From contig CAJFIN010000001.1 of the NCBI GenBank assembly GCA_904381335.1, forward strand, positions 1 to 64,000: 64,000 bases of DNA, written 5' to 3'. Source of the stretch: Candidatus Neoanaerotignum galli. Its GTDB lineage: Bacteria > Bacillota > Clostridia > Lachnospirales > Anaerotignaceae. Position numbers and translations under genes: made by a program. The notes beneath the pieces were generated by a model that was not told the origin of the DNA, did no database searches, and was given only the letters and a program-made list of their open reading frames with translations. Position 1 is the stretch's first letter; each line of letters opens with the position of its first letter. Positions 1 to 64,000 of the stretch are shown here, in pieces.

Positions 1-1
1 A

Positions 2-253
2 AAACTGAGCCATTTGGAAATGGAATATGAAAGCTGCCGTTCAGCGAAAAACGATGTGTCCAACTGGTTGAAAAAGATAAAATTATGCTGTGAAACAGAT
101 GTGCTGTCAAGAGATTTATTAGTAAGTCTAATTGATCACATTGACGTTTCTGAATGCTATGAAGAAAATGGGGAAAAATCCTTCGACATATCTATTACCT
201 ACACTTTTGGTCAGCAAAACGCGGAGGAAAAACCTTATGCGCTTATGGCATAA
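2..253 (+). CDS. C-terminal part of a large serine recombinase/resolvase (truncated by window edge)
   Basis: Reading frame is open to the window start (KLSHLEMEYESC...LVSLIDHIDVSECYEENGEKSFDISITYTFGQQ). The 'sLIDHIdV...Ki.ItYtF' ending resembles C-termini of recombinase-family proteins. Confidence 0.55.
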   Translation, partial: KLSHLEMEYESCRSAKNDVSNWLKKIKLCCETDVLSRDLLVSLIDHIDVSECYEENGEKSFDISITYTFGQQNAEEKPYALMA

Positions 254-346
254 AAAAAAGACAAACAGGAAATTCACCCACTCCAAAAGTAATTTCCAGT
301 CTGTCTTTCCAGCACATAAACACCAAAAAGGGTATTTATGAATGAA

Positions 347-434
347 CGGAGAAGGAGGGATTTGAACCCTCGCGCCGCGCAAACGACCTACACCCTTAGC
401 AGGGGCGCCTCTTCAGCCACTTGAGTACTTCTCC
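347..434 (-). tRNA. tRNA-Ser (GCT anticodon)
   Basis: Reverse complement GGAGAAGTACTCAAGTGGCTGAAGAGGCGCCCCTGCTAAGGGTGTAGGTC...GGTTCAAATCCCTCCTTCTCCG: 7-bp acceptor stem, long variable arm, T-loop GGTTCAAATCC, anticodon loop CTGCTAA. Confidence 0.93.
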
Positions 435-502
435 ACAGATGACCTACTGCAAGAATCAGTATACCATAGTATGAACGTTCTTGTCAAGGGATTTTTTCTT
501 TT

Positions 503-1396
503 TTAACGCCGCACTCGAATGGCCTTGGGTCGGTTATCAATTTCCACAAAAGTATGCGCACCACCATATTCCCCATCCAACGTCCAATCCACTGCTTCAT
601 CAAACGTCAACAGCAGGGCTTTGGTCTGAAATTTCAAAAAGAACCGGCCCTCATATTCATGCATTAAAAGGCCCGTCAAAATCTCCTGCATCTCCAGCGG
701 CGTCTGCGGCTCCCGAATAAACAAGCACTCAAATAGCCCATCGTTGAGCCGTACCTCCTCATAATCATAAATCCGCATCCCGCCCACATAGATGGAATTA
801 GAAACCATGCCATAAATAAAGGATCCTTCCTCCTGGAGCCCATCATGCTCCAGTACCACATGATACCCCCGCAAGGTCGCCGCCCGTTTAATCCCCTCTA
901 AGATATATGCCATGTGGCCCAACAAATTTTTCGTCACTTGGGGCGTGGCATAGGACACATCGGTAAATGCCCCAAAGGCAGCAATATACACAAAAAAATT
1001 ATCGTTAAACCGGCCCACATCACAAGAAACAGCTTTCCCTCTCACCGCCGGATCAATGGACTGAGGCAATTTTTTTGGAATGTGCATACTAGAGGCAAAA
1101 TCATTCGTACTGCCCGCCGGAATATACCCCACCTCCGGCCGGCTCAGCCGTGGCAGCTCCATCAATGCCTTCACCGTTTCATTTAATGTGCCATCGCCGC
1201 CGGAGATGACCAGAAGCTGCTTACGGGCGCCTTTTTCCAGCACCGTCTCATAGGCATCCAGTTTTTTTTGGGTAGGGCGTACCTCTACGGCATATCCCTC
1301 TTTCACCAATGAATCTACCACATCAAATAAATTATTTTTGATCGTTCCCTTTCCCGAAAACGGATTAAAAATAAAAAGTGCCTTGGGTGCTGCCAT
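503..1396 (-). CDS. Diacylglycerol/lipid kinase family protein (YegS/BmrU-like)
   Basis: 297 aa; FIFNPFSGKG start and SGGDGTLNE nucleotide-binding motif. Confidence 0.88.
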   Translation of the reverse strand: MAAPKALFIFNPFSGKGTIKNNLFDVVDSLVKEGYAVEVRPTQKKLDAYETVLEKGARKQLLVISGGDGTLNETVKALMELPRLSRPEVGYIPAGSTNDFASSMHIPKKLPQSIDPAVRGKAVSCDVGRFNDNFFVYIAAFGAFTDVSYATPQVTKNLLGHMAYILEGIKRAATLRGYHVVLEHDGLQEEGSFIYGMVSNSIYVGGMRIYDYEEVRLNDGLFECLFIREPQTPLEMQEILTGLLMHEYEGRFFLKFQTKALLLTFDEAVDWTLDGEYGGAHTFVEIDNRPKAIRVRR

Positions 1397-1763
1397 CCAG
1401 ATTTCCTCCCCCTGTTGCCGTGTACTTTAGGCTTGTCCTGTGCCACAACCACAGATATCTAGCTAATTAAATTATTATACTATGTACTATCAGAAAATAC
1501 AATCAATAAAATCCGCTCAAAACTCCCTTTTTTCGTAAAGGCGAAGGAGAAAACCCTCCAGTAAATTTCACTATTATTTAGAACATTTCTTTAATTATCT
1601 GGAATCGCCTTAAATCCTTCTTTGCGCATCTTTTAGATAAAGCCTTGATTTTTCAGGGGTTTTACGTTTTTTACGGCACAAAGGTTCAGCCAAAATTCTA
1701 TTTAATAAAAAGATCGTTCTATTTGTCAGAACAGGTTTTTTCTAAAAAACTTTCGGTCAGGGC

Positions 1764-1794
1764 TTGACTTTCTAGGGTGGGCATGCCTTATAAT
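1764..1794 (+). promoter_or_regulatory. Putative sigma-A promoter for the acl-like pair
   Basis: TTGACT (1764-1769) and TATAAT (1789-1794), 19-nt spacer; upstream of a 7-bp 5'UTR hairpin (AAGCCCC/GGGGCTT, 1808-1829) and an AGGAGG RBS. Confidence 0.55.
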
Positions 1795-1867
1795 AAAGAA
1801 GAAAGGAAAGCCCCCCTCTCTTGGGGCTTCCTCACAGAACAATACCATCTTCAAAGGAGGAATTCAA

Positions 1868-2323
1868 ATGGTAGGAGAGAAAGTAGTACTGCACGCAATG
1901 ATGAAAGGCAGCGATGGCCATTACGTTGGCGGCCTGGTAAACGGCGCTCGTATCGTTCATTTCTGGGGCGATGTGGGAACGGAATTGATGGTTCGTGTTG
2001 ATGGCGACATCAGCTTGTTCCTGGGCTATGAAGAAATCAACTTCACCGCTCCTGTATACGTTGGCGACTTCATGGAATATGTTGGCTGGATTGAAAAAGT
2101 AGGCAACACTTCCTATACCTGCAAATTCGAAGCTTACAAAGTAGCTACCATGTGTGACCGCACCGATATGGATATGACTGGTCTGGAACATACCGCAGCT
2201 ACCGCTTGTGTACCTCCCATCCTTTGCGGCACTGCTACCGGCAGCCTGTACATCGCTAAGAAGGACCAGAGAGGCGAAACCGACCCTGCGTTCGTTCATG
2301 AACACACGGTGAAAAAGAAATAA
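1868..2323 (+). CDS. Hotdog-fold 3-aminoacyl-CoA (beta-alanyl-CoA) ammonia-lyase-like protein, copy 1
   Basis: HYVGGLVNGARIV..WGDVGTELMV.VDGDISLFLGY...FTAPVYVGDFMEY.GWIEKVGN.SYTC.FEAYKVAT matches my recollection of Clostridium propionicum Acl and the Kal family. Confidence 0.82.
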   Translation: MVGEKVVLHAMMKGSDGHYVGGLVNGARIVHFWGDVGTELMVRVDGDISLFLGYEEINFTAPVYVGDFMEYVGWIEKVGNTSYTCKFEAYKVATMCDRTDMDMTGLEHTAATACVPPILCGTATGSLYIAKKDQRGETDPAFVHEHTVKKK

Positions 2324-2390
2324 AACTGACCACATCAGCGGACAAACCTATTTTTCCAAAACAGAATTTTTTGTATAGGAGGAATTGAAC

Positions 2391-2846
2391 ATGATCGGAT
2401 CTAAAGTAGTACATCACGTGATGATGAGAGGCGCTGACGGCCATTACGTTGGCGGCCTGGTAAACGGCGCTCGTATCGTTGATATGTGGGGCGATGTTGG
2501 TACCGAACTGATGGTATATGTTGATGGTGATATCAGCCTGTTCCTTGGCTACAAAGACATCAAATTTACCGCTCCCGTATACGTTGGCGACTTCATGGAA
2601 TATCATGGCTGGATCGAAAAGATCGGTAACTGCTCTTACACCTGCCACTTTGAAGCTTACAAAGTAGCTACCATGTGCGACCGCACCGATATGGATATGA
2701 CTGGCATTGCTCACACCGCCGCTACCGCTTGTGTACCTCCCGTACTTTGCGCTACTGCCACTGGCAGCCTTTATATCGCAAAGAAAGACCAGAGAGGTCC
2801 TCAGCATCCTGATTTCATGGATGCAAAACACAACAGCTCCAAATAA
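2391..2846 (+). CDS. Hotdog-fold 3-aminoacyl-CoA (beta-alanyl-CoA) ammonia-lyase-like protein, copy 2
   Basis: Tandem paralog of the preceding gene (roughly 80% identical by eye); RBS AGGAGG before ATG 2391. Confidence 0.82.
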   Translation: MIGSKVVHHVMMRGADGHYVGGLVNGARIVDMWGDVGTELMVYVDGDISLFLGYKDIKFTAPVYVGDFMEYHGWIEKIGNCSYTCHFEAYKVATMCDRTDMDMTGIAHTAATACVPPVLCATATGSLYIAKKDQRGPQHPDFMDAKHNSSK

Positions 2847-3273
2847 GAATTCCTTTTGCGAAGAGCTCCCATCATTGGATGGGAGCTTTTTTATCCCAAA
2901 ATCTAAGGGGCAGGTGCTCGGTTTTCTGCCGCCCTGCCCCAACTGTCTCCTTTTACCATATCCTGTGCCTACACGAGCCTTTGTGCCTTCGCGAAAACCA
3001 GTCCTTTTCTGCATCCTTGCCAACGGGTAAAGCTATTTTTTCTAGCCTCCTACTTTTCCTTTTTGGTTACATTTCGCTTTTCTTTCTTCCTTCTGTTCCT
3101 TTTCTTTTTCCCTTTCGAAGCCGGTTCAAACATCCCCTTTTTGTGCAAAACAGAAAACTTGATCCAAAGGGATATAAAATTTAAGCTCTTTCTTGCTCGA
3201 AAGTTTGTGAAGAAAATAGTACTAATTTTGTACCAGATTTATCCCCTATCCCCGGTCAAATTGTTTATAACTT

Positions 3274-3291
3274 TGTGGATAATGTGGATAA
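3274..3291 (-). promoter_or_regulatory. Two abutting perfect DnaA boxes
   Basis: TGTGGATAA TGTGGATAA (reverse complement TTATCCACA x2) immediately beside the murC stop codon. Confidence 0.6.
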
Positions 3292-4668
3292 CTAGTCTTG
3301 AAGAAGCTTTTCTCCCACTAAATACACATCTCCTGCGCCCAAAGTTATAAACAGATCCTGTGGAGAAAGGGTGGATTTCAAATAGGAAACTATCTCATCA
3401 AAAGAAGAGATATATTGTGCATCTTTTCCAAGCTCCGCCATTTTTTGTGCAATTTCACGGCTATGGATCAACCCTGTATCCTTTTCCCGCGCGGCATAAA
3501 TATCTGTTACAATCACATGGTCTGCATCCGCAAACGCATGCACAAAGTCGTCAAACAATGTCAATGCCCGGCTATACGTATGGGGCTGAAATACGCACCA
3601 AACTTCGCTTTTGGCTACCCGCTTAGCTGCTGCCAAGGTGGCCCGGATCTCTGTGGGATGATGCGCATAATCATCCACCACCAATGTGCCGTGATATTCA
3701 CCTTTCCGCTCAAAGCGGCGGTGTACACCAGTATAACTGTTTAACCCCTCCAAAATGGCTTCCATGGGCAAATGAAGGGCACTAGCAGCTGCCACCGCAG
3801 CCAAGGCATTTAAAATATTATGCTCACCCGGCACCTGCAGACAGACCTCGCCCTGTGATACACCGTCTTTCATGGCTGTAAAACAAAATCTGCCCTGATT
3901 TTCCCGAATATTGGCCGGCTGCCACTGATCGTTATCGCTCCGGCCATAGGTGATCACTGGACAGGACAAATCCTTTGTCACTGTAGCAAAGCCTGGAATT
4001 TCACCATTGATGATCAGCACCCCTTCCGGCGGGATATTTTGGGCAAAGCGGTGAAACGCTTCTTCCACAGCGTTTAAATTTTTAAAAAAGTCTAAATGCT
4101 CTGCTTCCACATTCAAAATAATCCCAATGAGAGGATGAAACTCCAAAAAACTATTATGATACTCGCAGGCCTCCGCCAAAAAATAGGAAGAATATCCCAC
4201 CCGGATATTGCCGCCAATGGCCGGCAATACACCGCCCACTGTGATGGTAGGGTCGCAATGTGCGGCCAGAAAAATCTGGCTCAGCATAGAGGTTGTGGTG
4301 GTTTTACCATGGGTACCGCTAACGGCCACCGACTGACTGTAATGCTTCATAATTTCGCCCAGCAGCACCGAGCGCTCAATGGCCAAAATGCCCCGGCGCC
4401 GCGCTTCTACTAGCTCCGGATTATCCTCTTTGACGGCAGCCGTATATACCACCAGCTGCAAGTCGTCTGTAATATTTTGAGCTTTTTGTCCATAATGGAC
4501 GGGAATACCCAATTCCTCTAATTTTTTTGTGGTCTTGGACGGTTTTAAATCTGAACCTGATACCTGGCATCCTTTTTTTTGCAGGATCTGTGCCAAGCCG
4601 CTCATAGAAATACCGCCAATGCCGATGAAATACACATTGTTATGGCTTGTTTTGAAGTCCAAGGTCAT
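3292..4668 (-). CDS. murC: UDP-N-acetylmuramate--L-alanine ligase
   Basis: IGIGGISMSGLAQ, SGTHGKTTTTSM, and DDYAHHPTEI motifs; start chosen at MTLDF after an AAGGTGG RBS. Confidence 0.95.
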   Translation of the reverse strand: MTLDFKTSHNNVYFIGIGGISMSGLAQILQKKGCQVSGSDLKPSKTTKKLEELGIPVHYGQKAQNITDDLQLVVYTAAVKEDNPELVEARRRGILAIERSVLLGEIMKHYSQSVAVSGTHGKTTTTSMLSQIFLAAHCDPTITVGGVLPAIGGNIRVGYSSYFLAEACEYHNSFLEFHPLIGIILNVEAEHLDFFKNLNAVEEAFHRFAQNIPPEGVLIINGEIPGFATVTKDLSCPVITYGRSDNDQWQPANIRENQGRFCFTAMKDGVSQGEVCLQVPGEHNILNALAAVAAASALHLPMEAILEGLNSYTGVHRRFERKGEYHGTLVVDDYAHHPTEIRATLAAAKRVAKSEVWCVFQPHTYSRALTLFDDFVHAFADADHVIVTDIYAAREKDTGLIHSREIAQKMAELGKDAQYISSFDEIVSYLKSTLSPQDLFITLGAGDVYLVGEKLLQD

Positions 4669-5164
4669 TTCTTTCCACCTTCTTTTTTTCATTGGTCCGT
4701 ACGGTTAAAAGTATACTATACCAGAAACAGAAAGTCTATAACGGAATGGGAAGGCTTTTTTATTTTCAGGCACCTTTTGGCGCACAGTTACTGCTGGAAG
4801 GGATGGAATCGTGGGAAGAAGAAACTGGCTTTTTTTATTTGTATGTTTCATGTAACAGGCTAGATGAAGAAAAATCAACTCTCCATGAAAGGGCAGATAA
4901 TACAAAAAATTGAACAAATTGTCGATTATTTTAGAGTTATTTTGTTAATTTCGTATATTTTGATGAAATTAAACTGTTAAATATTAGAAAATTGCCAAAA
5001 AAACATGCGAAAAAGTTAGAAAAAATGAAAGAACAACCCTGAATTAAGGGCAAAAATAATAAAAACTATTTATTCTTCCTTTTGTTTATGATACAATAAG
5101 AGAGAAAACCATCCTGGTTTTTATTGCACCATAGAGCATTTGGAAGGCAAAAGGAGAGGCTACT

Positions 5165-6448
5165 ATGAGCAAGAATGAAATGATTGCAATGCTCCTGGCC
5201 GGCGGTCAGGGCAGCAGGTTAGGAATTTTAACAAAAAAAATTGCAAAACCGGCAGTTGCTTTTGGCGGCAGTTACCGAATCATTGATTTCGCTTTGAGCA
5301 ATTGCATCAATTCCGGTGTATATACGGTGGGCGTACTGACCCAATATCAGCCTCTGCGCCTGAACCAGCATATCGGCATTGGTATCCCCTGGGATTTGGA
5401 CCGGCAAAACGGTGGCGTTACCATCCTGACCCCCCATGTAAAAAGCGGGGAAGAAAGCGGAGAATGGTTTATGGGTACCGCCAATGCCATTTATCAGAAC
5501 ATAGAATATATTGACCAAAATGACCCAGAATATGTGCTGATTCTCTCCGGCGACCACATTTATAAAATGGATTACTCCAAAATGTTGGAACTGCATAAGG
5601 AAAAAGAAGCCACAGCCACTATTGCTGTATTAGAAGTGCCGATGGAAGAAGCAAGCCGGTTTGGCATTATGAACGCCGATGCGCAGGACAGAATCTACGA
5701 ATTTGAAGAAAAACCCGCACAGCCCAAAAGTAATCTGGCCAGTATGGGAATTTATATCTTCACCTGGAAAAAACTACGGGAGGTGCTCATTGCCGACAGC
5801 CGAATCCATGCCGACAGCGATTTTGGCAATCATATCATTCCAAAACTACTGGCAGAAGAGGAAGCCTTATATGCTTACCGGTTCCATGGATATTGGAAAG
5901 ATGTGGGCACAATCCAAAGCTATTGGGAAGCCAACCGAGAACTGATCAAAACCTTGCCAGATTTTAACCTCTATGAGGATGATTGGAAAATCTATACAAA
6001 TACTGTACATCAACCGCCTCAATTCATTGGCGAACACGCCCAGGTAACCACCAGCATCATCTCTGATGGCTGTGAAGTATATGGCTCGGTTCATTCTTCC
6101 GTACTAGGACGAGATGTGATTGTAGAAGAAGGAGCCAAAATCAAAGATTCCATCATCATGGCAAACTGCGTGATCGGCAAAAACGCTGTCATTGATACCT
6201 GCATTATCGATGAAAACACAGTGGTAAACGAAGGGGTACAAATGGGGCTGTGGGATAATATTCCCAATGAAGACAAGCCAAAAATCTACCATACCGGTAT
6301 CACCGTTGTGGGAGAAGATACCGTTATCCCACCAGGAATGCAGATCGGGAAAAACTGTGTCATCTATGGCGCCACCACGCCAGAGCAATATCCAGAAGGA
6401 AAATTGCCCAGTGGGCAAAGCATCATCCTCGAGGAGGTGGAGTTATGA
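5165..6448 (+). CDS. glgC: Glucose-1-phosphate adenylyltransferase
   Basis: [36 protein letters not shown]; full-length 427 aa. Confidence 0.95.
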
Positions 6449-7569
6449 AAGCCATTGGCATCATTTTAGCGGGTGGCAGCAGTGAAATGCGGCTTGGCGC
6501 CCTGACCCAATCCCGCGCCGCCTCGGCCATGCCTGTGGGCAGCTGTTACCGCACCATCGACTTCCCTTTAAGCAATATGTCAAACTCCCGTATCAGCAAA
6601 GTGGCGGTTATCACCCAGTTCAACTCCCGTTCTTTAAATGACCATCTCAATAGTGCCAAATGGTGGGAGTTAGGGCGCAAACAAGGGGGCCTTTACATCT
6701 ATACCCCTTATATCAGCAGCGATAATTCTTTTTGGTTTCGGGGTACGGCAGATTCCATCTATCAGAATATCACCTTCCTCAAAAAAAGCGTAGAACCATA
6801 TGTGGTGATTGCTTCCGGGGATGCCGTATATAAAATGGACTACCAAAAGGTCCTGCGGGAGCATAATCGCTCCGGCGCTGACATTACCGTAGTGTACAAA
6901 GATTTTTCCGGTGAAGCAGATAAAGATTTAACCAAATATGGTATTTTAGAGCTGGATGAGGATAACCGAATCATTGGGTTTGAAGAAAAACCGGTGGAAC
7001 CAAAAACCAGCAATGCCTCTTTAGGCATTTATATTATCGCCAGAACAAAGCTGATTGAACTGCTGGAAGCTATCGTTCCTGAAGGCCGGTACGACTTCGT
7101 AAAAGACATCTTGATGCGTTACCGTAAACATCTGCTCATCCGCGGCTATCAGTTTGAAGGCTATTGGAGCAGCGTAGGCGGCGGAATTTTAGATTATTAT
7201 AAGACCAATATGGATTTTCTGAAGAAAGAAGTACGGGACATCTTCTGTAAAGAATATCCTTATATCAATACCAAAATCAAAGACGAACCTCCGGTAAAAT
7301 ATAATGGCGGCGCCCAGGTGCACACTTCCATTGCCGGCGGCGGCACCATCATCAATGGCACTGTGGAACATTCCGTCCTGTTTCGCCGGGTCTTTATTGG
7401 TGAAAACGCAGTGGTAAAAAACAGCATCATCATGGAAGGATGCTATATCGGAAACAACAGCTATGTGGAAAATGCCATATTGGATAAAAATGTTGTTATC
7501 TCAGAGAGCAAACGGATCGTGGGAGAGGAAGGAACTCCAGCAATTTATCCGAAAGGCTCTGTGATATAA
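6445..7569 (+). CDS. glgD: Glucose-1-phosphate adenylyltransferase subunit GlgD
   Basis: Paralog of GlgC with degenerate N-terminal loop ([36 protein letters not shown]); 4-bp overlap with glgC. Confidence 0.92.
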
Positions 7570-7623
7570 ATTACAACGGTCAAAGCGACTTGTCGGCTTG
7601 ACAAAATAAGGGGTGACTCCATT

Positions 7624-7926
7624 ATGGAAATTACAGATGTAAGAGTAAGAAAAGTAAACACGGAAGGGAAAATGAAAGCAGTCGTCTCTGTGACCTTTGA
7701 TAATGCCTTTGTCGTGCATGACATCAAAGTGATCGAGCGGGATACGGATCTATTCATCGCCATGCCCAGCCGAAAAACGGCAGAAGGCGAATTTCGCGAT
7801 GTAGCTCATCCAATCAATGCAGAGACTCGAGAAATGATCCAAAAGATTATTCTCGAAAAATATGCAGAAGCTTTATCTCAACTGGAGGCAGAAGAAGACA
7901 ATGCTTCCATTGCTCTGACAAAGTAA
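7624..7926 (+). CDS. spoVG: Septation regulator SpoVG
   Basis: [37 protein letters not shown]...GLFIAMPS-like ([10 protein letters not shown]) SpoVG signature. Confidence 0.95.
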
Positions 7927-7947
7927 AAGAAACATAAAGCCGACTGG

Positions 7948-7980
7948 CTGTCCCATCCATAAAAAGGTGGGACAGTTTTT
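7948..7980 (+). terminator. Intrinsic terminator after spoVG
   Basis: CTGTCCCATCC/GGTGGGACAG stem followed by TTTTT. Confidence 0.8.
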
Positions 7981-8015
7981 CTGTAAACAATAAAAAAGAG
8001 CCCTTCGGCTCTTTT

Positions 8016-8525
8016 TTATTGTCTCTCGTATGTTACAAATTGAAAGGTGATGCCACTGTACTCTTTTTTCTCACTGACCGCACTGACTTGCCATTCCGGG
8101 CGGGCATCCAAATCATCCACAAAGGTATCTGGCTGGTCAAAAATGGTATCTATCTTCGTAACATACGCTTTGGTGCACCAAGGCAGCATCTGGCGATAAA
8201 TTTCTCCGCCGCCTACCACAAATGCCGGCCGGGGCACATACTCCTTTGCGCGCTGCAACGCTTCTTGCGGGGAATGGACAATGATACACCCCTCCCGGTA
8301 AAAATCCTTCTGCCGGGTGATCACAATATTGACCCGGCCAGGCAAAGGCCGTCCCCCTGGGAACGAGTCTAAGGTCTTTCGACCTAAAATCAGCACACCG
8401 CCCATGGTGGTCTGTTTAAAAAAGGCCATATCCGCCGGTAAATGGTGGCACATACCGCCATCTCTTCCAATGGCCCATTGGCGATCTGCCGCCACAATTT
8501 CAATCAATCCCATAGCCATACTCAA
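8016..8525 (-). CDS. folA: Dihydrofolate reductase
   Basis: IEIVAADRQWAIGRDGGMCHHLPADMAFFKQTTMGGVLILGRKT; 169 aa. Confidence 0.93.
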   Translation of the reverse strand: MSMAMGLIEIVAADRQWAIGRDGGMCHHLPADMAFFKQTTMGGVLILGRKTLDSFPGGRPLPGRVNIVITRQKDFYREGCIIVHSPQEALQRAKEYVPRPAFVVGGGEIYRQMLPWCTKAYVTKIDTIFDQPDTFVDDLDARPEWQVSAVSEKKEYSGITFQFVTYERQ

Positions 8526-9352
8526 ATTGCCACAGGGATTTTTCCCAGGCTGGGGCCATGTTCATAACCTTCAAAGGAAAAATCATCCACTGTAAAATCA
8601 TAGAAATTTTTGATCTCCGGATTCATGTGAAATTTGGGTGCGGGCAAAGGCTTCCGTGTTAACAGTTCCTTCACCATATCCACATGACGATTATAAATAT
8701 GCATATCACTGATGACATGCACCAATTCTCCCACCTGCAAACCACTTACCTGAGCAATCATATGCACCAGCACAGCATACTGCACCACGTTCCAATTATT
8801 GGCCGTCAATGTATCCTGGCTTCGTTGGTTTAAAATGGCGTTTAATTTTCCATCCACCACATTAAAGGTCATGCTGTAAGCACAGGGATAGAGGTTCATC
8901 TCATGCAGGTCTGCAAAAGTGTAGATATTCGTCATAATCCGGCGGCTGTATGGGTTTTCTTTTAAGTCATACAGCACCCGATCCACCTGGTCAAACCAGC
9001 CTTCCGCATATTGATGTTTCACGCCCAACTGATAGCCATAGGCCTTACCAATGGTGCCGTCTTCTCCAGCCCATTCATCCCAAATATGGCTATGAAGATC
9101 AGCAATACGGTTACTTTTTTTCTGCCAAATCCACAGCAGTTCATCAATGGCTGCCTTCCAATTGGTATAGCGCAATGTCAAAATGGGAAATTCCTCCGAC
9201 AAGTCATACCGATTGACCACACCAAACTTTTTGATGGTATAGGCCGGTGAACCATCCTCCCAAACGGGGCGGTTTTTTTCATGTTCGGTGGAAAAGCCGT
9301 GTTCCAAAATATCCCGACAATTTTCCTGAAAAATGAGGTCGGCTTTACTCAA
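8522..9352 (-). CDS. thyA: Thymidylate synthase
   Basis: ELLWIWQKKSNRIADL, LYPCAYSMTFNV, DMHIYNRHVD; resembles the B. subtilis ThyA type. TTG start 9352 after GGAGCG. Confidence 0.92.
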   Translation of the reverse strand: MSKADLIFQENCRDILEHGFSTEHEKNRPVWEDGSPAYTIKKFGVVNRYDLSEEFPILTLRYTNWKAAIDELLWIWQKKSNRIADLHSHIWDEWAGEDGTIGKAYGYQLGVKHQYAEGWFDQVDRVLYDLKENPYSRRIMTNIYTFADLHEMNLYPCAYSMTFNVVDGKLNAILNQRSQDTLTANNWNVVQYAVLVHMIAQVSGLQVGELVHVISDMHIYNRHVDMVKELLTRKPLPAPKFHMNPEIKNFYDFTVDDFSFEGYEHGPSLGKIPVAI

Positions 9353-9384
9353 AAAAGTCGCTCCTTTCTTTCGTCCTGCTCCAG

Positions 9385-9984
9385 TCACATTTCGCGGCGT
9401 CCTTCTAAGGCCCTGGATAACGTAACTTCATCAATATATTCCAAATCACTGCCCACAGGAACGCCGTTGGCAATACGGGTGACCCGAACCCCCAGCGGCT
9501 TTAACAGCCGGCTGAGATACATCGCCGTGGCCTCCCCCTCCACATTTGGATTGGTGGCCAAAATCACTTCTTCTACGCCGCCTTGGTTCAAACGGCGCAG
9601 CAGCTCCCGAATCTTCAAGTCCTCTGGGCCTACGCCCAGCATAGGATTAATCGCCCCATGAAGGACATGATAAAGCCCATGGTATTGTTTTGTTTTTTCA
9701 TAAGCCGCCATATCCTGCGGAGATTCCACCACCATAATGGTGGTTCTGTCCCGCCGGGGGTCTGCACAAATGGGACAGGGGTCTGTATCGGTAAAATTAC
9801 AACATTCTGAACAATAATGTACTTGGGCTTTCGCCTGCACAATCGCCTTTGCCAGCGCCTCCACCCGTTCTTTTGGCTGATGGATCAAATAAAAAGCCAA
9901 GCGCTGAGCGCTTTTACCGCCAATGCCTGGCAGCCGCCCAAGTTCTTCAATCAACTGTGTAATGGTGTTTCCATAATAGTTCAT
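9385..9984 (-). CDS. recR: Recombination protein RecR
   Basis: [22 protein letters not shown]4 zinc finger [16 protein letters not shown], Toprim [12 protein letters not shown]. Confidence 0.96.
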
Positions 9985-10014
9985 ACTCCGCCTTCCTTTG
10001 CTTTGGGCAGGGAA

Positions 10015-10353
10015 TTAAAATAAACCATTGCCAATGCCGCCGGTGATGCGGCCCATAGTCTGATTGGCTAACTCATCCGCCTGACGGATGGCTTCGTTTA
10101 CAGCAGTCAGAACCAAATCTTGGAGCATTTCCACATCATCTGCATCCACCACTTCGGGATCAATGGTAATGGACTGTATTTCCTTTTTCCCAGTGATCAC
10201 CACTTTCACTGCGCCGCCGCCAGCAGTGGTCTCCAAGATCTGCTCCGCCAAAGAGGCCTGCGCTTCTTCCATCTGTTTTTGCATTTTCTGCGCCTGCTTC
10301 ATAATCTGGTTCATGTTCATACCTGGCATGCCGCCAAATCCACCTCTTGCCAT
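10015..10353 (-). CDS. YbaB/EbfC family nucleoid-associated protein
   Basis: GMNMNQIMKQAQKMQKQMEEAQ ... GGGAVKVVITGKKE; next to recR and dnaX. Confidence 0.94.
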   Translation of the reverse strand: MARGGFGGMPGMNMNQIMKQAQKMQKQMEEAQASLAEQILETTAGGGAVKVVITGKKEIQSITIDPEVVDADDVEMLQDLVLTAVNEAIRQADELANQTMGRITGGIGNGLF

Positions 10354-10448
10354 AATGTTTATTCCTCCTTTTGATCGATTTTATGATTTTTACCAGTCAA
10401 ATTCTTTATCCATTGATGTCAAAGAAAAACTGGGATTTTGATCCGCTG

Positions 10449-12035
10449 TCATTCTTGTACTTCCGTATCTGGAAATAACTCTAAAACCTCTTTCACAGTG
10501 GTATTTTCATCATTTGATTCTTCCCCCAGGCCATGGGTCAGATTCCATTCTTCCCATGCCTGCTGTGTCATCAAACGCACATCCACCGTTTTCCCTGTTT
10601 TTTCAGCAATCTCCGTTTCCAGCTGACTCGTGCGTTTTTCCATGATATTCTCCGTGGCAATATTGCTGCACACCAAAGTCAGCCGTCCATCCCCCAGGAA
10701 AACAGGCTCACACTTTTGAAACAAAGATCGGGCAGAAATATTCAGCCCAGCCAATATCTCATCCCATTGACTGACCACCTGCTGCAGCTCCTGCGGAAGC
10801 GCTTTTGACAGCGGCTTTGGCGCCTGCTTCGCCTTTGGCTTCTCAGCAGAAGACGCTGCTGCCGGCGCTGATACGCGCACCCCTTGGGCCACCTGGCGCT
10901 CCAATACGGCCAGCCGGGCTAAAATAGCGGATAGATCCTGCTTCTCCTGCGGCGTGCAAAGCGTAATCAGCTCTGCTTCTAACAATACCCGTGGTGTTTG
11001 ACTAAGCCGCAGATCCGGCAGTAAGGCTGAAAAACGGCGAATATCTTCTGTCAATTCCTCCGGGGAAAATTCGGCCGCCTGCTTTCGGTAAGACGCATAC
11101 TGCTCTTCTCCCACTTCCAGCAGCATTTCTCCTTCTTCCACAGTGCCTGCAATCAGCAGCGCCCGCAAATGCCCAATGAAATCTGTCACAAAGCCCGTGA
11201 TCTCCCGCCCAGAGGATACCACTGTATCCACTAACTCCAGCGTCTTTTGCGTATCTTGGGTGCGAATGGCTTCCATCAGGTCAAAAAACACCTGCCGCCC
11301 TGTTGCCCCGGCTATTTCAAGTACCTGGCCTTCTGTCAGCACACCATCGCCATAAAAAGCCAGACATTGATCCAAAATGCTTAAACTATCCCGCAGCGAT
11401 CCGTCCGCCAGAGCTGCAATGGTGCGCAGTGCACCTCGTTCTACCTGTGCGCCCTCCCGGCGAACATAATCCGCCAAGGTCATTGCAATTTGCTCCAACG
11501 AAATGCGATGAAAATCAAACCGCTGGCACCGGGACAAAATGGTAGCCGGTACCTTTTGAGGGTCTGTGGTGGCCAAAATAAAAATAACATGCTCCGGTGG
11601 TTCTTCTAACGTTTTTAACAGGGCATTAAAAGCACCGGTGGAAAGCATATGCACTTCATCGATGATATAGACTTTATACTTGCCCTCCGTTGGCGGATAT
11701 TTGACTTCTTCCCGAATCTCGCGGATATGGTCCACACCATTATTGCTGGCAGCATCCAATTCCAAAACATTGACCGAACGGCCTTCCTCCATCGCTTGGC
11801 AAAGTGCACATTGACCACAGGGCTCTCCATCCACCGGCGAAAGGCAATTGATGGCCTTGGCAAAAATTTTTGCTGTGGACGTTTTTCCGGTGCCTCGGGT
11901 GCCACAAAACAAATACGCATGGGAAATCCGGCCAGAACGAAGCTGATTTTTCAACGTCCGCACAATCGGCTCCTGTCCCACAATCGCAGAAAAGGTTTGC
12001 GGACGATATTTTCGGTATAATGCTACATAGGCCAA
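10449..12035 (-). CDS. dnaX: DNA polymerase III subunit gamma/tau
   Basis: ALYRKYRPQTFSAIVGQEPIVRTLKNQL, CGTRGTGKTSTAKIFAKAINC. Confidence 0.95.
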   Translation of the reverse strand: MAYVALYRKYRPQTFSAIVGQEPIVRTLKNQLRSGRISHAYLFCGTRGTGKTSTAKIFAKAINCLSPVDGEPCGQCALCQAMEEGRSVNVLELDAASNNGVDHIREIREEVKYPPTEGKYKVYIIDEVHMLSTGAFNALLKTLEEPPEHVIFILATTDPQKVPATILSRCQRFDFHRISLEQIAMTLADYVRREGAQVERGALRTIAALADGSLRDSLSILDQCLAFYGDGVLTEGQVLEIAGATGRQVFFDLMEAIRTQDTQKTLELVDTVVSSGREITGFVTDFIGHLRALLIAGTVEEGEMLLEVGEEQYASYRKQAAEFSPEELTEDIRRFSALLPDLRLSQTPRVLLEAELITLCTPQEKQDLSAILARLAVLERQVAQGVRVSAPAAASSAEKPKAKQAPKPLSKALPQELQQVVSQWDEILAGLNISARSLFQKCEPVFLGDGRLTLVCSNIATENIMEKRTSQLETEIAEKTGKTVDVRLMTQQAWEEWNLTHGLGEESNDENTTVKEVLELFPDTEVQE

Positions 12036-12166
12036 CGGCCTTCCTCCTTTCTTTTTGATTTTGAGCCATCCTTTGTCAATCGAAAGAAAAGCACACAGGC
12101 AATGCTGTGTGCTTTCATCTAGCTGCCGCTTTTAGCCAAACAGCCAACCATACATAAGAAAAGAAT

Positions 12167-12433
12167 CCGTGCGCCTGCTTTCGACTTTTTCCCCAAGGCG
12201 CGAACCAATGTTTGAAGCTCAGGCTAAGCGCCCTTGCGGCACACAGAAGTGGTTACTTAGTGCTGCTTCCTTCCGGACCTGACACGGTTCATAAGTTCCT
12301 GTTGCACAAGACTCAGCCGTCAACACTCCGCCCAAAGGGCAGACCCAAGAAGAGCAAAGCCTCAAAGTCAGGCGTCACCCCCACTCTAGCGGATTGTGGG
12401 TACAAGGCGCCGCTACTGCCCCGGCTAGCACGG
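12167..12433 (-). ncRNA. ffs: Signal recognition particle RNA, large bacterial type with Alu domain
   Basis: Reverse complement contains ATGAACCGTGTCAGGTCCGGAAGGAAGCAGCACTAAG (domain IV) and CCGTGCTAGCCGGGGCAGTAGCGGCGCCTTGTACCC...AATCCGCTAGAG (5' domain), ending GTCGAAAGCAGGCGCACGG. Confidence 0.95.
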
Positions 12434-12444
12434 AAATATAAAAC

Positions 12445-12972
12445 TTATTCAGTTGCTTCCTTATTATACCCTGTTTCCTTAGACGTGTCAACGGTGGACT
12501 GAGGGCCAAATTCATTCTTTTTCCGGCGAAACCGGCGAAAAAACGTCTTCATGATCCCGCTGCATTCATCAAGACAAACACCCTCTGTTACTTCTGCTTG
12601 ATGGTTAAACCGCTTTTCCCGCAGCAAATCAAATACCGAGCCTACACAGCCAGCTTTTGGATTTCTGGCTCCAAACACCACCCGGGGAATACGGGCCTGT
12701 AAAATCGCACCAGCGCACATCGGGCAAGGTTCAATGGTCACATAGAGGGTGCAATCTTCCAGCCGCCAATCTCCCACCCGATGGCAGGCTTCTTCTATGG
12801 CCATCAGCTCTGCATGGCGCAGCACATTCTTTTCTGTATTCCGGCGATTATGGCCCCTGGCAATTACCTCTCCCCCTCGAACAATGACGGCACCAATGGG
12901 CACCTCATCCAGTGCAAACGCCTTTTGGGCCTCTATCAGAGCTTCTGCCATCCACTGCTCATCCTCGCTCAT
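12445..12972 (-). CDS. tadA: tRNA-specific adenosine deaminase
   Basis: DEVPIGAVIVRGGEVIARGHN, HAELMAIEEA, VTIEPCPMCAGAI. Confidence 0.93.
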   Translation of the reverse strand: MSEDEQWMAEALIEAQKAFALDEVPIGAVIVRGGEVIARGHNRRNTEKNVLRHAELMAIEEACHRVGDWRLEDCTLYVTIEPCPMCAGAILQARIPRVVFGARNPKAGCVGSVFDLLREKRFNHQAEVTEGVCLDECSGIMKTFFRRFRRKKNEFGPQSTVDTSKETGYNKEATE

Positions 12973-14315
12973 GCTTCTTCTCCTCTCAGATACAGCGTCT
13001 GCACCGGGTCTTCCGCCCCTTCGGACAAAATCACATCCGACCGTCCGTCCTGATTAAAATCATCGACATACAGCTGCTGCTGATACGAAATATCCTCATT
13101 TCGGGAAAGAAAACCATTTTCTGTGAGCACATAACGAATGGCTGTGCCGGTGTTATCGGCCAGATATACTTCTTTGATCCCATCTCCATTGAGATCCCCC
13201 GTATATAAAAAGCCACTAAAGCTCTCCACACCCACATTGGTGCGCCAAATGCGGCGGAATTGGTTATTTTCCCGGCGGTATACATACAAATCCAAATAAT
13301 CAGTAAAAAGGTATTCCTCTGTGCCATCCCCATCTAAATCGGCTTGGCAAAAAGCTCTGGCGCCCACGCCTAAAGGATACGCCGCTGTTCGCGTCCAGCC
13401 ATCCCCTTCCTGCTGGTACACTTCCACCGCCGTTTCATTCATAAACGCTGTCTCTCCATCCAGCAAAAGGGCACAGGAATAGCCGCCTCCCGTAAAGAGA
13501 ATCTCTTCTTCCGTCAAGCGGAAAGAAGGGTCAAAGAAAACCGCTTTATCGCTGATGATCTGCTGCTCATTGCCCTCACCGCTTTGTTCCAGCGCATGGC
13601 CCACCAAAACGGCAACACCGCCATCGGCCGTAAATGCAGCACTTAAAGGCAAAAATCCCGTTAAATCTTCCACAGCTAAGGAGCGCTGTAAGGAAAACGA
13701 TCCATTTCGGCTTCGGTACACCTGCACTCGATCTGCGCCCAAAGAAAGATACCAGCAACTTCCATCCTCTGCCGCCCGGCTGGCGCAAAAACCTGCCGGC
13801 AAACGGCTGCTCTGTCTGCCTTTCCCCAAGGTATACGGCGCATCTGTCTCATACCCTGCCCAAGTAGTTCCCTTTGTAAAAGGGTTTCGCACCTGCAAAG
13901 AATAGGCACGGCCATCCTCATCGGCAGAGGTATGATAAGCTCCTGCCAATTGACCGGATACAAAATAAAAATAGCCGTTTCCGCCGGAGGTATGGTTAAA
14001 CTGAGTCAATGCCACAGTATAAACCACCGCCTGTCGCCCGGCATAAGCGCTTAAATCATAACCGCTATCGGCACTGGCAGCAAACAGCCCCGCCATTTCT
14101 TCCGTTTCTTCCGGCACTCTGCCCTTGCTATAAGAGAAACTTTCACTGTCATAATACCAATAGAATTCATTGAGCGTTTCCTCAATCTGTGCTTTATACT
14201 CCTGTTGTGTCTCCTCCGGCAATGTAAAAACACTGGCGCTGACCGTTTCCTCCTGCCCAGCACAGCCTGAAAAGCCTAGACTTAAACAGCCCAATACAAA
14301 CAGCAGTTTCTTCAT
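12969..14315 (-). CDS. Lipoprotein with VCBS/FG-GAP-like repeats
   Basis: Lipobox LGFSGC; repeated DLDGDGTEEYLF, DLNGDGIKEVYLAD, DFNQDGRSDVILSE. Confidence 0.75.
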   Translation of the reverse strand: MKKLLFVLGCLSLGFSGCAGQEETVSASVFTLPEETQQEYKAQIEETLNEFYWYYDSESFSYSKGRVPEETEEMAGLFAASADSGYDLSAYAGRQAVVYTVALTQFNHTSGGNGYFYFVSGQLAGAYHTSADEDGRAYSLQVRNPFTKGTTWAGYETDAPYTLGKGRQSSRLPAGFCASRAAEDGSCWYLSLGADRVQVYRSRNGSFSLQRSLAVEDLTGFLPLSAAFTADGGVAVLVGHALEQSGEGNEQQIISDKAVFFDPSFRLTEEEILFTGGGYSCALLLDGETAFMNETAVEVYQQEGDGWTRTAAYPLGVGARAFCQADLDGDGTEEYLFTDYLDLYVYRRENNQFRRIWRTNVGVESFSGFLYTGDLNGDGIKEVYLADNTGTAIRYVLTENGFLSRNEDISYQQQLYVDDFNQDGRSDVILSEGAEDPVQTLYLRGEEA

Positions 14316-14485
14316 ACCATCCCGACCTTATCTTCTTGCTCTTTTCTCATGTTTCTAAGTCTCTATTTCCACTTTCCCGACATACTGCCAAGGCTTTTTA
14401 CTTTATCTGAAATTATACCATACCTGGCCCAAAGAAGAAAGCAAAAGCCGCTAAAAATCCCCGGAAGTCTTTTCCTGCATACAAA

Positions 14486-14512
14486 AACGCCGTCCCAGAT
14501 GGGACGGCGTTC
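14486..14512 (-). terminator. Intrinsic terminator after nifJ
   Basis: AACGCCGTCCCA/TGGGACGGCGTT perfect stem with T-run on minus strand. Confidence 0.85.
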
Positions 14513-14535
14513 GTGTAATTACAACAACAAAATAC

Positions 14536-17500
14536 TTATTGCTGATGTGCCAGACGAATATAGTTAGCCAAACGGTCTTTGGCATCTTGTTCGCTCTTTG
14601 CATACAGCTCCTGCGCAATGTCTGGGAAGGTACGCATCAAAGAGCTATACCGCACTTCTCCTTTTAAGAAGTCCTGGAAAGAACCGGTGGGTTCTTCTTT
14701 GCTATCAAGCTGGAAGGGGTTCTTGCCCTCTTTTTTCAGCTCAGGATTAAAGCGATACAAATTCCAATAACCGCAATCCACCGCTTTCTTAATCTCTGCT
14801 TGAGCTTTGGCCATCTTAATGCCGTGGTTAATGCAAGGTGCATACCCGATTACCAAAGAAGGACCAGGATACCGTTCTGCTTCCAGCAATGTCTTCACCA
14901 GTTGAGCCGGATTTGCGCCCATGGCTACCTGGGCCACATAAACATACCCGTAGCTCATTGCCATCATGCCCAAATCTTTCTTCCGCACCCGTTTGCCTGC
15001 AGCAGCAAACTGAGCCACCGCAGCGGTAGGGGTAGCCTTGGAAGACTGACCGCCAGTATTGGAATAAACCTCTGTGTCAAACACGAATACATTGACATCT
15101 TCACCGCTGGCCAGCACATGGTCCAGACCGCCATAGCCGATATCATATGCCCAGCCATCGCCGCCGATGATCCATTGGCTCTTTTTCGCCAGCTGGTCTT
15201 TTTGTTTGAGGATTTCATCCACCAGCGCTTTTGCTTCTGCATTTGAACCATCATACTGTTCCAGCAAAGCAATCAGATCCTTTGTGGGCGCCTGGTTCTT
15301 TTCTCCATCCCACATCGTAGACAGATATGCATCAATGGTCTCTGTCATCATCTGGCAGCTCTGGATCTCTTTCAAGGCCATCAATTTATCCCGCAGCCCT
15401 TCCCGCATATGACGAACGGCCGTAGCCATACCAAGACCAAACTCGGCATCATCTTCAAACAGAGAGTTTGCCCAAGCAGGGCCCTTTCCTTCATGATTAA
15501 CGGTATACGGCGTAGAAGGTGCAGAACCGCCCCAGATGGAAGAACAGCCCGTGGCATTGGCAATATACATCCGGTCGCCAAACAGCTGGGTAATCAATTT
15601 TACATAAGGTGTTTCACCACAACCGGCACAAGCACCGCTAAACTCCAGCAAAGGCTGTTTGAACTGACTGCCCTTCACAGATTCTTTGCTCATCACTTCT
15701 TTTGGCGCAACGTTAGAAACGGCATAATCCCAGTTAGCAATTTCTTTTTCCTGTGTTGCGGCAGGTTTCATCACCAGCGCTTTTTTCGGTGCCGGACATA
15801 CATTGGCACAGCTTCCGCAGCCTAAACAATCCAGTGCCGATACCTGCATCTTAAAGAGCAAGCCTTCCATCCCTTTGCCCTTAGCTGCAATACCGCCAAA
15901 GTCCGCTGGCGCTGCTTTTTGCTCCGCTTCATCCAGCAAATATGGGCGAATGGCCGCATGAGGACAAACAAAGGCGCACTGATTGCACTGCAAGCAGTTT
16001 TCTGCCTGCCATTCCGGCAGATCCACTGCCACGCCCCGTTTTTCGTAAGCGGCAGTACCCTGAGGGAATGTGCCATCTTCCCGGCCCACAAAAGCGCTGA
16101 CCGGCAGGGTGTCACCTTTTTGTGCATTGATGACTTCCACCACATCACGAATAAACGCAGGCACCTGTTTCTTTTCTGCCCTAGGCGCATCTTCTGCCGT
16201 TTTCCAAGACGAAGGGATGTCCACCTTATGAGCGCCGTCTACGCCCCGATCCACCGCCTGGTAGTTCATATTCAAGATGTCATCGCCTTTTTTGCCGTAG
16301 CTCTTTTTGATGGCAGCTTTCATATATTCCACCGCTTGATCGATGGGGATAATATTGGCCAGCTTAAAGAAGGCAGCCTGCAGCACAGAGTTCACCCGAT
16401 TGCCTAAGCCAATCTCCTTGGCAATATCTGTGCCATTGATGATATACAAATTGATATTATTTTCAGCAAAGAACCGCTTCATGGCAGCAGGCAAATGCTT
16501 GTCCAACTCTGCTTCGCTCCATTCGGTGTTGAGCAAATAGGTGCCGCCGGGGTTCAAATCGGAATAGGTGTCATACAAATTCACATACTCCTGTTTATGA
16601 CAGGCCACAAAATCGGCCGTTTTCACCAAATAGGTGGAGCGAATGGGCTTTTTGCCAAACCGCAGATGGCTCTGGGTCACACCACCGCTCTTTTTCGAGT
16701 CATAAGAGAAATACGCCTGAGCATACATATCGGTGTGATCGCCAATAATCTTGATGGAGTTTTTATTGGCGCCCACAGTACCATCGGAACCGATACCCCA
16801 GAACTTGCAGGAGATGGTGCCATCCCCTTCGGTGACATTGACTTCTTTTTCCACCGGCAAAGAAAGATGGGTAACATCATCCACAATGCCAATGGTAAAG
16901 TGGTGCATCGGCTGTGCTGCATTCAGGTTTTCATAAACAGCAATGATCTGGGCAGGCGTAACATCTTTCGAGCCCAAGCCATACCGGCCAGCCACAATGA
17001 GGGGCTTTTCTTCCGCTTCAAACATGGCTGTGCATACATCCTGATACAGAGGCTCGCCAAGAGCGCCAGGCTCTTTTGTCCGATCCAAAACAGCAATCTT
17101 TTTCACCGTTTTTGGAATGGCTGCTAACAGATGTTTTTCGGAGAAGGGACGATACAGATGTACTTTTACCAACCCCACTTTTTCTCCTTTTTCCCGGAGG
17201 TAATCAATGGTTTCCTCTGCTGCTTCACAAACGGAACCCATTGCCACAATCACCCGATCGGCTTCAGGATCGCCATAATAATTAAAAAGCTGATAATTGC
17301 GGCCAGTGATGGCGTTAATCTTTTGCATATAACGCTCCGTCACATCCACAATGGCTTCATAATAAGGATTTGAGGCTTCTCTGGCCTGGAAGAAGATATC
17401 CGGGTTTTGTGCTGTGCCTCTGGTCACAGGATGGTCTGGGTTTAACGCCCGTTTCCGAAATTCTTCCACTGCTTCCCAATTGGTGATCTTTTTCAAATCC

Positions 17501-18069
17501 TCATAGTCCAAACATTCAATCTTTTGAATCTCATGGGACGTACGGAACCCATCAAAGAAATGCACAAAAGGCACCCGGCCTTCAATGGTAGACAAATGCG
17601 CCACCGCAGCCAGATCCATAACTTCCTGCACACTATTGCTGGCCAGCATGGCAAACCCCGTTTGGCGGCAAGCCATCACATCGGCATGATCGCCAAAAAT
17701 GGACAGCGCGTGGCTGGCCAGTGCCCGAGCACTGACATGAAAAACACAGGGCAGCAATTCACCCGCGATTTTATACATATTCGGGATCATTAACAATAGC
17801 CCCTGGCTAGCGGTATAAGTGGTGGTCAAGGCGCCGGCCAGCAAAGACCCATGCACTGCTCCAGCAGCGCCGCCCTCCGACTGCATTTCTACCACTTTCA
17901 CCGGTTGACCCATCATATTTTTCTTGCCATTTGCCGCCCAATCGTCTGTTTTTTCCGCCATGGGGGAAGAAGGCGTGATGGGGAAGATGGCTGCCACTTC
18001 TGTGAAGGCATAGGCTGCATAGGCGGCAGCTTCATTGCCGTCCATCGTCTTCATAACTTTCGACATCAT
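14536..18069 (-). CDS. nifJ: Pyruvate:ferredoxin (flavodoxin) oxidoreductase
   Basis: 1177 aa; DGNEAAAYAAYAFTEVAAIFPITPSSPMAE; two 4Fe-4S motifs (CLQCNQCAFVCPH, CLGCGSCANVCP); TPP domain CAGCGETPY. Confidence 0.96.
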   Translation of the reverse strand: MMSKVMKTMDGNEAAAYAAYAFTEVAAIFPITPSSPMAEKTDDWAANGKKNMMGQPVKVVEMQSEGGAAGAVHGSLLAGALTTTYTASQGLLLMIPNMYKIAGELLPCVFHVSARALASHALSIFGDHADVMACRQTGFAMLASNSVQEVMDLAAVAHLSTIEGRVPFVHFFDGFRTSHEIQKIECLDYEDLKKITNWEAVEEFRKRALNPDHPVTRGTAQNPDIFFQAREASNPYYEAIVDVTERYMQKINAITGRNYQLFNYYGDPEADRVIVAMGSVCEAAEETIDYLREKGEKVGLVKVHLYRPFSEKHLLAAIPKTVKKIAVLDRTKEPGALGEPLYQDVCTAMFEAEEKPLIVAGRYGLGSKDVTPAQIIAVYENLNAAQPMHHFTIGIVDDVTHLSLPVEKEVNVTEGDGTISCKFWGIGSDGTVGANKNSIKIIGDHTDMYAQAYFSYDSKKSGGVTQSHLRFGKKPIRSTYLVKTADFVACHKQEYVNLYDTYSDLNPGGTYLLNTEWSEAELDKHLPAAMKRFFAENNINLYIINGTDIAKEIGLGNRVNSVLQAAFFKLANIIPIDQAVEYMKAAIKKSYGKKGDDILNMNYQAVDRGVDGAHKVDIPSSWKTAEDAPRAEKKQVPAFIRDVVEVINAQKGDTLPVSAFVGREDGTFPQGTAAYEKRGVAVDLPEWQAENCLQCNQCAFVCPHAAIRPYLLDEAEQKAAPADFGGIAAKGKGMEGLLFKMQVSALDCLGCGSCANVCPAPKKALVMKPAATQEKEIANWDYAVSNVAPKEVMSKESVKGSQFKQPLLEFSGACAGCGETPYVKLITQLFGDRMYIANATGCSSIWGGSAPSTPYTVNHEGKGPAWANSLFEDDAEFGLGMATAVRHMREGLRDKLMALKEIQSCQMMTETIDAYLSTMWDGEKNQAPTKDLIALLEQYDGSNAEAKALVDEILKQKDQLAKKSQWIIGGDGWAYDIGYGGLDHVLASGEDVNVFVFDTEVYSNTGGQSSKATPTAAVAQFAAAGKRVRKKDLGMMAMSYGYVYVAQVAMGANPAQLVKTLLEAERYPGPSLVIGYAPCINHGIKMAKAQAEIKKAVDCGYWNLYRFNPELKKEGKNPFQLDSKEEPTGSFQDFLKGEVRYSSLMRTFPDIAQELYAKSEQDAKDRLANYIRLAHQQ

Positions 18070-18342
18070 TCAACCTCTTTTCTTTTCTCTTCCGTTTCAT
18101 TACTAAATGCACAACAAAGCAGAAACCTGGCGTTTTAATCCTGGAAAAACGCAACGGCTTCTTTGGTCTTATTATAGCTCATCACCCATGATTAGGCAAC
18201 GAGAAAATCTGTCATTTCTAATTAGTTCATTCGCATTTCTTCTGAAAAAATAAGCAAAATGCCCAAATAAATCCAAATAAAACAGCCACAAAAAAGGTAT
18301 TCCTTCTTTTTATGGCTGTAATATACAAAATTTCATATCCAA

Positions 18343-18909
18343 TTAAAGACCCAACAAAGATTCCAATAAAATGCGGGTGCCAATCACAATGAGCACAATG
18401 CCGCCAACGATTTGTGCTTTTTCCTCCAGCACAGTTCCTACCCTTTGGCCCATAGATGACCCAAACAGAGATAAACCAAAACAGACCACGCCAATCACCA
18501 TAGAAGCAGACCAAACATTCATCTTTAGCATGGCAAAGCTAACCCCCACCGCCAAAGCATCAATACTGGTGGCAATTGCCTGCAAGGTCAGCAGCTTTGC
18601 AGAAAGCACGATACTCCCTCGCTGTTCTTCCTCTTTTTCTGACCGGGCCTCTTTGATCATATTCAATCCAATCAGCGCCAGCAAAATAAAGGCCACCCAA
18701 TGGTCATACGCCTCAATATATTGGCGCACCGTGCTGCCCAAAAAATATCCCACCAAGGGCATAAAAAACTGGAAAAGCCCAAAAAACAGGGCCATCTTTA
18801 AGGCATCCTTACGGCGAACCTTCTTTAAAGCAATACCATTGGACACAGATACAGCGCAGGCGTCCATGGCTAAGCCCACGGCGATAAAAAACACCGAAAA
18901 AATACTCAT
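18343..18909 (-). CDS. mntP: Putative manganese efflux pump MntP
   Basis: AVGLAMDACAVSVSNG and TSIDALAVGVSFA repeats. Confidence 0.9.
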   Translation of the reverse strand: MSIFSVFFIAVGLAMDACAVSVSNGIALKKVRRKDALKMALFFGLFQFFMPLVGYFLGSTVRQYIEAYDHWVAFILLALIGLNMIKEARSEKEEEQRGSIVLSAKLLTLQAIATSIDALAVGVSFAMLKMNVWSASMVIGVVCFGLSLFGSSMGQRVGTVLEEKAQIVGGIVLIVIGTRILLESLLGL

Positions 18910-18921
18910 CTGGTCTCCCCC

Positions 18922-19356
18922 TTACGCCTGCTCTTTACTTCCCGGTGCCCGCAGCGCATCCAGCACCACATCCACTGCCTCATCAATCATGGCTGGCAAG
19001 CCCTCGCCCGTCATACCCACCACATATAGCCCGCATCGCTTCATGGGAATGAGGATTTTCATGGCATTACTTTCACTGACAGCCCGGGCCATCTGCGGAG
19101 AAAGCTCCCCAAACATAGCATGGGCTGATAAAATACCTAAGCTGCCCAAAATGATATCCGCCCGGCCTGCATTATGACAGACGGCATTTTCTCCGGTGGC
19201 AATATGATCTGCCCCTGCCTTCATCATTGCCATAGAGGCCATGGTATTGGTCCCTACCCCCACCAACATATGTTCCTTTGGCAGCACAGGCTTCAGTTTT
19301 TCAATGATGGTTTTTCCAATACCGCCGCCCTGGCCATCGATCACCAAGATCATCAT
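18922..19356 (-). CDS. DUF3842-like protein
   Basis: MMILVIDGQGGGIGKTIIEKLK...GVGTNTMASMAMMKAGAD..ATGENAVCHNAGRADIILGSLGI. Confidence 0.75.
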   Translation of the reverse strand: MMILVIDGQGGGIGKTIIEKLKPVLPKEHMLVGVGTNTMASMAMMKAGADHIATGENAVCHNAGRADIILGSLGILSAHAMFGELSPQMARAVSESNAMKILIPMKRCGLYVVGMTGEGLPAMIDEAVDVVLDALRAPGSKEQA

Positions 19357-19384
19357 AACCTAAAATTCCTCCTTTTGCTCCCTC

Positions 19385-20071
19385 TTAGACGATCCGCCGG
19401 GGAGTAAATTTCAAATAATCTGCCGATGTAAGATATAGTGTTATACCGTCTTTTTCTCCTTGTTGGGCCTTACAAAAATTTTCCTGCCCATGCACATGAC
19501 CAAACAAAATTGCCTTGCCTCCCGCTTGACGCACCAAGGAAAAAAGCGGGCTATCCTCTTCTCCTGTCCATAAGGGGGGATAATGGCAGCAAAAAAGAAG
19601 GGGACCGCCCTTTTTTTGCCCTGCCATCAAAGAAAGTTCCGCCCGGATCAATTCCCGGGCATAAATCTTAGCATCCTGAGCCGTGCACCCTTCTGAGGCA
19701 GGAGAGAGCCAGCCACGGCAGCCGCAGATCACATAGCCTTCTGACTCCAAGGCATCATTTTGCAAAAACTCCAGACCGGTAAAGCGCCGCCGGAGCCTAG
19801 AAACACTGCTCCACCAATAGTCATGGTTGCCCCGCAAAAGGATCTTTCTGCCAGGCAGAGACGATAAAAAGGCCATATCTTCTTGTGCCTCTTCCTCCGT
19901 CATCGCCCAGGAGAGATCTCCTGGTAAAAGCACCGTATCCCCTGGTTTTACCGTCTCCGTCCACCGCTGGGCAATTTTTTGAGGATGATTCTGCCACACA
20001 GCGCCAAACCGATCCATGGTTTTTTTCTGCCCGCCGGGCAAATGTAAATCTGCCAATGCATAAATGGCCAT
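19385..20071 (-). CDS. Metallophosphoesterase
   Basis: YALADLHLPGG, LLPGDLSWAM, LLRGNHDYWW, GHVHG motifs. Confidence 0.88.
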   Translation of the reverse strand: MAIYALADLHLPGGQKKTMDRFGAVWQNHPQKIAQRWTETVKPGDTVLLPGDLSWAMTEEEAQEDMAFLSSLPGRKILLRGNHDYWWSSVSRLRRRFTGLEFLQNDALESEGYVICGCRGWLSPASEGCTAQDAKIYARELIRAELSLMAGQKKGGPLLFCCHYPPLWTGEEDSPLFSLVRQAGGKAILFGHVHGQENFCKAQQGEKDGITLYLTSADYLKFTPRRIV

Positions 20072-20074
20072 TGG

Positions 20075-20920
20075 TCAGACCCCATAAACCTGGGCCATCT
20101 GGGCCAAATCCGCCTTTAGTTCCTTCAATTCATCCAGCGAACCCGTTTCCCACAAGCCCACCAAGCGCTTATTGGCCTCTTCCATCTCTTCCAAACTGGC
20201 CACAGAATAGAGCCCCTGGATCAGGTCCAAAATATCCGCCAACAAACCGTCTTTGATTTTATTATACCGCTGGGCATACATAATTTCATTACGGATGGTG
20301 CTCATTTCATTATCTAAATTAAACGCCGCTTCGGCACAATGCACCAGCCGGTCTTGTAATTCCTGGGGGAGCTGGCCATGGTATTTATATTTTAAAGAGT
20401 GTTCCGCCACAGCCCAGAAATTCATTGCCAAGGTTCGAATTTGGATTTCCGCCAGCAAATCCTTCGACCCAGCCACAGTCTGCACAGGATAACGGATAAT
20501 GATATGGTAGCTACGGTAACCGCTGGGTTTTGTGTTTTTAATATAGTCCCGCTCTTCCAAAATAATCAGATCTTGATGGTTGCGCCGGCGAATCAAAGAA
20601 ATCACCTTGGGGATATCTTCAACGAATTGACAAATCACCCGCACGCCGGCAATATCTTCAATCTCCTCTTCTATTTTTTCTTCTGGGATTTGCTTCTTCC
20701 TGGCCTTTTCTAGTATGCTGGAAGGCTGCTTTACCCGGCCCAATACAGTATCCATTGGGCAATATAGGCCCAGACGTTTATATTCCTCCATGATGTAGCG
20801 CAGCTTGAGTGTCAGCTCTGCTACAGCTTGTTCATAGGGATACAAAAATTCTTTCCAGTTTACCAATTCCACTTCTTCTTTCGCGCTCTCTTTCTCTTTC
20901 TGATTTGACAATAAGGTCAT
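20075..20920 (-). CDS. RelA/SpoT-domain GTP pyrophosphokinase (small alarmone synthetase, YjbM/RelQ-like)
   Basis: PSSILEKARKKQ, IEDIAGVRVICQF, ERDYIKNTKPSGYRSYHIII, AEIQIRTLAMNFWA.EHSLKYK. Confidence 0.92.
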   Translation of the reverse strand: MTLLSNQKEKESAKEEVELVNWKEFLYPYEQAVAELTLKLRYIMEEYKRLGLYCPMDTVLGRVKQPSSILEKARKKQIPEEKIEEEIEDIAGVRVICQFVEDIPKVISLIRRRNHQDLIILEERDYIKNTKPSGYRSYHIIIRYPVQTVAGSKDLLAEIQIRTLAMNFWAVAEHSLKYKYHGQLPQELQDRLVHCAEAAFNLDNEMSTIRNEIMYAQRYNKIKDGLLADILDLIQGLYSVASLEEMEEANKRLVGLWETGSLDELKELKADLAQMAQVYGV

Positions 20921-21053
20921 TTAGAATTAGTATACACTGTTTTAAGGATGCAGGCAACAAAATAAATACAGCTTTTCTGCGGCTAAGACTGGACTTTTGC
21001 TTGCTTTCTGTCGTACAATAAAAGAAGTAGAACTTTTTCAAGGAGGAATCATC

Positions 21054-22235
21054 ATGCCCCAGTTATCTAATCGTACCAATACATTCACTGAATCCATGAT
21101 ACGAAAAATGACTCGTATTTCTTTGGAACATAACGCCATTAATCTTTCTCAGGGATTTCCTGATTTTAATCCACCCAAACCCCTGCTAGACCGGTTAGCC
21201 CAAGTGGTATACGAAAACCATCATCAATATGAGGTTACCTGGGGCAGCGAAGGAATGCGCCAGGCACTGGCGGATAAACATCGTCATTTTACCGGCCAAA
21301 CCATCAATCCTGATGAAAACATTGTGGTAACCTGCGGTTCCACCGAAGCGATGATGGCCGCTATGATGAGCGTTTGCAATGAAGGGGATAAAGTCATCAT
21401 TTTTTCTCCCTTTTATGAAAATTACGGTGCAGATGCCATCCTCACCGGGGCCATTCCCATCTATATTCCTTTAAACCCACCCACATTTACCTTTGATCCC
21501 AATGTGCTGGAAGACGCTTTTCGGCAAGGCCCCAAAGCCCTCATCCTTTGTAATCCCTCTAACCCCAGCGGCCGGGTATTTACTATGGATGAATTAAAGA
21601 TCATTGCCGATTTAGCCGAACGGTATGATGTATTTGTCATTGTGGATGAGGTATATGAACATTTGGTTTATGCGCCCCATAAACATATCTATTTCGGCAC
21701 CCTGCCAGGTATGTTTGATCGAACCATCACCTGTAACTCTCTGTCTAAAACCTATTCTATCACTGGTTGGCGGTTAGGCTATATTGTGGCTCCAAAACGA
21801 GTGGTGGATGTGGCCAAAAAAGTACATGACTTTTTAACTGTGGGAGCGGCAGCACCTTTACAGGAAGCCATCATCACTGCCTTGCGGTTTGATGACAGCT
21901 ATTATAAAGAACTGCTGGATATCTATACAGAAAAGAAGGATCTCTTTATCGGCGGCCTGCGCCGGATTGGACTTTCTTTCACCGAGCCAGAAGGAGCTTA
22001 TTATGTCATGGTAGATGTCAGTGAATTTGGTGTAAAAGACGACATTGCTTTTTGCGAATGGATGGCCCGAGAGGTGGGCGTTGGCGCCGTACCCGGCAGC
22101 AGTTTCTTCCGGGAAAATGTGCAGCATTACGTTCGATTCCATTTTGCCAAAAACGCAGACACCCTCAACGAAGCTTTAAACCGCTTGGAATCTTTACGTC
22201 CAAAAGCCATTGCCGCCAAAGGTAATTTCCGGTAA
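21054..22235 (+). CDS. Pyridoxal-phosphate-dependent aminotransferase class I/II
   Basis: NLSQGFPDF, CNPSNPSGRVF, SLSKTYSITGWRLGY (PLP lysine); start after AAGGAGGAATCATC. Confidence 0.92.
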   Translation: MPQLSNRTNTFTESMIRKMTRISLEHNAINLSQGFPDFNPPKPLLDRLAQVVYENHHQYEVTWGSEGMRQALADKHRHFTGQTINPDENIVVTCGSTEAMMAAMMSVCNEGDKVIIFSPFYENYGADAILTGAIPIYIPLNPPTFTFDPNVLEDAFRQGPKALILCNPSNPSGRVFTMDELKIIADLAERYDVFVIVDEVYEHLVYAPHKHIYFGTLPGMFDRTITCNSLSKTYSITGWRLGYIVAPKRVVDVAKKVHDFLTVGAAAPLQEAIITALRFDDSYYKELLDIYTEKKDLFIGGLRRIGLSFTEPEGAYYVMVDVSEFGVKDDIAFCEWMAREVGVGAVPGSSFFRENVQHYVRFHFAKNADTLNEALNRLESLRPKAIAAKGNFR

Positions 22236-22359
22236 AACAATCTAACGCTGTTTTTTTCGGTTTATAACAGCCAAAAGGGTCTTGCGCCGGCTGTGCTGCC
22301 AAAAAAGCTGCACTGTTGCTTCGGTAGGTTCCCTTTTTGGCTGTTTTTCCTTCTGCCAT
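22165..22359 (-). CDS. Possible small protein of unknown function (hypothetical)
   Basis: 64-aa ORF (MAEGKTAKKGTYRSNSAAFLAAQPAQDPFG...) with a GAGGGTG RBS-like sequence; its end overlaps the aminotransferase 3' end in antisense. Confidence 0.25.
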   Translation of the reverse strand: MAEGKTAKKGTYRSNSAAFLAAQPAQDPFGCYKPKKTALDCFTGNYLWRQWLLDVKIPSGLKLR

Positions 22360-22414
22360 AATCACACCCTCGTTTGATGACATGAAATGAATCTAACAAA
22401 AAGGAGGCGTTTTT

Positions 22415-24019
22415 GTGGTCACAACCATTCTGCTTTTTTCTTCCCTAGCTGTTTTTGCCTGCGTATTTGCAGGACGGATCTCCGATCGTATCGGTCTGCC
22501 ATCGCTGCTGATTTTTATTTTGCTGGGAATGGTTTTTGGTGAAGATGGTCTGCTGCGCATTCCCTTCTCTAACTACGGCATTTCGGAGACCATCTGTTCT
22601 GTTGGGCTTATTTTTATCATGTTTTATGGCGGTTTTGGTACCAGATGGGCCCAAGCCAAGTCCATTGCGGTAAAAGCCATCACCCTATCCACGGCAGGCA
22701 CTGTATTAACTGCCATATTTATCGCTTTATTATGCCGATACGTTTTACATTTTACCTTAATGGAAGGGCTTTTGATCGGCGCAGTGCTTTGCTCCACCGA
22801 TGCTGCCAGCGTCTTTTCTGTATTGCGCAGCCGGCGGCTAAATTTAAAAGAAAACACAGCTTCTTTATTAGAAGTAGAAAGCGGCTCCAATGATCCTTTC
22901 TCCTATATGCTCACCTTTTTAGTGCTCAGCCAAATGGCAGACCCATTAGGCGCGGGGGAGACTGTGCTACTGCTGGTAAAACAGATTGGTTTTGGCCTTG
23001 GCATTGGCGCCGTCAGCGGTCTTATCGCTTTACTTATCTTAAAACGCTATCCTTTTTCTAACAGCGGCATAAGAATGTGCTTTGTGATGGGCATTGCCGT
23101 TTTCAGTTATGCTTTTGCCTCCTTTGTGGATGGCAATGGCTATTTAAGCACCTATCTCTGCGGTATTTTGCTGGGTAACAGCGATTACCGAGAACGTATT
23201 CCCTTAGTTCATTTCTTTAACGGCATCACTGGACTGATGCAAATAATGATCTTCTTTTTACTGGGCTTTTTGGCCACTCCATCCGTATTCGGACAAATTT
23301 GGACTTCAGGGCTATTGATTTTCCTGGGCCTGACCTTTATTGCCCGGCCACTAGCCGTATTTTTACTGCTAGGACCGCAACGCTCTTCTCTCGGCCAAAT
23401 GGGCCTGGTCAGCTGGAGCGGTTTGCGCGGAGCAGCCTCCATTGTTTTTGCCATTATGGCCACATTGGGGGATCAAGGGCTGAGTATCGATGTCTTCCAC
23501 ATCACTTTCTTTGTTGTTCTCCTATCCATTACCTTTCAAGGCAGCCTTTTGCCATGGGCAGCAAAAAAACTAAAGATGATCGATGATAGTCAAAACGTAT
23601 TGACTACCTTTTCTGACTATGCTGATGATGAAAACGTGCAGTTTTTGAAAATTTCCATCACTAAAGATCATCCTTGGCTGGGGCGGACTATTTCTTCTCT
23701 TACTTTGCCGCCACAAACCCTGGCAGCTCTTATCATCCGCCATGGCCAAAATATTGCGCCAGAAGGCAAAACCGTATTGGAAGAAAACGACACGCTGGTG
23801 CTGACAGCGCCGGAAGTGGAGGACAATGTTTTATTCACCCTGCGAGAAGTGACACTGCCTGAAAATAGTCCCTGGGTGGGAAAAACCGTAGCCCAATATG
23901 GTAAAAAACAAGCAGGACTGATTATCCAAATCCGCCGGGGAGAAGACAGCCTGATGCCCCGAGGGGATACGGTATTAGCCACCGGAGATACACTAATCAT
24001 TCATCTGGATAATATGTAA
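22415..24019 (+). CDS. K+/H+ antiporter, CPA1 family with C-terminal TrkA-C-like domains (NhaP2/CvrA-like)
   Basis: ~12 TM helices; LLGMVFGEDGLL, LCSTDAASVFSVLRSR, SWSGLRGAASIVFAI; two cytosolic TrkA-C-like repeats. Confidence 0.9.
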   Translation: MVTTILLFSSLAVFACVFAGRISDRIGLPSLLIFILLGMVFGEDGLLRIPFSNYGISETICSVGLIFIMFYGGFGTRWAQAKSIAVKAITLSTAGTVLTAIFIALLCRYVLHFTLMEGLLIGAVLCSTDAASVFSVLRSRRLNLKENTASLLEVESGSNDPFSYMLTFLVLSQMADPLGAGETVLLLVKQIGFGLGIGAVSGLIALLILKRYPFSNSGIRMCFVMGIAVFSYAFASFVDGNGYLSTYLCGILLGNSDYRERIPLVHFFNGITGLMQIMIFFLLGFLATPSVFGQIWTSGLLIFLGLTFIARPLAVFLLLGPQRSSLGQMGLVSWSGLRGAASIVFAIMATLGDQGLSIDVFHITFFVVLLSITFQGSLLPWAAKKLKMIDDSQNVLTTFSDYADDENVQFLKISITKDHPWLGRTISSLTLPPQTLAALIIRHGQNIAPEGKTVLEENDTLVLTAPEVEDNVLFTLREVTLPENSPWVGKTVAQYGKKQAGLIIQIRRGEDSLMPRGDTVLATGDTLIIHLDNM

Positions 24020-24322
24020 CAGAAAAAGAAGAGGAACAAAACTTGGCCCATTGGTTTGGTACAGGCGGCCACCATTTAAAACAGTACCCTCTGTACCAAC
24101 ATAGATTCGTGCCTAAGCTATTTGATCGTTACTGCGTAGGGTAACATATCCATACGGTTCTTTCTGTATTCGGTTTTGTGAACATATTCTTGACCATAAG
24201 CAGCAGCTTCTGCTAAGCTTCAAGCATGGGCATCTATCGGTTACCCCTTGCTTTCGTCCATAGACGAAGGAAAAACAAAAAACCAGCAGTGGGCTAGTCC
24301 CTTACCGCTGGTTTTTTGTTTC

Positions 24323-25102
24323 TCATAAATGAAGTATGCCTTCCGAAAATAACACGGCGTTCCCACGAAGCACCGTCCGCTCCCCTGCATCTTGACAATG
24401 GAGCACACCGCCTCGCTTGGAAGCCTGATAGGCCAAAATTTCCTTTTTACCCAATGTTTTTGCCCACAAAGGCACCACATGACAATGTCCCCGGCCGCAA
24501 ACCGGATCTTCTGCCACAGCGCATTTAGGTGCAAATGAGCGGGTCACACAATCAAAGTCGCTCCCCTGCGCCGTCACATGGAGAATCTCCCCTTCTAACT
24601 GCATGACCTTTTCCAGATTTGGTGATGCCAAACGCACCTGCTGCTCTGTTTCCATCACACACACTAGATCCAGCCCCAAATAAGCCGCCTTCGGTCGGGC
24701 GCCAATGGCCTCTTCCATTGCCTGGGTTACGGGCACCTGCGTCAGTGCATAACTGGGCAGATCCATTGCCAAAAGGTTCCCTTCTTTTTTCACGGCCAAA
24801 ATACCGCTGCGTGTCTGAAACGCCACTTGGTCCCACTGCGGATGAAGCAGGTGTAGCACCACGAAGGCTGTGCCCAGCGTGGCATGACCGCAAAGCTCCA
24901 CTTCGTTACCCGGGGTAAACCACCGCAGATGATACCCTGTTTCTATGGGCACGGCAAAGGCGGTTTCCGACAAATTATTTTCCATGGCAATTTGACGCAT
25001 GGTTTCCTCTGGCAGCCATTGAGACAGCATACAAACTGCTGCTGGATTGCCAGAAAAGAGATGATCCGTAAACGCATCCACAATATATTGTTTAATTTCC
25101 AT
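24323..25102 (-). CDS. PhzF family isomerase/epimerase
   Basis: YIVDAFTDHLFSGNPAAVCML, NLSETAFAVP, RWFTPGNEVELCGHATLGTAFV, DPVCGRGHCHVVPLW; start MEIKQ 25102. Confidence 0.9.
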   Translation of the reverse strand: MEIKQYIVDAFTDHLFSGNPAAVCMLSQWLPEETMRQIAMENNLSETAFAVPIETGYHLRWFTPGNEVELCGHATLGTAFVVLHLLHPQWDQVAFQTRSGILAVKKEGNLLAMDLPSYALTQVPVTQAMEEAIGARPKAAYLGLDLVCVMETEQQVRLASPNLEKVMQLEGEILHVTAQGSDFDCVTRSFAPKCAVAEDPVCGRGHCHVVPLWAKTLGKKEILAYQASKRGGVLHCQDAGERTVLRGNAVLFSEGILHL

Positions 25103-25311
25103 ATGTTTCCTACCTTCTTTCCCCGAAAGTGTCTCTTTGATACTGGTTTTATTGTAAAGGATATCCATCTATGGTGCAAGAGGCAGTTTTTATTCTGGTT
25201 TTTTAGGCAGCAGGGCAGCAAAAGAAAAGCCATCTTTTTTCTCATTTCCAGAATTTTCTTCAGATAAAAACAACGAAAGTGTTCATGGCTTTCCGCCCCT
25301 CTATATCACAT

Positions 25312-25339
25312 AAAAAAGCCGTCCTCCGGCGGCTTTTTT
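25312..25339 (-). terminator. Intrinsic terminator after isocitrate dehydrogenase gene
   Basis: AAAAAAGCCG/CGGCTTTTTT stem with T-run. Confidence 0.8.
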
Positions 25340-25356
25340 AGTGCAAGCAGAAAATA

Positions 25357-26517
25357 TCATAATTTCTGCATTGTCTCAATGATATAATTGGTCAATTCTT
25401 CATTGGTAGCGCCATCTGCCCGGCCCGTGGTATAGACCTTCCGTTCCGTAATGGTGCAAATATCCAATGCTTTTTCCAGCTTCTGAGCTTCTGCCTGACA
25501 ACCGATATGGCTCAGCAGCAGCACCACAGCTCGCATAATCGAACAAGGATCAGCATACTGAGCGCGGCCTTCCTGCACCATGCGGGGTGCAGAACCATGA
25601 ATCGCTTCAAACATGGCATATTTATGACCGATGTTGCTGCTGCCGGCAGTACCTACGCCGCCCTGGAATTCTGCGGCCTCATCAGTGATAATATCGCCAT
25701 AGAGGTTGGGCAGTACCATCACTTGGAATTCTTTGCGGCGGTTTTCATCAATTAATTTTGCCGTCATAATATCAATATACCAGTCATCGGCTTTGATATT
25801 TGGATATTCCTTCGCGATGTTATAGAACACTTCCAAAAACTTACCATCGGTCGTTTTGATGATATTGGCCTTGGTTACAGCGGTAACTCTGGTCTTACCA
25901 TTTTTTCTGGCATATTCAAACGCTGCGCGGATGATCCGTTCCGTACCTTCCTGGGTGGTTACCGTAAAGTCAATATTCAGGTCATCCCCCACAGCAAAGC
26001 CCTTGCTGCCAATGGCATAGGCGCCTTCTGTGTTTTCCCGGAAGAAAGTCCAATCGATTCCCTGTTCTGGCACCCGTACTGGCCGCACATTTGCAAACAG
26101 ATCCAGCTCTTTTCTCATCTTTACATTGGCGCTTTCAATATTCGGCCAAGGATCGCCCTTACGGGGCGTTGTGGTGGGGCCTTTCAAAATGACATGGCAC
26201 TGTTTCAGCTCTGCCATCACATCATCAGGGATCGCCTGATTGGCTTCCACACGGTGCTCAATGGTCAGATTATCAATATCTTTGAACACCACTTTGCCCT
26301 CTTTGATCCAGTCAGCCAACAGATATTCCATCACTCGTTTACCCTGGGCAGTAATGGCAGGACCAATGCCATCGCCCCCAGCTACGCCAATCACAATGGG
26401 CTTTAAGGTGGAAAAATCCAAATCCTCTTTATTGGCATTCATCATTTCTGCCCGTTTCATCTGTTCTTCCAGAAGTTTCTCAAACTGTTCTTTTGCCTCT
26501 TCAATGGTATATTTCAC
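25357..26517 (-). CDS. Isocitrate/isopropylmalate family dehydrogenase (probable isocitrate dehydrogenase)
   Basis: GVAGGDGIGPAIT, KGPTTTPRKG, FRENTEGAYAIGSKG, NLYGDIITDEAAEFQGGVGTAGSSNIG. Confidence 0.88.
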   Translation of the reverse strand: MKYTIEEAKEQFEKLLEEQMKRAEMMNANKEDLDFSTLKPIVIGVAGGDGIGPAITAQGKRVMEYLLADWIKEGKVVFKDIDNLTIEHRVEANQAIPDDVMAELKQCHVILKGPTTTPRKGDPWPNIESANVKMRKELDLFANVRPVRVPEQGIDWTFFRENTEGAYAIGSKGFAVGDDLNIDFTVTTQEGTERIIRAAFEYARKNGKTRVTAVTKANIIKTTDGKFLEVFYNIAKEYPNIKADDWYIDIMTAKLIDENRRKEFQVMVLPNLYGDIITDEAAEFQGGVGTAGSSNIGHKYAMFEAIHGSAPRMVQEGRAQYADPCSIMRAVVLLLSHIGCQAEAQKLEKALDICTITERKVYTTGRADGATNEELTNYIIETMQKL

Positions 26518-26519
26518 TG

Positions 26520-27932
26520 TTATTCCCTTCCTTCTTCTTCCTGCGTACCTTGATCAGCCTTAGCCTTTTCATCCAGCTCTTTTTTCGTCTTTAAGCAAAG
26601 CTCTTCCAATTCCCCATCCGTAATCACTGTCACACGACCTTGATTATACTGTTCGTTCACCCAGTGATACATAATCTCCACCAACGGATCAGTCTTTTGC
26701 ACCATGGCATCACCAGTAAGATGGAAGTTCGTATTGATCCAATGGGCGATACCCGAAGTGCCGGAAGTATTAGAAATCGCAATCTTTACAGGGCGATTAA
26801 GCAGTTTTTCTGTATTAAAGATATTATAGATCTCTTCATTTTTCAGCAGACCGTCTGCATGGATCCCCGCCCGGGTAACATTGAAGTTTTTCCCCACAAA
26901 AGGCGTCATAGGCGGGATCTGGTAGTGCAGTTCTTTTTCAAAGTATTCGGCAATTTCCGTAATCACAGTGGTATCCATACCATCTAAAGTTCCTCTCAGC
27001 TGGGCATATTCAAATACCATCGCTTCCAAAGGCGTATTGCCGGTACGCTCACCAATGCCAAGCAGTGCACAGTTGACGCTGCAGGCGCCATACAGCCAAG
27101 CATAAGAAGCATTATTCACCGCCCGGTAAAAGTCGTTATGCCCATGCCATTCCAGCCATTCACTGGGCACACCGGCATGGTTGACCAGACCATAAACAAT
27201 GCCTTCTACGCTGCGGGGCAAAGAGCAGCCCGGATAGGTAACGCCGTAACCGAGCGTATCGCAAGCCCGAATTTTTACCGGCATACCCGTTTCCTTACTT
27301 AGCTTCATCAGCTCCGTAGCAAACGGCACCACAAAGCCATAAAAATCAGCCCGCGTAATATCTTCAAAATGGCAGCGAGGGATAATTCCTGTTTCGATGC
27401 ATTCTCGCACCACCGCCAGATAATGGTCCACTGCCTGATGACGGGTCATATGCATTTTATGGAAAATATGATAGTCGGAGCAGCTCACTAGGATACCTGT
27501 TTCCTTTAGACCAATCTCTTTTACCAGTTGGAAATCCTTTTTCGAGGCCCGGATCCAGCTGGTGATTTCAGGAAACTCATATCCCTTTTCCAAACACCGG
27601 TATACCGCTTCCTGATCTTTTTTTGTATAAAGGAAAAATTCGCTCATCCGCACAATACCTTTGGGACCAGAAAGCCGGTGGAGCAAATCAAAAATATGGG
27701 TCATCTGCTCTACGGTATAGGGCTGGCGGGATTGCTGCCCATCGCGGAAGGTGGTATCAGTGATCCAAATCTCCGAAGGCATCTCCATAGGAACAATACG
27801 GCGATTAAACACCACCTTAGGTACTTCATCATACTGGAAATATTCCCGGAACAGATTCGGATCCTTGACCGAAACCAAAGGATAGTTCTGCTCCGCGCTT
27901 TCCAGAAGGTTTGTTCTGGTATTAAAATACAT
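26520..27932 (-). CDS. HMGL-like/homocitrate-synthase-family protein, probable Re-citrate synthase
   Basis: WITDTTFRDGQQSRQPYTVEQ; EWHGHNDFYRAVNNASYAWLYGACSVNCALLGIGERTGNTPLEAMV; directly upstream of an isocitrate dehydrogenase gene. RBS AAGGAGGG before ATG 27932. Confidence 0.72.
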   Translation of the reverse strand: MYFNTRTNLLESAEQNYPLVSVKDPNLFREYFQYDEVPKVVFNRRIVPMEMPSEIWITDTTFRDGQQSRQPYTVEQMTHIFDLLHRLSGPKGIVRMSEFFLYTKKDQEAVYRCLEKGYEFPEITSWIRASKKDFQLVKEIGLKETGILVSCSDYHIFHKMHMTRHQAVDHYLAVVRECIETGIIPRCHFEDITRADFYGFVVPFATELMKLSKETGMPVKIRACDTLGYGVTYPGCSLPRSVEGIVYGLVNHAGVPSEWLEWHGHNDFYRAVNNASYAWLYGACSVNCALLGIGERTGNTPLEAMVFEYAQLRGTLDGMDTTVITEIAEYFEKELHYQIPPMTPFVGKNFNVTRAGIHADGLLKNEEIYNIFNTEKLLNRPVKIAISNTSGTSGIAHWINTNFHLTGDAMVQKTDPLVEIMYHWVNEQYNQGRVTVITDGELEELCLKTKKELDEKAKADQGTQEEEGRE

Positions 27933-28027
27933 TGGCATTCCCTCCTTTTTCATTGTTCGGAACAAAAGAGCCGTTCTCATATGTAACCGGATGACAAAGG
28001 GAAACAGATTGACTGGGATTTAGGGAA

Positions 28028-28051
28028 ACGAATCTTTGATCAAAGATTCGT
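28028..28051. repeat. 24-bp perfect palindrome
   Basis: ACGAATCTTTGA|TCAAAGATTCGT, no mismatches. Confidence 0.95.
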
Positions 28052-28095
28052 GATCATGGAATTTTCTTACCATGGGTGCTAAAAAGAGGATAAGA

Positions 28096-28124
28096 AAAAA
28101 ACGGGCTGAAAAGCGCCGTTTTTT
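28096..28124 (-). terminator. Bidirectional-looking intrinsic terminator / candidate attenuator in the 26520-27932 leader
   Basis: AAAAAACGG...CCGTTTTTT stem with inner GCT/AGC, between a putative promoter (28190-28217) and the ORF start. Confidence 0.6.
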
Positions 28125-28189
28125 CTATAATGGTCCGGTTGTGCTCTTTCTATTGGTTCAGGACTAGGATTTGCGGCTCTTTTATATAT

Positions 28190-28217
28190 TTTATACTATA
28201 TAGAGGAAAGAAGTCAA
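28190..28217 (-). promoter_or_regulatory. Putative sigma-A promoter for the Re-citrate-synthase-like gene
   Basis: TTGACT (28212-28217, minus), 16-nt spacer, TATAAA (28190-28195). Confidence 0.6.
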
Positions 28218-28386
28218 TCAAAGGGCAAAAGTTTGGCAATTATGATAAAAACGGAGAAAAAAGAGATAAGCCCGGCGCAAATATGCACAATACATTATAA
28301 ATTATTTTTATTATCCATATAATTTATCATGCAAGTAGAAGAAAATGATTTTTTGATACCATCATATCATTATGCGATTATCCACT

Positions 28387-28410
28387 AAAAAATGCCTGAA
28401 ATCAGCATTT
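28387..28410 (-). terminator. Second minus-strand intrinsic terminator
   Basis: Minus-strand AAATGC TGA ... TCA GGCATT followed by TTTTTT; 9-bp stem with one bulge. Confidence 0.55.
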
Positions 28411-28430
28411 GCGCCATAACCAATCATACA

Positions 28431-28476
28431 ATAAAAGACCTATCTGCTTTTCTTCTCGGTTTGAAAAACAGATAGG
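28431..28476 (-). terminator. Intrinsic terminator at the end of the 28.43-29.50 kb protein-empty transcript
   Basis: Minus strand CCTATCTG...CAGATAGG followed by TCTTTTAT. Confidence 0.65.
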
Positions 28477-29501
28477 CCTTTATTGCATTTCTGGTTCTAA
28501 CACAGTTTAGTCTCCTTTTTTCTTGTGAAAGAATTCTTCCATTTACGGTATTCAGTTGTCTGTCACATTCTTTTGGAAACCTTTTTTTTCACTCGATTTC
28601 TTACTCCTGGGCGTTATATCTAACTGAAACGCCAATCTTTATTTGTTTCCGAAGATTGTGAGGTTTGCATTAGATGAATCGAACCTAGCCTCTATGATGA
28701 GAAAATCCCTTTTCTCAGTGCATTATGGCTGATTTTTTTACTTTGTCCTATCGGATTTTTCTTATTTTCTTTTTTACTTCTTACTTCTATTTCTTTTTTT
28801 CCGATTCGGATTTTTGGATCTGACTCCAAAGTCTCTTCATCTGCTGCCATTGGCTTGGAACTGGTCGAAAAAAGCACGGCATCTTTTTTTCCATTGGATC
28901 CTTCAGGAAATAGAGATGAGGATTTTCTTTTTCACCAAAAACCTTTTTGTTTTCCCCTTCTCCTGTCCTTCCCATCAGCCTTTTGGCTGTTCAGAAAAAA
29001 GGAAAAATCTCGTTTTGGTGTTACTTCTGGCAGTAAAACCGGTATCTCCGAAGATCTTTTTTGCCTAGCCCAACATTCCTTTTCGGTATGTTTCTTGTGG
29101 CGCCTTGGGATCGGTCTTTTACTGCAAAACGTCTGACAGTTGGTCTTTCTTCCCTGTTGGCACCTTTTGTTCCAAGGAATTACTTCGATGAAAATATCCT
29201 ACATGGTTTTTTTAGCCGTTTCCCCCTTTCCTGTCTTTCAGGAATACTCCTTATTGACCTTCTATTTTGAAAAAAGTACTTTGGTGTTTCGATGAGAACA
29301 AGACCGCCGGTTTGGAATGATTGTGTTTCGAATCCTGCCGCCCGATTGCGGTTGATTCTTCTTCTCTTTGATCCGGAAGGGGTTTGGATCTGAATTCCTT
29401 CAAACTTCCAATCAGCTTGCCTCTGTTTTTCTTTTTGAAGGAGGTTGAATAAAGAGGAAGAAGAAGGATCTTGTTGGTCGAATCACCGTTTCCTTTTTCT
29501 T
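28431..29501 (-). ncRNA. Candidate ~1.07 kb non-coding transcript (unclassified)
   Basis: Promoter TTGACT-17-TATACT at 29508-29536, no convincing ORF on either strand, local hairpins, terminator at 28431-28476. Confidence 0.4.
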
Positions 29502-29507
29502 GTCTTT

Positions 29508-29536
29508 AGTATAACCAAAAAAACAGTGAAAGTCAA
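29508..29536 (-). promoter_or_regulatory. Near-consensus sigma-A promoter facing the protein-empty block
   Basis: Minus strand TTGACT (29531-29536), 17-nt spacer, TATACT (29508-29513). Confidence 0.65.
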
Positions 29537-29581
29537 TATGGATTCAATTTATTTCATCCGATAAAATAAATAAACCTTTTC

Positions 29582-30163
29582 TTACTCTTTACAATACAAT
29601 AGTTCATCTTTCCTTTGGTGCAGCCACTCTTTTAACACCTGCAAATCGGCTTCATACACGGACAAAAGGTTCCGATCATAGATCACTGCTGCCGGATGGT
29701 AGAGCGGAAAAAGCCAAAACCCTTCCCGCCGCAGCATCTGACCATGAAATTGGCCAATGACCACCTTTTCTGGCAAACATACCGCCTGCAAAGCCACATT
29801 CCCCAGCGTAATCACTAACCTTGGCTGCTGAAATGCTATTTCCTGATGTAAAAATGGCAAAAAGGCTCGAATTTCTTTTTGTGAAGGAGGACGGTTAATG
29901 GGACGGTTCGTTTTAGGGCTAAGACGAGTTGGCCGGAATTTTACCACATTGGTCACATATAGTGCACTGCGCTCCAATCCAATCTGATGCAAAAATCCAT
30001 TGAGATTTTTTCCTGCTTTTCCCACAAAGGGCCTTCCCGCCGCTTCCTCTTCGCCGCCTGGGGCTTCACCAATCAGCATAATTCGTCCCTCCCCCTCGCC
30101 AAAGACCAGCTTTTGATTCGGAAATTGCTGGGCCAATGCTTGTTGGGCCTGTTCCTTTGTCAT
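29582..30163 (-). CDS. Uracil-DNA glycosylase family protein (family 4-like)
   Basis: GEGEGRIMLIGEAPGGEEEAAGRPFVGKAGKNLNGFL; VTNVVKFRPT; PLYHPAAVIYD. Confidence 0.9.
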   Translation of the reverse strand: MTKEQAQQALAQQFPNQKLVFGEGEGRIMLIGEAPGGEEEAAGRPFVGKAGKNLNGFLHQIGLERSALYVTNVVKFRPTRLSPKTNRPINRPPSQKEIRAFLPFLHQEIAFQQPRLVITLGNVALQAVCLPEKVVIGQFHGQMLRREGFWLFPLYHPAAVIYDRNLLSVYEADLQVLKEWLHQRKDELLYCKE

Positions 30164-30185
30164 GACTTTCCTTTCTCCTTTCACT

Positions 30186-30541
30186 TGTCCACAACTTGGT
30201 TCAGTTATCCACAAAAAACAGGGGATAACTTTTCTTTTTATCCTCTTCTTATGCTAAATCTTGGGGGGAAGTGGACAACCGAACCCAAAATCTCGGTTCG
30301 AAAAAATACCAGTGGAAAAATCTGCACTGATACACGCCCTGGCGGTTGACAAACTGGAATGAGGAAATCGAAAGAAAAGCGTCTGAATCGTTCCAAGACA
30401 AAGGAAGAAAAAATCCCCATTTTTCAGCCTTTTCTCGAAAATATCCGGCAATTTTTTCTAAAAAGTCCCGCCGTTTTTGCCTCCATTTCCCAGATTCCCC
30501 TAAAAAGTTATGCACCCTATCCACAATTGGGCTGTGGATAA
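30186..30541. promoter_or_regulatory. DnaA-box cluster in a ~380-bp intergenic region
   Basis: TTATCCACA 30205-30213; TGTGGATAA 30533-30541; near-matches TTGTCCACA (30186) and CTATCCACA (30517-30525, inverted pair with 30533). Confidence 0.5.
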
Positions 30542-30543
30542 CT

Positions 30544-31575
30544 TTACTTTTTGTGGTCTTTTTGACGGCTCCACCAATATTCCAGCCCCACACCAGCTGC
30601 TAATCCCCCCACATGCGCCCACACATCCACTTGCGGTGTGACAAAGCCCATCACAAGGTTTACCCCTAAAAATAAGAGCACGGTAGGATAATTCCATCCT
30701 TGAATTTCTCCTTTGGCGCGGTGGATAAAAACCAAAAATGCCCCCACCAAACCAAAGATAGCGCCAGAAGCTCCCACGGCGTAACCAGATCCCAGCAGCA
30801 GAGAACTAAGAAGGTTGCCAGCAAGGCCGGATAAAAAATAAAGCGCCAAAAACCGCTTCTTCCCTTCCGCTCGTTCCATCAAAGACCCAAACACATAGAG
30901 TGTTACACAATTACAGAGCAAATGGAGCCATCCCCCATGAAGGAACATACTGGTCAAAAGCCGCCAAACTTCTCCGCTCTGCCACAAAGTACCCGTATTG
31001 GCCAAAGCAAGTACCCAAGTTTTTTCTGGGTCCAGCAACCATTCTGCGATAAAGACGGCAAACAAAAACACGATCAATGCCATAGTCAAAGGTGCTTTTG
31101 TTTCCTTCAGGCTAGGCGTTGAAGATACTGAAGAAGGCGCCAAACGGCCCAGTGCAACACCAACAGCTTTATCAATACCCTGCAGCCGGGTGGGCTGCCC
31201 TGGCGGAGCCGTCCATTGCCCCGTTTCTATATCCACTAGCCAAAACACCGTATGTAAGGTATCTGATTCCGGAAAAGGGCTGTGAAACAATGCTTCTTCC
31301 TGCGCTTTCGCTCCATGAGAAACAAAATAAATGGTCAAACAAATCGTCTGACTGCAATGACAGCTTTGTGCAAAATGTTGGGCCTGTTCTGCCCGATGGG
31401 GCAGATTTGCCAACACCTGGCTGCCAGACAGGCGATCTCCATCAAGGATATCCACAAGATAAAGCACCGGATGATATGGTTTTAATACCGTATATGCCCC
31501 ATCATGTCCACCCACCTCTTGAAACCCACGGCTTGCCAGATCCTGCAAAAGCCGTTTTACCGTTTCTTGAAACAT
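30544..31575 (-). CDS. Rhomboid family intramembrane serine protease (GluP-like)
   Basis: GEVWRLLTSMFLHGGWLHLLCNC, GSGYAVGASGAIFGLVGAF (GASG catalytic), HVGGLAAG; start at MFQETVKR after GGAGGC. Confidence 0.9.
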   Translation of the reverse strand: MFQETVKRLLQDLASRGFQEVGGHDGAYTVLKPYHPVLYLVDILDGDRLSGSQVLANLPHRAEQAQHFAQSCHCSQTICLTIYFVSHGAKAQEEALFHSPFPESDTLHTVFWLVDIETGQWTAPPGQPTRLQGIDKAVGVALGRLAPSSVSSTPSLKETKAPLTMALIVFLFAVFIAEWLLDPEKTWVLALANTGTLWQSGEVWRLLTSMFLHGGWLHLLCNCVTLYVFGSLMERAEGKKRFLALYFLSGLAGNLLSSLLLGSGYAVGASGAIFGLVGAFLVFIHRAKGEIQGWNYPTVLLFLGVNLVMGFVTPQVDVWAHVGGLAAGVGLEYWWSRQKDHKK

Positions 31576-31598
31576 AGTGCCTCCTTTTTCTTTTGTTT

Positions 31599-31856
31599 TC
31601 ATATGTATCCTATGACCAACTGGAAAAACACCAACAGTAAAAATCCCGGCAATCCCAATACAGCCAATACCACTGCCGTCCAGCCATTGCCTGATACAAA
31701 AAATAGCTCTGGCCACCACCAGTGACATAGCCATAAAGCGATACCGCCCAATCCCACCCGCACGAGCCAGCGGCCTGCCAGAGCCAGCATCCGCCGGCCG
31801 CCCAACAGGCCAAATCCCAGCAAAAATATCGCCGCTATTACCAATGCCAGCTTCAT
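31599..31856 (-). CDS. Pro-sigmaK processing inhibitor BofA-like membrane protein
   Basis: 85 aa, two hydrophobic segments, C-terminal VLGLPGFLLLVFFQ; adjacent to a YaaL-like gene as in B. subtilis. Confidence 0.65.
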   Translation of the reverse strand: MKLALVIAAIFLLGFGLLGGRRMLALAGRWLVRVGLGGIALWLCHWWWPELFFVSGNGWTAVVLAVLGLPGFLLLVFFQLVIGYI

Positions 31857-32089
31857 ATCAAGCGCCTCCGGCTTAAAAATGCCGTTTGGCCTTTTTGTTT
31901 CATTTGGCGCAGATAGTATTGGTATTGTTTATGCAGCGATGATATTTCATAAATATAGCTGTCGATCAGGCACTCATCACTGGTCTGATCCCAATGATTG
32001 CGCACTTGGGCCAGTTGATTTTCAATCCATAGCAATCGCTCGGAAACTTCGCCAGAAGAAAGGGTGGTTGGGTTTTGTCTTCGTCTCAT
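31853..32089 (-). CDS. DUF2508/YaaL-like protein
   Basis: 78 aa, LLWIENQLAQVRNHWDQTSDECLIDSYIYEISSLHKQYQYYLRQMK. Confidence 0.7.
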   Translation of the reverse strand: MRRRQNPTTLSSGEVSERLLWIENQLAQVRNHWDQTSDECLIDSYIYEISSLHKQYQYYLRQMKQKGQTAFLSRRRLI

Positions 32090-32150
32090 TTTTGGCCTCC
32101 TTGTCCGTGATTTTCACCACTAATATAAGCCAAAAAGAAAGAAATTATTC

Positions 32151-32639
32151 CTACCCTTTTCTTTGCTGCACATATCGAATACACCGTTCTGACACAAGAC
32201 CAATGCCAAAACCCGCCAATAGCCCACTTACCAACAGCAAAGGGCTAAGAGTAAGCACCACTGCCCGGCCCAAAAATAATACAGCCACCACCATTTGACC
32301 CACATTATGGCTTACGCCGCCCAACATACTGACCCCGCGAATACTAAAATGCCCCGATCGCTTGGCTAATACCATAACGGCAAAACTGAGCAGCGCACCG
32401 GCACAACTATACCAGAAACTTAAAAACCCCTTAAACAGCAGTGCCGCCAGAACCACTCGCACCAATGAAATCCCGAAGGCAGCCCGGCCGCCCAAGGTAT
32501 ATAAACATAGCACCACGACCACATTACTCAGGCCCAATTTTACCCCTGCCGGTAGCGGCAAAGGAATCATGGCCTCCACATAGCCCATCAGCAAGGCTAA
32601 AGCAGCAAAAATACCGCCATAAGCGATCTTCCGGCTCAT
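32151..32639 (-). CDS. Gx transporter family protein
   Basis: GGIFAALALLMGYVEAMIPLPLPAGVKLGLSNVVVVLCLYTLG; followed by conserved small-residue TM segments. Confidence 0.85.
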   Translation of the reverse strand: MSRKIAYGGIFAALALLMGYVEAMIPLPLPAGVKLGLSNVVVVLCLYTLGGRAAFGISLVRVVLAALLFKGFLSFWYSCAGALLSFAVMVLAKRSGHFSIRGVSMLGGVSHNVGQMVVAVLFLGRAVVLTLSPLLLVSGLLAGFGIGLVSERCIRYVQQRKG

Positions 32640-32652
32640 GTTGGACCTCCTT

Positions 32653-33015
32653 TTACTGAACGACTCCATCCAAAGCGGCTGCCGTTTCCCCTTCGATCTC
32701 AATCACCATTTCATGCGGTAAACAAACAATACTTTCTCCTTGGGAAGAAATAGGGGCATGGTTCACACAAATTCCATCCCGGCAATCTGCATCGATTACG
32801 GATACGACCCCATCTTCTATCTGAATCTCATTATATCCCCATGCCGTTTCTAAGCGCCACTGGATCGGTGTGGAAAGCGGAAACCGGGCTGTTTCCACAC
32901 CTGAAACGTATACCACAGCCTCCGCCCCAGCTTTTTTTTGTACGGCAAAGACTATGGCTAACACCGCTGCTGCCAACAACACCACCAGCAGCACCCATCG
33001 GTCTCCTTTTTTCAT
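32653..33015 (-). CDS. NusG domain II-containing protein
   Basis: VVSVIDADCRDGICVNHAPISSQGESIVCLPHEMVIEI signature. Confidence 0.88.
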   Translation of the reverse strand: MKKGDRWVLLVVLLAAAVLAIVFAVQKKAGAEAVVYVSGVETARFPLSTPIQWRLETAWGYNEIQIEDGVVSVIDADCRDGICVNHAPISSQGESIVCLPHEMVIEIEGETAAALDGVVQ

Positions 33016-33056
33016 CCCATGCCTCCTTTCCTCATTTTTAGAATGATAAAAATCTG

Positions 33057-33143
33057 AAAAAGCCCCAGCCGGCGGAACCGCTGCTGGCCCCAGCCCCTTC
33101 CAAACAGAAGGCGGGATCCAGGCAGCAGACGCCGCGCTGGGGC
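33057..33143 (-). ncRNA. Long rod-like hairpin element (unusually long terminator or small structured RNA)
   Basis: Nested pairings 33062-33069/33136-33143 (GCCCCAGC/GCTGGGGC), 33071-33074/33130-33133, 33080-33087/33118-33126, 33096-33100/33107-33111; minus strand ends in TTTTT. Confidence 0.5.
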
Positions 33144-33183
33144 AATGGCCCAGATCACTATTTTTGTATCAATGGGACCAACC

Positions 33184-34584
<1,401 letters not shown>

Positions 34585-34659
34585 TCATTTTATCTCCCTC
34601 AGGTGTTATTCCAAAGCCCGAAGATCAGATCCCCCCGATCCTCGGGCTTTTTGCCTATT

Positions 34660-35325
34660 TTATATTTTGACAGCCTCTGATTCCACAGCATCCGCTGCGG
34701 GCGTATCTGGTAAATTCTGCGCCATACCAGCCACTAAATCCTTTGCCCGGCTGACATAAGACTGCTCTGATGTTTCTTCTGCCTCATCCGGCGTTTTCAG
34801 CGGTTCTTCTGAAACATAGCCATTGGTCATAGCCCGTTCCAAAGCCTGTTGTTCTTCTGTGGAAAGGACATAAGGGCTAACGCCCAATTCAATGGGTTTA
34901 GCATAGGTAAAAGAACCCGTGCGCGAGTGAATCCCATTGAGCACAACACCATTATTTCCCGCATCCAGCAGCGCTACGGCATAACATAAATCTCCCCCCA
35001 CCTCATCAAAGGGATTATACCGCACCACCCCAACCTTCTGCACACATTTGCCCACACTGCGATCCAGATCTCGGACCGTTTTTTCCAGCGCCGTATATTT
35101 CTGATCCAGTGCTTCTGCTTCCTGGTGAAATCCTGTTAATTGTGCTTCCAAATTATGTTCTGGCCGGCGTTTTGCACCGGTAAATAATTCATATCTCTTT
35201 TTCAATTTGCGCACCATCAACAGTGCGGAAATGCTGACAACTAAAAATACCAGCATCAATATGCCCAGCACAACCACAACGCTGAGCAGGTTTTCATTCA
35301 AAAATGCACTAAGCCATGCATTCAT
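34660..35325 (-). CDS. DUF4446 family protein
   Basis: N-terminal TM plus KVGVVRYNPFDEVGGDLCYAVALLDAGNNGVVLNGIHSRTGSFTYAKPIE. Confidence 0.85.
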   Translation of the reverse strand: MNAWLSAFLNENLLSVVVVLGILMLVFLVVSISALLMVRKLKKRYELFTGAKRRPEHNLEAQLTGFHQEAEALDQKYTALEKTVRDLDRSVGKCVQKVGVVRYNPFDEVGGDLCYAVALLDAGNNGVVLNGIHSRTGSFTYAKPIELGVSPYVLSTEEQQALERAMTNGYVSEEPLKTPDEAEETSEQSYVSRAKDLVAGMAQNLPDTPAADAVESEAVKI

Positions 35326-35347
35326 TGCAAGCTTCACGCCCTTTTCT

Positions 35348-36232
35348 TTATGCCTGATGCCCGGCAATCTGTGTCAACAGACGCTCCAGGTCTTCCGGCG
35401 AGTAAAATTCAATCTCAATTTTTCCTTTTTTTCCACCTTGCTTCACGGTTACCTTGGTGCCCAAGGCACTTTGCATCCGTTCCGCTGCCACCCGCAAAGC
35501 CAATGTTTTCCCATCCGGAGCAGCTGGTGATTTTTCTGTTTTTCCCTGTCGGGCCAGATACTGTTTCACCATGGCTTCCGCTGAGCGCACACTTTGGCCT
35601 TCTTCCAAAATGCGTTCCGCCAACTGAAATTGCGCCTGTCCATCTTCCAAGGCCAACAATGCCCGAGCATGGCCACCGCTTAGACGTCCCTCTTCCACAA
35701 AGCGCTTAACTCTCTCATCCAGTTGCAGCAAACGCAGCGCATTTGCAATGGCCGGACGGCTTTTACCTACCCGGGAAGAGATTTCTTCTTGGCTTAGATG
35801 AAATTCTTCCTTCAGCCGAAGATAGCCTTCTGCTTCTTCCATTGGGTTTAAATCCTCTCGCTGAAGATTTTCCACCAGTGCCGTTTGAAACAATGCATCA
35901 TCCTGCAAGTGCCGGACAATGGCTGGGATCGTTTTTAACCCTGCAATTTTCGATGCCCGCCATCTGCGTTCTCCTGCTACCAATAAGTAGGAGTCGCCTT
36001 CTTTTTTTACCACGATGGGTTGAATCACACCACAAGAACGGATGGATTGGGCCAATGACTCTAAAGACTCCTCTTCAAACCGCTTACGCGGTTGATGAGG
36101 ATTCGGCTCAATGGCATTAATATCCAGCTCCACCACCCGCTCTGGACTGGAGGAAACATCATCTGCTTCCGAGTGGATCAATGCGCCCAAGCCAAGGCCT
36201 TTCGCCCCCAAACCACTTTTTTTGGCCGCCAT
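35348..36232 (-). CDS. parB: Chromosome partitioning protein ParB (Spo0J)
   Basis: LGLGALI; INAIEPNPHQPRKRFEEESLESLAQSI; VAGERRWRASKIAGL; VGKSRPAIANALRLLQL. Confidence 0.95.
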   Translation of the reverse strand: MAAKKSGLGAKGLGLGALIHSEADDVSSSPERVVELDINAIEPNPHQPRKRFEEESLESLAQSIRSCGVIQPIVVKKEGDSYLLVAGERRWRASKIAGLKTIPAIVRHLQDDALFQTALVENLQREDLNPMEEAEGYLRLKEEFHLSQEEISSRVGKSRPAIANALRLLQLDERVKRFVEEGRLSGGHARALLALEDGQAQFQLAERILEEGQSVRSAEAMVKQYLARQGKTEKSPAAPDGKTLALRVAAERMQSALGTKVTVKQGGKKGKIEIEFYSPEDLERLLTQIAGHQA

Positions 36233-36233
36233 T

Positions 36234-37007
36234 TTACTTCCACTCCTTTTCAATTACTTCTTCTGCCAACAGGCGATAACTTTCCGCCCCCTTGGAACGG
36301 CTATCATACTGCGTGATGGGTAAACCATGGCTTGGCGCTTCTCCTAAACGCACATTACGGGGAATAATGGTCCGATACACCGAAGGACCCAGGCTTTTTT
36401 TCACCTCTTCCACCACTTGTAAGGACAAATTTGTTCTGGCGTCAAACATGGTAAATACGACTCCCTCCAGCTCCAGGGCAGGATTGAGCCGTTGTTTCAC
36501 CAGATTCACAGTATGTAATAGTTGTTCCAGACCTTCCATGGCAAAATATTCACACTGGATCGGTACTAACACCGTATCCGCCGCCGTCAGCGCATTAATG
36601 GTAATGAGGTTTAACGATGGCGGGCAATCAATTAGTACAAAATCATACTGCGATGCAATCAAAGACAGTTGTTCCTTTAAGATATATTCCCGGCGCTCGA
36701 TACCCACCAGTTCAATTTCTGCACCAGAAAGATTCTGATTGGCTGGCGCAATGGTCACCCCATCAGCACAGGTAGGTTGTAAAACATCCTGCAAGGAAGC
36801 CTCCTGAAGGAACATTTCATATACCGTTTTGGAAAGGCGATTTTTTTCCAATCCCATACCGCTGGTGGCATTCCCCTGCGGATCGGCATCGATGAGCAGC
36901 ACTTGTTTTCCCTGTTCTGCCAAAGCAGCCGCCAAATTGATGGCCGTTGTTGTTTTTCCCACACCGCCTTTTTGATTGGCAATGGCAATGATGCGTACCC
37001 GTCCCAA
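36234..37007 (-). CDS. parA: Chromosome partitioning ATPase ParA (Soj)
   Basis: IIAIANQKGGVGKTTTAINLAAALAEQGKQVLLIDADPQGN; TTG start after GGAGG. Confidence 0.95.
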   Translation of the reverse strand: MGRVRIIAIANQKGGVGKTTTAINLAAALAEQGKQVLLIDADPQGNATSGMGLEKNRLSKTVYEMFLQEASLQDVLQPTCADGVTIAPANQNLSGAEIELVGIERREYILKEQLSLIASQYDFVLIDCPPSLNLITINALTAADTVLVPIQCEYFAMEGLEQLLHTVNLVKQRLNPALELEGVVFTMFDARTNLSLQVVEEVKKSLGPSVYRTIIPRNVRLGEAPSHGLPITQYDSRSKGAESYRLLAEEVIEKEWK

Positions 37008-37128
37008 TCGGTTTCCTCCTTTCCAAAAAGCCCCGTGGCTAAAGCCCACTTGGCTCTGCTGTCTGATTCTATTTTAACACAGTCCTGTCCAAAGGGAAAC
37101 AGAAAAATGGCAATTTAATGAATTTTTT

Positions 37129-37144
37129 TGTTTCACGTGAAACA
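37129..37144. promoter_or_regulatory. parS: parS centromere site (perfect)
   Basis: TGTTTCACGTGAAACA, 16-bp perfect palindrome next to parA. Confidence 0.95.
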
Positions 37145-37202
37145 AAAAAATGACCGTTTTCCAAAGAAAACGGCCAAATCAATATGTTTCAAGTAAGATG
37201 GC

Positions 37203-38894
37203 TTACATCTGTTCCGGCGCCTCAATGCCCAATAAGCCCAACCCACGGGTCAACACCACGGTTACCGCCCGTACCACGGCCAGACGAGCATATTTTATCT
37301 CATCACTCTGATTCAAAATGGGATTATCATGATAAAATTTATTGAATTTCTGGGCGATATCCATCAAAGAACGAGATACCACTGAGGGCTCATATTTCTC
37401 CGCCGCTTCATGAACCTTTTCGGGAAAAGCTGCTAACGCTTTGCACACATCAAAGCTGGCCGCATCCGACAACAAGCGATAATCCACAGGCTGCGCCGTT
37501 TCACCGGCTTTTCGCAAAATACTGTTAGCTCTGGCATTGGTATACTGGACATAAGGTCCTGTTTCCCCTTCAAAATTCAACATGCGCTCCCAACTGAACA
37601 CCACATCTTTGACGCGAGAGTTATATAGATCATTAAAAATCACCGCACCAATACCCACCTGACGGGCCACGGTCTCTTTATCCGGCAAATCCGGATTCTT
37701 TTCTGCAATGATTTTTCGGGTCTCTTCCACCGACTGGTGAAGCAGATCCTCCATCAGCACCACATGACCTTTTCGGGTCGAAAGCTTACCAGAATCCAAG
37801 CTTACCAGACCAAAGGGAACATGAACCAGATCCTTCGCCCAATCATAACCCATTTTTTCAATTACCTTAAACCACTGGGCAAAATGCAGATTTTGATCCA
37901 AGGCTGTCAAATAAATACATTTATCAAAGTGATACGTTTTTTTCCGATAAATGGCAGCAGTAATATCACGAGTAGCATACAGCGTACCGCCATCACTGCG
38001 CAAAATCAAGCAAGGCGGCATATTGTCTTCGCTTAAATCCACAATCAGCGCACCATTGCTTTCCACCAGCAATCCTTTGTCTTTCAGCTCTTGAACCACG
38101 GCATCCATCTTATCATTATAAAAGCTCTCGCCTGTATAATGATCGAAAGTCACATGGAGCATACCGTATACCCGTTCAAACTCCTTCATGCTGATATCAT
38201 AGAACCATTTCCAGAGCGTCAGGGCTTCTTCATCCCCATCCTGCATTTTTTTAAACCATGCCCTGGCTTCATCCTCCAGCTCGGGTGTTTGTTCCGCCTG
38301 TTCATGAAATTTCACATAAAGACGCATCAGCTCTGTAATGCCCTTTTCTTCCACAGCTTCTTTACTGCCCCATTTTTGATAAGCTACAATCAGTTTGCCA
38401 AACTGAGTACCCCAGTCGCCAAGATGATTGATGCCAATGGCATGATAGCCTAAGGCCTGAAAAATATGATATAATGCATTACCAATCACTGTGCTGCGCA
38501 GATGGCCCACATGAAAGGGCTTGGCAATATTGGGGGAAGAATAATCAATGACAATGGTTTTTCCGGCCCCTTCTGTGCTGCTGCCATACTGTAAGCCCGC
38601 CTGCTCCACTGCTTCCAACACCTCACGGGCAAAAACACCTGCATCCAAAAAGAAATTTAAATATGCGCCCTTGACTTCCACTTTTTGTACAAAATCCGGC
38701 ACAGCAATCTTTTCTGCCAACTCGGAGGCGATCATCTGTGGGGCTTTACGCCATGTTTTCGCCAAACGGAAACAGGGAAAGGCATAATCCCCCATGGTGC
38801 TATCCGGCGGAACCTCCAACGCTTGCCGGGCTTCCTGTGGGGAAAGAGACGCAGCAGCAGCAATGGCCTGGGCTAATTCCTGTTGAAAATCCAT
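37203..38894 (-). CDS. argS: Arginine--tRNA ligase
   Basis: IVIDYSSPNIAKPFHVGHLRSTVIGNAL; SLDSGKLSTRKGHVV. Confidence 0.96.
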   Translation of the reverse strand: MDFQQELAQAIAAAASLSPQEARQALEVPPDSTMGDYAFPCFRLAKTWRKAPQMIASELAEKIAVPDFVQKVEVKGAYLNFFLDAGVFAREVLEAVEQAGLQYGSSTEGAGKTIVIDYSSPNIAKPFHVGHLRSTVIGNALYHIFQALGYHAIGINHLGDWGTQFGKLIVAYQKWGSKEAVEEKGITELMRLYVKFHEQAEQTPELEDEARAWFKKMQDGDEEALTLWKWFYDISMKEFERVYGMLHVTFDHYTGESFYNDKMDAVVQELKDKGLLVESNGALIVDLSEDNMPPCLILRSDGGTLYATRDITAAIYRKKTYHFDKCIYLTALDQNLHFAQWFKVIEKMGYDWAKDLVHVPFGLVSLDSGKLSTRKGHVVLMEDLLHQSVEETRKIIAEKNPDLPDKETVARQVGIGAVIFNDLYNSRVKDVVFSWERMLNFEGETGPYVQYTNARANSILRKAGETAQPVDYRLLSDAASFDVCKALAAFPEKVHEAAEKYEPSVVSRSLMDIAQKFNKFYHDNPILNQSDEIKYARLAVVRAVTVVLTRGLGLLGIEAPEQM

Positions 38895-39138
38895 TTCATT
38901 CTTCCTTTCTTATCCTCCATTCCGGTACCAAAAAGGCCGGGTAACGATTTCATTGGAAAGATTATCTCTTTAGACCAATAGGGGATCAGCCAAAAAGCTA
39001 GGTTTCTCCCCTTCCTTGTGAAGGTATTGTATCATAGTTCCCCTAAAAACACAAGCAAGGAGGCATTGCAGGAAAAATGAGTGCCCCTTCTGTTGACACA
39101 AGCCATCCATCATAAAGGGATATGGTATCATGACAAAT

Positions 39139-39170
39139 AAAAAAGCTATAGGAAGATCCATAGCTTTTTT
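39139..39170 (-). terminator. Intrinsic terminator after V-type ATPase operon
   Basis: AAAAAAGCTAT.../CCATAGCTTTTTT stem with T-runs. Confidence 0.75.
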
Positions 39171-39238
39171 ATTTCTTTTATTTTTTTATTCTCATTCTAT
39201 GCCATATGTTTTCGATATGATAGTCATGCCTATCATGC

Positions 39239-39931
39239 CTATTCTTCTTGCATGGCCAAAGCCGTCTTTTCTTCCGACCTTTGTTGATAATGATGCGCAT
39301 TTTCCAGCATTTGATCTTTTACTTTCATCAGCCTGGTCTGCGCACTACGCTCATTTTCATCCAACTTCATTTTAATAAAACGAATATTCTGCTGCGTTTC
39401 CGGAATCACCACATGCTCCAAGGCGTTTACCCGGCGGCGGGTCTTTTCAATTTCTGCTGCCATTTGCTGACAGGCTTTTTCGATTTCTGCCAGACGCAAT
39501 AAATCCGGCAGTATCTCCGCCAAAGCACCCACGGCCTGATCTAAGTCCGCAGAAGTAAAAGCCAAACCATAGGCATAAATATCATTCGGATCGCTGGTGC
39601 GGGTAGTCATATGGAAAGAGGGCACCGCAACATTCATGAAATTTTTTGTTTCTGCCTGCAAAAAAATCTCTTGCTTTGGCGCCAGTAAGGCCAGGCGAAT
39701 TTCTTCATCACTCATACCAGCCCGTGCCAATAAAAAACCTTGATGCGCCCGATGAATCCCTGCTTCTACCCGTTCCCGCAAGGCTTTATTTTCCCGAACC
39801 AAGGACAAAAACTGCCGCATCAATTCATCCCGCTTATCTTTCAGCAGTTTATGCCCCCGCATGGCCGTAACCAATTTTCTTTTTTGACGGGTCAGCTCCA
39901 TCCGGGTGGGGTTGACGTGTTTTGCGCTCAT
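39239..39931 (-). CDS. V-type ATP synthase subunit D
   Basis: NPTRMELTRQKRKLVTAMRGHKLLKDKRDELMRQF; RRVNALEHVVIPETQQNIRFIKMKLDENER. Confidence 0.95.
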   Translation of the reverse strand: MSAKHVNPTRMELTRQKRKLVTAMRGHKLLKDKRDELMRQFLSLVRENKALRERVEAGIHRAHQGFLLARAGMSDEEIRLALLAPKQEIFLQAETKNFMNVAVPSFHMTTRTSDPNDIYAYGLAFTSADLDQAVGALAEILPDLLRLAEIEKACQQMAAEIEKTRRRVNALEHVVIPETQQNIRFIKMKLDENERSAQTRLMKVKDQMLENAHHYQQRSEEKTALAMQEE

Positions 39932-39943
39932 AAACCCCCCTCC

Positions 39944-41317
39944 TTACGGTTTTTCATAATACTGATCTAAATACTGATCCTTGATTCGTTTTAGCTCACT
40001 GCGCGGCAGCATCCGTAATAAATGCCAGCCAATGTCCAATGTGGTTTCAATCTCCCGATCCGTTTGAAATCCTTGAGAGACATATTCTTTTTCAAAAGCA
40101 TCCGCAAACTGTGCGTATTTCTTATCCATCTCTGTCAAAGCGGCGTCCCCTAAAATGACCATTAATTCTTTGGCATCTTTTCCTCGGGCATAGGCCGCAA
40201 AAAGCTGATTTAGCACATCCGCATGATCCGCCCGGGTTTTCCCCTCGCCAATCCCCTTATCTTTTAAACGGGACAGGGAAGGCAGGACATCAATGGGCGG
40301 CAGAATATTTTTACGATACAGTTCCCGACTGAGGATAATCTGCCCTTCTGTAATATACCCTGTCAAGTCGGGAATGGGATGGGTCTTATCATCTTCAGGC
40401 ATTGTCAAAATCGGGATCAGAGTGATCGAACCGGTTTTGCCCTTTTGCCGGCCAGCCCGTTCATAGAGGTTTGCCAAATCCGTATACATATAACCAGGAT
40501 AGCCGCGGCGGCCTGGCACCTCTTTTCGGGCGGCAGAAATTTCCCGCAGGGCATCCGCATAGTTCGTGATATCTGTTAAGATCACCAACACATGCATATT
40601 CTGATCAAAAGCCAGATATTCTGCTGCCGTCAAAGCCATACGCGGCGTTGCAATCCGCTCCACCGCCGGATCATTAGCCAGATTGATAAATAAAACACTC
40701 CGGTCAATGGCCCCAGTCTGACGAAAACTCTCCATAAAAAAGTTGGCTTCTTCAAAAGTAATCCCCATAGCAGCAAATACCACAGCGAAGGGTTCTTTCG
40801 TCCCCCGCACCTTAGCCTGACGGGCTATCTGAGCGGCAAGGTTGGCATGGGGAAGACCTGAAGCAGAAAAGATAGGCAGTTTCTGCCCCCGCACCAAGGT
40901 ATTTAGTCCATCAATGGCAGAAATACCCGTTTGGATAAACTCCTGGGGATAATTTCTGGCGGCAGGATTCATGGGCAGACCATTAATGTTTTTTCTTTCT
41001 TCGGGCAAAATTTCTGGTCCACCATCCATAGGACGGCCCAGCCCGTCAAACACCCGGCTGAGCATATCCCGAGAAACCCCCAGCTCCATGGGGCGACCCA
41101 AAAACCGTACTTTACTGGTGGCAAGATTAATGCCGGCAGAAGCTTCAAACAGCTGCACCAGAGCATTGCCGCCATCAATCTCCAATACCTTGCAGCGGCG
41201 GCGTTCTCCATTTTCCAGCTCAATTTCTCCCAATTCATCATAAGTCACGCCGGTGACGCCACGCACCAACATCAAAGGCCCCGCCACTTCTTCAATCGTC
41301 CGATATTCCTTTGGCAT
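39944..41317 (-). CDS. V-type ATP synthase subunit B
   Basis: [40 protein letters not shown]; [32 protein letters not shown]. Confidence 0.96.
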
Positions 41318-43092
41318 TATAGGCTCTCCTTTCTTTCCCGTTCCTGCTGCATTTGCGCAGTCATCTCTGCTTCTAAACGGTCAAAGGCTGCCTGCGTTTC
41401 CTTTTCCGGTACATACTTAAACCGGCCAATGCCCTCCCGCACTTCTAATGCTGTCAACCGGTCAATCAAAACTCCCTGTGCCAAGGCTTGCTGAGCCTGA
41501 TGGTAAAAATCCAGCAGCAGACGCATCAAAAAATACTGCTTTTGCAAAGAAGAATATGTGTCCACTTCATGGAAGGCATTTTGATGGAGGAAATCTTCTC
41601 GGATGGAACGAGCCGCTTCTAATTTCAGGCGGTCTTGCGCTGATAAAGCATCCATGCCCACCAACTGCACAATCTCATTTAACTCGGCTTCCTCCTGCAA
41701 AAGCTGCATCATTTCTGCCCGCAGCTCCATCCATTGCGGCGCGGCATGCTCTCTATACCAAGGTGTTAACGCATCTAAATACAAAGAATAACTATTGAGC
41801 CAATGTACCGCCGGAAAGTGTCGCTGATAAGCTAAATTGGCATCCAAACTCCAAAACACCTTCACAATACGCAGCGTAGCCTGGGTCACAGGTTCAGATG
41901 TATCTCCGCCAGCAGGGGATACAGCGCCAATAACCGTCAATGCCCCTTCCCGGTTTTCACTGCCCAAAGCGATCACCCGGCCGGCCCGTTCGTAAAACTG
42001 AGCCAAACGGGAACCCAAATAAGCAGGATAGCCTTCCTCACCAGGCATTTCTTCCAGTCGTCCAGACATTTCCCGCAGCGCCTCTGCCCAGCGGGAGGTG
42101 GAGTCCGCCATCAAAGCCACTGAGTAGCCCATATCCCGAAAATATTCTGCAATGGTAATGCCCGTATAAATCGAAGCTTCTCTGGCTGCCACAGGCATAT
42201 CTGATGTATTGGCAATCAGCACCGTTCGAGCCATCAGGGATTTTCCCGTTTTTGGATCCACCAGCTCCGGAAACTCATTTAATACATCTGTCATTTCATT
42301 GCCCCGCTCGCCACAACCAATATAAACCACAATATCTGCATCTGCCCATTTGGCCAGCTGATGCTGCACCACTGTCTTACCGGAGCCAAATGGCCCAGGC
42401 ACCGCAGCCACCCCTCCTTTTGCAATGGGGAAAAGGGTATCAATGACCCGCTGACCTGTGGTTAAAGGCATATCTGGTGATAATTTTTTCTGATACGGGC
42501 GGCCCCGGCGTACTGGCCATCGCTGCATAAACGTCAGCGGATGGTCAACTCCTGCTTCATCCCGCACCACAGCCACCACATCTTCCACCCGGTGATCCTC
42601 AGGATCAATCGAGATCAGTGTACCGGAAATGCCAGGAGGCACCATAATCTTATGACACACCACTTCCGTTTCCTGCACAATGCCCAAGACATCCCCGCTG
42701 GAAACAGCATCACCAGGAGACTTAAATACCTCCCAAGGCCAAACCGTTTCCCGGCTAAGCGCTGGAGCCTCTACGCCCCGCTCCAAAAGATTGCTGCCTG
42801 TGATACGCATAATTTCATCCAAAGGCCGCTGAATCCCATCATAAATACTGCCAATCAGACCTGGGCCCAGTTCCACACTCATAGGCATCCCCGTGGACTC
42901 GACTTCTTCGCCAGGGCCCAGGCCAGATGTTTCTTCATACACCTGAATCGATGCCAAATCCCCATGAATTTCAATGATCTCGCCAATGAGCCGCTGACTG
43001 CTGACCCGCACCACATCGGACATATTGGCGTTGCGCATGCCTTCCGCAATCACCAGCGGACCGGCGACTTTTTTTATGACACCTTTGCTCAT
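41317..43092 (-). CDS. V-type ATP synthase subunit A
   Basis: [70 protein letters not shown]. Confidence 0.97.
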
Positions 43093-43103
43093 TGTCTGAC
43101 CTC

Positions 43104-43427
43104 CTATGATTCACTCTCCAATAAAATATTGGAGCCCACAGCCCGTTCGATGGACTGCCGTACAGCCCGTAAGCCCCAGCCTGTATTGCCAGTAACTCCA
43201 GGGATAAGAATAACCGCCGGCAGACCCTGATCCCGATAGGCGTCAATGGCTTTTGTCATTTCCGCAGCCAAGGCCTCCGTAATATAAATAATGCCATATC
43301 CCAATTCAGCTAATGACTGCAATTTTTTCGTCCCCTGTTTTCCATCTGTTACAACCACAGGAGTAAGGCCCAAGGCAGCAAAACCATAAATGCTGTCCCA
43401 ATCGCCCATTACTGCAATCTTATACAT
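43104..43427 (-). CDS. V-type ATP synthase subunit F
   Basis: [24 protein letters not shown]; operon position. Confidence 0.92.
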
Positions 43428-44379
43428 ACATCTCACCTATCCTTTCCCGAACCCATTGCGGCGGCAGATGGTTCCGTTTTGCCGAAAGGATCAGCCGTAC
43501 GGCCCGTATTTCGCTCTCTCTAGCCAGATAATAAGCTGCCAATGGCCCCAAGCCAAAGGGCTGGTATTTTTGTGGCCGGATCCGCTGCATGAATAGATCC
43601 CGACCCCATGTTTCAAAGGCAGATACTCCTTTTTGTAATGCCGGTAAACCACTGGCATATGCTGTCCGGCCTAAATAGGTAATCATGGTCTCTTCTCCTG
43701 CTAAAGCAGAAACGATAAGTTCTTCCTTGTCTAAAGAGTGACAAGGTGCCAATGCGAATGTCAAAAAATCCCGATCTTTTTTCAGCCGTACCGCCCGCAT
43801 GGCAATTTTAATATCGGCTAAGGCCACTGTTAACTCGCCATATACGGAGAAAAATTCATCACCCGTCCGCTCTGCTGCTTGAAGCACTGCTTCCAGCGCC
43901 GCTCGATCCAACAAACAGTCGGTTCGCTGGCCATCTTTTGTCTGCAATAAGATCCGCAAGGCTTCTTGGGCGCTTTGACGCATCCCTTCCGGCAGCAGGT
44001 CCCATTGATGATCCCGCACAGCTTGACGAATGACAGAAGCGGATATCAGACCATCAGGTAGGTAAGCTCCTTCATCTTCTATGCCACAGGCACATTCTTT
44101 GACGGCAGCCTTTAAATTATGGTAATCATTTTGACAGAAAAACACTTCAAATGCCAATTCATCCGGCACTAATTCCAGCAGCAGTGCCCGGGTTTTTTTC
44201 ATTTCGCCCTTCAGCATCGCCGATTCATCCAAGCTGCCATCCCAGCCCCGATCGCGCAAAAGGCGAAGGCAAGCATCTTCATCTGCTGCAAGCAGCAGCT
44301 GGTCTAAGAACCCCTGATCTAATAGTTTTGTCTCTTTCGCACGAATGCGGGCCACTGCATAACCATATTCTTCTTTCAT
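43420..44379 (-). CDS. V-type ATP synthase subunit C (V0D/AC39)
   Basis: YGYAVARIRAKETKLL; FEVFFCQNDYHNLKAAVK; operon position. Confidence 0.9.
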   Translation of the reverse strand: MKEEYGYAVARIRAKETKLLDQGFLDQLLLAADEDACLRLLRDRGWDGSLDESAMLKGEMKKTRALLLELVPDELAFEVFFCQNDYHNLKAAVKECACGIEDEGAYLPDGLISASVIRQAVRDHQWDLLPEGMRQSAQEALRILLQTKDGQRTDCLLDRAALEAVLQAAERTGDEFFSVYGELTVALADIKIAMRAVRLKKDRDFLTFALAPCHSLDKEELIVSALAGEETMITYLGRTAYASGLPALQKGVSAFETWGRDLFMQRIRPQKYQPFGLGPLAAYYLARESEIRAVRLILSAKRNHLPPQWVRERIGEMYV

Positions 44380-44405
44380 GCCTTTCCTCCTTTCCGTCTA
44401 TGCTG

Positions 44406-45002
44406 TTAGGAAAAGAGCAGCACCTGCAGCCGATCCCGCAGTTTTTCCGCCTCAGCGATAAAAAGGGCTTCTACCGAGCAGTTTTCTTCCACTCCGCCAT
44501 ACCGTAAAATACAGCCCCCCTCAATATGCACAGCCACCGGGTCCACTGAAAGAGCGGCGTTTTTTTTCTGCAAAGCCTCTGACATTTGGTTTTCCCAATC
44601 CTCAGGAAGCCGCGCCAAATCCCTGGCGCAAAAAGCTACTGTCCCTTTTTGCCCTTCCTGGGCACATTTTACCACCAAAGCCAGGCAAAAACGGAAATAA
44701 GATTGTGCCGGTTGATGCAGTAATGCTTCCTTTGCTTCCAGCAAAGCTTGTTGAATCAGCTGCTGCTTTTTTGCCAGCACGCCCTGCCGAAAGGAAAGCT
44801 GTGATGCGGAATGGCCCCGTTCCAGCAACTGCTGAGCCTGCTGATCTGCTTCTTGCTGTGCTGTTTGAAGGATTTGTACCGCATCAGCCTGGGCCTGGGC
44901 GATAAAGGCGTCTGCCTGGGCCTGGGCATCATGGAGCACATCTTGCGCCTCTTGCTGTCCTTCTAAGGCGATTTTTTGGAGGATCGTCTCCAATCCAGCC
45001 AT
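44406..45002 (-). CDS. V-type ATP synthase subunit E
   Basis: Coiled-coil MAGLETILQKIALEGQQEAQDVLHDAQAQADAFIAQAQADA; operon position. Confidence 0.85.
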   Translation of the reverse strand: MAGLETILQKIALEGQQEAQDVLHDAQAQADAFIAQAQADAVQILQTAQQEADQQAQQLLERGHSASQLSFRQGVLAKKQQLIQQALLEAKEALLHQPAQSYFRFCLALVVKCAQEGQKGTVAFCARDLARLPEDWENQMSEALQKKNAALSVDPVAVHIEGGCILRYGGVEENCSVEALFIAEAEKLRDRLQVLLFS

Positions 45003-45033
45003 AATATCCCCCCTTTGCTTTATCCTACTTTCA

Positions 45034-47540
<2,507 letters not shown>

Positions 47541-47558
47541 GGTGTTTCGCCTCCCTTC

Positions 47559-47882
47559 TTAGTGCTCTGGCGCCAAGAAAATTTGACTTACCGCCTCAAG
47601 CACCTGATTTTTACGAATTTGATAACATTCCTCTAACCGTTCCTGTTCCGCCTGCAACCATTGGTCACTTTCTTTTTGTTTTTGCAAACATTCTTCTTTG
47701 GCCGTCTGCAAAATCTGTTCTGTCTGTTTTTTTGCCTCGGCCTTGGCTTCTTCCCGCAGCTGATCTGCATTTTCTTTCGCCGACTGCACCAATGCTTCAG
47801 CCTGGGCTTTTGCCTGGGACACAGCCGCCTGGGCTTGCTCCTCTGCCTGGCGGATTGCTTCTAATGTTTCTTTTGCCACCAA
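47559..47882 (-). CDS. V-type ATP synthase peripheral-stalk subunit G/H-like
   Basis: 107-aa coiled coil at operon start (EALVQSAKENADQLREEAKAEAKKQTEQIL). Confidence 0.75.
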   Translation of the reverse strand: MVAKETLEAIRQAEEQAQAAVSQAKAQAEALVQSAKENADQLREEAKAEAKKQTEQILQTAKEECLQKQKESDQWLQAEQERLEECYQIRKNQVLEAVSQIFLAPEH

Positions 47883-48085
47883 AACACCTCCCCATTTGTT
47901 TTATGCAATCTATCTAAATTATAATTTCTTTATCTCTAAATTGCAACATTATTTCTTTCTTCTTCCCTGTTATTTTCTTTTCAAAGATAAAATAATAACA
48001 AAAAATAATCGGAATATTTTTTTATTTTTGACTTATTTTTCAAGCATATTTTCATGCCATGCACCCAATGATCCGGGATAAAATT

Positions 48086-48101
48086 TGTTTCATGTGAAAC
48101 A
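48086..48101. promoter_or_regulatory. parS variant (one mismatch)
   Basis: TGTTTCATGTGAAACA versus canonical TGTTTCACGTGAAACA. Confidence 0.75.
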
Positions 48102-48164
48102 AAAAAAGTCTTTTCTTTTTTCATAAAATCGTTCATAATAAAACTAACAAGGAGGTAACTACCA

Positions 48165-49121
48165 ATGAAATGGAAAAAAACCCTCTCCGCAGCTGCTTTC
48201 ATCCTCGGCACAGCCGGCTTTGCAGCAGCTTGGCAGCAGTGTCTCTTTTTTCTGGCCCAACAAAATGACCCAGAAAAACCGGAACAATTTTATTTATGGC
48301 ACCAAAACCGGATTCATTACAAAAAATCTGGTCAAGGCCCTCCGATTTTACTGCTGCACAGTCTTTGTCCTGGCGCCAGCCACCGAGAATTTTCTGCCAT
48401 CATCCAGCAGCTTTCAAAACACTTTACCGTTTATCGGCCAGACCTATTGGGCTATGGTTTTTCTGATTGCCCAAAAATCACCTATACTTCTTATACCGAT
48501 GCCTGTATGATCCAGGATTTTATTGCCAATGTCATTCAAGCACCTTGTTTTGCCTTAGGCGTTAATGGCTCTGCCACAGCTTTAACCGTGGCCGCAGCGC
48601 TTGATCCAACAAAATTTCGCCGTCTTTTTCTGCTTTCTCCCACAGGAATCACCGACCCTGTCGCACAAAATAGAGATCGCTTAATTCAACGGATATTGGA
48701 ACTGCCGTTTTATGGTACCATGAAATATCTATCCGCTGTTTCCCGGCGAAAAATCGCCTACTTTTTAAAAAAAGATGGCTTCTATGCCCCGGAAAAAGTG
48801 ACAAAAGAACTAGTGGATCAGTTTTATTTTCCTTCTCACAGCGCCAATACAGCCGCTCGGTTTAGTTATGCATCCCAAAAGGCTCATTTTCGAACCATGA
48901 CCTTTTTGCCCTTTTTCCAAAAACTTACCGTGCCATATGCCATTGGCTGGGGAGAAGAAAACAAAGAAAATCCCATAGAAAATATGGCTATGCTGGAGAA
49001 ACTGCACCCGGAAAAGCCCTACTATATCTTTGAAAAAACGCGGCTTTTTCCTCATTTGGAAAACCCTGCCGCCTTTTCACAGTTATTGCAGCAAGAAATG
49101 AAAGAAAAAAAATTGGAGTGA
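48165..49121 (+). CDS. Alpha/beta hydrolase
   Basis: PILLLHSLCPGASHREFSAII, VYRPDLLGYGFSD, LGVNGSATALTVAAAL nucleophile-elbow-like region, signal/TM N-terminus. Confidence 0.82.
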   Translation: MKWKKTLSAAAFILGTAGFAAAWQQCLFFLAQQNDPEKPEQFYLWHQNRIHYKKSGQGPPILLLHSLCPGASHREFSAIIQQLSKHFTVYRPDLLGYGFSDCPKITYTSYTDACMIQDFIANVIQAPCFALGVNGSATALTVAAALDPTKFRRLFLLSPTGITDPVAQNRDRLIQRILELPFYGTMKYLSAVSRRKIAYFLKKDGFYAPEKVTKELVDQFYFPSHSANTAARFSYASQKAHFRTMTFLPFFQKLTVPYAIGWGEENKENPIENMAMLEKLHPEKPYYIFEKTRLFPHLENPAAFSQLLQQEMKEKKLE

Positions 49122-49128
49122 ATCAACC

Positions 49129-49647
49129 ATGAACAATGAAACACCAAATCAGCCGGAAACCATGACGGAAGCAGAAAAAGAACAACATTTTCAAGAGGTC
49201 ATTGAATATGTCATCAACTATACCAAAAGCGATTATGGCAGCGGCATCATGAAACTAATGCAGCCAGAATTGATTCGCTGCAGTCTCAAAGAAAAAGAAG
49301 TGGTCATCCACCATCATGTGGAAGATTGGGAATTAAATCCCCAAGGTTCTATGCATGGCGGATTGTTATGCGCCGCTTTTGATAACGCCTATGGCATGAT
49401 CTCCCATTATTTTAGTGATAACAGTTTCATCACTACCGTGGATCTTTCTACCCGGTTTTTAAAACCCATTCCTGCCGGCAGCAATTTATCCATCCGTGTA
49501 CAAGCCCGTTCCACAGGCCGCACGCTCATCAGTTTAACCGGAGAAGCTTATCTGGACAGCGGATTACTCGTTGCCACCAGCAGCGCTACCTTTATGATCC
49601 TGCGGGGGAAACCAACCCAGATCAACAAATTACACATTCAAAATTAA
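49129..49647 (+). CDS. PaaI-like hotdog thioesterase family protein
   Basis: MHGGLLCAAFDNAYGMISHYFSDNSFITTVDLSTRFLKPIPAG. Confidence 0.85.
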   Translation: MNNETPNQPETMTEAEKEQHFQEVIEYVINYTKSDYGSGIMKLMQPELIRCSLKEKEVVIHHHVEDWELNPQGSMHGGLLCAAFDNAYGMISHYFSDNSFITTVDLSTRFLKPIPAGSNLSIRVQARSTGRTLISLTGEAYLDSGLLVATSSATFMILRGKPTQINKLHIQN

Positions 49648-49675
49648 TGAAACAAAAAAGGAAGGAAGGATTTTT

Positions 49676-50167
49676 ATGAGAAGAAAAGACCGTGACATTA
49701 CCAATAATAAGGCAAGAATTTGCGCACTGTTGGACCGGACCAGCCATATGGTGCTGACCATTCCAGATGATCCCATGCCCTATACCGTGCCCATTAGCTA
49801 TGGATATGAACAAACAGAGCAGGGATTTCGGTTTTATTTTCATTGCGCCAAAGAGGGCCGGAAAGTGACTTTGCTCCAGCAGTACAGCACCATCGGCGTT
49901 TGCGTATGCCGGGCAGCAGAACTGATCAAAAGCGATATCTCCTGCAAATATGGTACGGAATTTGAAAGCCTTCTTGGTACCGGCACTGCCTGTGAAATAA
50001 CAGATCCAAACGAAAAGATCCATGCCTTGACAGTGCTGTTAAAGCGGTATGACGCCAATGCGCCCATTCATTTTGGAGAAAAAATCCTGGCAGCTACCAA
50101 AGTGTATGCCATTGATGTAAAAGACTATACGGCAAAAGCCAACTTTGAACTGGAAGAAACAAAATAA
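49676..50167 (+). CDS. Pyridoxamine 5'-phosphate oxidase family (FMN-binding split barrel) protein
   Basis: MRRKDRDITNNKARICALLDRTSHMVLTIPDDPMPYTVPISYGYE; FYFHCAKEGRK. Confidence 0.85.
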   Translation: MRRKDRDITNNKARICALLDRTSHMVLTIPDDPMPYTVPISYGYEQTEQGFRFYFHCAKEGRKVTLLQQYSTIGVCVCRAAELIKSDISCKYGTEFESLLGTGTACEITDPNEKIHALTVLLKRYDANAPIHFGEKILAATKVYAIDVKDYTAKANFELEETK

Positions 50168-50188
50168 AAATCTAAAGTAAAAAATCAC

Positions 50189-50227
50189 ACCGTCCCCCCT
50201 CAAGTGGTCCACCTGAGGGGGGACGGT
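50189..50227. repeat. Near-perfect 39-bp inverted repeat, REP-like
   Basis: ACCGTCCCCCCTCAAGTGG-T-CCACCTGAGGGGGGACGGT, one mismatch. Confidence 0.8.
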
Positions 50228-50875
50228 GATATATGATGATAAAATAACCATAATAAAAATTCATTGCTATTTTCAAGGGAAAAAGTGGATCTTCCCATTT
50301 TCATTTACACCATAGCCATGATAAAAACAAGATAGTATGCCGGATTTGCCTACATCGCATATTGACAAATACCCAGCTAATGATCAAGAGAATTTGAAAT
50401 TACTTTTTTCTGATTTAGTTGATTTAACTAGAAATTATCCTGGATCTTTATCCTTCGGATGGATTTATCTTTTCAACTGAAAAACAGCTCATTTTAGATA
50501 TACGAAATATTGTCTTTATGCCATCCCTTCTTTTTCCACTGAATGATTTCCTCTTTTTACAGTGTCTCATTACTGCCAATCCCTTTCATCAGCTATGGAT
50601 CATCCATTGAAGTAGACAAAAATTGTTGTTGCTTTCCACGCCATACGATAGTTCATCTAAGAGAGCTAATGATAAGTTTTCCCCAAAATAGGAGCTATGC
50701 TCTAAAAAACAGTGGATATCCGCCCTTCTTTTCAGCGAAACATGGGGATAACTAGCTTTTTTTCTTCTTTTTCGTTTCTTTTTGAAAGAAAGATTCTCTT
50801 TCAATAGAAAAATATGGTTGATATACTAAAAGAAACCATTTTAGAACACAAAAGAAAAAAGGAGCGTGACCCATT

Positions 50876-51715
50876 ATGGCAGAAGCCATCCGTTTTTCTG
50901 ATTTTTATCCGGTAAAAGACGACAAACAACAGCCACAAATCCAATCGCTGCCCATAGAGCAAATCAAAACCAGTCCAAACCAAAGCCGCCGTTATCTCTA
51001 TGATACCTCTCTGGATTCTTTGGTTAAAAGTATTCGGGAGGTTGGCGTACTTCAGCCAATTACCGTGCGAAAAATGGGAGAAGCACAGTATGAATTGGTT
51101 TGTGGAGAGCGAAGGTTACGGGCCGCTCGGCTGGCAGGACAGACCACCATTCCAGCCATACTGCGATCTGCCAATGATGGGAAAAGCGCTCTGCTGGCGC
51201 TGACAGAAAACCTGCAAAGACAAGATTTACATTTTTTAGAAGAAGCAGCTGGCATCCAAAGCCTGATCCAAGAATATGGCCTGACACAAGAAGAAGCTGC
51301 CAGAAAACTGGGAAAAAGCCAATCTGCTATCTCCAATAAGCTTCGGCTTCTTCGGCTCAGTGAGCCCGTAAAAAAAATGATCTTAACACACCATCTGACC
51401 GAACGTCATGCCCGGGCACTCCTACGAATCCCTCAAGAGCAGCAAATGTTAGAAGTTGTGCATCGAGTTGTAGTAGAAGAATTAAATGTAAAAAAAACCG
51501 AAGAATTGGTATCCCAGGTCATGGCAGACCTACGAGACCAGTTGGTGCAAAGCCATGACCAAAAAGTAAAGCGCAGTTTAGGCGATCTGCGGCTCATTAC
51601 CAACAGTGTAAAACAAACAGTGCAGCTGATCCGACAAGCTGGGATCAAAGCCGCTTATGAAATCGAAGAAGAACAGGATAAATGTGAAGTAAAAATACAT
51701 ATTGAGTTAGGATAA
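50876..51715 (+). CDS. noc: ParB/RepB/Spo0J family protein, Noc-like
   Basis: LPIEQIKTSPNQSRRYLYDTSLDSLVKSIREVGVLQPITVR; VCGERRLRAARLAG; LGKSQSAISNKLRLLRL; TERHARALLRI...LNVKKTEELV resembles Noc. Confidence 0.75.
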   Translation: MAEAIRFSDFYPVKDDKQQPQIQSLPIEQIKTSPNQSRRYLYDTSLDSLVKSIREVGVLQPITVRKMGEAQYELVCGERRLRAARLAGQTTIPAILRSANDGKSALLALTENLQRQDLHFLEEAAGIQSLIQEYGLTQEEAARKLGKSQSAISNKLRLLRLSEPVKKMILTHHLTERHARALLRIPQEQQMLEVVHRVVVEELNVKKTEELVSQVMADLRDQLVQSHDQKVKRSLGDLRLITNSVKQTVQLIRQAGIKAAYEIEEEQDKCEVKIHIELG

Positions 51716-51820
51716 AGCATCAAATTTCTGTGATATCCTCATCAGGTTTCAAAACAGCCATCTGCTATCCTCTGAAAACCAACGAAAACGATAAGATAGA
51801 GATCCCACAGAATCCACTTT

Positions 51821-51850
51821 GATTCATTTTGATTCATTTTGATTCATTTT
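51821..51850. repeat. Three tandem copies of a 10-bp repeat
   Basis: GATTCATTTT x3, perfect. Confidence 0.95.
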
Positions 51851-52004
51851 TTGCCAATTGTTAGGCTTCTCTGATTCGCCAGAAAGAACATGTCAAATCA
51901 GTAAGAAACCAAACGATCTCTACCAGACATGAAACCGCCATAGCAACTGCCCTTCTTTATCAGCCATACTTTGAAAAACAATGCCACTTTTTCAACAAAA
52001 ATAT

Positions 52005-52037
52005 AAAAAAACAGCCAAAAAATATGGCTGTTTTTTT
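52005..52037. terminator. Bidirectional terminator between noc-like gene and gyrA
   Basis: AAAAAAACAGCCA/TGGCTGTTTTTTT. Confidence 0.85.
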
Positions 52038-52076
52038 ATATTTGATCACATGATATGTATTTAATAGAGAGACATT

Positions 52077-54602
52077 TTACGCTTCATCTTCCGGCAGATC
52101 CGCCAAATTTTGAGCAACCAGCGTTTCTAAATCCTCCTGAGGATGAGATGACTGCACATCTTCCACATCTTCTTCCTGGATTTTTGCTACCCCCACCACT
52201 TTGACGCCATCTGCCACTTGAATCAATTTCACACCTTGACTAATCCGGCCAACGGTGGAGATATCTCCCCCACGCAAACGGATAATCACGCCTTCATTGG
52301 TCACCAACATCACTTCTTCTTGGTCATTAATGACGATACTAGAAACCAGAGGACCCGTTTTATCGGTAATGGCATGAATCTTTACCCCTTGTCCGCCCCG
52401 GTTCTGCAAGTGAAATTCTGAGCTGAGGGTACGTTTGCCATACCCATTTTCTGTGACATTTAAAATCTGATCTCCATCCGTGATGATACCGGCAGAAATC
52501 ACATAGTCTCCTTCTTTTAACTTAATCGCACGCACCCCGGTGGCCACTCGGCCCATGGCTCGAGCATCTTCCACATGGAAACGGATTCCCATACCATAAC
52601 GGGTGGCAACAAAAATTTCATCTCCATCTCCTGCTAACAACACCTGAATGAGCGCATCTCCTTCCCGAAGATTGATGGCATTTAGGCCGCCCTTTCGGAT
52701 ATTCCGATAGCTCATCATATCTGTCCGCTTGATAACGCCCTCTTTGGTTACCATGACAAAATATCTGTCTTTTTGCAGCTTTTTCACTGGGATGACAGCA
52801 GTAATCGTTTCATCGGCAGAAAGTTCCAACAAATTAACAATGGCTACGCCGCGGGCCGTTCTACCTGCTTCAGGAATCTGATACCCTTTTAGACGGTATA
52901 CCTTACCGAAGTTGGTAAAAAAGAGCACTGTATCCAAATTAGAAGAGATGAAGAGATCTTTGACAAAGTCCTCCTCCCGGGTTTGCATACCGATAATGCC
53001 TTTACCGCCCCGGTTCTGGCTTCGATACGTATCTAACGGCGTCCGTTTGATGTAATGAAGGTGGGACATGGTAAACACGTCCGTTTCTTCTTCGATCAAG
53101 TCTTCAATATCAATTTCGCCTGGATTATCCAAAATCTCTGTACGGCGGGAATCGGCATATTTTGCTTTAATGGCCAAAATTTCTTCTCGAATCACACCAT
53201 ATAACACAGCTTCATCAGCCAAGATAGATTTATAATATTGAATCTTTTGCAGCAGATCCTGATATTCCGCATCAATCTTTTCATGCTCCAAGCCTTGCAA
53301 ACGGCGCAGCTGCATTTCCAAAATGGCCTGAGACTGTATTTCAGAAAGCTGAAACCGCTCCATCAGTCTTTCTTTTGCATCATCATAACTTTCACGGATG
53401 GTGCGGATCACCTCATCAATATGATCTAAAGCAATGCGCAGCCCTTCTAAGATATGGGCCCGGCGTTCTGCCTTATCCAAGTCAAACTGGGTCCGGCGGC
53501 GCACCACATCTTCCTGATGCTTGAGATATTCCTCCAAAGCCGTTTTCAGATTGAGAACCTCTGGCCGACCGTCCACCAGCGCCAGCATGATCACGCCAAA
53601 ACTCTCCTGCAGCTGGGTATACTGATACAGCTGGTTTAACACCACATTGGCATTGACATCTTTTTTCAAATCAATGGTAATTTTAATGCCTTCTCCAGCG
53701 GATTGATCTACAATATCCCGAATACCTTCGATCTTTTTCTCCCGCACCAAATCGGCAATTTTTTCCACCAAGCGGGCCTTATTAACCTGATAAGGGATTT
53801 CCGTAATTACAATCTTTTCATACCCATGTCCGGCTGGTTCAATCTCCGCCCGACCACGCACCAAAATCTTTCCTCGGCCCGTACGGTAGGCAGCTCGGAT
53901 GCCACTGCGGCCCAAAATAGTAGCACCAGTGGGAAAATCTGGGCCATGGATACACTCTATCAGTTCTTCCACATCCGTTTGACGATGCTCATTGATCTGG
54001 TTATCAATGATCTTTACTACCCCATCAATCACTTCACCCAAGTTATGCGGCGGAATATTGGTGGCCATACCAACGGCAATACCGGATGACCCATTGATGA
54101 GCAAATTCGGAATACGAGATGGCAGCACCGAAGGTTCTTTTTCATTACCATCATAGTTTGGCACAAAATCTACGGTATTTTTTTCAATATCCGCCAACAT
54201 TTCAGCGGAAATTCGGCTTAACCGTGCCTCGGTATAACGGCTGGCTGCAGCGCCATCACCATCAATGGAGCCAAAATTGCCATGGCCATCCACCAATGGA
54301 TAACGCATAGAAAAATTCTGCGCCATCCGGACCATTGCCTGATAAATAGAGCTATCCCCATGGGGATGATACTTACCCATGGTATCACCCACAATACGGG
54401 CAGATTTACGATAGCCCTTTGAGGGATCCAGATTCATCTCGTTCATGGCGTAAAGAATCCGGCGGTGCACTGGCTTTAAACCATCCCGCACATCGGGCAG
54501 AGCCCGGGAAACGATAACGCTCATGGCATAGTCGATATAATATTGCTTCATTTCTTCGCCAATATCGACTTCTATCATTTTATCGATCTGCTGTTCACTC
54601 AT
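52077..54602 (-). CDS. gyrA: DNA gyrase subunit A
   Basis: [48 protein letters not shown]-like ([28 protein letters not shown]). Confidence 0.97.
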
Positions 54603-54620
54603 GCCTTTGCCTCTCTCCCC

Positions 54621-56525
54621 TTAAATATCCAACGTACCATAGGCAGCGTTTTCCCGGATGAAATTTCGTCTTGGCTCCACTTTATCGCCCATCAGCATAC
54701 TAAAGATGGCGTCCGCCTGAATCGCATCATTGAGCTCCACTTTTTTCAAGATCCGATTTTCCTTTGCCATTGTGGTATCCCGCAGCTGGTCAAAGTCCAT
54801 CTCGCCCAAACCTTTATAGCGCTGGATATCTTTGATCCCAGTGCGGCCAATTCTATCATACAGAGCTTCTAATTCCTTATCATCATAAACATAATAATGC
54901 TGTTTATTCTTTTCTACCCGGTATAAAGGCGGTTGAGCCACATACACCTTTTCCTCCGTAATCAACGGCTGCATATACCGGTAAAAGAAGGTCAAAAGAA
55001 GGGTACGAATATGGGCACCATCCACATCTGCATCGGTCATAATCACAATTTTATGATACCGAAGTTTTGAAATATCAAAATCATCAGAAATACCCGTACC
55101 AAAGGCAGTGATCATATTTTTAATCTCTTCACTGGCCAAAATACGGTCAATCCGGGCCTTTTCCACATTTAAAATTTTTCCCCGCAATGGCAGCACTGCC
55201 TGGGTATGGGGATCTCTAGCCTGTTTTGCAGAACCGCCGGCAGAATCCCCTTCCACCAGATAAATCTCGCAATTTTCTGGATTTTTATCGGTACAATCCT
55301 GAAGTTTCCCAGGCAAGCGGCTAGAATCCAGGCCCGTTTTCCGGCGCACCAGCTCCCGGGCTTTTTTTGCCGCTTCCCGGGCACGGCTGGCTACCAACCC
55401 TTTTTCAAAAATCGTCTTACCAATGGCCGGGTTTTCTTCTAAGAAATAGGTCAACTGTTCGCTGACGATACTATCCACAATACCCTTGACTTCACTATTG
55501 CCCAGCTTCGTTTTCGTTTGTCCTTCAAACTGCGGCTCCCGCACCTTGACACTGATGACGGTAGTTAATCCCTCCCGCACATCATCGCCAGTGAGGTTTT
55601 TATCGCTATCTTTCAGCAATCCCATCTTCCTGCCATAGGCATTTAACGTACGCAATAAACCAGATCGAAAGCCAATCAAATGGGTACCGCCATCCGTGGT
55701 GTTGATATTATTGACAAAGGTATACATATTTTCCGTATACCCATCATTATGCTGGAACGCCACTTCCACCATGACATTATCTTTTTCTCCTTCGGCATAA
55801 AAAATCTTATCATACAAAGGAGTACGGCTTTGATTGATATAGGCGACAAATTCTTTAATACCGCCTTCATAATGAAAACATTCACTCTGCTGCTGACCGG
55901 CTCTGGCATCAACAAGGCAAATTTTCAGCCCTTTGGTTAAAAAAGCAGTCTCCCGCAGACGCTGTTTCAGCACATCATAATCATATTCAATGGTTTCAAA
56001 AATGGCATCATCAGCCAAAAACCGGATTTCCGTCCCCCGCTGCTCGGTCTGGCCAATCACATGCAAAGCCGTCACGGGATGACCCCCATTTTCATAACGC
56101 TGAAAATAGATTTTTCCCTCACTAAATACTTTTACCTCCAGCCATCGGCTTAATGCATTGACCACAGAAGCGCCAACCCCATGCAGACCACCGGAGACCT
56201 TGTATCCTCCACCGCCAAATTTACCGCCGGCATGAAGGATGGTAAAAACCACCTCCACAGCAGAAATACCCTTTTGATGCTGAATACCGGTGGGAATACC
56301 ACGGCCATTATCCCGAACGCAAATGACATTGCCCTCTTCCACCGTCACATCGATTTGGGTGCAATAACCTGCTAAAGCCTCATCCACGGCATTATCCACG
56401 ATCTCATACACCAGATGATGCAGGCCCTTACTGCTGGTGGAACCGATATACATCCCTGGCCGTTTCCGCACAGCCTCTAAGCCCTCCAAAACCTGGATCT
56501 GGTCCTCATTATAATCTCTTGACAT
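54621..56525 (-). CDS. gyrB: DNA gyrase subunit B
   Basis: [60 protein letters not shown]. Confidence 0.97.
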
Positions 56526-56590
56526 ACCCGTCTCTCCTTATTGGTCTATACAAATCTTGTTTTCACAACAAGACTACCCTCGTCACGGAA

Positions 56591-56625
56591 AGCGGCCTTT
56601 GGAAAAACGCTCCCCAAAGGCCGCT
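56591..56625 (-). promoter_or_regulatory. Perfect 12-bp-stem hairpin at the predicted 5' end of gyrB mRNA
   Basis: AGCGGCCTTTGG/CCAAAGGCCGCT, 11-nt loop, just downstream of a promoter. Confidence 0.7.
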
Positions 56626-56638
56626 GTCAACTATAATA

Positions 56639-56667
56639 AGTATATCATAAAAACGGAGTTTTTACAA
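56639..56667 (-). promoter_or_regulatory. Putative sigma-A promoter of gyrB
   Basis: Minus strand TTGTAA, 17-nt spacer, TATACT. Confidence 0.6.
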
Positions 56668-57147
56668 GAGGAATCGCGAGAATATCCCGTATAATGGCTC
56701 TAATTTGCCATTACCCTTTCTTGTTGTACCCCTATGCGTAGCAAAGAAAAAAAACCAAGTAGAGCAAATAAAGAGAAAAGACGAATGAAAATTCCAAAAA
56801 AAGGAAAGACAATACAAAAAGATACCCCTATGCCGTTGCAATCATGAGGGGCGAAAAAGAAAAAACCCTTTTTCTCAAAAAAAGGAAAAGGGGAAAAAGA
56901 AAAAACAGCAAGAAAATAAAAATGATCTACAACATTTGAGTCAAAAATATCCAGGAAACATGCGATGACAATGAAACTGCTCTAACCTCCCAGCGTCCAT
57001 GAAGACACATCGATTCACCCTGGATCTGACAGAAAAAAACTACCGCACTGCCTTCTAGGAAAGAAAGACATGATGGAAAACGAACGTTCGGAAAATATGC
57101 ATTTCTTTCTTGGTATTCTCTTGATCTGTCCTTAATACAAAGACAGG

Positions 57148-58233
57148 TCAAAATTTATCAACTGAAATTTTCCCATTATTTATAGAAAAAATTTTAGCTT
57201 GTTTTGCCATCGTACTCACAGGACCCTCTACGCCAGTACAAGTGAGAATGGTTTGCAGGCCAACCACAGCCTCCACCAAAAAACGCTGTCTTCCCTCATC
57301 CAGCTCACTAAAGACATCGTCTAATAGCAGCACCGGATTTTGTCCCGTTTCTTCCTGAACTAAAGCGATCTCTGCCAACTTGGCAGAAAGTGCTGCCGTC
57401 CGCTGCTGGCCCTGGCTGCCGAAAAGTTTCACATCATTACCATCGACAAAAAATTGCAGGTCATCTTTATGGGGACCATGTCCTGTGGCGCCAGAAAAAA
57501 TATCTCTTTCTAAACTCTGTAACCATTTTTCCTGTAGTTCTTCTGCACGGCAGTTGGGCCGGTAAAGGATAGAAAGATGTTCCCGTCCGCCGGTGATGGT
57601 TTGATAAAAAACACCAGCCACATCAGAAAGCTTGTCTACAAAGGCTTGACGGCTGTGGATCACTTCTGCGGCAAACCGTGCCATCTGTTCTTCCCAAAGG
57701 GGCAGCGTATCCAAAAGGTTTCGTTGTTTTTGCAAGGTTTTTAAGAGCTGATTTCGCTGTTTAAGCACTTTATGATACTGCTGAAGATGGTAATAATAGA
57801 CCCGGCTGAGCTGACAAAGCTCCAAATCCATAAAACGGCGCCGTTCTTGTGGGCCAAGTTTAATCAGCTGCAAATCTTCCGGTGAAAACAACACTGTATA
57901 AAGCGTGCCAAATAACTCACCGCTGCGGCGTACCGCAATACCGTTGACAGCCACCCCTTTTTTGCCTTCCCGGCGAAGATGGACATCAATACGGTCTTCT
58001 CTGCCCATTTGTGATACATAGGCCCGCAGATGGGCCTCCTTTTGGCCAAAGCGCACCATTTGACTATCAAAACGGGTGCGATGGCTGCGGCCAGTGGCAC
58101 ACAAAAAGACAGATTCCAAAATATTTGTCTTTCCCTGGGCGTTTTCTCCCATCAATAAGTTCACCCCTGGGGAAAAAGTTAAATCCCCAGAGGCGATATT
58201 TCGAAAATCAGACAAGATCAGACGCGTCAGCAT
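57148..58233 (-). CDS. recF: DNA replication and repair protein RecF
   Basis: LILSDFRNIASGDLTFSPGVNLLMGENAQGKTNILE; LLDDVFSELDEGRQ. Confidence 0.96.
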   Translation of the reverse strand: MLTRLILSDFRNIASGDLTFSPGVNLLMGENAQGKTNILESVFLCATGRSHRTRFDSQMVRFGQKEAHLRAYVSQMGREDRIDVHLRREGKKGVAVNGIAVRRSGELFGTLYTVLFSPEDLQLIKLGPQERRRFMDLELCQLSRVYYYHLQQYHKVLKQRNQLLKTLQKQRNLLDTLPLWEEQMARFAAEVIHSRQAFVDKLSDVAGVFYQTITGGREHLSILYRPNCRAEELQEKWLQSLERDIFSGATGHGPHKDDLQFFVDGNDVKLFGSQGQQRTAALSAKLAEIALVQEETGQNPVLLLDDVFSELDEGRQRFLVEAVVGLQTILTCTGVEGPVSTMAKQAKIFSINNGKISVDKF

Positions 58234-58457
58234 CCGCCCTCCTCCTTTAGGGCCACAGTCACCGTTTCTCCATTTTTCACCTGAACCACATCTCCGGGAT
58301 GGATTTTCTTTCCCCGCTCCTGGGCCACTGTGCCATTAACCATCACTTCGCCGGAAGCAATGAGCAATTTGGCATCGGAACCCTGGTCAACAAGGCCAGC
58401 CAATTTCAGCAGCTGACCCAATTTGATAAATTCCGTGTGGATCATTACGGTTTTCAT
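58227..58457 (-). CDS. yaaA: S4-domain protein YaaA
   Basis: FIKLGQLLKLAGLVDQGSDAKLLIASGEVMVNGTVAQERGKKIHPGDVV between dnaN and recF. Confidence 0.93.
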   Translation of the reverse strand: MKTVMIHTEFIKLGQLLKLAGLVDQGSDAKLLIASGEVMVNGTVAQERGKKIHPGDVVQVKNGETVTVALKEEGGC

Positions 58458-58484
58458 TTTCATTCCTCCTTTCACGCCACTAAC

Positions 58485-59585
58485 TTATAGCCGCAGGGGC
58501 AGGATCAGATATTTATACGAATCCCCCTCTTCTGCCTTGAGAATGCAGGGGCTTAAAGAGGACTGGAAGTAAATGGCCACTTCCTCATCTTCGATGGCGC
58601 GCAGCGCCTCAATACAATATCTTGGGTTAAAAGCAATCAGCAAATCATTTCCTTCCGTATTCAGATACACCTCTTCTCGTGCAGTGCCAATTTCACTGGA
58701 AGCGCTGAGGGTCAGTTTTCCATTGGTAATTTCAAATTTTACCGGCACCTTACGAGCATCTCGAGAGACCAGAGTCGCCCGTTCCAAAGCAGCAATCAAA
58801 TCACTGCGGTTTGCCACAATCTTCGTTTTATAATCAGAGCTGAAAGTCTGTTCGTATTTAATATATTCTCCTTCGATGAGCCGGCTTACGACTCGGTTGC
58901 CTTCAATATCAAAGAGCACCTGTTTTTCTGTGAAATAAATTTTCGTTTCTTCTTGACTATCTTTGAGAATTTTAGCAATTTCCCGGAGGGTTTTGGCTGG
59001 AATGATAGCTCTGATTTGACTATCACCTGTCTGGGCTTGGCTCTTTTTATAACTGATGCGGTATCCATCAACGGCAACAAGGCTTAAAAAACCATCTTTT
59101 CCTTCCATCAATTCTCCAGAAAGGACAGGTTTTGATTCATCCATGGAAACGCTAAAAATGGTCTCTTGGATCATCGCTTTTAAATCTTGTTCTTTGACGA
59201 TTACGGTTTGATTTTTCTCTACTTCCGGTAAAGCAGGAAATTCCTCGGCTTTTTGTCCCATCAGTTGATAACGGGAGGTACCGCAGGTCAAAAGAATGGA
59301 TTGGTTCTCTTCTTCTTCCACATGCACTTCATCTCCGCTGACGCGGCGGATGATATCTCCAAAGAGCTTTGCGTCTAAAGCAACCTGCCCTTCTTTATCC
59401 ACTTTTGCTGGAATCGGTGCAGAAGCAATGCCCATTTCCAGATCATTAGCGGTTAGATGGATCCCATCAGACGTTGCTTGAATGAGGATGCATTCTAGGA
59501 TGGGTAAAGTGGTGCGTGGATTTACTGCTTTAGATACAATGTTGATGGCATTAAGCAGCTGATCTTTGTTGCAGATGAATTTCAT
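58485..59585 (-). CDS. dnaN: DNA polymerase III beta sliding clamp
   Basis: MKFICNKDQLLNAINIVSKAVNPRTTLPILECILI; FNPRYCIEALRAI; ends YKYLILPLRL. Confidence 0.96.
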   Translation of the reverse strand: MKFICNKDQLLNAINIVSKAVNPRTTLPILECILIQATSDGIHLTANDLEMGIASAPIPAKVDKEGQVALDAKLFGDIIRRVSGDEVHVEEEENQSILLTCGTSRYQLMGQKAEEFPALPEVEKNQTVIVKEQDLKAMIQETIFSVSMDESKPVLSGELMEGKDGFLSLVAVDGYRISYKKSQAQTGDSQIRAIIPAKTLREIAKILKDSQEETKIYFTEKQVLFDIEGNRVVSRLIEGEYIKYEQTFSSDYKTKIVANRSDLIAALERATLVSRDARKVPVKFEITNGKLTLSASSEIGTAREEVYLNTEGNDLLIAFNPRYCIEALRAIEDEEVAIYFQSSLSPCILKAEEGDSYKYLILPLRL

Positions 59586-59749
59586 GGTGCATAACTCCTT
59601 TCGGGATAACTTACTGTATATAATTAATGGATTTTAGTCGTAGTAGTCGTAGGGGCTGTGAGTTTGGTGGATAAATGGCATCAGGTTAGAAAACACTGGA
59701 AAAATGGTTGCGGACAACCATGTCGATAACTGGAAAAAAATTTAAAAGG

Positions 59750-59758
59750 TTATCCACA
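59750..59758 (+). promoter_or_regulatory. DnaA box between dnaA and dnaN
   Basis: Perfect TTATCCACA. Confidence 0.7.
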
Positions 59759-59836
59759 GTTTTCACACACCCATCCACAAGGCTGATTTCTTCCACAAAT
59801 ACTCCACGGATTTTCCACGATGAAATAGTGGAAAAC

Positions 59837-61150
59837 TTAAATCCCTTTGATCCGTTTTTCCAGTTCAAGAATGGTTTTTTGCAGTTCTGGCTCTTTTTCC
59901 ATGTCTTTTTCAATTTTGTTGCAGGCATGCAGCACCGTAGTATGGTCACGACCGCCAAAATCTTCCCCAATTTTACTTAAAGATACATCCAAGTGTTTTC
60001 GGCATAAATACATAGCAATTTGCCTGGGATAAGCAATGTTTTTCGGTTTTTTATTGCCACGGATATCCGCTGGCGTAATTTGATAAAAGTTACAGATCAC
60101 ATCGATGATGAAACTGGTGGTGATTTGTTTTTGTGTTTGATCGCCGTAGATATCTTTTAATGCTTCTTCTGCCAGCTCAACCGTAATTTCTCGGTTTGTC
60201 AGTTGAGAATAAGCCACAATCCGGGTCAATGCCCCTTCTAATTCTCGGATATTGGTTTCGATGCAGCGGGCAATATAGGCTAATACGCTATCTTGCACAA
60301 CGCAATGTTCGCTTTTTGCTTTATTTCGCAAAATGGCAATTCTGGTTTCCAAATCTGGCGGCTGGATATCGGCAATAAGTCCGCCTTCAAACCGGCTACG
60401 CAGCCGATCTTCCAAGGTTTTGATCTCACGCGGCGGCCGGTCAGAGCTAAGGATGATTTGTTTTTGAGAGCCGTGCAAAGCATTAAAGGTATGGAAAAAT
60501 TCTTCTTGCGTGCGTTCTTTTTGGGCAATAAACTGAATATCATCGATGAGCAGAACATCAATATTGCGGTATTTATTTCGAAATTCCTCGTTTTTATTGC
60601 TGCTGATGGCATTGATCAGTTCATTGGTGAAAGTTTCACTGGTGACATAGAGCACTTTTGCTTTAGGATTTTTATTCAGGATATAATGGGCAATAGAATG
60701 CATCAAATGGGTTTTGCCCAAACCTACATTTCCATATAGGAATAGAGGATTATATGCTTTGGCAGGCGCTTCCGCCACGGCCAGGCTGGCAGCATGGGCC
60801 ATACGGTTGCTATTGCCCACAACAAAGGTTTCAAAAACATATTTTGGGTTTAAATTTGGCTGTGGAAAAGCATTTGGTTCCTGGGCAGATTCCACAGACT
60901 GGCAAAATTCTTCTGTTACCACGCTGATTTCATAACTATGGCTGGTGAGCTGTAAAACGGCATTTTTGATCAGGCGCAGGTATTTATTTTCCAGCTGTTC
61001 TTTGGCATAATCATTTTCGGCCATTAAAATAAAATCGTGCCCATCGATTTTAATGAGTTTGGTGGGCACGATCCAAGTATTGAAATCGATGCTAGACATA
61101 CTATTTTCCAGCAGTTTTTTTGTCTGCTGCCATAATGTATTGAGATCCAT
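59837..61150 (-). CDS. dnaA: Chromosomal replication initiator DnaA
   Basis: NPLFLYGNVGLGKTHLMHSIAHYI; LLIDDIQFIAQKERTQEEFFHTFN; IGEDFGGRDHTTVLHACNKI. Confidence 0.98.
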   Translation of the reverse strand: MDLNTLWQQTKKLLENSMSSIDFNTWIVPTKLIKIDGHDFILMAENDYAKEQLENKYLRLIKNAVLQLTSHSYEISVVTEEFCQSVESAQEPNAFPQPNLNPKYVFETFVVGNSNRMAHAASLAVAEAPAKAYNPLFLYGNVGLGKTHLMHSIAHYILNKNPKAKVLYVTSETFTNELINAISSNKNEEFRNKYRNIDVLLIDDIQFIAQKERTQEEFFHTFNALHGSQKQIILSSDRPPREIKTLEDRLRSRFEGGLIADIQPPDLETRIAILRNKAKSEHCVVQDSVLAYIARCIETNIRELEGALTRIVAYSQLTNREITVELAEEALKDIYGDQTQKQITTSFIIDVICNFYQITPADIRGNKKPKNIAYPRQIAMYLCRKHLDVSLSKIGEDFGGRDHTTVLHACNKIEKDMEKEPELQKTILELEKRIKGI

Positions 61151-61190
61151 CCGTATCCTCCTTTTTTGCTCGGGCAGCAAAAGCGGGTAG

Positions 61191-61336
61191 TTATCAACAA
61201 TTTGTGTATAACTTGTGTATAACTAATTTGTGGATTTTTCTTTGCTGCAAGTTTTCTTCTTCTACCAATAATAATATAGCAAAGTTTTTTTTCTTTCGCA
61301 ACTTGACAAATGGACAAACTTCACGACTTATCCACG
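61191..61336. promoter_or_regulatory. oriC: Probable oriC region upstream of dnaA
   Basis: TTATCAACA (61191-61199), TGTGTATAA (61203-61211 and 61214-61222), TTATCCACG (61328-61336), AT-rich stretch between, at the dnaA/rpmH divergent junction. Confidence 0.7.
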
Positions 61337-61440
61337 GGAAATTTTTGAAATTTCCTTTTTTTTGTGGAAAAATAAAAAGTTTCTTTTACTTTTAGCGCCA
61401 TTTTTCCACCAAAAAGAGCCGAAAAAATTGGGATTTATCC

Positions 61441-61469
61441 TTGACGAACTTTGTTTTGTCCTCTATAAT
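61441..61469 (+). promoter_or_regulatory. Consensus sigma-A promoter of rpmH operon
   Basis: TTGACG-17-TATAAT. Confidence 0.85.
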
Positions 61470-61533
61470 AAAAAAAGCGCTTATTTGGAGCAAGTCCAAG
61501 AGGATTGCTGAGATAAAGGAGGTGTGCTTGAAG

Positions 61534-61668
61534 ATGAAAATGACGTTTCAGCCAAAGAAAAGACAAAGATCGAAAGAACATGGCTTCCGGAAAAGAATGG
61601 CCACCAGCAACGGAAGAAAAGTACTGCAGGCCAGAAGAAGAAAAGGCAGAAAAGTACTGAGTGCCTAA
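61534..61668 (+). CDS. rpmH: 50S ribosomal protein L34
   Basis: [44 protein letters not shown]. Confidence 0.98.
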
Positions 61669-61824
61669 GTGCGGTCTGATTAGACTTTTACATCAAACAA
61701 AAACAAACGCCGGGTCTGGATTTGTCAGATCGGCCGGATGTTGGCCGGAAAGAAACGGAACCGGCATGGGACAAAAAGGCCGCATTGTTGTGGCCTTTTC
61801 CTATTTTTAAAAAGAGGAGCCGCC

Positions 61825-62208
61825 ATGGAATTTACCCAGTCGATCAAAAAAAACACGCAGTTCGGCTATGTGTATAACAAAGGAAAATCAATGGCAAACC
61901 GGCTTTTGGTGCTATATGCGGTGAAAAATAAAAAAGCCCTGGAGGAAAACCGTTTGGGTATCACCGTGAGTAAAAAAGTGGGCAAAAGTGTGGTTCGAAG
62001 CCGGGTCACCAGGCTCATTAAGGAAAGCTACCGTCTAAATGAATCCCGTATTCGCCCAGGATATTGGTTGGTGGTCATTGCCCGGGTGCAGGCGAAGGAC
62101 GCCTCATACCATGAGATGGAAAAAGCCCTTTGTCATTTGTTACGCAAACAAGGATTGCTGCGGGAGGAAAAAAAGACGGTCCAAGCAGCAAAGGGGGAAG
62201 AAGGTTGA
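61825..62208 (+). CDS. rnpA: Ribonuclease P protein component
   Basis: [53 protein letters not shown]. Confidence 0.96.
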
Positions 62209-62426
62209 AACAAATTCTTGCAAAAGTATTGCTTTTTTCCATTCGGTTTTATCAGTTGGCGATTTCGCCCATGAAAGGGCCATGCTGCCGTTTTACGCCT
62301 ACTTGTTCCCAATATGCTTATGAGGCCATTTTAAAATATGGCCCTTTTCGCGGCGGTTATCTAGCGGTACGCCGGATTTTAAAATGCCATCCCTTCCATG
62401 CAGGCGGATATGATCCCGTTCCTTGA
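62205..62426 (+). CDS. yidD: Membrane protein insertion efficiency factor YidD
   Basis: TTG start; [63 protein letters not shown]. Confidence 0.96.
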
Positions 62427-62487
62427 TGGAATGAATGCCGCCTACATATAATTCCAACCAAAACTCGATTTGTAAGGAGGCACAGGA

Positions 62488-63513
62488 GTGTTAGAAGGAA
62501 TTTTTTCCGTATTGGCCGCCGGTCAGCCGGGCGTGATCGTTGGCCCCATTGCCCGGTTTTTGGGTGTTATTTATAACGCCGTATTTAACGTAATTTATAG
62601 TATTGCACCGGATGAATCATTGGGTATTGCCATCATCGTTTTTACGATCCTTGTAAAGACGGTGCTGATGCCATTGATTTATAAACAGCAAAAGTCAACG
62701 TTTGCTATGCAAAAAATCCAGCCGGAAATGCAAAAGATTCAGAAAAAATATGCCGGCAAAAAAGATCCTGAAAGCCAGCAGAAAATGGCTTTGGAAATGC
62801 AGAAACTGCAAAAAGATAACAATATCAGTATGTTTGGCGGCTGTCTGCCCCTATTGGTGCAGCTGCCGATCTTATACGCTTTGTTTTATATTTTTCAGCA
62901 AGCGTTTATGTATATCGATGTTGTGGCACAAAACTACGAGTCCATTTCCCAGGTACTGCTTTCTATCCCTACGCAGCTGCGGTTAGATCTCTTGACAAAT
63001 GTGATTATTCAACATGATTTAACCATTGATGTGGCCAGTTTGAGTGATTTGGTGCAGCTAGTCAACACCATGACTAGTACAGATTGGCAGCAAGTTTTAG
63101 CTGGCGCTGGAGAGTTTGCTTCTCAGCTTACACCTTTATTGGCAGAAAAAGCAAACTTGGAAACTTTCTTGGGCATTAGTTTGGTAGAGGCGCCCGGGCT
63201 ATCTTTCCCTGGTATCCTTCTGCCCATTGTGGCCGGTTTAACCACGTATTTGTCTACTTATGTGATGACGCGGCAAAATAATCAGTCGAAATCCCAGGAA
63301 CAAAGCGAAGATCCCACAGCGCAGGCAATGCAAAGCATGAAGATGATGAATTATATGATGCCTGTGATTATGGGTGTAATGTGCATCAATATGCCTGGTG
63401 GTCTAGGTATTTACTGGACAGTCAGCAACTTGATCCAGGTGGTGCAGACGATGTTTTTCCATCGGTATTTCCAGCGCCATGGCATAAAGGAGGCAAAACA
63501 TGCAAATCGTTGA
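62488..63513 (+). CDS. yidC: Membrane protein insertase YidC/Oxa1 family
   Basis: SLGIAIIVFTILVKTVLMPLIYKQQKSTFAMQKIQPEMQKIQKKY; MFGGCLPLLVQLPILYALF. Confidence 0.95.
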   Translation: MLEGIFSVLAAGQPGVIVGPIARFLGVIYNAVFNVIYSIAPDESLGIAIIVFTILVKTVLMPLIYKQQKSTFAMQKIQPEMQKIQKKYAGKKDPESQQKMALEMQKLQKDNNISMFGGCLPLLVQLPILYALFYIFQQAFMYIDVVAQNYESISQVLLSIPTQLRLDLLTNVIIQHDLTIDVASLSDLVQLVNTMTSTDWQQVLAGAGEFASQLTPLLAEKANLETFLGISLVEAPGLSFPGILLPIVAGLTTYLSTYVMTRQNNQSKSQEQSEDPTAQAMQSMKMMNYMMPVIMGVMCINMPGGLGIYWTVSNLIQVVQTMFFHRYFQRHGIKEAKHANR

Positions 63514-64000
63514 AAAAAAAGCGAAGACCGTGGATCTTGCCCTGGCCGCTTTGATGCAGGAGCTGGGTGTGACAGATCCGAATCAAATGGAATATGAAGT
63601 GGTGGATGAAGGCGCAAAGGGATTTTTGGGCTTTGGGAGCCGAGATGCGGTGGTACGGGGCCAAAAGAAGTTTGATCCTGAAGAAACAGCACGTACATTT
63701 CTGCGGGAAATGTTTTTGGCCATGGGCTTAGTGGTGCAGATGGAGACGGAGCTGAAAGAAAAGCAGCTTCTCATTACGCTCAGTGGGGAGCACATGGGAA
63801 TTTTGATTGGCAAACGGGGTCAAACCCTAGATGCCATCCAGTATTTGACCAATCTTGTGGTCAATAAAGGCGATCATCCGTATTTAAGCGTGGTGATTGA
63901 TACGGAAAACTATCGGCAAAGACGGCGGGAAACGCTGGAGTCTTTGGCGTATCATTTGGCAAAACGGGTGAAACAGACAGGACAGAAAGTGGTTTTAGAA
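63500..64000 (+). CDS. jag: Jag/KhpB RNA-binding protein (truncated by window end)
   Basis: Manual translation MQIVEKKAKTVDLALAALMQELGV...VVDEGAKGFLGFGSRDAVV...GILIGKRGQTLDAIQYLTNLVVNK; absent from the ORF track because it has no stop in the window. Confidence 0.94.
   Translation, partial: MQIVEKKAKTVDLALAALMQELGVTDPNQMEYEVVDEGAKGFLGFGSRDAVVRGQKKFDPEETARTFLREMFLAMGLVVQMETELKEKQLLITLSGEHMGILIGKRGQTLDAIQYLTNLVVNKGDHPYLSVVIDTENYRQRRRETLESLAYHLAKRVKQTGQKVVLE

What the first reader, a model, noticed from the sequence alone, without database searches (positions are those of the whole stretch)
28431..29536. Protein-empty ~1.07 kb transcription unit: candidate long non-coding RNA
Seen directly: a near-consensus promoter (TTGACT-17-TATACT, 29508-29536, minus) fires into a block with no convincing ORF on either strand, ending at an intrinsic terminator (28431-28476) with a second one at 28387-28410. 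The minus-strand sequence is purine-rich and has perfect local hairpins (TTCCTG-AAAGA-CAGGAA; TGAGAAAA-GGGA-TTTTCTCA; CAATCTT...AAGATTG) and recurring degenerate 'TCGAaacAcc' motifs. The surroundings are dense housekeeping genes, so a 1 kb gap with its own signals is unusual. I could not match it to OLE, GOLLD, ROOL, group I/II introns or T-boxes from memory. A decayed gene is the main alternative.
Basis: partly seen in the sequence, partly recalled or inferred. Interest (0 to 1): 0.68.

Follow-up and report, generated by a model that had tools for sequence, protein, structure and literature searches.

The report
New family of long structured RNA
A one-kilobase stretch that looked like an empty gap between genes is very probably a gene for a long folded RNA, conserved in thirteen related Clostridia, unlike any RNA in the reference library, and carrying a conserved ribosome-docking sequence that lacks a start codon.

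Summary
In detail: promoter (29536-29508, minus), about 1.07 kb without a long reading frame, and a strong terminator hairpin. It is not a decayed gene. Orthologues occur in 13 genomes from 5 genera of one family, one copy each, about 0.64-1.14 kb, with the same promoter and order of parts. In four genera the unit lies downstream of a uracil-DNA glycosylase gene; in the fifth it lies elsewhere. No reading frame is conserved. Long-range stems are kept by compensatory change (P1: own arms -18.7 kcal/mol, other-genus arms -8.7). No Rfam 15 family matches. Four islands are conserved: B (AAGGRGGAAACSGCUAAAA), C, D (CAACUGAAUA) and T (GUGUUAGAACCAG plus an in-frame stop against the terminator). B is the strongest anti-Shine-Dalgarno site in 11 of 13 RNAs, yet has no start codon at working distance, like the STAB-SD of cry3A mRNA. 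Best reading: a new family of large, stand-alone structured RNA, probably stabilised by a 30S subunit docked at B and acting in trans as a ribonucleoprotein. Existence is well supported; the mechanism is inferred; no transcript data were available.

The parts
29508..29536 (-). Sigma-70-type promoter TTGACT-17-TATACT
   Evidence: kept at the same place in all 12 orthologues with a 5' end
28431..29502 (-). Predicted transcript, about 1.07 kb (start predicted from the -10 box)
   Evidence: Promoter and terminator positions; orthologues about 0.64-1.14 kb
29269..29499 (-). 5' domain closed by stem P1 (5' arm 29499-29469, 3' arm 29303-29269)
   Evidence: Own arms pair better than arms of other genera in 10 of 12 orthologues; fold z-scores -2.0 to -5.3
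29228..29244 (-). Hairpin P2, TTCCTG-AAAGA-CAGGAA
   Evidence: A hairpin of different sequence stands at this place in g1 and g4 relatives
29205..29229 (-). Island B, AAAGGGGGAAACGGCTAAAAAAACC: Shine-Dalgarno-like sequence without a start codon
   Evidence: Alignment A3; strongest anti-SD site of the RNA in 11 of 13 orthologues; model R2
28676..28692 (-). Island C, degenerate in this genome (GAGGCTAGGTTCGATTC; relatives GGAGGCTNGGGTCCAATG)
28563..28661 (-). Domain closed by stem P3 (28661-28645 with 28581-28563), inner hairpin 28633-28610
   Evidence: Stem of different sequence at the same place in g1, g4 and g11
28549..28559 (-). Island D, ACAACTGAATA
   Evidence: Present in 9 of 13 orthologues (g1, g4, g11), 118-144 nt after island C
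28512..28517 (-). Shine-Dalgarno sequence AAGGAG of the terminal micro-ORF
   Evidence: AAGGAG 7-8 nt before the start codon in g1, g4 and g15; absent or weak in g11
28480..28503 (-). Island T with micro-ORF GTG TTA GAA CCA GAA ATG CAA TAA (MLEPEMQ)
   Evidence: Start codon, conserved core and in-frame stop just before the terminator in 13 of 13
28431..28479 (-). Intrinsic terminator hairpin
   Evidence: Folding; strong hairpin at the same place in all orthologues, covarying in model R1 and alignment A4

Best explanation
The block is a gene for a large, stand-alone structured RNA of about 1.07 kb, the type member of a new family found so far in five genera of one bacterial family whose records are titled Lachnospiraceae or Clostridia. 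Its own promoter makes it and its own terminator ends it (inferred from conserved signals). It folds into a 5' domain closed by stem P1, a hairpin P2, a variable middle and a second closed domain P3 (supported by comparison). Island B is a strong Shine-Dalgarno sequence without a start codon; I infer that a 30S subunit docks there and shields the RNA downstream from the 5'-3' exonuclease RNase J, as shown for STAB-SD in cry3A mRNA. A micro-ORF of 7-9 codons starting MLEP sits against the terminator and is probably translated (inferred). The effector function is most likely that of a trans-acting ribonucleoprotein or RNA scaffold in contact with the translation machinery, comparable to OLE RNA; this last step is a guess.
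For: Orthologues with the same order of parts in 13 genomes of 5 genera, at two different genomic places. Two independent models of the two ends of the RNA rank the same nine loci first. Compensatory change in P1 and P3; folding z-scores negative in all 12 tested. No conserved frame, no Pfam, no Rfam. Island B is the strongest anti-SD site in 11 of 13 and among the three strongest in the other two. Literature precedent: a strong SD without start codon binds 30S and blocks RNase J1 (PMC4113751), and such leaders stabilise long untranslated transcripts in Bacilli (PMC3997798).
Against: No transcript data. An SD-like site as strong as B is reached in 5-77% of shuffles of each purine-rich RNA, so only its fixed place argues for function. 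B lies about 190-275 nt inside the RNA, further from the 5' end than in cry3A. P3 own pairing beats every other-genus pairing in only 5 of 9. Island C is degenerate in this genome and D is missing in g9 and g15. No partner gene is linked in all genera.
Confidence: 0.55

Rival explanations
1. It is a messenger with a very long structured leader whose product is a micropeptide (MLEP..., 7-9 codons), the RNA fold controlling its translation.
For: Start codon (GTG, ATG or TTG), conserved LEP and an in-frame stop in 13 of 13, stops of all three kinds; SD at 7-8 nt in g1, g4 and g15; one CAA/CAG synonymous change in g11.
Against: The conserved core is conserved at the nucleotide level, with non-synonymous changes in g15 and g9; the peptide tail differs between genera; SD weak in g11; the structured part is far longer than known leaders of such peptides need.
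Confidence: 0.15
2. The RNA acts on ribosomes: its Shine-Dalgarno islands capture 30S subunits and lower initiation or store subunits, rather than merely stabilising the RNA.
For: In g1, g4 and g15 the strongest anti-SD sites of the RNA are mostly islands B, C and T; B has no start codon in any of 13.
Against: C lacks the SD part in g11; titrating 30S would need a very abundant RNA, and abundance is unknown.
Confidence: 0.13
3. Cis-acting leader: the RNA and its terminator control readthrough into the next gene, the micro-ORF acting as an attenuator peptide.
For: The stop codon abuts or overlaps the terminator stem.
Against: The next gene differs between genera and is convergent in G001, G002 and G005, so no common target exists.
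Confidence: 0.04
4. Decayed protein gene or spacer without function.
For: No long ORF; rapid sequence change; no detectable copy in 12 of 17 genera of the family.
Against: Promoter, islands, stems and terminator conserved in five genera; no Pfam trace; close pairs align in all six frames with frame breaks, unlike a coding relic.
Confidence: 0.02

Closest known systems
OLE RNA (ornate, large, extremophilic)
   Same: Large, highly structured stand-alone RNA of anaerobic Bacillota; has a physical link to the translation machinery through ribosomal protein bS21 and an SD/anti-SD mimic (PMC12054373).
   Different: No Rfam match. OLE carries a mimic of the anti-SD; this RNA carries SD-like islands. 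OLE is about 600 nt.
ROOL and GOLLD RNAs
   Same: Large bacterial RNAs of unknown function with elaborate folds (PMC12286853).
   Different: No Rfam match; no match in phage or plasmid records or viral contigs, and vertical chromosomal location in four genera.
STAB-SD of cry3A mRNA (B. thuringiensis)
   Same: Strong Shine-Dalgarno sequence without a start codon in an untranslated stretch (PMC4113751).
   Different: STAB-SD is an element at the 5' end of a coding mRNA; here it lies 190-275 nt inside a non-coding RNA. 30S binding not tested.
raiA-motif RNA (ModT)
   Same: Structured non-coding RNA conserved in Bacillota (PMC11706538).
   Different: No Rfam match; the hpf (raiA-type) gene lies elsewhere in these genomes.

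Membership tests
Large structured bacterial non-coding RNA (general kind) | Conserved in related species without a conserved reading frame | tested here: met
   13 orthologues; frames not conserved
Large structured bacterial non-coding RNA (general kind) | Secondary structure supported by compensatory changes | tested here: met
   P1 own versus other-genus arms; P3 weaker
Large structured bacterial non-coding RNA (general kind) | Transcribed as a discrete RNA | not testable with these tools
   Promoter and terminator only
OLE, GOLLD, ROOL, HEARO, raiA-motif RNA (as Rfam families) | Match to the Rfam covariance model | tested here: not met
   No match at gathering threshold in window or seven relatives, none in permissive scans
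STAB-SD element | Strong SD sequence in an untranslated stretch, no start codon at working distance | tested here: met
   Island B in the orthologues
STAB-SD element | Position close to the 5' end of the stable transcript | tested here: inconclusive
   About 190-275 nt from the predicted start; a processed 5' end is possible but unknown
STAB-SD element | 30S binding and protection from RNase J1 | not testable with these tools
   Needs an experiment

The most novel reading that the evidence does not exclude
A long non-coding RNA that works on the ribosome itself: Shine-Dalgarno islands, one of them always without a start codon, set on a large folded scaffold, capture 30S subunits and so regulate initiation or store subunits, a mode of action without a known bacterial counterpart.
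Probability: 0.13. Interest if true: 0.9.

Novelty: new variant of a known kind. Interest (0 to 1): 0.66.

Why it matters
Only a handful of bacterial RNA families of this size are known and the functions of most are open. This one reaches 1.1 kb, evolves fast yet keeps promoter, stems and islands across genera, has no match in Rfam 15, and carries a start-less ribosome-binding sequence that makes a link between a large RNA, 30S subunits and RNA decay directly testable.

Tried and rejected
HPF link: a distant genome's hpf gene ends in codons like the micro-ORF (GLLEPEYI) and HPF proteins of this family end in LIEPE or similar, but hpf is intact elsewhere and the g9 and g11 micro-ORFs share only LEP; judged coincidence. 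Start-stop ORF behind island B (ATG-TAR in g1 and g9): absent in g4, g15 and g11, about 17 nt from the SD, paired in the g9 folds; rejected. tRNA- or tmRNA-like reading of island C: no support. Wider spread: the exact T motif, the island B pattern and model R1 over the order and a class sample gave only coding genes or ordinary terminators outside the family. Model R3 over 38 further family genomes gave only weak hits, and those inspected were coding sequence or ordinary gene ends. The genome-contig scan gave four already known members and one chance hit in a Saccharibacteria record. Consensus fold of the C-D alignment with RNAalifold gave no pairs because the stems do not align by sequence. 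Paper searches found no report of this RNA.

Full report
What was checked. The minus strand of 29536-28431 holds the promoter and the terminator hairpin as described. Reading frames are short; seven of them have no Pfam match, while the flanking proteins match a uracil-DNA glycosylase (29582-30214, minus) and an HMGL-like synthase (26520-27980, minus). Rfam 15 over the whole window finds a large SRP RNA and a tRNA, nothing here; a permissive scan of the block gives only generic hairpins.

Conservation. BLAST of the block against 60 relatives gave collinear pieces in both other genomes of the genus and the 3' end in two genomes of genus g4. Reading the DNA downstream of the glycosylase gene in other genera gave orthologues in g15 and g9. 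A covariance model of the 3' end (R1) and a sequence model of island B (R2) were run over all 58 genomes of the family: both rank the same nine loci first (E 1e-4 or better), and R1 adds four of the five g11 genomes. In g11 the unit lies next to a divergent isochorismatase-like gene (named by eye) with the same order of parts. The unit is therefore not tied to the glycosylase gene, and in G001 and g9 a separate terminator-like hairpin follows that gene. Records of four of these genomes are titled Lachnospiraceae bacterium or uncultured Clostridia bacterium.

Distribution. On a tree of the glycosylase the positive genera cluster but do not form one clade (5 changes, shuffled mean 11.4). With the shared location in four genera this fits an RNA old in the family and lost or diverged beyond detection elsewhere; transfer is not excluded. 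One negative g9 genome has a contig end 272 bases after the gene. Nothing convincing was found outside the family, in phage or plasmid records, or in viral contigs.

Structure. In every orthologue with a 5' end, the first 30-35 bases pair with a stretch roughly 100-200 bases downstream, while both arms differ between genera and even within g1. Own arms give -18.7 kcal/mol on average and arms from other genera -8.7; in 10 of 12 the own pairing beats every other-genus pairing. The 5' domain folds better than dinucleotide shuffles in 12 of 12 (z -2.0 to -5.3); the rest does so too, weakly in some (z -1.0 to -4.7). Between islands C and D a second stem-closed domain (P3) is seen in g1, g4 and g11 (own arms -14.6, other-genus -8.3), and a similar stem follows C in g15. 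Close pairs of orthologues align in all six frames with breaks, as expected of an RNA and not of a gene.

Islands. B (AAGGRGGAAACSGCUAAAA; an AAGGGAGG- or AAGGAGG-type sequence in g11) follows the 5' domain; C (GGCUNGRGUCCRAUG, variable) precedes P3; D (CAACUGAAUA) follows it, 118-144 nt after C; T (GUGUUAGAACCAG) lies just before the terminator. The best duplex with the 16S anti-SD tail lies at B in 11 of 13 RNAs, and B is second or third in the other two. A site of that strength is not rare in shuffles of a purine-rich RNA, so the argument rests on its fixed place. No start codon lies at working distance behind B in the sequences. T reads as a start codon and 7 or 9 codons to a stop in all 13; translation is likely, not shown.

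How it may work. A strong SD without a start codon has a known role: in cry3A mRNA a 30S subunit sits on STAB-SD and stops RNase J1 (PMC4113751), and such leaders stabilise very long untranslated transcripts in Bacilli (PMC3997798). I infer the same for B. That the folded RNA then acts in trans with proteins or ribosomes is a guess by analogy with OLE RNA, which binds ribosomal protein bS21 through an SD/anti-SD mimic (PMC12054373). I put the existence of a structured RNA gene at about 0.93, the stabilising role of B at about 0.4, and leave the effector function open.

Membership. It is not a member of any of the 4227 Rfam families tested, OLE, GOLLD, ROOL and raiA-motif RNA included if they are in that library as I recall; it is of the same general kind. 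Limits: the relatives are unnamed or metagenome-assembled genomes; the transcript is predicted; structures rest on 9-13 sequences; model E-values are rough; the 16S tail was taken as the universal CACCUCCUUU, not read from these genomes.

Noticed in passing
12167-12433 (-): Bacterial large SRP RNA (RF01854, 174 bits), an ordinary housekeeping RNA.
   Followed up: no
25357-27980 (-): An HMGL-like / homocitrate-synthase-type gene (26520-27980) directly followed by an isocitrate/isopropylmalate dehydrogenase-like gene (25357-26517): from general knowledge this pair could be a Re-citrate synthase with its isocitrate dehydrogenase.
   Followed up: no
28217-28188 (-): A second promoter-like site (TTGACT-18-TAAAAT), probably that of the HMGL-like gene downstream.
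   Followed up: no
L204, about positions 1500-3050: Genome G005 carries two near-identical hpf-type genes in tandem.
   Followed up: no
L183 (middle): The 3' end of an hpf gene in a distant genome matches the micro-ORF model (CTG TTA GAA CCA GAA TAT ATT TAA plus terminator); judged coincidence.
   Followed up: yes
L122 and L154: Ordinary ribosome-binding sites of genes in relatives (AAGGAGGAAACGGCTATG and AAGGGGGAAAAGGCTAATG) are almost identical to island B except that the start codon is present, so island B looks like such a site with its start codon gone.
   Followed up: partly
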